From a virus: DNA of 37,965 bases. Of the stretch, positions 1 to 37,965 are shown piece by piece. The notes beneath the pieces were generated by a model. That model did not search any database and was not told the origin of the DNA. It saw only the letters and a list, made by a program, of their open reading frames with translations. Each line of letters opens with the position of its first letter. The first letter of the stretch is position 1. Both the position numbers and the translations under genes were made by a program. The stretch spans positions 1-37,965 of IMG/VR virus record IMGVR_UViG_3300006919_000150; one strand, given 5' to 3'.

Positions 1-135
1 ACAGAAACAGAAACAACACCAAACGTTGTTAATGTTAATGAAGTTAAAGAAGAAGCTGCACCAGTAGTTAATACTGTAACTGTAACTGAAACAACAAGCA
101 CTGTTGAAGATGAAGATGATGACTTACCATTTTAA
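1..135 (+). CDS. ssb: Single-stranded DNA-binding protein, C-terminal tail (partial)
   Basis: Only the last 44 codons are in the window; frame 1 is open from the first base to TAA at 133-135. The peptide is a low-complexity Thr/Val/Glu-rich linker ending in acidic residues followed by DDDLPF. An intrinsically disordered linker capped by an acidic tip ending in P-F is the hallmark of bacterial-type SSB, where the tip binds partner repair and replication proteins. Its position immediately before uvsX and the helicase fits an SSB. The OB-fold itself lies outside the window, so the family call rests on the tail and context; an unrelated protein with an acidic tail is possible. Confidence 0.65.
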   Translation, partial: TETETTPNVVNVNEVKEEAAPVVNTVTVTETTSTVEDEDDDLPF

Positions 136-154
136 TGGTTATAAAAATAATAAT

Positions 155-184
155 AAGGGTGGTCAAATAGGTCACCCTTTTTTT
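155..184 (+). terminator. Rho-independent terminator-like hairpin between ssb and uvsX
   Basis: Arms 155-164 and 170-179 pair over 10 positions (two G-U pairs) around a 5-nt loop, followed by a T run at 178-184. Only 17 nt separate the T run from the uvsX start codon, so there is little room for a promoter downstream. It may therefore act as an attenuator or mRNA 3'-end stabiliser rather than a complete stop. Confidence 0.75.
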
Positions 185-201
185 ACTAAAAATTAATTAA
201 T

Positions 202-1308
202 ATGAATATGGCTAAAAAAGCACCTAAAAAAAGTATTGAAAAAAAGAGTTTTGATTTGTCTAGTTTTAAAAAGACAAACGGAATGGATATTACAGTTAAA
301 GAAAAAGACCTTACATGGATTCCTATGTCAGATTCTTTTCATGAAGCACTTAAGATTCCAGGATTAGCTAGAGGTTATTTTACATCATTCAGAGGTTATT
401 CTAACACAGGTAAATCTACAGCTATTTACGAAGCAGTCGCTGGAGCTCAAAAAATTGGTGACTTACCAGTTATTATAGAGACTGAAAGTAATTGGTCTTG
501 GGAGCACGCTAAGAACATCGGTGTTCAGTTTGAAGAGGTTATTGATGAGGAAACTGGTGAAATTATTGATTATGAGGGTGATTTTATTTTTATGAATAGT
601 GATGACCTTTTACAAAGATATAAATTCGTAGATTATTCTAATGGTAAAGAAGGTACAAAACAATTAAGAGGGGAACCTGTTATTGAAGATGTTGCTAGAC
701 TCATTACTGATTTATTAGATGCACAAGAAGATGGTGATTTACCTAGAAACTTATGTTTCCTTTGGGATTCAGTTGGTTCTATTAATGGGTTTAAATCAGT
801 TATGTCTAAATCTAATAATAATCAATGGAATGCTGGTTCAATGGAGACTGCATTTAAATCTTTAACTAATCATAGAATACCAGCATCTAGAAAAATGGGT
901 AAACCATATACAAACACATTTGCTGTTGTTCAGAAGATTTGGTTAGACAATGAGAATAAAGTTATTAAACATAAGGGTGGTGAAGCATTCTTCTACTCAC
1001 CTAGAGTTATTGTTCACTTCGGTGGAATCCTTTCTCACTCAACAGTCAAACTAAAAGCAACGTCTGGAGGTGAGACCTACCAATTTGGTATTGAAACAAA
1101 AGTTAGATGTGAGAAAAACCAAGTTAATGGTATTGAGGAACATGGAAAATTAGCATCAACACCACATGGTTATTGGAACCCAGCTAAAATTGACCAATAC
1201 AAAAAAGAACACAAAGATTACATTTTAGAAAGGTTAAATACAACCGTTGATGATTTTGTAATTGAAAAAGAAGAGCAAGGGTTCGGTATGGATGACCTTG
1301 GAGAGTAA
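202..1308 (+). CDS. uvsX: UvsX/RecA-like recombinase
   Basis: A 368-aa protein, close in length to T4 UvsX (about 390 aa). A Walker A motif GYSNTGKST lies at residues 65-73, and a hydrophobic Walker B-like strand ending in Asp (FLWDS, D189) follows. The family forms an ATP-dependent filament on single-stranded DNA and catalyses strand exchange; in T4-like phages this drives recombination-dependent replication and repair. The gene follows ssb and heads a replication operon with an exonuclease and helicase. The start is ATG at 202; a second in-frame ATG two codons later (208, MAKKAPKK) is equally plausible. The leader is A/T-only (AATTAATTAAT) with no Shine-Dalgarno, as in Bacteroidota. The family call is firm; the exact start is not. 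Confidence 0.85.
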   Translation: MNMAKKAPKKSIEKKSFDLSSFKKTNGMDITVKEKDLTWIPMSDSFHEALKIPGLARGYFTSFRGYSNTGKSTAIYEAVAGAQKIGDLPVIIETESNWSWEHAKNIGVQFEEVIDEETGEIIDYEGDFIFMNSDDLLQRYKFVDYSNGKEGTKQLRGEPVIEDVARLITDLLDAQEDGDLPRNLCFLWDSVGSINGFKSVMSKSNNNQWNAGSMETAFKSLTNHRIPASRKMGKPYTNTFAVVQKIWLDNENKVIKHKGGEAFFYSPRVIVHFGGILSHSTVKLKATSGGETYQFGIETKVRCEKNQVNGIEEHGKLASTPHGYWNPAKIDQYKKEHKDYILERLNTTVDDFVIEKEEQGFGMDDLGE

Positions 1309-1338
1309 ACTATTTTATTAACATTCTAATTAATATGA

Positions 1339-2397
1339 ATGAAAAGAAGACCACCAAAAAACGGTAAGGTAACACAAGTAGAGAACATTTTAGTGGTAGA
1401 CGGTAATGCCCTTTATAAAAGGGGTTTTATCGGTGCCAGAGATGAATACAATAGAAAAGGCCAACATATTGGTGGTATATATCAGTTTATTACGGTACTA
1501 AGAAAACAATTAAACGAAAATCTTTTTCATAGGGTTTTCGTTTTTTGGGATGGAGAATTCTCTGGTAAGTTAAGATGGGAGATATACAAAGACTACAAAA
1601 GTGGTAGGGGTAAAGATTACATAAATGGTACTAAACCAGAAGACTTAGAAGAGGTAGCTCAACGAGGTGTTGTATTTAATTACTTAGAAGAACTATATAT
1701 TCGACAATTAGTTGATGAAAAAGTTGAAGCTGACGATTTTATTGCGTATGTTTGTAAAACAAAAAAAGAAAATCAAAAAATCACTATAGTAACTAGTGAT
1801 AGGGATTTATGTCAATTAGTTAATGATGATGTTAGAATGTACTTACTAGATTTAAAAACTTATGTTAATCATAAGAATTTTAATGATTACTTTAAATATC
1901 ATTATGAAAATGTTGCATTAGTTAAAATACTTACAGGGGATGTAAGTGATAGTATTAAAGGTATTAAACGTCTTGGTGAGGGAACCCTATTAAAATTATT
2001 CCCAGACATCGCTAAGAGAAAAATGGAATTATATGAGATAATTGAAGAAGCTAGAAAATTGCAAGACATTAGGTTAAGTGAGAAAAAGAAACCACTTGCT
2101 GTCTTAGACAACATCATCAATGGTACAACAGATGGTGTACAAGGAAATCGACTATATGAAATAAATAAAAAATTAGTCGATTTAAACAATCCTTTATTAA
2201 CAGAAAATGCTATTAATAGTGTAAATGAGTTAATAGATAGTCCATTGAGTGACGATAGGAGTATAAAAAATGTTTACAAAATGCTTAAAGAAGATGGTAT
2301 TGACATCTTATTAGGTGAGAGTAGATATGATGATTATCTTTTACCCTTTAAAAAATTAATAGAAAGGGAAAAGAAAAATAACGAAATTTTAAATTAA
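1339..2397 (+). CDS. rnh: 5'-3' exonuclease / flap endonuclease (T4 RNase H-like)
   Basis: A 352-aa protein of the PIN/FEN nuclease family. The first catalytic Asp is in ILVVDGNALYKRGF (D21). Other acidic metal ligands are in FVFWDGEF, KVEADDF and TSDRDLCQL, and the GDVSDSIKGIKRLGEGT segment is the helix-3-turn-helix region that grips DNA. T4 RNase H of this family (305 aa) removes RNA primers and flaps from lagging-strand fragments. The gene lies 30 nt after uvsX and 6 nt before the next gene, so co-transcription is likely. An ATG at 1335 precedes the chosen ATG at 1339 but is out of frame and stops after 10 codons. The additional length relative to T4 is mainly C-terminal. Confidence 0.85.
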   Translation: MKRRPPKNGKVTQVENILVVDGNALYKRGFIGARDEYNRKGQHIGGIYQFITVLRKQLNENLFHRVFVFWDGEFSGKLRWEIYKDYKSGRGKDYINGTKPEDLEEVAQRGVVFNYLEELYIRQLVDEKVEADDFIAYVCKTKKENQKITIVTSDRDLCQLVNDDVRMYLLDLKTYVNHKNFNDYFKYHYENVALVKILTGDVSDSIKGIKRLGEGTLLKLFPDIAKRKMELYEIIEEARKLQDIRLSEKKKPLAVLDNIINGTTDGVQGNRLYEINKKLVDLNNPLLTENAINSVNELIDSPLSDDRSIKNVYKMLKEDGIDILLGESRYDDYLLPFKKLIEREKKNNEILN

Positions 2398-2403
2398 TTT
2401 AAT

Positions 2404-2961
2404 ATGAAAAACTATAAAAATAAAAAAAAGAATTTCTGGGAAGATTTCAGATTTGAATTTGTGCTTTACATTAATAATGGTAAAAATAAAGATACTAAGA
2501 AAAACATCATATGTCAAAGATTATTTGATGTTAAAGGGTATAACGAAGATGCTATTAAATCTTTAGAAATTAAAGAGCTTATGGATTCCATAGCTGGTAT
2601 CCAAGTGGATTCAATAGGGTCTATGGGTATGATACCTAATCATTTTAAAGAACAATCAAAACAAGTTTGTTGGGATAACTATAACCCATATAGAATTAAT
2701 AATACTGAAGATAAAAATTTGTTTGAAGATGAAGATATTTTTACTTTTGAGATAAAAGTTGATAAAAAAGTTGTATCTTCGATTCAGTTTTCTGGTAATT
2801 GGTTTCAAACGGATGTTAGATATGCTGTTAATATTCGTGAAATTATACCTAATATTATTGAAGAAATTCAAGAATATTTTTCTAGAAAACACTATACAAC
2901 AACGTATGAGGGGTATGACTTAAAATTTGAGTTTCCAGCATATGATTTTGAGGTTAAGTAA
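2404..2961 (+). CDS. Hypothetical protein in replication operon
   Basis: A 185-aa protein that I do not recognise. It starts with a Lys/Asn-rich segment (residues 1-10), then WEDFRFEFVLYINNG, which suggests a leading beta strand. The rest alternates predicted strands with charged loops and has no obvious catalytic motif, signal peptide or membrane segment. The start follows the A/T leader TTAATTTAATATG seen at other genes here. It lies 6 nt after the RNase H-like gene and 27 nt before the helicase, so a role in replication or as a helicase/primase accessory (the slot that helicase loaders occupy in T4) is conceivable, but this is context only. Confidence 0.7.
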   Translation: MKNYKNKKKNFWEDFRFEFVLYINNGKNKDTKKNIICQRLFDVKGYNEDAIKSLEIKELMDSIAGIQVDSIGSMGMIPNHFKEQSKQVCWDNYNPYRINNTEDKNLFEDEDIFTFEIKVDKKVVSSIQFSGNWFQTDVRYAVNIREIIPNIIEEIQEYFSRKHYTTTYEGYDLKFEFPAYDFEVK

Positions 2962-2988
2962 CATATTTATTAAATACAAGTTTTAAAA

Positions 2989-4419
2989 ATGGGTAAAATA
3001 AGCAAAGACAATTTAGGGTATTTAGGTGTAGACTTTCAGCACAGACTTTTACAACAAATGTTGGTTGATAGAAGATTTGGTGAGTCGATAGTTGACATAT
3101 TAAATCCGAATTATTTTGAAGACAGTTTCTTACGAGTTGTATGTGGTAAGATAGTAGACTTTTATGATGAATATGAGAATGTTCCAGACGTAAGTAGTTT
3201 GGAGTCTATTATACTTAGCAATGCTTCTGATGAGATTGAAAAGCAATTACAATTAGATAGGTATACAAAAATTAAAGATGCTGATTTAAGTAATGGACCA
3301 CATGTTCAAGATACAGCAATGAAGTTCTGTAAACAACAAGAACTAAAAAAGTCTGTAAAAGAAATTAATGAGATAATTGAAAAGGGTGACCTTGAAGATT
3401 ACATTAAATGTGAGGAGATACTTAAAAAAGCGTTAGAAGTTGGTGAAAACAAAGATGATGGTATTGATGTGTTTAATGATTTAGAACATGTTTTATCTGA
3501 TGATTTTAGAAACCCAATCCCAACTGGTATTAATGGACTTGATTCATATATGGATGGTGGCCTATCTAAGGGTGAGTTAGCTGTAATCTTAGCGGCTTTT
3601 GGTGTTGGTAAGACTACTATGTTCACAAAGATAGCAAACCACGCTAAGAACGTAGGTCAGAATGTCCTACAAATATTCTTTGAGGATAATCCAAAAGTTA
3701 TACAAAGAAAACATTTAACATGTTGGGCTAATTTAGAACCAGATGTTGATATTACTCTTAATGACTTAGGACCTAATAAAAATTTGGTGTTTGAAGTAGC
3801 TAAACAAAGAGAAGAACAGCCAGGGATTATAAAATTAAAAAAATTCCCTAGTGATGGTACAACTATACCTCACATTAAGCAATACATTAAAAAACTAATA
3901 TCACAAGGGTTTAGACCAGACGTTGTTTTAGTTGATTACATTGATTGTATCCAACCAACTAAAGCATTTAAAGATGAATACGCTGGTGAGGGTAATGTAA
4001 TGAGACAATTCGAAACAATGTTAGCTGAATTTGACATAGCTGGGTGGACAGCAGTACAAGGTAACAGAAGTGCTATTAACGCAGAAACTGTTGATTCAAC
4101 TATGATTGGTGGTTCAATAAAGAAAGGTCAGATTGGTCACTTTATTGTATCAATTGCTAAATCCCTAGAACAGAAAGAAAGTGGCCATGCTAATATGGCT
4201 ATTTTAAAATCTAGATTCGGTAAGGATGGAATCGTTTTTGAAGATATCATTTTTGATAATGGTAGAATTAAAATAGATATTACTGAAGATGGTGAACAAG
4301 GTAAGACATTTCTTCAAACAGAAGAAATTAAAGAGGTTAAATCTCAAGAAAGAGTTAATATGTTAAGAGATGCTATGCTTAAAAGAGGTGAAGCTACCAA
4401 TCAAAACAATAATAATTAA
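2989..4419 (+). CDS. Replicative DNA helicase, DnaB/gp41-like
   Basis: A 476-aa protein, nearly the same length as T4 gp41 (475 aa). The N-terminal part (about 1-170) is helical, as in DnaB-type primase-binding domains. The RecA-like core begins at IPTGINGLDSYMDGGL, typical of DnaB; Walker A AAFGVGKTT is at 202-210 and Walker B VVLVDYID with Asp near 316. A downstream QGNRSA segment matches the helicase H3/sensor region. The family forms a hexamer that unwinds DNA 5' to 3' at the fork and stimulates primase; a primase gene is present at 33413. A CATATTTATTAAAT stretch at 2961-2975 upstream weakly resembles the recurrent promoter-like motif of the structural genes. Confidence 0.88.
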   Translation: MGKISKDNLGYLGVDFQHRLLQQMLVDRRFGESIVDILNPNYFEDSFLRVVCGKIVDFYDEYENVPDVSSLESIILSNASDEIEKQLQLDRYTKIKDADLSNGPHVQDTAMKFCKQQELKKSVKEINEIIEKGDLEDYIKCEEILKKALEVGENKDDGIDVFNDLEHVLSDDFRNPIPTGINGLDSYMDGGLSKGELAVILAAFGVGKTTMFTKIANHAKNVGQNVLQIFFEDNPKVIQRKHLTCWANLEPDVDITLNDLGPNKNLVFEVAKQREEQPGIIKLKKFPSDGTTIPHIKQYIKKLISQGFRPDVVLVDYIDCIQPTKAFKDEYAGEGNVMRQFETMLAEFDIAGWTAVQGNRSAINAETVDSTMIGGSIKKGQIGHFIVSIAKSLEQKESGHANMAILKSRFGKDGIVFEDIIFDNGRIKIDITEDGEQGKTFLQTEEIKEVKSQERVNMLRDAMLKRGEATNQNNNN

Positions 4420-4434
4420 AATAAATTTAAAATT

Positions 4435-5394
4435 ATGTATTTAAAAAATTCCGACACGGAAAAAAGATATTCTATTTTTCCAATTAAAAATCAAGACCTA
4501 TGGGATGCTTATAAAGCAGCTGAAAAACAAACATGGGTGGCAGAAGAGGTTAATCTAGCACAAGATGATTATGATTCGTTAACAGATAATGAAAAATTCT
4601 ATCTAAAGAATATATTAGCATTCTTTACAATATCAGATGGATTAGTTATTGACAATCTTTCAGATAATGTAATTGATAATGTTGATATCTCTGAAGCTAA
4701 ATATTATTATAATCACCAGATGTTTATAGAACAAGTACATGCTAATGGTTATGCTTTATTAATTGACACTTATATTAAAGATGCTAAAGAAAAAGAAGAG
4801 CTATTTAATTCAATGCTAACTAATCAAGCTGTTAAATCTAAAGCCTCTTGGGCTGAGTTCTGGTTAAACAATGGTACTTTCGTTGAAAAGTTAATTGCAT
4901 TCGCTTGTGTTGAAGGTATCGCCTTCTCATCAGTATTTGCTGGAGTATTCTATTTTAGAAGTAGAAACAAGATGCCAGGTTTAGCTGAAATGAATGAACT
5001 TATTTTAAGAGATGAATCATTCCATTATGAATTTGCTTTAGAAATGTTTAGAAGCTATGTTAAAGAAGAATATAAACCATCTAAAGAAAGTATTAGAGAT
5101 GTTATACTATCATGTTTTGAAACTGAAAAAGATTTCATTGAAGAAAGCTTACCAGATGGTTTACAAGGTATGACAAAAGAAATGATGGTTCAGTATGTTG
5201 AATTTGTTACTGATATAGTTTTAAATGATTTTACTGGTGAAACAAACTTTAACACAAAAAATCCACTTGATTTCATGAAAAAGATTGGTCTATCCTCAAA
5301 GAATAATTTCTTTGAAAGAAGAACTGGTGGTGGATATACTAGAGTAGATATACCTACTAGTAATGTTGGTATTTTTGATGATGATGAATTTTAA
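4435..5394 (+). CDS. nrdB: Class Ia ribonucleotide reductase, beta (radical) subunit
   Basis: A 319-aa protein with the full diiron-tyrosyl set of a class Ia R2: D68, E99, H102, E160, E194 and H197, plus the radical tyrosine at Y106, four residues after H102 as in other R2 proteins. With NrdA it makes deoxyribonucleotides for phage DNA synthesis. The acidic C-terminus ending FDDDEF fits the tail peptide that docks R2 onto R1. It starts 15 nt after the helicase and is followed after 61 nt by nrdA. Nothing is missing from the active site, so the enzyme should be functional. Confidence 0.93.
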   Translation: MYLKNSDTEKRYSIFPIKNQDLWDAYKAAEKQTWVAEEVNLAQDDYDSLTDNEKFYLKNILAFFTISDGLVIDNLSDNVIDNVDISEAKYYYNHQMFIEQVHANGYALLIDTYIKDAKEKEELFNSMLTNQAVKSKASWAEFWLNNGTFVEKLIAFACVEGIAFSSVFAGVFYFRSRNKMPGLAEMNELILRDESFHYEFALEMFRSYVKEEYKPSKESIRDVILSCFETEKDFIEESLPDGLQGMTKEMMVQYVEFVTDIVLNDFTGETNFNTKNPLDFMKKIGLSSKNNFFERRTGGGYTRVDIPTSNVGIFDDDEF

Positions 5395-5401
5395 TATACC
5401 A

Positions 5402-5447
5402 AACACAGTTTAATAGAAATAATACAACATAGTTTAATAAAAATAAT
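5402..5447 (+). repeat. 22-bp tandem direct repeat in the nrdB-nrdA spacer
   Basis: Copies at 5402-5423 and 5426-5447 match at 20 of 22 positions (shared core AGTTTAATA) with a 24-nt period. Together they fill almost the whole spacer before nrdA. A local duplication or a paired binding site are both possible. Confidence 0.7.
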
Positions 5448-5455
5448 TATATAAA

Positions 5456-7624
5456 ATGAGAATAATAAAAAGAGATGGTACTAAACAGCCTTTTATGCCT
5501 AACAAGATTTTAACTAGATTAAAACAGCAAGCAAAAAATTTAAACGTTAATTCAGATAAACTTTTTCAGAAGGTTATACCTCATGTTAAAGATGAAATGA
5601 CTGCCACTGATATTGATGAAATAATTGCTTTTCAATCTGCTGATTTACAAATTGAACATCCAGATTATGCAATTCTAGGTGGTAGGATATTAATATCTAG
5701 ACAAGCTAAATTATTAGAAGTTGAAACTAAAGATGTTGATGATAAGTTTGATTCTTTTGCCGCTTCTACATTCTTAAAAAAATATTCTAGAAAAGATGAT
5801 AATAAGGTTCCTGTTGAGATACCATCAATGATGCATAACAGAGTTGCTAATCATTTATATCCAGAATCTTTCAAAGAAAGAAGAAAATTATTAAACGAAT
5901 TATACGAAAAGAAGATTAATTTTGCTACACCTATTCTTAGTAACTCTGGTATTGAAGGTAGAAATGGATTGATTAGTTGTAATCTTACTACTCTTATGGA
6001 TGATAGTATTGAAGGTATTAATGCTACCCTAGATAAGATTGCTCATGGCTCTAAAGAAGGTTCTGGTATTGGTCTTTGTATTGATAGACTTAGGAGCTCT
6101 AAGAGCATGGTAAGTAGTTTTAAAGGTTATGCTGGTGGTGTTGTTAGATTTGCTGATATGGTGCAATCTAAAATGAGATTCTTTAAGCAAGGTAATAGGT
6201 CTGGTAGTTGTGCATTATACTTATCAACATGGCATAAGGATATTTTACCGTTCCTTGAGTTAAGATTACCTATTGGTGAAGAATTAAATAGAGCTAGAGA
6301 CTTATTTACTGCTGTAACCATAGATGATGTATTCATGGATGCTTTAGTAAATGGTGATAAGTATTATTTATTTTGCCCTAATGATATTAAAAAAGCTGGT
6401 TTAAAACCATTTTATGAAATTCATGGGGAAGAGTTTAGAGAGGTCTATAATCAAGCAATTGAGTTAGGTTTAGGTGAAGAAGTTGAACCTAAAAAGATTT
6501 GGGATGCTATTATTCGTTCTCAAGTAGAGAGCGGAACACCATATGTTTTCTTTAAAGACAACGCTAATAAGATTAATATGCAAGATAATATTGGTATTAT
6601 TAATCAAAGTAATTTATGTATAGAGATTATGCAAGCAAGTAAACCTACCTATACACCACAATGCACATTAGCTTCAGTAAATTTAGCTGAACATGATAAT
6701 CTTAAGAGTATTGCTAAATCTGTAAAGGTTTTGGTTAGAGCTTTAAATAAAGTAATTGATAACAATAAGTGGTCTGACGATTGGAGTAAGAAAGCTGGTG
6801 AAGACCAAAGAGCAATTGCTGTAGGTGTTGCTGGTTTGGCAGATTTCTTTGCAAAGAAAAAGATTTCTTTTGAAAGTGAAGAAGCTAAACAATGGAATCA
6901 TGATATATTTGAAACAATGTATAAATCTGCTGTTGAAGAAAGTATGTTAATTGCTAATGAAGATGAAAGTAATTATCCAGCATGGGAAGGTAGTAAGTAT
7001 TCTAAGGGTGAAACATATATTGAAGGTTGGTCACCATTAGAAAAGGGTGAACCAATACCGATGAAGAATTCACTACTCTTAGGTCTTATGCCTACAGCAT
7101 CTAGTGCAATACTATTGGGGGCTTTTGAATGTTTTGAACCAGTAACATCAAATATCTTTACAAGGATGGTTGGTGATGGTGAATTTATTGTTGTGAATAA
7201 ATACTTAGCTAGAGAATTAGATGAGTTAGGTTTATGGACAGAAGAAATCAGAGACCAAATAATTTCTAACGAAGGTAGTGTTCAAGACATACAAGAAATA
7301 CCAGAAGATATTAGATATAGATATAAGACTGTTTGGGAAGTACCTCAAAAAGTATTATTAGAATTATCTATAATTAGGAATAAATTTGTAGACCAATCAC
7401 AAAGTCTTAACGTGTATCATAAAGATGCTAAGTATAGTAAGATATCTAGTGCATTAGTGTTTGCATGGAAAAATGGTCTTAAGACTGGTGCTTATTACAC
7501 TAGAACTGAATCTAAATTAGGTAAAAATAAAAAGTTATCTGCTTCAGAAAATGTAAGCACTAATGTACCTAAAAAACCAGAAAACTCTATGTTTACATGT
7601 GCTGGTGGCGGATGCGATGCCTAA
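5456..7624 (+). CDS. nrdA: Class Ia ribonucleotide reductase, alpha (catalytic) subunit
   Basis: A 722-aa R1 subunit. The N-terminal part (about 1-90, IIKRDGTKQPF onwards) is the ATP-cone-type regulatory region. Active-site residues can be placed: C175 (LISCNL) and C403 (PQCTLASVNL) form the redox pair; N386, C388 and E390 (NLCIE) are the thiyl-radical site; Y680-Y681 are the radical-relay pair; and the C-terminal CAGGGC (C715, C720) is the shuttle pair that re-reduces the active site. The 15-residue spacing between the radical cysteine and C403 matches eukaryotic-type R1 rather than E. coli NrdA. It acts with the NrdB encoded just upstream and ends the operon ahead of a strong terminator. 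Confidence 0.93.
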   Translation: MRIIKRDGTKQPFMPNKILTRLKQQAKNLNVNSDKLFQKVIPHVKDEMTATDIDEIIAFQSADLQIEHPDYAILGGRILISRQAKLLEVETKDVDDKFDSFAASTFLKKYSRKDDNKVPVEIPSMMHNRVANHLYPESFKERRKLLNELYEKKINFATPILSNSGIEGRNGLISCNLTTLMDDSIEGINATLDKIAHGSKEGSGIGLCIDRLRSSKSMVSSFKGYAGGVVRFADMVQSKMRFFKQGNRSGSCALYLSTWHKDILPFLELRLPIGEELNRARDLFTAVTIDDVFMDALVNGDKYYLFCPNDIKKAGLKPFYEIHGEEFREVYNQAIELGLGEEVEPKKIWDAIIRSQVESGTPYVFFKDNANKINMQDNIGIINQSNLCIEIMQASKPTYTPQCTLASVNLAEHDNLKSIAKSVKVLVRALNKVIDNNKWSDDWSKKAGEDQRAIAVGVAGLADFFAKKKISFESEEAKQWNHDIFETMYKSAVEESMLIANEDESNYPAWEGSKYSKGETYIEGWSPLEKGEPIPMKNSLLLGLMPTASSAILLGAFECFEPVTSNIFTRMVGDGEFIVVNKYLARELDELGLWTEEIRDQIISNEGSVQDIQEIPEDIRYRYKTVWEVPQKVLLELSIIRNKFVDQSQSLNVYHKDAKYSKISSALVFAWKNGLKTGAYYTRTESKLGKNKKLSASENVSTNVPKKPENSMFTCAGGGCDA

Positions 7625-7648
7625 ATAATAACAAAAAAATAATTTTTT

Positions 7649-7679
7649 AAGGGGATTTCGAAAGATTTCCCCTTTTTTT
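7649..7679 (+). terminator. Rho-independent terminator after nrdA
   Basis: Arms 7649-7655 (AAGGGGA) and 7668-7674 (TCCCCTT) enclose a 12-nt loop that contains the self-complementary TTTCGAAA, followed by a T run to 7679. It separates the replication operon from the structural module that starts at 7739. Confidence 0.85.
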
Positions 7680-7700
7680 ATTGTTCTATTTATTTTTCAA

Positions 7701-7725
7701 AAATATTTATTATCATATTTATCAT
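7701..7725 (+). promoter_or_regulatory. Candidate phage late promoter upstream of gp25 gene
   Basis: AAATATTTATTAT at 7701-7713, with a second overlapping-type copy ATATTTATCAT at 7715-7725, lies just after the terminator and 13-37 nt before the first structural gene. The 13-mer is repeated exactly on the minus strand at 34859-34871, upstream of another gene start. Promoter function is inferred from position and recurrence only. Confidence 0.45.
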
Positions 7726-7738
7726 TAAAGTAGGTAAT

Positions 7739-8128
7739 ATGGCTGGTAACGGAAAATTCATAAATATAACATACCCTTTTAAAGAAAGTAAGAGAGGTTT
7801 TTTTGTTGAACTAAATAATAGTGACAAACATGCCATTAAATCAGATTTAATGCATTTAATACTAACCAGAAAGGGTGAACGTCTATATATGCCAGATTTT
7901 GGAACAGACTTACTTAAATACATTTTCGAACCAAACGATTCAAAAACATTAGGTGATATAAGACTTGATATAACAGAAACTGTTAAAAAGTATATGCCAA
8001 ACCTACAAGTAAATGATGTTGTCGTTGAACAAATGAAAAATAATGAACATGTTGCCTCAATAAAAATTGACTATACAGTTACTGATGGTGTGTTCCAAGA
8101 AACTGATTTTGTTATTATACAATTATAA
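7739..8128 (+). CDS. Baseplate wedge protein gp25-like
   Basis: A 129-aa protein, the size of T4 gp25 (132 aa). It carries the family signature GERLYMPDFGTDLLKYIFEP in the middle, followed by a helix rich in Asp/Thr (LGDIRLDITETVKKYMP) and a terminal beta segment. Gp25-like proteins are part of the conserved core of contractile injection systems: with gp6 and gp53 they make the wedge around the central hub and nucleate the sheath. Immediately followed (11 nt) by the gp6-like gene, the order seen in T4. It starts a new transcription unit after a terminator. Confidence 0.88.
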   Translation: MAGNGKFINITYPFKESKRGFFVELNNSDKHAIKSDLMHLILTRKGERLYMPDFGTDLLKYIFEPNDSKTLGDIRLDITETVKKYMPNLQVNDVVVEQMKNNEHVASIKIDYTVTDGVFQETDFVIIQL

Positions 8129-8139
8129 AAAAATTAATT

Positions 8140-9957
8140 ATGGCTAAAAAAATAAATTACCAATCAAGAAACTTTGCCGATGTTAGAACAGAGTTGTTAA
8201 GTTTTGTTAAACAATACTACCCAGATATATTTAATGACTATAATGATGCTAGTGTTGGTATGATGCTTTTAGAACTTAACGCAGCTGTAGGTGATATGCT
8301 TTCATTTCACACTGACAGAATGTTTCAAGAAACACAAATAGACTTTGCACAAGAAAGAAGTTCAATCTTATCAATGGCTAGAACATTTGGACTTAAAGTT
8401 CCTGGTAAAAGACCTTCAGTAACCATTTGTGATTTTTCAGTTGTAGTACCAGTTTTTGGTGATACATTTGATGTTAGTTATTGTCCTATCATAGAAATTG
8501 GTGCTCAAGTATCTGGAGGTGGTAAAGTATTTGAAACTACAGATGAAATAGATTTTACTAGTCCATTCACAAGTGGAGGTATCCCAAATAGACTAGTAGT
8601 ACCAAATATAGATAATAATGGTAATATCGTTAGTTATACTTTAACTAAACGAGAAATGGTTACTAATGGTGTGACTAAAATATTTAAAAGAACATTATCG
8701 GATTCTGATGTAAGACCATTTTTTGAAGTTCTTTTACCAGATGATAATGTCTTATCTATAAATTCAATAATAACGTTAGAAGGTACAAGTTATAATAATA
8801 ACCCAACAACTGGAGAATTTTATAATGAAAATAATAGATGGTATGAAGTTAACGCTTTAGCAGATGACATTGTTTTTATTGAAGATTCAACTAGAATAAG
8901 TGATGATATAACAGTTAAACCAGGTAAATATAAAAGAGTTGACCAAAGGTTTATCAGAGAATATACTGACAACGGGTTTACTAAATTAATATTTGGTGGT
9001 GGTACTGAAGATATATCAGCACTTTGTGATTTTGATGTAAATAAATCGTTGGTAAATAGAATTGGTGATTTTATTAATAATACTTCTCTAGGTTTGACAG
9101 TAAGTGCTAATAAAACTCTTTTTGTTTCATACAGAGTAGGTGGTGGTGCTAATACAAACATTGGACCTAATACCATTAATACTGTTACTCAAAAAAATAT
9201 GAGTGTAAATGGTTCTGATAGTAGTATAAATCAAAGGGTTACCAATTCACTTAAAGTAAATAACCCATTACCAGCTTTAGGTGGTAAAGATGAGCCATCA
9301 GTTGAGGAATTAAGAAATTTAGTTAGGTATAATTTCTCTTCTCAAGAAAGATGTGTAACAATAGAAGATTACAAAACAAGGATAGGTTTAATGCCAGGTA
9401 GATTTGGAGCTCCATTTAGAAATAATGTTATGGAGATACAAAATAAAATTAAAGTATACACACTAGTTTTAGATGCCAACGGTGAATTAAGCACTTCTTT
9501 AACGTCAACACTTAGAGAAAACTTAGCAACATATTTATCTGATTATAGAATGATTAATGATTATATTGAAGTTGATAATGGTAAAGTATTCAATTTAGGT
9601 TTTGAAGTTGATTTATTTGTTGATAAGCAATTTTCTCAATCTGAAATTATAGCACAGGCAGCAACGACCATAACCAGTTATTTTGATATTAACAAATGGG
9701 GTATGGGTGACAATATATACATAGCCCAACTAATAGAACAAATTAATAATGTTCCTGGAGTTTTAAATGTAATTGACCTAAGAATTTATAATAAAGTTGG
9801 TCAAGGTAAATATTCATCTAATGAAGTACCTCAACCGTATATTGATGATGCCACAAGACAAATTGATTTATTAGGTGAGTATACTCTATTTGGTGACCCA
9901 ATAGGTATGTTTGAGATAAAAATACCGTCAACGGATATTAAAATTAGGGTTAAGTAA
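8140..9957 (+). CDS. Baseplate wedge protein gp6 / baseplate J-like
   Basis: A 605-aa protein (T4 gp6 is 660 aa). The N-terminus YQSRNFADVRTELLSFVKQYYPDIFNDYNDASVGMMLLEL and the following DMLSFHTDRMFQET are typical of gp6/J-like wedge proteins. The central part (about 100-330) is beta-rich, and a region around 385-420 (PSVEELRNLVRYNFSSQERCVTIEDYK) resembles the conserved J-domain 'LR..A...FR...RAVT..DY' pattern. Gp6 forms the inner ring of the baseplate with gp25. Starts 11 nt after gp25 with the A/T leader AAATTAATTATG. Confidence 0.87.
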   Translation: MAKKINYQSRNFADVRTELLSFVKQYYPDIFNDYNDASVGMMLLELNAAVGDMLSFHTDRMFQETQIDFAQERSSILSMARTFGLKVPGKRPSVTICDFSVVVPVFGDTFDVSYCPIIEIGAQVSGGGKVFETTDEIDFTSPFTSGGIPNRLVVPNIDNNGNIVSYTLTKREMVTNGVTKIFKRTLSDSDVRPFFEVLLPDDNVLSINSIITLEGTSYNNNPTTGEFYNENNRWYEVNALADDIVFIEDSTRISDDITVKPGKYKRVDQRFIREYTDNGFTKLIFGGGTEDISALCDFDVNKSLVNRIGDFINNTSLGLTVSANKTLFVSYRVGGGANTNIGPNTINTVTQKNMSVNGSDSSINQRVTNSLKVNNPLPALGGKDEPSVEELRNLVRYNFSSQERCVTIEDYKTRIGLMPGRFGAPFRNNVMEIQNKIKVYTLVLDANGELSTSLTSTLRENLATYLSDYRMINDYIEVDNGKVFNLGFEVDLFVDKQFSQSEIIAQAATTITSYFDINKWGMGDNIYIAQLIEQINNVPGVLNVIDLRIYNKVGQGKYSSNEVPQPYIDDATRQIDLLGEYTLFGDPIGMFEIKIPSTDIKIRVK

Positions 9958-9973
9958 TTTACTTTGTGATTTA

Positions 9974-10002
9974 AATTTGTTATATTTAGATTATAACAAA
10001 TT
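9974..10002. promoter_or_regulatory. Perfect 11-bp inverted repeat in the leader of the 138-aa membrane protein gene
   Basis: AATTTGTTATA (9974-9984) and TATAACAAATT (9992-10002) are perfect reverse complements around a 7-nt spacer TTTAGAT. No T run follows on the + strand, so it is not a standard terminator. It lies between the gp6-like stop (9957) and the ATG at 10017 and could be an operator or mRNA hairpin. A TATATTTA string (9981-9988) inside it resembles a weak Bacteroidota -7 element. Confidence 0.6.
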
Positions 10003-10016
10003 AAAAAATATATATT

Positions 10017-10433
10017 ATGGGTTGTAATAGTTGTAAAAGCAAAAATAAAACAAAAAATACTGAAAAAAAGGGTAATAATAAACCTAATTCAAATAATGTT
10101 GATAAGTCTAATGTTACTAAATCAAAGACTAAACTTACCTTAGATAAGATAGCTGTAAAAATTTTGGTAACAACATCAAAAGTTATCATATATTTAATAG
10201 GGATAGGTATTTCAATACCTGTAGTCATACCATTTACATTATACATATTATTTAAAACTATATTTTTGAATCAAGGGGTAGATGTTAGTGGTGCGTTACT
10301 AGCTATCGGTAAAACGATTACAAATAAAAGAGGTAATGCTGAAGATTATGACGATGATTACGATGATGCTGAATACGATGAAGCGGATTTTGAGCCTGTT
10401 GGGGTTGAAGATATAACAGATAAAAAAAGTTAA
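10017..10433 (+). CDS. Small membrane protein with CxxC N-terminus and acidic tail
   Basis: A 138-aa protein of no family I know. It starts MGCNSCKSKNK, a CxxC in a Lys/Asn-rich, probably disordered segment (1-40). One strongly hydrophobic segment lies at about 56-79 (VIIYLIGIGISIPVV and onwards), and residues 108-128 are almost entirely Asp/Glu/Tyr. One transmembrane helix with charged tails is predicted. It is unusual to find this between a gp6 wedge gene and a giant structural gene, and the next protein also contains a long hydrophobic stretch, so the two may act together at the host membrane or in virion assembly. Its stop (TAATGATGAATG) almost touches the next start. Confidence 0.75.
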   Translation: MGCNSCKSKNKTKNTEKKGNNKPNSNNVDKSNVTKSKTKLTLDKIAVKILVTTSKVIIYLIGIGISIPVVIPFTLYILFKTIFLNQGVDVSGALLAIGKTITNKRGNAEDYDDDYDDAEYDEADFEPVGVEDITDKKS

Positions 10434-10439
10434 TGATGA

Positions 10440-13400
10440 ATGTCAGATAATATTAGAATAAGGACAACAGTAGGTAGTAAAGATAAATCAGTCAATTTAA
10501 AAATTGACCAGAACTTTGATTTTATTGAAATATTATCGCTTAAAATATCCCAAGAGGATGCATATAGACGTTTTTGTTCTGATTATGGAGTTGCAGTTGG
10601 TAGAGTTACTGTTAATAATGGTTTAGGGGTTCCTAATGCTAAGGTATCTGTATTTATACCTATTGATGAAGAAGACGCTATAGACCCAGAAATACTAGGT
10701 CTTTACCCATACGAAGTTGTTGGAGATAAAGATGAAGATGGTATACCTTATAACTTATTAGCTAGAAGTAACAGAGGTAAGAGTGACAAATGTTTTACCC
10801 CAGTAGGTACATTCCCAAATAAAAGAGAAGTACAGGATAATCCAGAAATGGGTGAAATATTCTGTAAGTACTATAAATTTACTACCAGCACTAACAAGTC
10901 TGGAGATTTTATGTTCTTTGGGTTACCAGTAGGTAGCCATTTTATGCATGTTGATGCTGATGTATCAGATATTGGTTATTTATCCCAAAAACCATACGAT
11001 TTAATAAGAGAAGGTGTAAGTAAATTCAAGTTCGAATCAAATACTAAGTTTAAAAATAGAGAACAAGATAGTAAACCTACACAAATAAACACCATATCAC
11101 CAGTTACTGTTACTGTTTTACCTTTTTGGGGTGATACGGAAGAATGTAGTATAGGTATAACTAGAACTGATGTTGATTTATTAACTAGAATAGTACCGAG
11201 TGCTATATTTATGGGTTCAATAATCTCAGATAATGAGAAAAACTCAATTAACAAAAAGTGTAGACCTAGAAAGAAACTAGGTAGAATGGATGAAGTTATT
11301 ACTGGTGAAGGTCGAATAGAAATGCTTAGGAAGACCTCAAATGGTGGTATTGAAAGGTTCGATGTGGAAGGTGGTGAATTAATTGACGAACATGGTACAT
11401 GGGCCTTTCAAGTACCTATGAACCTAGACTTTATAACCACTTCTGAAGACGGTACAATAATACCTTCAGAAGACCCAACCAAAGGGATTCCAACAAGAGG
11501 TGAATATAGATTTAAAATATCTATGGCCGAAAGTGGTGGCGAAGGTAGACTTAGAACTAGAGCTAATTATTTAGTACCTCACAACCCTACTAGAATACAA
11601 GATGTTGATTATAGCTTTGATGGTACAACTAGAAATTCAAGTTTCGCGGAATTATTTTGGAATAAAATTTATACAGTTAAAAATCATTTACCAAGACTAC
11701 AACCAAATAAGAATGTTGAAAATAGAAATTTTGTAGGTATTAAAGATGTTGATAGCGGGAGTAGTAGTCCATTTCCTTTTAATAGATTAGATAATGACTT
11801 TAACCCTTTATTTGCTATTTTATGTATTATAATTAATATCATAGCATTTTTAGTTATCTTCTTCAATAGTGTTATAATCACACTATTAAATATTGTTTTA
11901 AGTATACTAAACGTGGTTCTTAGAGTTATATGTAATGTGCTTAAAGTTTTCTCTAGTCTTATTTGTGGTTTACTAGGAGCTATCCCAGACTGGATTCTAG
12001 AAGTAGATACGTGTTCGTGTAAAGAAGACGCATGTATAGGTTGTGGAGAAAATTGCGGCTGTAGATGTGATTGTCCTATTATACCTTATATACCTTATAT
12101 AACTCTAGGATGTAGTGATGATGATGAAAGAGTTTACGCTCCAGGTGGGTTTAGAAAGGCGTTACCAGACGCACCCTTTACTCCTGGTAGTTGTGATGGA
12201 TGTCCTTCTAGTAATTCTGTCTACCCATTTAAACTTGCATGGGAGGCAACCAAAGCAAACCAAACAGATACAAGCAACATGACTGAGGATGATGACCCAT
12301 CATGTAATTGCGACCCAGATAATTCTAATACATTAGATTTCTTTTATCCTAATGATGGTGTTGAAGGTCACTGTGCTCTGGAAACTATACCACCTGGTGA
12401 TGCTGGATGGACTAGTTGTATTACAATTTCACTAGCTGAATCATTAAACGTATTTAAATTTGACTTTTACAATGATTGGATTAACGGTACTCTTTATTCG
12501 TTTTTACTAAAATATAAACGTAAAAGAAATGGTAAAGAAAAGTTTTGTGAGGTCGATTGCGATGGTGATTCAGATAATAATTGTAAGAAAAATCATATTG
12601 TTGATTCTTGTGTGGCTGGGTTCCCACAAAATGCTGATTCTGGAATTTTAAATGATGGTGTTAATACTAAAACAACTGTCCAGGTAGAAGAAGGTTATAT
12701 AAAAAAATATGAGGATGAATTATTTTATGCTGCATACTCAAAGTTCGGTGTTAAAATGTGGGCAACTGATATTGTTAGTCTAGGAGCTATGACTGATTGC
12801 GATTGGCAAGGAATCCCAAAAATATATGAAGGGTTGGTAGACACATCATTTAATAAACCACCACTTACCGCAGAACGTGTTGATGATTCGGCTGAGATTG
12901 AAACTAGTGGATTCGATAATGATGGACCATACGGTTGTACTCAAGGTACTGGTAATAGTTCCTTAATAGGTGCAATAACATGTTTTGCTTTTTTAACTAA
13001 TGAAATAAACTGCGTTAACATACGTAGATTATGTGAAATAGGTGTAGGTCTAGATGAAATAAGAGAAGATAGTAATGATAACCCAATTCCAGTAGATAAT
13101 TTAATAAGTAATCAAGAAGTGGATAACCCATTTATTAGAGGTACATTTGCTTATGTTAATGGTTTAACACCAGTAGCAACTGATGGAAATCCAGCCCCAC
13201 CAGGATATTCTGGCAGTATTGGGGATTTAATACCATTTGTATTTTTTGATAAGGGTAATGGTGAAAGTAATGTGAACTTTCCAGATAGTAACCCATGGTT
13301 ATCAGATGCTAATTATGTTAATTTTAGAAATGTTAATACTAGTAAGGATGTGTGGCAATATGAAAATTCTTTTTATTTCTATTTTGGTTTAAGAAGAAGT

Positions 13401-15149
13401 GCCTTACAAAAAATGAAAAGAAAATACTTCACACCATGTAGAGATGAAAAAGAAGTAGATTTTTATTGCATATCAACCAATTTGGTTGAAGACGATAGTG
13501 ACCCAAATAACGGTACTGGAGAATTACAAATAGAAATGGTTGGAGGACTTGCGCCATATACATATCAGTGGACAGGACCAATAATTACAATTAATGGAAC
13601 ACCAACACAATACCCTTTAGGTAGTCCAAATACACCAACTCTTACAAATTTATTTGGTGGTACTTATACTGTAAAGGTTACCGATTCAATTGGTAATGTT
13701 AGTGACTGTTCATTCTTAATACCAGGACCAACTGGTATACTATGCTCAATAGATACTATACAACCAGTTCAACAGTTTGGTAGCTCCGATGGTGAAGTTG
13801 TAATAAATATTAGTGATGGGTTAGCACCATATACTTATGATTTAAAACTAGCTGGTGTATCAGTTGATAATGGCAGCACATCCAGTAACTCTATTACTAT
13901 AACTGGTCTAGCGGCTGGTAGTTATACTTTTGATGTTGTAGATTCTGGACAGGTTCAAACAACATGTTCACAGTCTTTTGAGGTAACTGAACCTGGTGAA
14001 TTTAGTATAACTGTTGAGAGTAAGGATTTTACATGTTTTAATAGTGTAGATAGTCAAATATCTATTAATACTAATGGTACTGGTACAGCCCCATTTGATT
14101 TTGAAATAACAGGACCCATAGGAGGTTCCCCAACTACTTATACTAATAGTAACGTTAATAATGTAGATGAGGGTACTTATAACATAGGTGCTATGGATGC
14201 AACTGGACAAATAGCTAATGCTTCTGGTGTTGTTATTTTAAGACCATCAGATATCAGCATCACCACTACACCTAGTAATGGGATAGTATATCTTGGGTGT
14301 AAAAATAGTACTAATGGTAGTTTTAAATTTTCAGTTAACGGAGGTACACCAGACGTTAATAACAAATATATAGTTGGGATTGAAACTTCTACTGGTTACC
14401 CTACTGGATATGACCCATCTTCTACATCACCTAATGTCATACAGAACACTCAATACACTATAAGTAATTTAGGTGCTAATAGTTTTTTTAACGGTCAAGG
14501 GAATATTAAAATTACCGTAACAGATGATAATGGATGTGAAAAAGAAAATGAAATAGTTGAAATAAGAACCCCTAAAATAGATTTAGTAGCTGGTAATTAT
14601 AGTATAAATCAAAATTTAGGTGTTCAAGCTGTATGGACTCCACCAACAGATACATCAGCTGGGTACCATACAATTGTGAGTAACGCTAATTGTAATGAGT
14701 TAAAGATTAAAGTAGAAGGCTTTAAGGGTGGTTGGGGTAATGAATACACTAATTATAATAGTTCTGGTATACCTACTAGTGGTCCACTAGGTAAGTATAG
14801 ATTTGAGTTACTTTACAGTTATAATGGTGCACCTTGGAGTGATACTGGTGAATTTCATATCTATGATACCGCCACTAACCTACCAAACGCTAGTGGTACA
14901 TTTCCACCATATATTTGGACAATTGGTAAATACTCTGATACACTTCAATACGGTGGTAAATTAGGTATACCAGGGATGAAGTATAAAGTTAGAGTTAAGT
15001 CTTATTTGTTATCAGACTCAAGTATATACTGTGAAACACATATGGCTGGACCAAATATACAAGTGAGGTGGAATGGCGGTACAAATGGCTTTAATGCTAT
15101 TAAGGCAAACTTATCATCTCAGACCCAATGTATAAACGCTAATTATTAA
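10440..15149 (+). CDS. Giant tail/baseplate protein with hydrophobic segment, Cys cluster and SprB-like repeats
   Basis: A 1569-aa protein. Residues 50-180 resemble a carboxypeptidase-regulatory/Cna-B-type Ig domain (VGRVTVNNGLGVPNAKVSVF, later GDFMFFGLPVGSHFMHV). Residues 456-520 form an almost uncharged hydrophobic stretch, long enough for two membrane helices. Residues 525-558 hold nine cysteines in CxC and CxxC spacing. Residues 1010-1378 contain four Ig-like repeats of SprB type, with GGLAPYTYQW, GGTYTVKVTDSIGNVSDC, DGLAPYTYDL, AAGSYTFDVVDSG and ITVTDDNGC as landmarks. The C-terminal 190 residues look beta-rich. Position between gp6 and further baseplate genes suggests a virion component that contacts the host surface. 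SprB repeats belong to gliding adhesins of Flavobacteriia; their use here is inferred to be surface or glycan binding. Function is unproven. Confidence 0.8.
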   Translation: MSDNIRIRTTVGSKDKSVNLKIDQNFDFIEILSLKISQEDAYRRFCSDYGVAVGRVTVNNGLGVPNAKVSVFIPIDEEDAIDPEILGLYPYEVVGDKDEDGIPYNLLARSNRGKSDKCFTPVGTFPNKREVQDNPEMGEIFCKYYKFTTSTNKSGDFMFFGLPVGSHFMHVDADVSDIGYLSQKPYDLIREGVSKFKFESNTKFKNREQDSKPTQINTISPVTVTVLPFWGDTEECSIGITRTDVDLLTRIVPSAIFMGSIISDNEKNSINKKCRPRKKLGRMDEVITGEGRIEMLRKTSNGGIERFDVEGGELIDEHGTWAFQVPMNLDFITTSEDGTIIPSEDPTKGIPTRGEYRFKISMAESGGEGRLRTRANYLVPHNPTRIQDVDYSFDGTTRNSSFAELFWNKIYTVKNHLPRLQPNKNVENRNFVGIKDVDSGSSSPFPFNRLDNDFNPLFAILCIIINIIAFLVIFFNSVIITLLNIVLSILNVVLRVICNVLKVFSSLICGLLGAIPDWILEVDTCSCKEDACIGCGENCGCRCDCPIIPYIPYITLGCSDDDERVYAPGGFRKALPDAPFTPGSCDGCPSSNSVYPFKLAWEATKANQTDTSNMTEDDDPSCNCDPDNSNTLDFFYPNDGVEGHCALETIPPGDAGWTSCITISLAESLNVFKFDFYNDWINGTLYSFLLKYKRKRNGKEKFCEVDCDGDSDNNCKKNHIVDSCVAGFPQNADSGILNDGVNTKTTVQVEEGYIKKYEDELFYAAYSKFGVKMWATDIVSLGAMTDCDWQGIPKIYEGLVDTSFNKPPLTAERVDDSAEIETSGFDNDGPYGCTQGTGNSSLIGAITCFAFLTNEINCVNIRRLCEIGVGLDEIREDSNDNPIPVDNLISNQEVDNPFIRGTFAYVNGLTPVATDGNPAPPGYSGSIGDLIPFVFFDKGNGESNVNFPDSNPWLSDANYVNFRNVNTSKDVWQYENSFYFYFGLRRSALQKMKRKYFTPCRDEKEVDFYCISTNLVEDDSDPNNGTGELQIEMVGGLAPYTYQWTGPIITINGTPTQYPLGSPNTPTLTNLFGGTYTVKVTDSIGNVSDCSFLIPGPTGILCSIDTIQPVQQFGSSDGEVVINISDGLAPYTYDLKLAGVSVDNGSTSSNSITITGLAAGSYTFDVVDSGQVQTTCSQSFEVTEPGEFSITVESKDFTCFNSVDSQISINTNGTGTAPFDFEITGPIGGSPTTYTNSNVNNVDEGTYNIGAMDATGQIANASGVVILRPSDISITTTPSNGIVYLGCKNSTNGSFKFSVNGGTPDVNNKYIVGIETSTGYPTGYDPSSTSPNVIQNTQYTISNLGANSFFNGQGNIKITVTDDNGCEKENEIVEIRTPKIDLVAGNYSINQNLGVQAVWTPPTDTSAGYHTIVSNANCNELKIKVEGFKGGWGNEYTNYNSSGIPTSGPLGKYRFELLYSYNGAPWSDTGEFHIYDTATNLPNASGTFPPYIWTIGKYSDTLQYGGKLGIPGMKYKVRVKSYLLSDSSIYCETHMAGPNIQVRWNGGTNGFNAIKANLSSQTQCINANY

Positions 15150-15159
15150 TTAACGAATA

Positions 15160-16905
15160 ATGATAGATAGAAAAAAACATAAGTTAAAAGAGTTTAATTC
15201 AAAACAGGACAATAACAAAGATACATTTGTTAATGTTAATCTTTCTGGTGAAAGAAATTTACTACCACCAGGTGAAATTAATCATATTGTAAACTCTGGA
15301 GATGAATTTAACGAAGAGCGTAAAGAATCTACGTTATATAGACTTATATTTACTGTTAATCCTATATTTAGTAATCCATTATTTAATGTAAATACAACTG
15401 GATACCAAGGTAGTTTTTTTAAACAAACAACTAGTAGTATTAAAAATAATTCATGGAAAACATTTAAAGAACTTGTATTTAGAAAAAATGTGTTGTCCCA
15501 AGATATTGACGAGGTGGCATATAATTATGAAGAATCAATAAATAGAAATTTATTAGAGAGAAATGGTTGGTTTGGTTTTAATGACCCAGATGTTACAAAA
15601 GCAGAACCATGTAAATTTTATGACATGGAACCAACTAGAAAAAGATTTGATTTAAATTCAAACGTTGCTAAGAATTGGGATATTTTAATTACATATCCTT
15701 CAAGTTCTGATGATACACATCATATAGTTCAGAATGGATTATTAATTGTTGATGCTAAATATGTGACTGTTGGTGCTAGAAAAATGTTAGCATTAGCGTC
15801 TAGTACTTTTCATGGTTTAACCAATGGTGATAGAGTTAAAGTTGAAGTCCCTTCATTAGGTTTGAATAGTACTTATAGAGTTGAGCGATTAGGACTTGAT
15901 GATGGTAGTTTAAAATATAATTATTTTGTTATTGATGTAAAAATTATTTCATTACCATCTAGTGTAACAGGTAGAATGAGAAGAAATTTCAATGGGGAAT
16001 TATCAACATATTATTTTAGAAAGGTAAAAAGTTTGATGATTAATAAAGATGATTATGATATCTATCCTCTTGCTTTTAGTGAAAGTGTTTATAATGACCA
16101 GATATACCAAATAGCGATAACAGAAGATTTAGATGTGCGTGATTTAAAAGATAATTTGGGTAGACCACTTAGTGAGTTGTTTATTACATTTATGAAAACA
16201 GATAGTGACCAAGGAAACAATAATAAATTTACTAACGTTTTATCTGGTGTTGATTTAGAATTTTTACAAGGCAATGTGAGTGATATAAATAACTCAAATA
16301 TTAGGGTTATGTATGGCGGTGCTGCACCATCATTACCAGATACTCACACACCATTAAGTGATAGCCCAATAGTTTTAGGTAATAATAGAGAATATTATCT
16401 AGATGTAGTTGAGTTCAACAGATTAGAACAAAGAGAAGTTGTGTTAGCTGATGTAATGCATAGGTTTAACACATATAATAGAGAAATAGCTAGTACATCT
16501 ACTGGAGATTCACCTAAAGGACCTAGAAAAGAAGGTTATACATATAAACCACACCATAGGGTAAAAATAAGAGAATACTCACTTTATGTTGAGCAAGGTG
16601 ATGAATCTACAGCTGGAATTCCAGATTATGCTGCCGATTTAGGGGATGGTAGATATTTATGGAGAGACCTACTAGATATTGGAGTTTTTGATGGTGAAGA
16701 TGATTTACTTGATTATCCATTTACGAATGGAGCTCATTATATTCACACAAATATATGTCTAATAAATGGTAGACAAGACCCATTTGGGGTGTATGGATTA
16801 TATTATGCTGGTAGTGGAAGTGGTGATAATTTTGACCCAGCTGACCCAAGAGGGGATGCAATAACAGATAAATGGATAACAAATATTGGCGATGACATAT
16901 GTTAA
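15160..16905 (+). CDS. Putative tail/baseplate structural protein
   Basis: A 581-aa protein without a family I can name. The first 60 residues are charged and probably disordered. The remainder is rich in beta-forming residues and Asn/Gly/Ser turns, typical of this virion module. Near the C-terminus it has YLWRDLLDIGVFD, DYPFTNGAHYIHTNICL and GRQDPFGVYGLYY, a compact aromatic region that may be an interaction domain. It starts 11 nt after the giant protein gene and overlaps the next gene, so the genes are probably translated together. Assignment as structural is from position, size and composition only. Confidence 0.7.
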   Translation: MIDRKKHKLKEFNSKQDNNKDTFVNVNLSGERNLLPPGEINHIVNSGDEFNEERKESTLYRLIFTVNPIFSNPLFNVNTTGYQGSFFKQTTSSIKNNSWKTFKELVFRKNVLSQDIDEVAYNYEESINRNLLERNGWFGFNDPDVTKAEPCKFYDMEPTRKRFDLNSNVAKNWDILITYPSSSDDTHHIVQNGLLIVDAKYVTVGARKMLALASSTFHGLTNGDRVKVEVPSLGLNSTYRVERLGLDDGSLKYNYFVIDVKIISLPSSVTGRMRRNFNGELSTYYFRKVKSLMINKDDYDIYPLAFSESVYNDQIYQIAITEDLDVRDLKDNLGRPLSELFITFMKTDSDQGNNNKFTNVLSGVDLEFLQGNVSDINNSNIRVMYGGAAPSLPDTHTPLSDSPIVLGNNREYYLDVVEFNRLEQREVVLADVMHRFNTYNREIASTSTGDSPKGPRKEGYTYKPHHRVKIREYSLYVEQGDESTAGIPDYAADLGDGRYLWRDLLDIGVFDGEDDLLDYPFTNGAHYIHTNICLINGRQDPFGVYGLYYAGSGSGDNFDPADPRGDAITDKWITNIGDDIC

Positions 16906-17866
16906 TAATTATAAAATAGCGTTTAAAGGTCTTAGTGGTAGCACAACTATTATAGACCCATCAACTGGTGAAGAAACAGTTACCAATGTAAACTCTATTA
17001 ATGTGCCTATAGGTCAGCTACCTAGAATGGCTGGTCAACAAGAAATTATTGACACTAAGTTTGTTGATGTAGAGGTTGAAAATTCTATCAATGCGATTTT
17101 CGATTATGAAAAAACTAAATTCATACCTAAAATGCGTAATGATAGTGATTGTAAAAATATAATATATAATATTAATTTTTTAGAAAGAAATGCTGCTACT
17201 GTTGCTTCACCACTTATACCAGGAGAACCTACTACACCTTTAACTTATTTAACTGATACCTTTTGGGGTAGTGATTTAGGTGATATAAACAAAAAGTTTG
17301 TTTATGATGATTTAAATTTTAAAAAAAATGTATTTACTAAATCTTTCTTAAGATTAGATTTTTATGATAGTGACATAGGTACATCACAAAGATTATTATC
17401 ATTTATAACATTGTACCCAAATATTAGTAAAGATGCCTACGCTATAAACCCAACAGTTGGGTTAGTGCCACAACCAGATGCTTATCCACTTAGATTTAGA
17501 CTAGGTAATTCTATTAAAGATAGAAATTTAAACGGTGAGGGATTTTTTATGTATTATTACAAAGATGAAGTACTACCAACAGTACCAAAAAATTTATACA
17601 TGAAAGCTGTATTTGCTAATGCTAAAACAGGTAAAGCAATAAGATTAATGTCTGGTAATAATCCAACAATAGGGATTTCTGATTTAGCTAAAACAACTAT
17701 AGGTACTTCAGATTTTAATTCACTATACACCAAGTACGAACTAGTTAGAACAACAGAAGGTTATTTTTATAAACTAGATAAAACTTATTCTCAGAACGTT
17801 TCTGAAACATTTGCTACTGGTGATAATACTATAACAGTTAATTTATACGAAATAAGCGCTGGATAA
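16892..17866 (+). CDS. Putative tail/baseplate structural protein
   Basis: A 324-aa protein, of unknown family. The start chosen is ATG at 16892 (MTYVNNYKIAFKG); the frame is open to a TTG at 16886, but ATG is the more usual codon. It overlaps the previous gene by 14 nt. The N-terminal part has GSTTIIDPSTGEE and a VPIGQLPRMAGQQEIIDTKFVDVEVE segment; the rest contains FLRLDFYDSD and SFITLYPNIS, beta-rich and likely part of a virion beta-sandwich. The stop overlaps the next ATG (TAATG), implying translational coupling with the 312-aa protein. Confidence 0.7.
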   Translation: MTYVNNYKIAFKGLSGSTTIIDPSTGEETVTNVNSINVPIGQLPRMAGQQEIIDTKFVDVEVENSINAIFDYEKTKFIPKMRNDSDCKNIIYNINFLERNAATVASPLIPGEPTTPLTYLTDTFWGSDLGDINKKFVYDDLNFKKNVFTKSFLRLDFYDSDIGTSQRLLSFITLYPNISKDAYAINPTVGLVPQPDAYPLRFRLGNSIKDRNLNGEGFFMYYYKDEVLPTVPKNLYMKAVFANAKTGKAIRLMSGNNPTIGISDLAKTTIGTSDFNSLYTKYELVRTTEGYFYKLDKTYSQNVSETFATGDNTITVNLYEISAG

Positions 17867-18804
17867 TGAAAAAGCATAAAAGAAAAATATTACTTGAAGA
17901 TTATATTAGTAGAGAACCAGATACATGGGGTACTTATACGTGGGATATACCATCTCAACAAAGTAATTTTGCCACAGGTATTGATTCATCTGGAAATACT
18001 GAACCATCTTTATTATTAAATGTTTTTATTACACAAGACATGGATGATATGGGTATTGCTACAGATATGGAATATACTTCATATGATGGTAAAGATTTAG
18101 GTAATAATTTTTATAGTCCATTAACAGAAAAATTAACTGGTTTAGGGTTATCTTTTTCTTTTATGACTAGTGGTCCAGCAGCCTTGCTACCACATGATAT
18201 ATACAATTTAGATACTAGATACCCAGACAAGGTATTAAGTGATTATAACGAGCCTGGTATTAATTTAAGTGCATATACTTTCCAAAGATTTGAAGAAGTT
18301 AAATCATATGATTTAAATAATAGATATATACCAAATTTTAATATGGCTGCTAATAAGACATATACAGACTATCAAGGAAATTCGTATAGTAATGTTAGTA
18401 AGGTCTTAAGTAATAATAATTATAGTCCTATAAATTATATTCTTGATGGTGATAATAATGAGACTATAGATGAAAACAACCCATCACCTCAACTAGGTTT
18501 ATTTTATAAAACTTATGTTGGTAAAAATAGAGCTGTATCCGATAACGTTTTTGGTACATACCTAACAAATGTAACTGAATTGTATTATAAGGGACAAGCT
18601 TTTAACGAAACAAACACAAGTTTAAATGCACTAGGTAAAGAAGAATATTTATTTGGTATAACAAGTTCGCCAAATGTATATAGTGATGTATTTATTGATA
18701 GAGGTAGAACAACAGTATATCAATCACATATGCAACTTGGTGAGATAGGTAATTTTAATGAATTAATTAATTATGGTAATAGTTACTATAAAATAGTTAA
18801 ATAA
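17866..18804 (+). CDS. Putative tail/baseplate structural protein
   Basis: A 312-aa protein of no recognised family. It begins with a basic stretch (MKKHKRKILLEDYI), then is rich in Asn, Tyr, Ser and Asp with few charged clusters, the composition of a secreted or virion-surface beta protein. No transmembrane segment or catalytic motif is evident. Its ATG shares one base with the stop of the preceding gene (TAATG at 17864-17868), so expression is coupled. A candidate promoter follows its stop, marking the end of the first structural sub-operon. Confidence 0.7.
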   Translation: MKKHKRKILLEDYISREPDTWGTYTWDIPSQQSNFATGIDSSGNTEPSLLLNVFITQDMDDMGIATDMEYTSYDGKDLGNNFYSPLTEKLTGLGLSFSFMTSGPAALLPHDIYNLDTRYPDKVLSDYNEPGINLSAYTFQRFEEVKSYDLNNRYIPNFNMAANKTYTDYQGNSYSNVSKVLSNNNYSPINYILDGDNNETIDENNPSPQLGLFYKTYVGKNRAVSDNVFGTYLTNVTELYYKGQAFNETNTSLNALGKEEYLFGITSSPNVYSDVFIDRGRTTVYQSHMQLGEIGNFNELINYGNSYYKIVK

Positions 18805-18816
18805 TGATATTTATAT
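18805..18816 (+). promoter_or_regulatory. Candidate phage late promoter
   Basis: TGATATTTATAT lies directly after the TAA of the previous gene and 22 nt before the ATG at 18839. It shares the ATATTTATA core with sequences ahead of several other structural genes. Function is inferred from recurrence. Confidence 0.4.
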
Positions 18817-18838
18817 AAAGAAGTAAAAATTAAATAAT

Positions 18839-19753
18839 ATGGCAACAGGAACATATGGAACAGTAAGACCAGCAGACATGTCAAGTGATGACGTAGAAAT
18901 CACGGTCTTTTATTCAAAAAATAGGGAAAATGCTAACACAGAAGTTTTCAAATTAGATTCTGCTAATCTAGTACCAATAAATAATCCAAATAACACTAGT
19001 GGTGGTTTTGAAATCTTTGGTGGTCTTTATAATTTAAAATTACCTGTTACCGACTTTAATAGTAAGGGTATATATACTATTGTATTTAAACCTGTTGAGA
19101 TAAGAACTAAAATTGTTGATTGTGGTGTGTTATCAGCATACCCAGATATAAAAGGAATTGTTATTGATTCAACAGATAGTAATTTAACACCTTTTTTAGA
19201 TAGGTTAGAAAATAATAATTTAGTTGGTTATAGAATTGAGTACTTAACTACTGATTCTTCTACATCAAATAAAAAAATACCTAATTTATTTAGAGTAATT
19301 ACTTCAAATAATAAGTCTGAACCTGTAAACCAAAACTTAAGTAATGTAAATCAAAAAGCTATTAGATATAGATTTAATGATAACTCAAACTTAGTTTTTT
19401 GTACAGTAACACCATCAGCACCTAGTAATGTTAAACCTAATACGTTACCATTTATAGGTGGACCTAATCAAGATATTATAATAACAAATACATTTTTCAC
19501 ACCATTTGTTATGGAAATAGAAATGGTGGAATATGACATAGAAACACTAGCTATAGGGTTATTTGCTAACCAAACTAAGAGTCTTGAAGATGGTATTTAT
19601 ACTGTTTACAACTTTAGTAATCAAATTTACAAACAATACAACTTGTATGAAATTAAAGATAGATTTAGTGGTAAACCATTATTTGAGGTTAAAGAAAATA
19701 GACTTAATAATATTGATTTTGATAAAGAGTTTGATAATATAGCAGAAGAATAA
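18839..19753 (+). CDS. Putative tail/baseplate structural protein
   Basis: A 304-aa protein, unknown family. The N-terminal half reads like an Ig-type beta-sandwich (VEITVFYSKNRENANTEVF, GGLYNLKLPV, GIYTIVFKPVEIRTKIVDCG). The second half has a conserved-looking GGPNQDIIITNTFFTPFVMEIEMVEYDIETLAIGLF segment followed by a helical, charged C-terminus. It opens a new sub-operon behind a candidate promoter and is followed after 4 nt by the wedge-like 974-aa protein, so it may be a partner of that protein in the baseplate. Role inferred from position only. Confidence 0.7.
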   Translation: MATGTYGTVRPADMSSDDVEITVFYSKNRENANTEVFKLDSANLVPINNPNNTSGGFEIFGGLYNLKLPVTDFNSKGIYTIVFKPVEIRTKIVDCGVLSAYPDIKGIVIDSTDSNLTPFLDRLENNNLVGYRIEYLTTDSSTSNKKIPNLFRVITSNNKSEPVNQNLSNVNQKAIRYRFNDNSNLVFCTVTPSAPSNVKPNTLPFIGGPNQDIIITNTFFTPFVMEIEMVEYDIETLAIGLFANQTKSLEDGIYTVYNFSNQIYKQYNLYEIKDRFSGKPLFEVKENRLNNIDFDKEFDNIAEE

Positions 19754-19757
19754 TTTT

Positions 19758-22682
19758 ATGGGTGGTAATAGTGATAGAATAAAGGTAATTGGTTATGCTA
19801 AAAGAACGTTTTACGATAACGGAATTGAGTATAGAAATTTTACTGACGATTTAGTTGGTAATCAGCTAACTAGTGATGCTGATGGTACTGATTCTGTATT
19901 TACGTATGGTAATTTTGTTACAACTGTAAATTACGAAGGCAGATTAAGTAGAATATTCTCAACCAAAAAGTTTAGTAGCTTCTATTCTTTAAGTACACTT
20001 AATTTAGATGATAAAAAAGCTAATGTACTATTATCTAATAATATTAACACTGTAATAAATGTTGATAAAACTAATTTAGGTAGTTTTGCTTACTTTGGGT
20101 CATCAACTGAATTTGTTAGAGTTAGTCTTGAAAAAATAATAACTAATTGGCCAGCAGCTTTATACATGTATCCATTTAGAAATGATGGTGATACTACAAT
20201 AGTTGGTGATACTTTTAGTGATTATACTTTTAATTTTAATTTACAGAAATCAACTTTTAATGTTGATAATAATTTTATAATTAACAATTATGAGATTAAT
20301 TATAAATCTAATGGGACTAATATAGACACATTTAATGAAGATAATGATTTAAGAAATTTAACTATAAATTACTTAGATTATGTGGTATATTACAATGACA
20401 CAGAGTACCCAATTATAGGTTTCCAAAGCTCACCTGGAAATAGAAATGGAACATTAACTTTTGAAGTTGACGGGGACCCATTTGGTTCTGTTAGTTCAAC
20501 AACTATAGAGTACCATATAAAACCTAAAAAAGAGCTTGAGGAAGAATTTTTTAACTCACTTAATGAATACGAATCTTATTTATTAAATAGGTTAGTAACA
20601 CCTAAGTACACTTCTAAATATAATTATAAAATTGTATCTGACAACGGTAGGATTATAAACGCTAGTAAAACACTTACATGGCCAGTAACTGATGGGTACA
20701 ATATTGACTTTAATACTGCTGAATATGCTACTTTTGTAACTGATTTATTAAGTGTTACTGAAGGTAAAGACAGTGTTGAGACTAATCTGATGGTTAGATT
20801 TCTAACATCGGAAAGTATATCTGATTTTGATACACTACCTAAGTGTGATGGAACTGAAGAAGAGACTGCTGGTCAAAAAATGAATAAGACCTTAAAGATT
20901 TATGGTAGAGAATTTGACGAGATAAAAAAATATATTGACGGTATTTCATTTGCAAATGTTGTTACATATGACAAACAAGCGAATATCCCAGACCAACTAG
21001 TTAAATATTTAGCTAGAACTCTTGGGTGGGAAATAACATCATCTATAGTTGATAACGACTTAATAAATAATTATTTAAAAATAGGTGGTTCTTCATATCC
21101 AGGAGAAAGTAGAGGGTTGTCAGCTAATGAAGCTGAAGTTGAGTTATGGAGAAGATTAATATTGAACTCAGCCCACATATGGAAAAATAAAGGTAATAGA
21201 AACCCTATAGAATTTTTCTTTAAACTAATTGGTGTTCCAGATGGTCTTATAGATTTTAATGAACATATTTACTTGGCTAAAGAACCTATAGATATGGATT
21301 TATTCTATAAAATTTTAGATAATAATAACCTATCAACAGACTTAAGCCTTTATAATATAGATTCTGAGGGTTATCCTAGATTTAATAGAAATACTAGTGA
21401 TATGTGGTTCCAGAAAGGTGGAGGATGGTACAGACAAACTGCTGGCTCCGCAGCCACTGAGTATACTCTAATTGGTAATAATCCACATGTTGGGCCATAT
21501 GACGGTGGTTATGAATACATAGCTCAATTAGATAACATAGTACCTAACTTTAGTGCGTTTACTATAACATCTACAACCGTTACTAGCGCAACCACTCAAT
21601 TATTCACTAACTATAATAGTGGTCTTATTAATGGCTATTCCAGTACATACTATGTAGAACCTCAATCACTTGACGGAGCAGAATTAAATGACTTAGTTTT
21701 ATTAACTACTAGTACTATAAAAGATATTTGTCCACAGGTTGAATTAACTGATTGTGGTTGCGACCCTAAAGATGAAGATGATGCAATGATTATTGATATT
21801 AAAAATGCGGACATTGGCTTTATACCTACTGAATGTGAAGGAGTACAATTCGAATATATAGATTATGTGGGTGGAGTAGGACCTATTAACCATTCTTTAC
21901 AATGGGCTAATAACCACTACTATTGGAAATTACCAAATACTAATGGGAGCAATACTACTTATCTAAATAAATATTATAGGCAAGAATGTTGTCAAAAAGT
22001 AGCACAAGGGTACCCATATTATTTGAAGGAATATGTATACCCTGTTAATGCTGGTGGGAATTATAGTACGGGAAGTCAAAGTCAAACTCTTAACCTTAAT
22101 GCATACTCGAGCATTTTAGAAAGGTTTAGAGATGATTCAAGTCAATATACTTTCCAACAAATGCTAGACTTTAGAGATAAATTTTGGTTTGGAAATAATA
22201 AAAGGGATGTAGTTAAATATACAGAGGGTTATATTTGTGGTACATCACCAGGTTATGGGGTTAAAGATTTCCAAATCGATGGATGTGGATGTGATTTATC
22301 GTGTGGATGGTTATTATCTGGACCAACCTTAGAAGACATGTATTACATGAATGGCTCGTATTATTTAAAATTTGAAGACCTAGACGGTAGCACAGTAATT
22401 ACAAATCCAGCAGATAGTTGTTTTTGCTCAACTTTAGTACAAACTGAGATAGGTAATCATGTAATACCAGAAGAGATTATTGACCCATACACAAATGAGG
22501 GTGGGTATGCTTGTAAACTAAAAGATACTGGGGTTAGGTATTTTCTTACTAATAATACTGTAGAAGATAATTATTATTATGCTGTATTTCATAATAGAAG
22601 AAATGGGTTTGCGCCTTGTAATGATATTGATTCTCCATTTTTAATAAAGAGTGACTGGGGCACTAAATCACTATATGAATAA
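19758..22682 (+). CDS. Baseplate wedge protein, P2 gpI / T4 gp7-like
   Basis: A 974-aa protein. Residues about 370-500 carry the most informative region: IPDQLVKYLARTLGWEI, then WRRLILNSAHIWKNKGNRNPIEFFFKLIGVPDG. This matches the pattern of phage tail proteins of the P2 gpI type, which in T4-like phages corresponds to the gp7 wedge region ('A..LGW', 'I..K.KGT...IE'). Upstream is beta-rich; downstream lies a long Tyr/Asn/Gly-rich region with cysteine motifs (DCGCDPKDEDD, YYRQECCQKVAQGY, CGCDLSCGW). Presence of gp25- and gp6-like genes upstream supports a wedge role. The assignment to gp7 specifically is inference; a tail-fibre connector is possible. Confidence 0.6.
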   Translation: MGGNSDRIKVIGYAKRTFYDNGIEYRNFTDDLVGNQLTSDADGTDSVFTYGNFVTTVNYEGRLSRIFSTKKFSSFYSLSTLNLDDKKANVLLSNNINTVINVDKTNLGSFAYFGSSTEFVRVSLEKIITNWPAALYMYPFRNDGDTTIVGDTFSDYTFNFNLQKSTFNVDNNFIINNYEINYKSNGTNIDTFNEDNDLRNLTINYLDYVVYYNDTEYPIIGFQSSPGNRNGTLTFEVDGDPFGSVSSTTIEYHIKPKKELEEEFFNSLNEYESYLLNRLVTPKYTSKYNYKIVSDNGRIINASKTLTWPVTDGYNIDFNTAEYATFVTDLLSVTEGKDSVETNLMVRFLTSESISDFDTLPKCDGTEEETAGQKMNKTLKIYGREFDEIKKYIDGISFANVVTYDKQANIPDQLVKYLARTLGWEITSSIVDNDLINNYLKIGGSSYPGESRGLSANEAEVELWRRLILNSAHIWKNKGNRNPIEFFFKLIGVPDGLIDFNEHIYLAKEPIDMDLFYKILDNNNLSTDLSLYNIDSEGYPRFNRNTSDMWFQKGGGWYRQTAGSAATEYTLIGNNPHVGPYDGGYEYIAQLDNIVPNFSAFTITSTTVTSATTQLFTNYNSGLINGYSSTYYVEPQSLDGAELNDLVLLTTSTIKDICPQVELTDCGCDPKDEDDAMIIDIKNADIGFIPTECEGVQFEYIDYVGGVGPINHSLQWANNHYYWKLPNTNGSNTTYLNKYYRQECCQKVAQGYPYYLKEYVYPVNAGGNYSTGSQSQTLNLNAYSSILERFRDDSSQYTFQQMLDFRDKFWFGNNKRDVVKYTEGYICGTSPGYGVKDFQIDGCGCDLSCGWLLSGPTLEDMYYMNGSYYLKFEDLDGSTVITNPADSCFCSTLVQTEIGNHVIPEEIIDPYTNEGGYACKLKDTGVRYFLTNNTVEDNYYYAVFHNRRNGFAPCNDIDSPFLIKSDWGTKSLYE

Positions 22683-22708
22683 TAACGTAATGATTTACAA
22701 ATAAGATA

Positions 22709-22720
22709 AAATACTTATAT
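22709..22720 (+). promoter_or_regulatory. Candidate phage late promoter
   Basis: AAATACTTATAT, 14 nt before the ATG at 22735. The identical 12-mer occurs at 27122-27133 ahead of another gene start. Promoter function is inferred. Confidence 0.45.
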
Positions 22721-22734
22721 TATAATAAAATAGA

Positions 22735-25700
22735 ATGTTTAGATTTGATTTAGAAGATTACGCAAGTTCAAAACCATGTATTGGTTGGGAAAACACAAGT
22801 AGGGAGGAGTTAATTACACGAGGTTACGTGTTCCAGGAAAACAATGATGGTACAGTTACTATCATCAATCCACAAGGTAACGTAGGTCTTGGTAATAGTG
22901 GTGGTGATTTATTTTTAAACTATAGTAGACAACAATATTGTTGTGAGCAATCTGGGTATATATTTGATGTTGAAAATTCACAATGCTTATGGTCAACACC
23001 TACAGAAAGTTTCGATGACCCATTTAAGATAATAATAAACCCTAATCTAGATAATAGTGTATTATTTGATGTAGACGAAAACGAAACATGTTGTTTGGAC
23101 ATTTCATTTGATTATTTATTTAAGTTTGACTGCCATGTATTGGAAGAAGCGATAAATGGAGAGACTATCGTTGTTAATAAAAACAGTGATAAAATAATTA
23201 ATCTACAAGATGAAATTGATGATAAAAAAAGGCAAATAGCTAAATATAAAAAAGAGATTTCAAGTTTAAATGATGTACCATATGTAATAGAGTGTACACA
23301 AAACACAAACCCATGGGAAGATTTTTCTGGAGACTATGGTTGGAAAAGACCAACTAATCTAGATTTTGATAGATTATATAAAGAGAGAGTTACTAGTTGG
23401 AGAGATGGTTTAAATGATAATAGTACACCTATAAGTGCTGAAGATGTTTCTAATAATTTAAGAAATCAACAAAATAATACATTTAATAGTTCGGACTATA
23501 CCCCACCACAAGCTTATAGTGTAATAGGATATGCAACCGCCAAAAAGTATTGTTTAACTAATGAGGGGTTACAGGCTTGGTCTGCAATACTTGGTGGTTC
23601 TTATAATGCTTGGTTATCGGCTTCGGGTGCTGATACTAGCATGTATAATTGTGATGAAATTTCTAAGTTTGAGCAACAAGCTGCAAATTCTAGTTTACCT
23701 TATTATATACCAAATTGCTACTACACTATAAATGACAAGAGGGAAGCTCAAGATAAAATAAAAAAATATAATGCTGTAATAGAGCAATTAACTGGCGAAA
23801 TAAAGATTATAAACATGCAAATATTAAGTTTGCAAACACAAACCGAAAGGATTGAAACTGAAGGTTCGTGCAAATCTATCGTTGATTTTTTTGAAAATTT
23901 AGAAGTTACTTTTACACTAGAAAAATTTAATACAACAACAAATAAGTTAGAGACTGTGTATAAAACACCTATTTTTAGTATAGGGTCTGGTGGTTTTGGG
24001 CAGTATATAAGTACTTCTAGTGGTGCTACTGGAATTATGATTAGTGGTGCTACTGGTCTCATGCCTACATTAAATCAAGGGAATTCATCACCAACACCAC
24101 CATTCTCATACGGTTATTATGATTCACAAACAGAAACCCCTAGTGATTGTTTGGAGTTCAGAAAAAAATCAATTCAAGAAGCAGTTGATGCTCTTAAGTC
24201 TACTGATGCGGGATTCCAAGCATTAAAGGCTGCTTCCCTTAAAGATAAAGCGCTTCGTGAAGGAACTAGTAAAGAAGAAATGGAAAACATTAATCCTAAT
24301 TATAATATTAATGAATTAATTTCTAATTGGTGGCAGTCATGTTGGTTAACATATTCTCAAAGAATATGTGATGAAGAAATTATTCAAATGATATCTAATG
24401 AAAGTATAAATATGTCACTTGTAGTTAATAGTGCATGTGCAGACTTTTCAATACTATTAGATAGAATAAAATTAAAAAAGGATTGTACTAAAGTAGATAA
24501 TGTTGAAACCTTTATATCTGAACCACCTAAGTTTGAAATAACTAAAATTGTTGATAATAAAAAATCTTGGTTAGCTAATAAGTCTAGAGATAGTAGATTT
24601 TATGACTTAAAATATAGACCAGCAGAATATAATACAAATCACCATAAATTAGTTATTAATACTAAAGAAGTTGATTTAAATCTTTCACCAGCTAGAGCTG
24701 TTGAACAAGATGTGTGGTGTTATATGCAAGATAATAACATTCTTAATTGCGATGGTACAGGAATAACAACATGTGATAAGTTTGAATTTTATTCCGAACC
24801 AGCTAGTTGTGATTACCCATTCAGCGCAACTACTGGTATTGATAATATAACCTTTGGTTTTATATTGAGTTCTGATTTAGGAATATATTGCGATACAATA
24901 CCAACTAAAGATATATTAGAGACATATGGTTGTTACGGTTGTGATTATGATGAAGACAGAGCATCTAACTATAGAGCTGCTAGAAATGCATCTATTAAGA
25001 AGCAATCAGACTATAATTTTATGTTAGCTAGTGGTTATGGGGATGATTCATGGCAAATACTATACCCAACAGCTGAACCAATAAACACATATATAGATTC
25101 GTTAAAGGGTGATACAGAAGAATTTGGTAATTGGTCAATTGGTAATTTAAGGAATAATAAATTTATTTATTATTACGCTTCTTCAGCGTACACTTTCGAG
25201 TACAATTATGTTGACGGAGATGGTAATAGTTTAAATAGTATATTTAGTGGTAATAGTCTTTTTTATAAATCAGCAGTACCTAATTTACAAACACTTACAG
25301 GTATAACTGGTAATCCAGGTGACTTAAGAAATGTTGGTCCAGTAAATAGTTATACGATGTATTTTTATGACCCAAGAACTAGTAGCTGGTGGGAAGATGG
25401 TTATGATAGAACCACAACAGCACCTTTTGGACCATCTGTTAATCAAACTGCAAGTTTTACGTACAATACTAATTTATTTTCGTATACTGCAAATACCACT
25501 ACTGGTGTAATCACTAGTATATCATCTAGTAATGACCCATTACTTCAAAGTGTTTGGGATAATAATAGTTATACTAATATTGGTAGTGAACTATCATTTT
25601 TAACTGGTGCCACAATAGGTCAATCTGGCTCCACATCAATAAAGTATGTTTTTAACACAACTTATTCTGGGTTATCAACAAACTTTAAAATAATAACAAC

Positions 25701-25932
25701 TGGTAGCACAGGAGTTGGTATCGTGACTGGTACAACAACAGGTTCAACAATACACTACTCTGGTACAGCTAATAATGCTGATAGCTTAATAGAAGATTTA
25801 TGGACTACTAAGAGAGCGACAAGGGATGCTAGACTTAAATCGTATAATGAGATGTTATTAGCCTTTAGACCATTTTTATGGGCCAATAAGTATATCCCAG
25901 CTTACCAAGTAAAAAAATATATTTTAAAATAA
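22735..25932 (+). CDS. Large Cys-containing tail/fibre protein with coiled coils
   Basis: A 1065-aa protein of no recognised family. The N-terminal quarter has paired cysteines (SRQQYCCEQSGY, ETCCLDISFDYLFKFDC). Two coiled-coil segments follow, at about 148-178 (KIINLQDEIDDKKRQIAKYK) and about 338-375 (KIKKYNAVIEQLTGEIKI onwards). The C-terminal third is Ser/Thr/Gly-rich, with repeated GSTG/TGTT patterns, and ends in a basic helical tail. Coiled coils separating beta-rich regions suit a trimeric fibre or long baseplate protein. A candidate promoter precedes it, and the next gene follows after 7 nt. The RQ-x-CC motif is shared with the upstream 974-aa protein. Confidence 0.7.
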   Translation: MFRFDLEDYASSKPCIGWENTSREELITRGYVFQENNDGTVTIINPQGNVGLGNSGGDLFLNYSRQQYCCEQSGYIFDVENSQCLWSTPTESFDDPFKIIINPNLDNSVLFDVDENETCCLDISFDYLFKFDCHVLEEAINGETIVVNKNSDKIINLQDEIDDKKRQIAKYKKEISSLNDVPYVIECTQNTNPWEDFSGDYGWKRPTNLDFDRLYKERVTSWRDGLNDNSTPISAEDVSNNLRNQQNNTFNSSDYTPPQAYSVIGYATAKKYCLTNEGLQAWSAILGGSYNAWLSASGADTSMYNCDEISKFEQQAANSSLPYYIPNCYYTINDKREAQDKIKKYNAVIEQLTGEIKIINMQILSLQTQTERIETEGSCKSIVDFFENLEVTFTLEKFNTTTNKLETVYKTPIFSIGSGGFGQYISTSSGATGIMISGATGLMPTLNQGNSSPTPPFSYGYYDSQTETPSDCLEFRKKSIQEAVDALKSTDAGFQALKAASLKDKALREGTSKEEMENINPNYNINELISNWWQSCWLTYSQRICDEEIIQMISNESINMSLVVNSACADFSILLDRIKLKKDCTKVDNVETFISEPPKFEITKIVDNKKSWLANKSRDSRFYDLKYRPAEYNTNHHKLVINTKEVDLNLSPARAVEQDVWCYMQDNNILNCDGTGITTCDKFEFYSEPASCDYPFSATTGIDNITFGFILSSDLGIYCDTIPTKDILETYGCYGCDYDEDRASNYRAARNASIKKQSDYNFMLASGYGDDSWQILYPTAEPINTYIDSLKGDTEEFGNWSIGNLRNNKFIYYYASSAYTFEYNYVDGDGNSLNSIFSGNSLFYKSAVPNLQTLTGITGNPGDLRNVGPVNSYTMYFYDPRTSSWWEDGYDRTTTAPFGPSVNQTASFTYNTNLFSYTANTTTGVITSISSSNDPLLQSVWDNNSYTNIGSELSFLTGATIGQSGSTSIKYVFNTTYSGLSTNFKIITTGSTGVGIVTGTTTGSTIHYSGTANNADSLIEDLWTTKRATRDARLKSYNEMLLAFRPFLWANKYIPAYQVKKYILK

Positions 25933-25939
25933 CTTAGAT

Positions 25940-27094
25940 ATGATACTATTTTTCGATTTATGTGATTATGGAACTACGGGTTCAACATCTGACGGGGGTT
26001 CGATACTTGGTTGTTATAGTTCAGATTTGAGATATTCTGGTGCTAGTAGTTGGGCCGACATGAGAGATACTGCTATTCAAACAAAAGACGCATGGATAAA
26101 AGCTTGTAATGAGCTTAGACTTACTTTAGTTAACGATGGTATAGGTACAACAGCTTTTACTGGATTAACTTCACAATATTTACCATTAATCCAAACAGTC
26201 ACTGGACTAACCTCAAATACAGGGTATACTGATTTTTGGTCCCTAACCAACACGAATATGGATGGGTTGACAGAAGATATATACAATAATTATATTAAAA
26301 CTATTGATGAAGCAGCTTGTGCTTTAAACAACCTTACTTATTTTTTCTCTGGAGAAGAAGCTTTGGTATATTGGGAATATCCAGATACGTGGAGATTAAA
26401 TTATTTTGGTATAGCTTGTTGTTATGGTAGTATTTACCCATGTGGTGATAATTGTGTTGATTTAGAAGATAAATTAACAACTAATTTAGATACCGTTGAT
26501 GATGTTGAGGAGTTTGCCAATGTTATAGGTAGTGAATTGATTGATGTTAGAAATAGACAAAGTATTAGGTCATATGGAACACTTAGGATGCTTTATGATA
26601 GATACAATGTAAACTCTTTAGACTTTAGTGCAAATCAAAGTAGTCAGTATGATTATTTTGATATGGATAATTTTGGTAAATCTGTAGGAGGGTACTGGGT
26701 AGACCTTATTGAACAAGTAGTTCCAGCTACTACGATATGGGAATCAACATATACATATAGAAACACAGTTTTCGATACTCAAAAATACAAATATAGAAAA
26801 AATAATATATATTTCTCAAACCCATCACAAGATTATCCATTCTCTGCAATATCTACCACCAACGGTGCTACTGGTTATAGTGTTGATGTTATAGTTACAA
26901 ATGTTACCTTTATTAGTGGAGACACAACAGACCAGAATGATGTAGCAGAAAATAAGTTCGGAAAATTACCGATAGCTGAGCAAACAACTCTACCAAGTAG
27001 ATATGATAATTTATGGACAATGCAATCAACATGTTCTCCAGAATTTTTGGGTACAGTTGACTCCAGACGGAATTATTTTTCCAATAGAAGTTAA
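25940..27094 (+). CDS. Putative tail/fibre structural protein
   Basis: A 384-aa protein without a recognised family. It begins abruptly in MILFFDLCDYGTTGSTSDGG, with no disordered leader. A helical stretch (about 30-65), a Cys group (GIACCYGSIYPCGDNCVDLED, near 158-178) and a C-terminal segment DLIEQVVPATTIWESTYTYRN follow. The gene starts 7 nt after the 1065-aa protein, in a different frame, with an in-frame stop just upstream, so the two are separate proteins; they may be two parts of one structure. Position indicates a virion protein of the tail or fibre. Confidence 0.65.
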   Translation: MILFFDLCDYGTTGSTSDGGSILGCYSSDLRYSGASSWADMRDTAIQTKDAWIKACNELRLTLVNDGIGTTAFTGLTSQYLPLIQTVTGLTSNTGYTDFWSLTNTNMDGLTEDIYNNYIKTIDEAACALNNLTYFFSGEEALVYWEYPDTWRLNYFGIACCYGSIYPCGDNCVDLEDKLTTNLDTVDDVEEFANVIGSELIDVRNRQSIRSYGTLRMLYDRYNVNSLDFSANQSSQYDYFDMDNFGKSVGGYWVDLIEQVVPATTIWESTYTYRNTVFDTQKYKYRKNNIYFSNPSQDYPFSAISTTNGATGYSVDVIVTNVTFISGDTTDQNDVAENKFGKLPIAEQTTLPSRYDNLWTMQSTCSPEFLGTVDSRRNYFSNRS

Positions 27095-27121
27095 TAATGA
27101 ACACAATTAAATAAAATAACT

Positions 27122-27133
27122 AAATACTTATAT
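27122..27133 (+). promoter_or_regulatory. Candidate phage late promoter
   Basis: AAATACTTATAT, 6 nt before the ATG at 27140, identical to 22709-22720. If it is a -10-type element, the transcript would be nearly leaderless. Confidence 0.42.
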
Positions 27134-27139
27134 ATAGAT

Positions 27140-27382
27140 ATGCCATCATTAATAAGAAACATAGTAGGAAGCGTTACCGAAAACATTAAAGAAGATGTTA
27201 ATGTATTTAAATCAGTTGAATCTAACTTTGGTTCTACTGACTGGTTTATAGTTGGGTCTGTTGAAGTTTTTTTAATAAATTTTAAGAAGGTTGTGGCCTC
27301 AGAAAATTTAAATAATAACTCTGATTTGGGTGCTAGTAGTAATAGAAATAATAATTTTAAAGAAATATACATATCATACTAA
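27140..27382 (+). CDS. Small structural-module protein
   Basis: An 80-aa protein of unknown function. Residues 1-30 look helical and amphipathic (IRNIVGSVTENIKEDVNVFKS), followed by a hydrophobic strand (WFIVGSVEVFLINFKKVV) and an Asn/Ser-rich tail. It has its own candidate promoter and its stop overlaps the next ATG (TAATG at 27380-27384), so it is coupled to the 625-aa fibre-like protein. That suggests a dedicated partner, for example an assembly factor or adaptor for that protein, but nothing in the sequence proves it. The overlapping minus-strand reading frame is judged to be a shadow. Confidence 0.6.
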   Translation: MPSLIRNIVGSVTENIKEDVNVFKSVESNFGSTDWFIVGSVEVFLINFKKVVASENLNNNSDLGASSNRNNNFKEIYISY

Positions 27383-29259
27383 TGAGGCATCAAGATGTAA
27401 TATATAATCAAACAGGGTATGGTAAAAAAAATGAGACTATACCAGTTGTAAGCACAAGTTCAGATATTTGTGTCTTCAACTTACCATTCTTTAGTATGAG
27501 TGGTGCTAGTAAGATAAATTGTGAAACTCAAAATTGTAGTTTAAGTGGAATATCTTTAAATAATATATCTACAGCAACAACTGAATGTTTTACAACAGCT
27601 GAAATGTCTGGTGATTGTTTTACTAATATAGTTTGGTCAACAGACATATATGAAGATGATGTGCTAACTAATAGTGATATATTTTATACATCAACAACTA
27701 TTTCAGACATACCTACATTCTCACAGTTTAGTGGTAGTGTTGTTTCTTCTTTTAACGAACTAGGTTACAGTTATTCATTTAGTGGTTCGCAATACACAAT
27801 TAAACAAAACAATTTTTCTGAATTAAGATTGAATATTGGGACTAAATTAAATTATATAGAAGATTGCCCATTAACTGGTACAACATCATCTGGTACTACA
27901 TTTACTGGTACATGTGACGATATTAGTACAGAGATTTGTGATTTAGATTTTACTGCAACAACAATAGATAGTCAAGGTGTTTATAATATTACTGGTCAAA
28001 CAACCATTGATTTATATTTTGATTTTACTGGTAACACATATGAGTTAGGGGATAATAATACTAGCTTTAATTTTGAGATATTCCAATATAATTCAGCGCT
28101 TGAGTATTATATAGAACCATCCGTATATAAGTCTAAGACATATGAATGGCCTAGCTATAGTGCTACAAGTGCTATAACTGCAACAGTACCATTAAGTTCA
28201 CTAACATTAGATAACGAATTCTTAGTTAAAGGATATTTCGGTCATGATATATGTACTGAATTTTCTTTAATAAATGGTGATAGGACAATTTCACCTAAAA
28301 CAAATAATGGTTCAGAATATAGATTATATGAACCCGATAGAGATTTTCATTTCTCAGCCTTTAATACTGCGGATACACCAATATTAGATAACACAGTAGA
28401 CGATACTGGAGCAGCTATAGGAGCTTTAATAGTTGGTGGTAATGTTAGGGTAACTGATAGTAGGCAAATGACTTTACCTATCTCAGAAAGTGATTTTATA
28501 GTATCACTTAATGGTATTACGCTACAAAAAGATTTAGATTACACAATAAGTGGGAATTCCTTATCAAATACACTAACATTTAATGGTGATATTATTCCTG
28601 GTGATGTGGTTACTTATGCTTACACCAGTACGAGAAATAATAGAAATCTTAGAGCTGAAGGTTTTGAAATAACAAAACCTATTATAAGTGGTGCAACAAA
28701 TGATGAAGGTGAAGAAAAAGCTTATTATAATAACACGAATGGTAAATATGAAATATACACAGATTTAAAACCAGCTATTGGAAATTCAGTAATCGTAACA
28801 ATCAATGGTGTTACATTATCAAATAATATTGATTACTTCTTTTCAACAACAAACCCTAAAAGAATAATATTACAAGGTAATATAGTTCTTGGTGATGTCA
28901 TTAATATATTTTATAATTCAGTATTAAGTGGTCAAGGTGATATAAGCTCGACAAGCTTTTCAGTAGCATGGAATATTAATAATCCACCACAAACAACTAA
29001 TGGGTTGTTCACTGTTGAATTTAGTTCTAAAAAAGATTTTAGTTCACTATTAACAACTAGTGCCACAACAAAATATACTATAGGTGATGTTACATATTCA
29101 GTGCCTATACAACTTAGTGGTAATATAGGTGATAAACAATACTATAGGGTTAAAAATGAAAAAACATATAAAGATATGTGTGGAAATCCTTTTAAGACAA
29201 CTGCATATAGTGAAATAATTGATATAACAATACAAACAAATGCATTTAATTCGTACTAA
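27382..29259 (+). CDS. Tail-fibre-like protein with duplicated beta repeat
   Basis: A 625-aa protein rich in Thr, Ser and Asn. It contains two copies of a fibre-type repeat at about 371-417 (FIVSLNGITLQKDLDYTISG then PGDVVTYAYTS) and about 467-513 (VIVTINGVTLSNNIDYFFST then LGDVINIFYNS). The pattern 'V.LNGV.L....DY.......I.....GD.V...Y' is common in phage tail-fibre proteins. The N-terminal 200 residues contain several Cys and Thr-rich strands, possibly the attachment part. The C-terminal region resembles an Ig/Fn-like domain. Position among baseplate and collar-fibre-like genes supports a host-contact role. Confidence 0.65.
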   Translation: MRHQDVIYNQTGYGKKNETIPVVSTSSDICVFNLPFFSMSGASKINCETQNCSLSGISLNNISTATTECFTTAEMSGDCFTNIVWSTDIYEDDVLTNSDIFYTSTTISDIPTFSQFSGSVVSSFNELGYSYSFSGSQYTIKQNNFSELRLNIGTKLNYIEDCPLTGTTSSGTTFTGTCDDISTEICDLDFTATTIDSQGVYNITGQTTIDLYFDFTGNTYELGDNNTSFNFEIFQYNSALEYYIEPSVYKSKTYEWPSYSATSAITATVPLSSLTLDNEFLVKGYFGHDICTEFSLINGDRTISPKTNNGSEYRLYEPDRDFHFSAFNTADTPILDNTVDDTGAAIGALIVGGNVRVTDSRQMTLPISESDFIVSLNGITLQKDLDYTISGNSLSNTLTFNGDIIPGDVVTYAYTSTRNNRNLRAEGFEITKPIISGATNDEGEEKAYYNNTNGKYEIYTDLKPAIGNSVIVTINGVTLSNNIDYFFSTTNPKRIILQGNIVLGDVINIFYNSVLSGQGDISSTSFSVAWNINNPPQTTNGLFTVEFSSKKDFSSLLTTSATTKYTIGDVTYSVPIQLSGNIGDKQYYRVKNEKTYKDMCGNPFKTTAYSEIIDITIQTNAFNSY

Positions 29260-29301
29260 ATGTTTATTTTTTAGTATTTATTATTAAAATAAGATAAAAG
29301 A

Positions 29302-29314
29302 GAATATTTATAAG
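29302..29314 (+). promoter_or_regulatory. Candidate phage late promoter
   Basis: GAATATTTATAAG ends 2 nt before the ATG at 29317. A second related string, GTATTTATTATTAAAA (29274-29289), lies upstream in the same 57-nt spacer; that copy is better placed to give a transcript with a leader. Confidence 0.4.
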
Positions 29315-29316
29315 AT

Positions 29317-31491
29317 ATGAGTTACATTATAAACAACACAAGCGCTTTCGTTAATATAAAATTAACTGAAACTGGTAGACAAAAACTAGCCCAGGGGCAA
29401 TTAAACTTTACCTCATTTGGTATAGGTGATTCTGAAATTAATTATAATAGAGAAGATTTATTCGATGATTACCAATCTGATGCTAGTTTGTCTGGACAAT
29501 CTAAAGTACTTAAACCAGTTGATAGACAACCTAATATTAAATCTTTTATTACTGCTACTAGTAATAGTAACCAAAATTTAAATGCACTAACTCAAACTAA
29601 TATAACTACTTTAAAAGCGGTTGTTAATAATAAAGCAAAAGAAAGAGGTTTCTTTTCGGCAAATACAGGTAACACTATTTTCACCACAATAGACACTACA
29701 GATTATGTTAAATCATCTGGTACAATAAGTGGTGGTACAATAAGTGGTGGTACAACATTAGTGTCTAACAACTTTGCTACTGCCACATATTCTGTTGGTG
29801 ATTATATCTTATTAAAAATAGGTAATGATACTTTGGGTAGCCAAGTGTTAAATGGCAATACAATACCAACACCACATTTATGGTATAAAATACAAGGTAG
29901 TGGTACAACTGTAAGTGCTGGTGACACATTAACTCTTGATAGAACCTTACCTAATATTAATTCAACTACAGCGTTAACTGAATTTATGATATATACTAGT
30001 AAAGAAGTTTACGAAGGTTTCGGTGCTTCAACTAGTACACCTTATTGGAATACCAATACACTTTCTTTTGAAGCTTGTTGTGATATATCTTGTGATGATG
30101 TTCCTGTTTGGAACATGAATAATGTATGGTGTGAGAATTTAGCTGGTATGACTGGTACTAGTGTTAATAATACTGTTGCAACACCTAACGAACCATACCA
30201 AAAATTTGGGTCAAACGAATACTTAGGTCAAAAACTACCGTATTTTGAATACGATTGTTTAGAATCTAATGATATAGCATCTATTGATATTTGTGGTTCA
30301 CCAGGACAATCAGTAATTGACGGTGTTAAAAAATCAATATCAATACTACATTATACTAATAACACTATATCTAATTTTTATGGTGAGTTTTTCTATGTAG
30401 ATAATGCTAACGATAAAACAGTTAAAATATATTTACCAGATTTAATGTATCACAGAAGAAGTGGTACAACTGAGAATGGTACAGTAATGGGTATGACATT
30501 TATGGCTAGTGGAACTACTAAGGTTTTAGGTAATAGTGATATTAACTACATTGACCTTTATGAAGACCCTACATTAGTATCAGACACACCAATTGTTGTA
30601 GGTAAGGTTTTTCCACAACTTAAAACGGTAGTGTTTAGTGATGATGAAATAATAGCTGCAACGTCTTATAAATCTAATAGAAATTGGACATTACCTCCTT
30701 TAGCCTCTAATTTAGTTTCTTCACAGAATGGTGAAGCTAATGGTGTGTTGCCAACAAATAGTACTATGTACATGACTTATTCATTTGAAAATGATACTAG
30801 TACAGGACTTACAACTACTTTACCATGTCAATACTATACTAAATTAACTAATAACACTTCTAGCTCAAAAGATATACAATTTAGAATCGGTAATGTTGAT
30901 TTATTATCTTACATGAGGAAAGAAGAAAAAAGTGGTTATGATGGTATGGGATTCTCAGCTAAACAGTTTAAAGTTCTATATCAAATAACTACAGAAGATG
31001 ATAGACCTAACAGTGATGAGTGGAAAGTATATGATTTTACAACCACTGGTATTACATCTGGAGCTTCAGAAACAATAGACCCTATATTATTAGAAAATCA
31101 AAATCCATCTAGTAGTGGATTCTTAATAGATAATAATGTTTATACAGGGTCAACAACCTTCAGTATAATGAATTCTTTATCAATGGCTAGTAATGCTAAT
31201 ACAAATTTACTACAGTTTGGTGATGAGAAGTTTTTCTATGGAAACTTAGATGCTTGTATTGGGGCTACAATATTTAAAACACTGTTTAATATATCAATTA
31301 GTGCAGATGATTTTAAAACAACAGCTAACCCTACTAGACTTAACTCTGACCCTAACCCACCAGATATTAGGGTAACAGAAGTTGGTATTTATGATACCGC
31401 TGGTGATTTAGTTATGATTGGTAAGTTATCTAAACCAGTTAAATTAAGTTCTGGTAATACAATAATGATTGAAATGGCAATGGATTTTTAA
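29317..31491 (+). CDS. Tail-collar-fibre-like protein, paralogue 1
   Basis: A 724-aa protein. The N-terminus (VNIKLTETGRQKLAQGQLNFTSFGIGDSEINY, about 12-43) and the C-terminus (RVTEVGIYDTAGDLVMIGKL, near 685-705) match the two ends of the phage tail-collar fibre fold, in which 'GD' and 'EVGLFD..G.LIAIG' are landmarks. Both ends recur in the next gene, so the two are paralogues. The middle of this copy carries about 300 additional residues, including a Cys-rich part (CCDISCDDVPVWNMNNVWC). Such proteins usually join fibres to the baseplate or form short fibres. A 15-bp tandem repeat at 29719-29755 encodes an SGGTI repeat. Confidence 0.65.
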   Translation: MSYIINNTSAFVNIKLTETGRQKLAQGQLNFTSFGIGDSEINYNREDLFDDYQSDASLSGQSKVLKPVDRQPNIKSFITATSNSNQNLNALTQTNITTLKAVVNNKAKERGFFSANTGNTIFTTIDTTDYVKSSGTISGGTISGGTTLVSNNFATATYSVGDYILLKIGNDTLGSQVLNGNTIPTPHLWYKIQGSGTTVSAGDTLTLDRTLPNINSTTALTEFMIYTSKEVYEGFGASTSTPYWNTNTLSFEACCDISCDDVPVWNMNNVWCENLAGMTGTSVNNTVATPNEPYQKFGSNEYLGQKLPYFEYDCLESNDIASIDICGSPGQSVIDGVKKSISILHYTNNTISNFYGEFFYVDNANDKTVKIYLPDLMYHRRSGTTENGTVMGMTFMASGTTKVLGNSDINYIDLYEDPTLVSDTPIVVGKVFPQLKTVVFSDDEIIAATSYKSNRNWTLPPLASNLVSSQNGEANGVLPTNSTMYMTYSFENDTSTGLTTTLPCQYYTKLTNNTSSSKDIQFRIGNVDLLSYMRKEEKSGYDGMGFSAKQFKVLYQITTEDDRPNSDEWKVYDFTTTGITSGASETIDPILLENQNPSSSGFLIDNNVYTGSTTFSIMNSLSMASNANTNLLQFGDEKFFYGNLDACIGATIFKTLFNISISADDFKTTANPTRLNSDPNPPDIRVTEVGIYDTAGDLVMIGKLSKPVKLSSGNTIMIEMAMDF
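29719..29755 (+). repeat. 15-bp tandem repeat inside the collar-fibre-like gene
   Basis: Two exact copies of GGTACAATAAGTGGT (29719-29733, 29734-29748) and a partial third. In frame, it encodes repeated Gly-Thr-Ile-Ser-Gly; probably slippage in a Ser/Gly/Thr loop. Confidence 0.8.
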
Positions 31492-31492
31492 T

Positions 31493-32698
31493 ATGGGATT
31501 TTTAAGTACAGCAACAACGATACAACTAACAGCCAAGCTTACACCAGAAGGTAGAAGAAGACTTATAACTAATACTAATAGTTTAATAGATAGCTTTAGT
31601 CTTGGTGACTCTGATATAAATTACAGAGCATATACTGGACTTACCACAGGTCAAGTTCCAGGTGTTGGTGGTGATGATAACGGTTTAGACGTAAATAATG
31701 GTGGTTCTGGATATGCATTGAGAAGTACTTTAGTTTATGGCACCAATACTGATAAAAAAAGTGTTGATGCAGCATCAATTACAGTTAATACTGTGTTTGA
31801 ACCAATAGGTTATAAAACTATACATTATAGTGGTAATGTTATAACACAAAATAAAATTTCATTAAGTAATACCTCAACTGACTCACTTACTAACTTATTT
31901 AGTTCATTTGGATTACCTATAAGTACGTCTGACTTTAATATTTTCACTGGTACCACAGCTAATAATGGTGGTTATAGTAATACATCTTTTAGCGGTTTAG
32001 CTCAAAATGATATATTAGTTATTGGTGTTGATAATAGTGCATATTCTGAATTAATTGATGGTAAATCAATTAAAATGTCTTTATCTAGTACTGCTACTAC
32101 ATTTGACATATACGGAACATACCAAGCAACAAACAGAGCTTCTAATTTATTAGATAATGATATTTCTGATGTTACTGGTTCAGTTAGTGTATTCGGACCA
32201 AATAGAACGTTATTATTTTCCGATGGTATACTTAAACCAAATGGTGGTGATACTACTAAGTCTTGGTCAACAGGCTATGCTACAAACAAACCATTCAGTG
32301 TAAATGGTAAAGAATTATTTAATTATACCTCAACACCTAGTTTATCATTAACGGGAGATACCCCAATTGGTATTGCCTACCTAGATAGTGGGTTTATGGT
32401 TATAACTGAACCAACAATAGTTGATAATTTCATTCTAAGTTCATCTGCCGCAACTGGTACCTCAATAACATTTAATCATTCTAGAACCAAAGTAACTCAA
32501 TCAATAACATGTGTTGCTGGTAGAGGTGAATTCCCAGTATCCACTAATCCCACTTGGGCTCAAGGTGATACACCAGGATTTACAGAGATAGCTTTATTCG
32601 ACACATCCAATACAATAATAGCTATTGGTAAGCTTGATAGAACATATTTTAAAGCTGTTGATGATATGGTAGCTTTTAATGTAACTATTAACTATTAA
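31493..32698 (+). CDS. Tail-collar-fibre-like protein, paralogue 2
   Basis: A 401-aa protein. The start chosen is ATG at 31493 (MGFLSTATTIQLTAKL), 1 nt after the preceding stop; an in-frame TTG at 31469 would lie inside the previous gene and is rejected. The N-terminal TAKLTPEGRRRLITNTNSLIDSFSLGDSDINYRAY and C-terminal GFTEIALFDTSNTIIAIGKL (near 362) align with the corresponding ends of the 724-aa neighbour. The shorter middle lacks its Cys-rich part. The pair looks like an old tandem duplication followed by divergence, perhaps giving two different short fibres or the two chains of one adaptor. It is the last gene of the structural module. Confidence 0.68.
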   Translation: MGFLSTATTIQLTAKLTPEGRRRLITNTNSLIDSFSLGDSDINYRAYTGLTTGQVPGVGGDDNGLDVNNGGSGYALRSTLVYGTNTDKKSVDAASITVNTVFEPIGYKTIHYSGNVITQNKISLSNTSTDSLTNLFSSFGLPISTSDFNIFTGTTANNGGYSNTSFSGLAQNDILVIGVDNSAYSELIDGKSIKMSLSSTATTFDIYGTYQATNRASNLLDNDISDVTGSVSVFGPNRTLLFSDGILKPNGGDTTKSWSTGYATNKPFSVNGKELFNYTSTPSLSLTGDTPIGIAYLDSGFMVITEPTIVDNFILSSSAATGTSITFNHSRTKVTQSITCVAGRGEFPVSTNPTWAQGDTPGFTEIALFDTSNTIIAIGKLDRTYFKAVDDMVAFNVTINY

Positions 32699-32747
32699 TG
32701 GTTTACATTTTCGATTTATAGATTATACTTAGTAAAAATTAAGTATT

Positions 32748-33374
32748 ATGATATTGGGATTAGATGTATCTACTAAAACAATTGGTATAGCTTTATTTGA
32801 AGACTTAGGTGAAAGAGGTAAATTAAAATTATTACACCATGTCTCACCAAAGATAAAACCAAAACCAAAAGATAAATTACAAGAACTTTTTGAAAAAGCA
32901 AGAGCTTTTGAAGAAGAATTTTTAAATAAGTATGCCGATGTTGGTATAACTAGAGTTATTATAGAGGAACCTCTTTTGCGTTCTAATAATGTAAACACTG
33001 TAGCAACACTTTTAAGATTTAATGGAATGGTATCTAGGTCAGTCTATGAGACACTTGGTATTGTACCAGAGTTTATATCATCATATGATTCTAGAAAATA
33101 TGCGTTTCCAGAACTAATGCAAGTTAGAAAATTTAACAAAAAGGGTGAACCATATAGTGAAAAAGAAATATCTAAGAAAAACCCAGTATTATTTGGTGGT
33201 CATGATTGGAACATTGATAAGAAACTTATTGTATGGGAAAAAGTCGCTGATTTAGAACCACAGATAACCTGGTTATACACTAAAAACAAGACACTAAAGG
33301 CTGAAAATTATGATATGACAGATGCCTACACATGTATTAGAGCTGTCATGAAAAGAGACGGTACATGGCAATAA
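32748..33374 (+). CDS. RuvC-like Holliday junction resolvase
   Basis: A 208-aa protein with the RNase H-like fold signature of RuvC: GLDVSTKTIGIAL at the N-terminus (catalytic D6), VIIEEPL (E73/E74), and DMTDAYTCIRA near the C-terminus (D189, D192), which supply the four acidic metal ligands. The enzyme cuts four-way junctions, needed to resolve recombination intermediates before packaging; in T4 that job is done by the unrelated gp49. It opens the recombination block after the structural module. Upstream GATTATACTTAGTA (32721-32734) vaguely resembles the recurrent promoter motif. About 60 residues in the middle (110-170) are charged and may form a lid or lineage-specific insertion. Confidence 0.82.
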   Translation: MILGLDVSTKTIGIALFEDLGERGKLKLLHHVSPKIKPKPKDKLQELFEKARAFEEEFLNKYADVGITRVIIEEPLLRSNNVNTVATLLRFNGMVSRSVYETLGIVPEFISSYDSRKYAFPELMQVRKFNKKGEPYSEKEISKKNPVLFGGHDWNIDKKLIVWEKVADLEPQITWLYTKNKTLKAENYDMTDAYTCIRAVMKRDGTWQ

Positions 33375-33375
33375 A

Positions 33376-33407
33376 TTTGTAATTTTAATTTTTTTGTTAT
33401 ATATTTG
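33376..33407 (+). promoter_or_regulatory. Bacteroidota-type promoter for primase gene
   Basis: TTTG at 33376-33379, a 20-nt spacer, and TATATTTG at 33400-33407 match the Bacteroidota -33 (TTTG) and -7 (TAnnTTTG) elements. The expected start of transcription falls at about 33412-33416, on or next to the ATG at 33413, predicting a leaderless or nearly leaderless transcript. Confidence 0.7.
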
Positions 33408-33412
33408 CAGTA

Positions 33413-34354
33413 ATGAGTATTATTGCTAGTATATTTAAACAGTTCTTAGGTGAACCAGCTGAACACAACGAAAGTAGTGGTCAAATGTCATTTGATTGCC
33501 CCTCTTGCGCTGAAATGGGTAAGGGTAAGGGTAAACATAAATTAGCTGTAAATTATAAAAAAAATATATTTAGATGTTGGGTTTGTGGTTTTGAACACAA
33601 TATGCATGGTAAGATTCCTTACCTAATTAAGAGATACGGTAATAAAAGAATACTTAAGGAGTATAACTTAGTAAAACCAGAAGATGACTATGTACCAAAC
33701 ATAGACGAAGTACCAACCGAAATAGTATTGCCAGAAGGTTTTATACCATTAACGCAAGAAAATTCTAATCATTTTAAATTTGAAAGTGCATATGAATACC
33801 TAACTAATAGAGGTATAACAGATGATATGATTAAGTTTTACAATATTGGGTATACTGTTAAGGGTAAATATCATGACAGAATAATAATACCATCTTATGA
33901 TGAATTCGGTGATTTAAATTTCTTTGTTAGTAGAAGTTGGGATAAGTGGAAGAGACCTAAGTATTTAAATCCAGAAGCACTTAAGAATTTAATAATATTT
34001 AATGAAGATAAAATAAATTGGGATTCTACCATTTATTTGGTTGAAGGGGCATTTGACCATATAGTAATACCAAATTCAATACCGATATTAGGTAAATCAT
34101 TACCAGACAAATTAAAATTAATGCTTTATAATAAATCTAGGGCTAAGATAGTTATAGTGTTAGATGAAGATGCTTATGAAGCCTCATTAAACATATATCG
34201 TGAACTAAATAGTGGTAGGTTATATAATAAAATTATGCTTTGCACTCCACCGTATGGTCATGACCCTTCTAGTATTTTTGAAAGATTAGGTTCAAGTGGT
34301 ATTGTTAAATTACTTAGAAATTCATCTAAGATTGCAGAAAATAAATTATATTAA
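33413..34354 (+). CDS. DNA primase (DnaG/gp61-like)
   Basis: A 313-aa protein with an N-terminal zinc ribbon (C29, C32, C55, C58) that would recognise priming sites, then a linker and a TOPRIM domain: YLVEGAFDH with E211, and VIVLDEDAYEAS with D251 and D253 as metal ligands. It synthesises RNA primers for the lagging strand and should work with the gp41-like helicase encoded at 2989. It is short, like T4 gp61 (342 aa), without a long C-terminal helicase-binding domain. It has its own host-type promoter. Its stop (34352-34354) overlaps the stop of the convergent minus-strand gene by four bases. Confidence 0.88.
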   Translation: MSIIASIFKQFLGEPAEHNESSGQMSFDCPSCAEMGKGKGKHKLAVNYKKNIFRCWVCGFEHNMHGKIPYLIKRYGNKRILKEYNLVKPEDDYVPNIDEVPTEIVLPEGFIPLTQENSNHFKFESAYEYLTNRGITDDMIKFYNIGYTVKGKYHDRIIIPSYDEFGDLNFFVSRSWDKWKRPKYLNPEALKNLIIFNEDKINWDSTIYLVEGAFDHIVIPNSIPILGKSLPDKLKLMLYNKSRAKIVIVLDEDAYEASLNIYRELNSGRLYNKIMLCTPPYGHDPSSIFERLGSSGIVKLLRNSSKIAENKLY

Positions 34355-34848
34355 AAGTCAAAATCAAAATTAAAATCATCTGGCGACCCTATTAAATCTT
34401 CATCATTACTCTCAAAAGGTTCAATTTTAATGATTTTAGCGCCTAAACCCTTATTTTTAAGGGTTATTTCATTTTCATGAGGGTAATTAATTCTATTTTT
34501 AATAGTTTCCTCCCTATCAATCATAGATTTATTAGCCTTAACGGTTATTAGTAAAGGTTCCCCACCACCAACATGACTTTTTTGATAATGACTTCTTTCT
34601 AAATCACGTTTTTTCATAACATAATGAGAACCAGGTTGTTTTTTGTTAATATCACCTTCATTTTTAACGTATAACACTCTATATAGTGTAATATTTTCTG
34701 GTAATTTATCTAATTCAGACTTAACACTATTTTTTATAGAGTTATCATCAAACTCCTCACTTAATTCGTAAGAATCTTCAATAGCTGAACCTATAACGTA
34801 ACTATTTCTCAAGCTTTCTTGCAACTTTCTTTTAATAAAATGTTTCAT
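34351..34848 (-). CDS. Minus-strand protein with ADP-ribosyltransferase-like features
   Basis: A 165-aa protein, the only convincing minus-strand gene in the window. The start chosen is ATG at 34848 (MKHFIKRKLQESL); the frame is open to a TTG at 34920, but that part runs through a promoter. LYRVLYV (R57), GSHYV (73-77), LLITVKA, then HENEITL (E125, E127) follow the order Arg, G-x-H, ExE seen in mono-ADP-ribosyltransferases such as those that phages use to modify host proteins. The C-terminus is an acidic-aromatic tail (DDFNFDFDF). The fold call is tentative: there is no clear STS motif, and a DNA- or baseplate-binding protein cannot be excluded. A late-type promoter motif precedes it, so it may be expressed at a different time from its neighbours. 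Confidence 0.5.
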   Translation of the reverse strand: MKHFIKRKLQESLRNSYVIGSAIEDSYELSEEFDDNSIKNSVKSELDKLPENITLYRVLYVKNEGDINKKQPGSHYVMKKRDLERSHYQKSHVGGGEPLLITVKANKSMIDREETIKNRINYPHENEITLKNKGLGAKIIKIEPFESNDEDLIGSPDDFNFDFDF

Positions 34849-34858
34849 ACCAGTTTTT

Positions 34859-34871
34859 ATAATAAATATTT
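34859..34871 (-). promoter_or_regulatory. Candidate phage late promoter for the minus-strand gene
   Basis: On the minus strand the sequence is AAATATTTATTAT, identical over 13 bases to the motif ahead of the gp25-like gene (7701-7713), and it ends 10 nt before the ATG at 34848. It overlaps the TTTG element of the opposed host-type promoter. Confidence 0.45.
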
Positions 34872-34900
34872 GATTTTTAATAAAAAATACCCTATATTTG
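34869..34900 (+). promoter_or_regulatory. Bacteroidota-type promoter for the PD-(D/E)XK nuclease gene
   Basis: TTTG at 34869-34872, a 20-nt spacer and TATATTTG at 34893-34900, the same elements and spacing as at 33376-33407. Transcription would begin near 34906, giving a leader of about 25-30 nt before the GTG start at 34933. Confidence 0.7.
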
Positions 34901-34932
34901 TGGGTAGTGTTAAAAAACAATAATAATATACT

Positions 34933-35877
34933 GTGGATAAGAAAAAAGAATTAATTAAAATCTCAAAAGAGATAAGGGATGTAGTTGATATTAGACAAAA
35001 AGAGCTTGAATTATCTTTTGTTGAAGATACACATACATATTACATGAAAAATTTAAAAGGTGTGGTTGAATCAAACTACCCTAGTGTGTCAACAGTTATA
35101 AAACAATTTTATAATGAGTTTCCAGAATTAAATAAATCATATCAGATGTGTGATGGTGATTTAATTGAACAAGATAAATTATTAAAACAATGGAGAGCTA
35201 CAGCGGACTATGCCAATAACAAAGGTTCTAGAGTCCACTATTTGTTAGAAACTGATTTACTTAGTATGTATGGTTCATACAAAGAAGTTAGGAAACCTAT
35301 ATTTGAGTGTGATGAGCAACAAACAAACGATGGTAATGCAATGATTGATGCTGGTCATAACTTTATAAGGAGTATGCAACGAAGAGGTTGGGTTTTATTA
35401 GACACTGAAATGGTTTTAGGTAGTCCAGAATTAGGTTATACAGGACAACCAGATAAAGTATGGATTAGATTTATTGATGGTGTGTTAGGGTTCCTAATAA
35501 CTGATTGGAAAACTAATAAACCTAAGAATTTTGAAGTACATGCATATACAGAACCAATGTTAGAACCATTCGAGGAACATATGGATACGGCATTAAGTCA
35601 TTATAAAATACAATTACCGTTGTACGGTAGGTTAATATTAGATATGCTTAAAGGAACTAAGTTTAAAGATATTAAGTTTTTTGGTTGTACTATAGTTCAT
35701 TTAACATCTGATGGTAATTACAAGGAGTATGATGTTGAAGATGATTTTATTAATAAAGTATTAACTATGGACCCATTGCCTAGAATAAAAGAAGTGATGG
35801 ATTATAAAAAACTACAGATAAATAGAAATAAAAAAAGAATGCAACTAGTTGAGCAAGAATTAAAAAAAATAAATTAA
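34933..35877 (+). CDS. PD-(D/E)XK nuclease, RecB/Cas4-like
   Basis: A 314-aa protein. Ordered motifs of the RecB-family nuclease fold are visible: H102 in GSRVHYLLE, D174 in YTGQPDKVWI, D191-x-K193 in LITDWKTNK, and Q227/Y231 in YKIQLPLYGRL. These coordinate metal and cut DNA, probably as an exonuclease in end processing. The start is GTG at 34933, the first usable codon after an in-frame stop at 34924; the first recognisable fold element FVEDTHTYY begins at residue 29. It is followed after 4 nt by the gp47-like gene, so it probably works with the gp46/47 complex in resection or repair. A host-type promoter drives this operon. Confidence 0.82.
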   Translation: MDKKKELIKISKEIRDVVDIRQKELELSFVEDTHTYYMKNLKGVVESNYPSVSTVIKQFYNEFPELNKSYQMCDGDLIEQDKLLKQWRATADYANNKGSRVHYLLETDLLSMYGSYKEVRKPIFECDEQQTNDGNAMIDAGHNFIRSMQRRGWVLLDTEMVLGSPELGYTGQPDKVWIRFIDGVLGFLITDWKTNKPKNFEVHAYTEPMLEPFEEHMDTALSHYKIQLPLYGRLILDMLKGTKFKDIKFFGCTIVHLTSDGNYKEYDVEDDFINKVLTMDPLPRIKEVMDYKKLQINRNKKRMQLVEQELKKIN

Positions 35878-35881
35878 TAGT

Positions 35882-36694
35882 ATGGTAAAAAAAGTTATAC
35901 ATATAGCTGATATTCATATCAGAACATATAGAATGCATGATGAATACGGTGCTGCATTTAAAACTTTCTTAAAAAGCATTAGAGAGTTAGTTAAGGGATA
36001 TGACCGTGAAGAGGTTCGTATTGTCATTGCTGGTGACTATGTACATCAAAAGATAACTATATCTAATGAGTTGTTAATATTAGGTACTTGGTTTCTTAGG
36101 AAATTAGATAAGATTGCCCCAGTAGTTATTATTGCTGGTAATCATGATTTACTGGAAAACAATAAAGATAGGATTGATTCAATAACCCCAATGGTTCAAC
36201 TACTACCAGATTTAGATATTAAGTATCTTAAGGATTCTAAGTGTTATATAGATGATAATATAGTATGGTGTAACTACTCAATATTTGAAGAAAACACTAG
36301 ACCAGACATTGAAACTGCTAGAGTTGATTACGGTAGTGATAAAACTTATATTGGATTATATCATGCTCCTATTATGGGTGCTACAACTGATATTGGTTAT
36401 GAGTTTGATGAGTCAACATCGTTAGAACACTTTAGTGGGTGTGATATTGTTATGATGGGTGATATTCACAAAAGACAAGAATTTAACTACAAAGGCACAC
36501 CTATCGTATATCCATCTAGTCTTATACAACAAAATTTTGGTGAGACTGTAAGTAAACATGGTTTTTTATGGTGGGATATTGAATCAAAGACATATGAAGA
36601 ATATGATATTGAAACTGATTATGGTTTTTATCAATTTAAAATAAATTCATTAAATGACCTTGAAGAAGGGTTAGAAAAATTAACAAACGAGTAA
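35882..36694 (+). CDS. Recombination endonuclease subunit gp47 / SbcD-Mre11-like
   Basis: A 270-aa calcineurin-type phosphoesterase. Metal-binding motifs appear in order: D10-x-H12 (HIADIHI), GD at 51-52 (VIAGDYVHQ), GNHD at 86-89, YHAP near residue 160, and MGDIH near 196. It pairs with gp46 to make the Mre11/Rad50-like complex that resects double-strand ends for UvsX loading. It is shorter than T4 gp47 (339 aa), mainly because the C-terminal gp46-binding part is reduced. The stop overlaps the next ATG (TAATG at 36692-36696), coupling it to the coiled-coil protein that lies before gp46. Confidence 0.85.
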   Translation: MVKKVIHIADIHIRTYRMHDEYGAAFKTFLKSIRELVKGYDREEVRIVIAGDYVHQKITISNELLILGTWFLRKLDKIAPVVIIAGNHDLLENNKDRIDSITPMVQLLPDLDIKYLKDSKCYIDDNIVWCNYSIFEENTRPDIETARVDYGSDKTYIGLYHAPIMGATTDIGYEFDESTSLEHFSGCDIVMMGDIHKRQEFNYKGTPIVYPSSLIQQNFGETVSKHGFLWWDIESKTYEEYDIETDYGFYQFKINSLNDLEEGLEKLTNE

Positions 36695-37251
36695 TGGAGC
36701 TTCCGAAACAAGTAAAAGATGAGATTTGGGAATATTGTAGAGTAAACGATATACCTAATATTGATGAGTTTGTAATTAAGATGTTAAAACAAGGTTTCAC
36801 TTCTGAAAAATTTGGTAGCACACCATGGGATAAACCAGCTGAAATAGTTGAGAAAGAAATAATTAAAGAAGTTACTGTTGAGGTTATTAAAGAGGTACCA
36901 GTTGAGGTTACAAAAGAAGTTGAGGTTATTGTTGAAAAAGAAGTCTTTGTTACTGATGATGAAGCTAATAAAGAGTTACAAACTAAAATTAAAGATTTAG
37001 AGGGTAATATAAAAAAACTAAAAGAAACTAAAGAAACTATTATTAAAGAATCTAGTGAAAGGGGTGTTAAAATTTCAGAACTAAATCTAGAAATATCCGA
37101 TTTAACTAGTAAAATTTCACAATTGAAAGAAGAATTGGAAGCTGAGAAAGCTAAACCAAAACAAGAAGAAGATAAAGATATATACGGAGAAGGAAAAAGA
37201 GGAATCTTCGGCTCAAATATAAGTGACCTATGGAACAAGAACAAGAAGTAA
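36694..37251 (+). CDS. Coiled-coil protein between gp47 and gp46
   Basis: A 185-aa protein, family unknown. Residues 1-40 (LPKQVKDEIWEYCRVNDI, then IDEFVIKMLKQGF) look like a small helical domain, possibly ribbon-helix-helix-like. Residues 49-86 are a repetitive EVxVEVxKEV segment that may form a long beta or extended arm. Residues 88-153 have heptad-like charge patterning and should form a coiled coil; the tail is KRGIFGSNISDLW. Its start overlaps the gp47 stop and its end overlaps the gp46-like start by 22 nt, so all three are translated as a unit. A third subunit or regulator of the gp46/47 nuclease is the natural hypothesis. Confidence 0.75.
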   Translation: MELPKQVKDEIWEYCRVNDIPNIDEFVIKMLKQGFTSEKFGSTPWDKPAEIVEKEIIKEVTVEVIKEVPVEVTKEVEVIVEKEVFVTDDEANKELQTKIKDLEGNIKKLKETKETIIKESSERGVKISELNLEISDLTSKISQLKEELEAEKAKPKQEEDKDIYGEGKRGIFGSNISDLWNKNKK

Positions 37252-37965
37252 TTGAACAAACTATGGTTAATATACCACCATATGCTAAAATAAAGGTTTA
37301 TTGGGATGATAAGCCAGAAAATTATTCTAGAGAATCTAGAGCTAGAGTTAAAAAATACTTTTCTAAGAAGTATGGTATCCCAGCGCAAAATATAAATGTA
37401 GTTTACAGACCAGTAAAAATTGATAAATCTGGTAAAGAAATTAAAATTGATGGTGCTACTATTGACAATATAATGAGTGTACCATATCAAAGAAGCCTAT
37501 TTAAGGAATGGCTTACTAGAGAAGGTAAAGACGATGTTGATTTCGATAGAATTATTAATCTAGATAATAAAGTAAATGCTGAATTAGATTTTGATTTGGA
37601 AGAGACTTTACATAGGAAATACAAGTTAAAGTGGATTATGGTTAATAACTTCCTTTCCTTTGGTGAGCAAAACTATTTTCCAATAGATAAATATAATGGT
37701 TTCACTGTTATTAACTCACAACCAGCAAATCAAGGGGGTAAAACAACACTAACAATTGATGCTGTTAAATTTTTATTTTTTGGAAAGACCACTAAAACAG
37801 ATAAGAATGTAGAAGTATTCAACCAATTCAATGAAGAAAAAGATTTGGTAGTTAGAGGTATGATGGAAATTGAGGGTGAAGATGAATTTATAATAGAAAG
37901 GTATCTAGAGAGAAAACCTAAAAGAAAAGGTGGTTGGAACGTTTCTAATAGGTTATCTTATTATA
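37230..37965 (+). CDS. Recombination endonuclease subunit gp46 / SbcC-Rad50-like (partial, 5' end)
   Basis: The first 245 residues are present; the frame is open to the window end. The ATPase core starts near residue 131 (LKWIMVNNFLSFGEQNYFPI), typical of the SbcC/gp46 N-terminus, with a nucleotide-binding loop PANQGGKTT at 165-173, in which Pro occupies the first Gly position of Walker A. FLFFGKTTK follows, as in Rad50-like proteins. About 130 residues precede the core, including IPPYAKIKVYWDD and a basic helix-strand unit; T4 gp46 has no such part. The start chosen is ATG at 37230, overlapping the previous gene by 22 nt; ATG at 37263 is an alternative. Partner: gp47 at 35882. Confidence 0.82.
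   Translation, partial: MEQEQEVIEQTMVNIPPYAKIKVYWDDKPENYSRESRARVKKYFSKKYGIPAQNINVVYRPVKIDKSGKEIKIDGATIDNIMSVPYQRSLFKEWLTREGKDDVDFDRIINLDNKVNAELDFDLEETLHRKYKLKWIMVNNFLSFGEQNYFPIDKYNGFTVINSQPANQGGKTTLTIDAVKFLFFGKTTKTDKNVEVFNQFNEEKDLVVRGMMEIEGEDEFIIERYLERKPKRKGGWNVSNRLSYY

Follow-up and report, generated by a model that had tools for sequence, protein, structure and literature searches.

A candidate baseplate protein of a probable Bacteroidota phage carries four SprB-type Ig-like units that appear to be old and inherited

Introduction

SprB of Flavobacterium johnsoniae is a Type B substrate of the T9SS that is anchored by SprF and moves along the cell (PMC12635249). The window studied here, a whole IMG/VR record of 37,965 bases, encodes a 1569-aa protein with the same Ig-like unit in tandem as the SprB-repeat (PF13573) adhesins of Bacteroidota. 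It differs from these adhesins in having only four units and a phage baseplate gene context, with no T9SS sorting domain found and no N-terminal hydrophobic signal seen, and the Type B T9SS/SprF-anchor features of F. johnsoniae SprB were not seen in it. GhpA, the grappling-hook adhesin of Aureispira (PDB 9flp, 9fly, and others), also consists of strings of Ig-like domains and is the best solved fold match, but it is a cellular surface protein and was found by fold only, not by sequence. Conversely, the Hoc and T5-type decoration proteins are Ig-like phage domains and the nearest solved relatives of the units by sequence, but they are head or neck proteins, and T4 Hoc gave matches to PKD and I-set but none to SprB.

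A likeness by description is provided by crAss-like phages, whose tail-associated proteins are reported to carry BACON tandem repeats that form one lineage distinct from the bacterial copies (PMC6949934); here too a tandem Bacteroidota-associated domain is linked to phage tail genes, although the domain family and the phage group are different. For Flavobacterium phages, the gliding machinery has been suggested as the site of the receptors (PMC7345892). Our literature search found no paper that describes SprB repeats in virion proteins of phages, though UniProt already labels one phage protein “SprB repeat” (A0A6J5LD72).

Results

Gene context and architecture

The gene of the 1569-aa protein lies downstream of gp25-like and gp6-like baseplate wedge genes, the latter having its nearest annotated phage match in Flavobacterium phage immuto (28%). 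The protein comprises a long body, a junction motif, an array of four tandem Ig-like units (residues ~1008-1380) starting about 25 residues past this motif, and, outside the array, a C-terminal tail of 189 aa. The features are as follows.

7739..8128, + strand: gp25-like baseplate wedge gene (phrog_261, 2e-20)
8140..9957, + strand: gp6-like baseplate wedge gene (phrog_6, 3.7e-19)
10440..15149, + strand: whole gene, 1569 aa; intact ORF with 80 related IMG/VR loci
10440..13394, + strand: conserved body, residues 1-985 (alignments A2 and A4); present also in repeat-less relatives
11805..11978, + strand: 58-residue hydrophobic helix, residues 456-513 (predicted helix, hydropathy in relatives, column counts)
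12012..12074, + strand: Cys-rich stretch, residues 525-545 (sequence, pattern scan); not kept as such in relatives
13380..13418, + strand: junction motif YFGLRRSALQKM at the body end; seen in repeat-bearing and repeat-less relatives
13461..13718, + strand: SprB-type unit U1, residues 1008-1093; 28.3 bits with Pfam alone, 44.0 bits with the host-only profile
13725..13979, + strand: SprB-type unit U2, residues 1096-1180; 30.4 bits with Pfam alone, 42.1 bits with the host-only profile
13986..14234, + strand: SprB-type unit U3, residues 1183-1265; 33.1 bits with the host-only profile, under the Pfam cut-off
14235..14579, + strand: SprB-type unit U4, residues 1266-1380; 13.0 bits with the host-only profile, most diverged
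14580..15149, + strand: variable C-terminal tip, residues 1381-1569, and stop codon; low identity in relatives

The order gp25, gp6, 1569-aa gene and next five genes was kept in about 50 loci, placing the gene inside a baseplate cluster of conserved order. The five large genes downstream (15160-22682; 581, 326, 312, 304, and 974 aa) gave no convincing Pfam or PHROG family match and are probably further uncharacterised baseplate or tail genes. A first, sequence-only reading of the window had called the 1569-aa protein a tail/baseplate protein; its gp25- and gp6-like neighbours agree with this label, which nevertheless derives from position, the body matching no known baseplate family.

The repeat units

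Four consecutive Ig-like units of SprB type had been proposed at 13467-14575, i.e., residues 1010-1378, and the profile searches bore this out. The Pfam SprB family (PF13573, curated cut-off of 28 bits) matched the whole protein in three stretches (E-value 3.9e-11, 42.8 bits), and the match was also obtained in a six-frame search of the window. When the units were scanned singly, U1 and U2 scored above the curated cut-off and U3 and U4 below it. We also used a host-only profile built without phage sequence from 127 Bacteroidota units, which had been found via profiles derived from the phage units and hence are the host units most similar to the phage ones. This profile matched all four units (scores listed above), each with a higher score than any of 1000 shuffles of the region's residues attained (maximum 8.8 bits), so that the four units are real, U4 being the most diverged; the U4 of L004, the nearest relative, reached 27.6 bits. 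The landmarks announced for every unit, GG-APYTY-W and GTYTVKVTDSxGN, were literal only in U1 (GGLAPYTYQW and GTYTVKVTDSIGN) and present in U2-U4 only in degenerate form.

The attribution of the units to a Bacteroidota kind was likewise upheld. The four-unit profile (A5) had matches in 76 of 297 Bacteroidota genomes and in none of 298 genomes from two other phyla (200 from the phylum to which a MAG titled Clostridiales belongs, 98 from that of a Prochlorococcus SAG); the unit matches are thus restricted to Bacteroidota among the phyla tried. A Hoc-like PHROG profile (2973/4069) matched residues 1010-1086 (6.1e-13), unspecifically, as it also matches a T9SS-type SprB protein. We did not retain the corresponding label of “Hoc-like head protein,” which rests on Ig similarity; the gene context points to the baseplate instead of the capsid.

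The AlphaFold2 model of the array, obtained with an alignment of 28 sequences (A1), was all-beta with a mean pLDDT of 80; by block, values were about 79-96 across U1-U3, with less confident parts in both U4 and the tip. The best solved matches of this model in Foldseek were GhpA fragments (best E-value 2.9e-12), followed by many Ig and Fn3 chains; TM-scores were low, as expected for a string of domains aligned as one rigid body. The array is thus predicted to adopt the Ig-like beta-sandwich of the SprB family.

Relatives and ancestry of the units

The scan of IMG/VR recovered 80 related loci, 55 once near-copies were removed, using the window's own peptides as queries, so that the sample leans towards the window. 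Besides the window, 27 relatives had at least three tandem units immediately following the body; in 18 long relatives there was no unit at all. Pfam SprB matches were present in 26 of 44 related records. On the body tree (45 rows, unrooted), array presence required two changes, against 14.2 for shuffled labels, a count compatible with a single origin of the array, gain and loss looking alike on an unrooted tree. No isolate in the phage collection had the 1569-aa protein; LR756502 gave the sole hit, a weak one to the repeats. In four loci (L064, at 14815-16026, L024, L027, and L028), a separate downstream ORF of 359-404 aa bears one further SprB-like unit, detected with an iterated profile.

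Eight MAG/SAG records contained relatives. Four were labelled Bacteroidota or one of its subgroups and the rest were mixed: L085 (a Prochlorococcus SAG record), L084, L086, and L089 carried the labels Prochlorococcus, Mycoplasmatota, Clostridiales, and Wolfebacteria. The mixed labels suggest that phage contigs were binned with the wrong organism, and because such contamination is likely in these records we did not assign a host genus from them. The source is probably a large phage with a Bacteroidota host.

The units of the window and its 27 relatives were strongly sorted by position in the array. For 93 of the 101 phage units, the best match in another phage occupied the same position, compared to an average of 27 and a maximum of 51 in 5000 within-genome shuffles. 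The tree of 228 units, based on 83 columns and without resolution at many forks, required 19 label changes against 94.6 after shuffling. Similarity between phage and host units (0.16-0.21) was below that among host units (0.285). For 9 of 28 U3 and 5 of 17 U4 units, a sampled host unit scored closer than every other phage unit. The comparison and the tree singled out no host genus. Positional orthology, the unit tree, and the low phage-host similarity together argue that the array most likely predates the divergence of the sampled phages and that its positions were distinct by then. The units are orthologous by position and appear to form an old inherited arm common to many related phages. The sequence-only reading had suggested acquisition of host-adhesin repeats; the first two lines of evidence led us to reject a recent acquisition from one host.

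Identity to L004 was 80% over residues 1-450; U1-U4 gave 64, 46, 30, and 36%, and the tip 29%. The medians over relatives followed the same trend, with 59% at the start of the body, 36, 29, 26, and 23% in U1-U4, and 15% in the tip, the latter over 47% coverage; a Pfam search of the tip gave no match. Such a gradient, expected from a base-to-tip organisation, could reflect one here, and relaxed constraint would look alike.

Body, junction, and sorting signals

The AlphaFold2 model of the body (pLDDT 79, pTM 0.78) had no convincing fold relative among solved structures, where no sequence relative was found either, and comparison with known baseplate proteins gave no family, sequence, or convincing fold match. 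Its single strong match, in both fold and sequence, was the uncharacterised A0A8S5LA66 of Myoviridae sp. ctPuP5 (Foldseek E-value 1e-78, 30% identity), which differs in that its 994 residues correspond to the length of the body alone. We also considered the proteins that follow gp6 in Flavobacterium phage immuto and found no homology with the body. Most bodies end with the motif YFGLxPGKTAL, whether or not they bear repeats.

In all relatives long enough to hold it, including repeat-less ones, a hydrophobic stretch occupies the same place. Within the helix, all 45 sequences keep Asn476; Asn484 and Asn491, seven residues apart, are conserved as well. Both membrane insertion and a buried helical bundle are possible. 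Judged by hydropathy, the whole protein has this segment (452-516) only and no N-terminal hydrophobic signal.

The idea that the protein is recognised by the host gliding machinery found no support, since neither Pfam nor NCBIfam gave a match to a T9SS sorting domain in the 1569-aa protein. With the same libraries, CHU_C was detected in an unrelated SprB protein of a huge phage and Por_Secre_tail in host SprB loci, so that the test can detect such domains. The former protein (L129:14379-19391; LR756502.1, a 642-kb uncultured phage) has 1670 aa, with 13 SprB stretches, PKD, and, at its C terminus, the Type IX secretion domain CHU_C. Its identity with a host SprB array is about 41%, and its gene neighbours include topoisomerase II subunits, SpoVR, and glutamate-synthase-like genes. 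LR756502.1 thus encodes a seemingly complete exported adhesin of host type, although the record may be a chimeric assembly.

Discussion

Our preferred reading, to which we would give a probability of about 0.55, is that of a virion protein whose stalk, of SprB type and ancient, holds out a variable tip that serves adsorption. The 1569-aa protein would belong to the virion of a large, T4-like Bacteroidota phage and probably form part of its baseplate or tail tip. Its body of about 985 residues would dock onto the virion and, past the conserved junction, the inherited stalk of four units would point outward with the variable tip at its end, positioning this tip during adsorption to a Bacteroidota surface and perhaps making weak contacts itself. 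Gene order, the modular architecture, and the identity gradient all point to such a location, projection, and role, and the suggestion made for Flavobacterium phage receptors (PMC7345892) renders a host-surface role plausible, that paper holding no evidence on the window protein itself. The units would come from the stock of surface-adhesin domains of Bacteroidota, with, probably, a single acquisition that predates the divergence of the sampled phages; the transfer would have run from host to phage. Two observations fit the virion reading less well, namely the body without a baseplate match and the hydrophobic helix, which is unusual for a soluble virion protein.

The units could alternatively be a generic Ig-like decoration of the Hoc/T5 type, whose role would be to tether the virion to polysaccharide, mucus, or particles without specificity, and not to help in recognising the host. 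The closest solved sequence relatives, which are phage decoration, neck-whisker, and Hoc proteins, the Hoc-like PHROG name, and the binding of epithelium by Ig-like adhesins of gut phage (PMC13370021) all speak for it. We nonetheless consider it rather unlikely, as T4 Hoc does not match SprB, the gene sits among baseplate and not head genes, and the most variable part is the tip. The helix raises another option, a non-virion protein anchored by it in the membrane of the infected cell. Its conserved position, even in relatives devoid of repeats, would fit; yet there is no N-terminal hydrophobic signal in the hydropathy scan, the gene has a fixed place in the baseplate cluster, and the regular Asn spacing also suits a buried helical bundle, making this option improbable.

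Recent capture of a host adhesin segment, whether for mimicry of the host or for engaging its surface machinery, has in its favour the host-adhesin type of the units and the minority of U3 and U4 units that score nearer to a sampled host unit. It is largely refuted by the same-position matches, the phage-host similarity lower than that among hosts, and the sorting domain not found, and we regard it as very improbable. More speculatively, a lineage of large Bacteroidota phages would have kept through deep divergence a baseplate arm made of the gliding-adhesin domain, borne on a body of unknown fold with a hydrophobic helix. In this so far uncharacterised kind of host-contact device, adhesin-type stalks would carry the helix, membrane-active or buried, up to the host envelope; we consider this proposal unlikely.

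Few of the receptor-contact proteins in uncultured Bacteroidota phages have a name. The succession of body, junction motif, SprB-type stalk, and variable tip is a recognisable architecture, by which the probable tip can be located in many phages from metagenomes. The array also indicates that a phage lineage can hold adhesin-type domains as an old, fixed constituent and need not have captured them recently.
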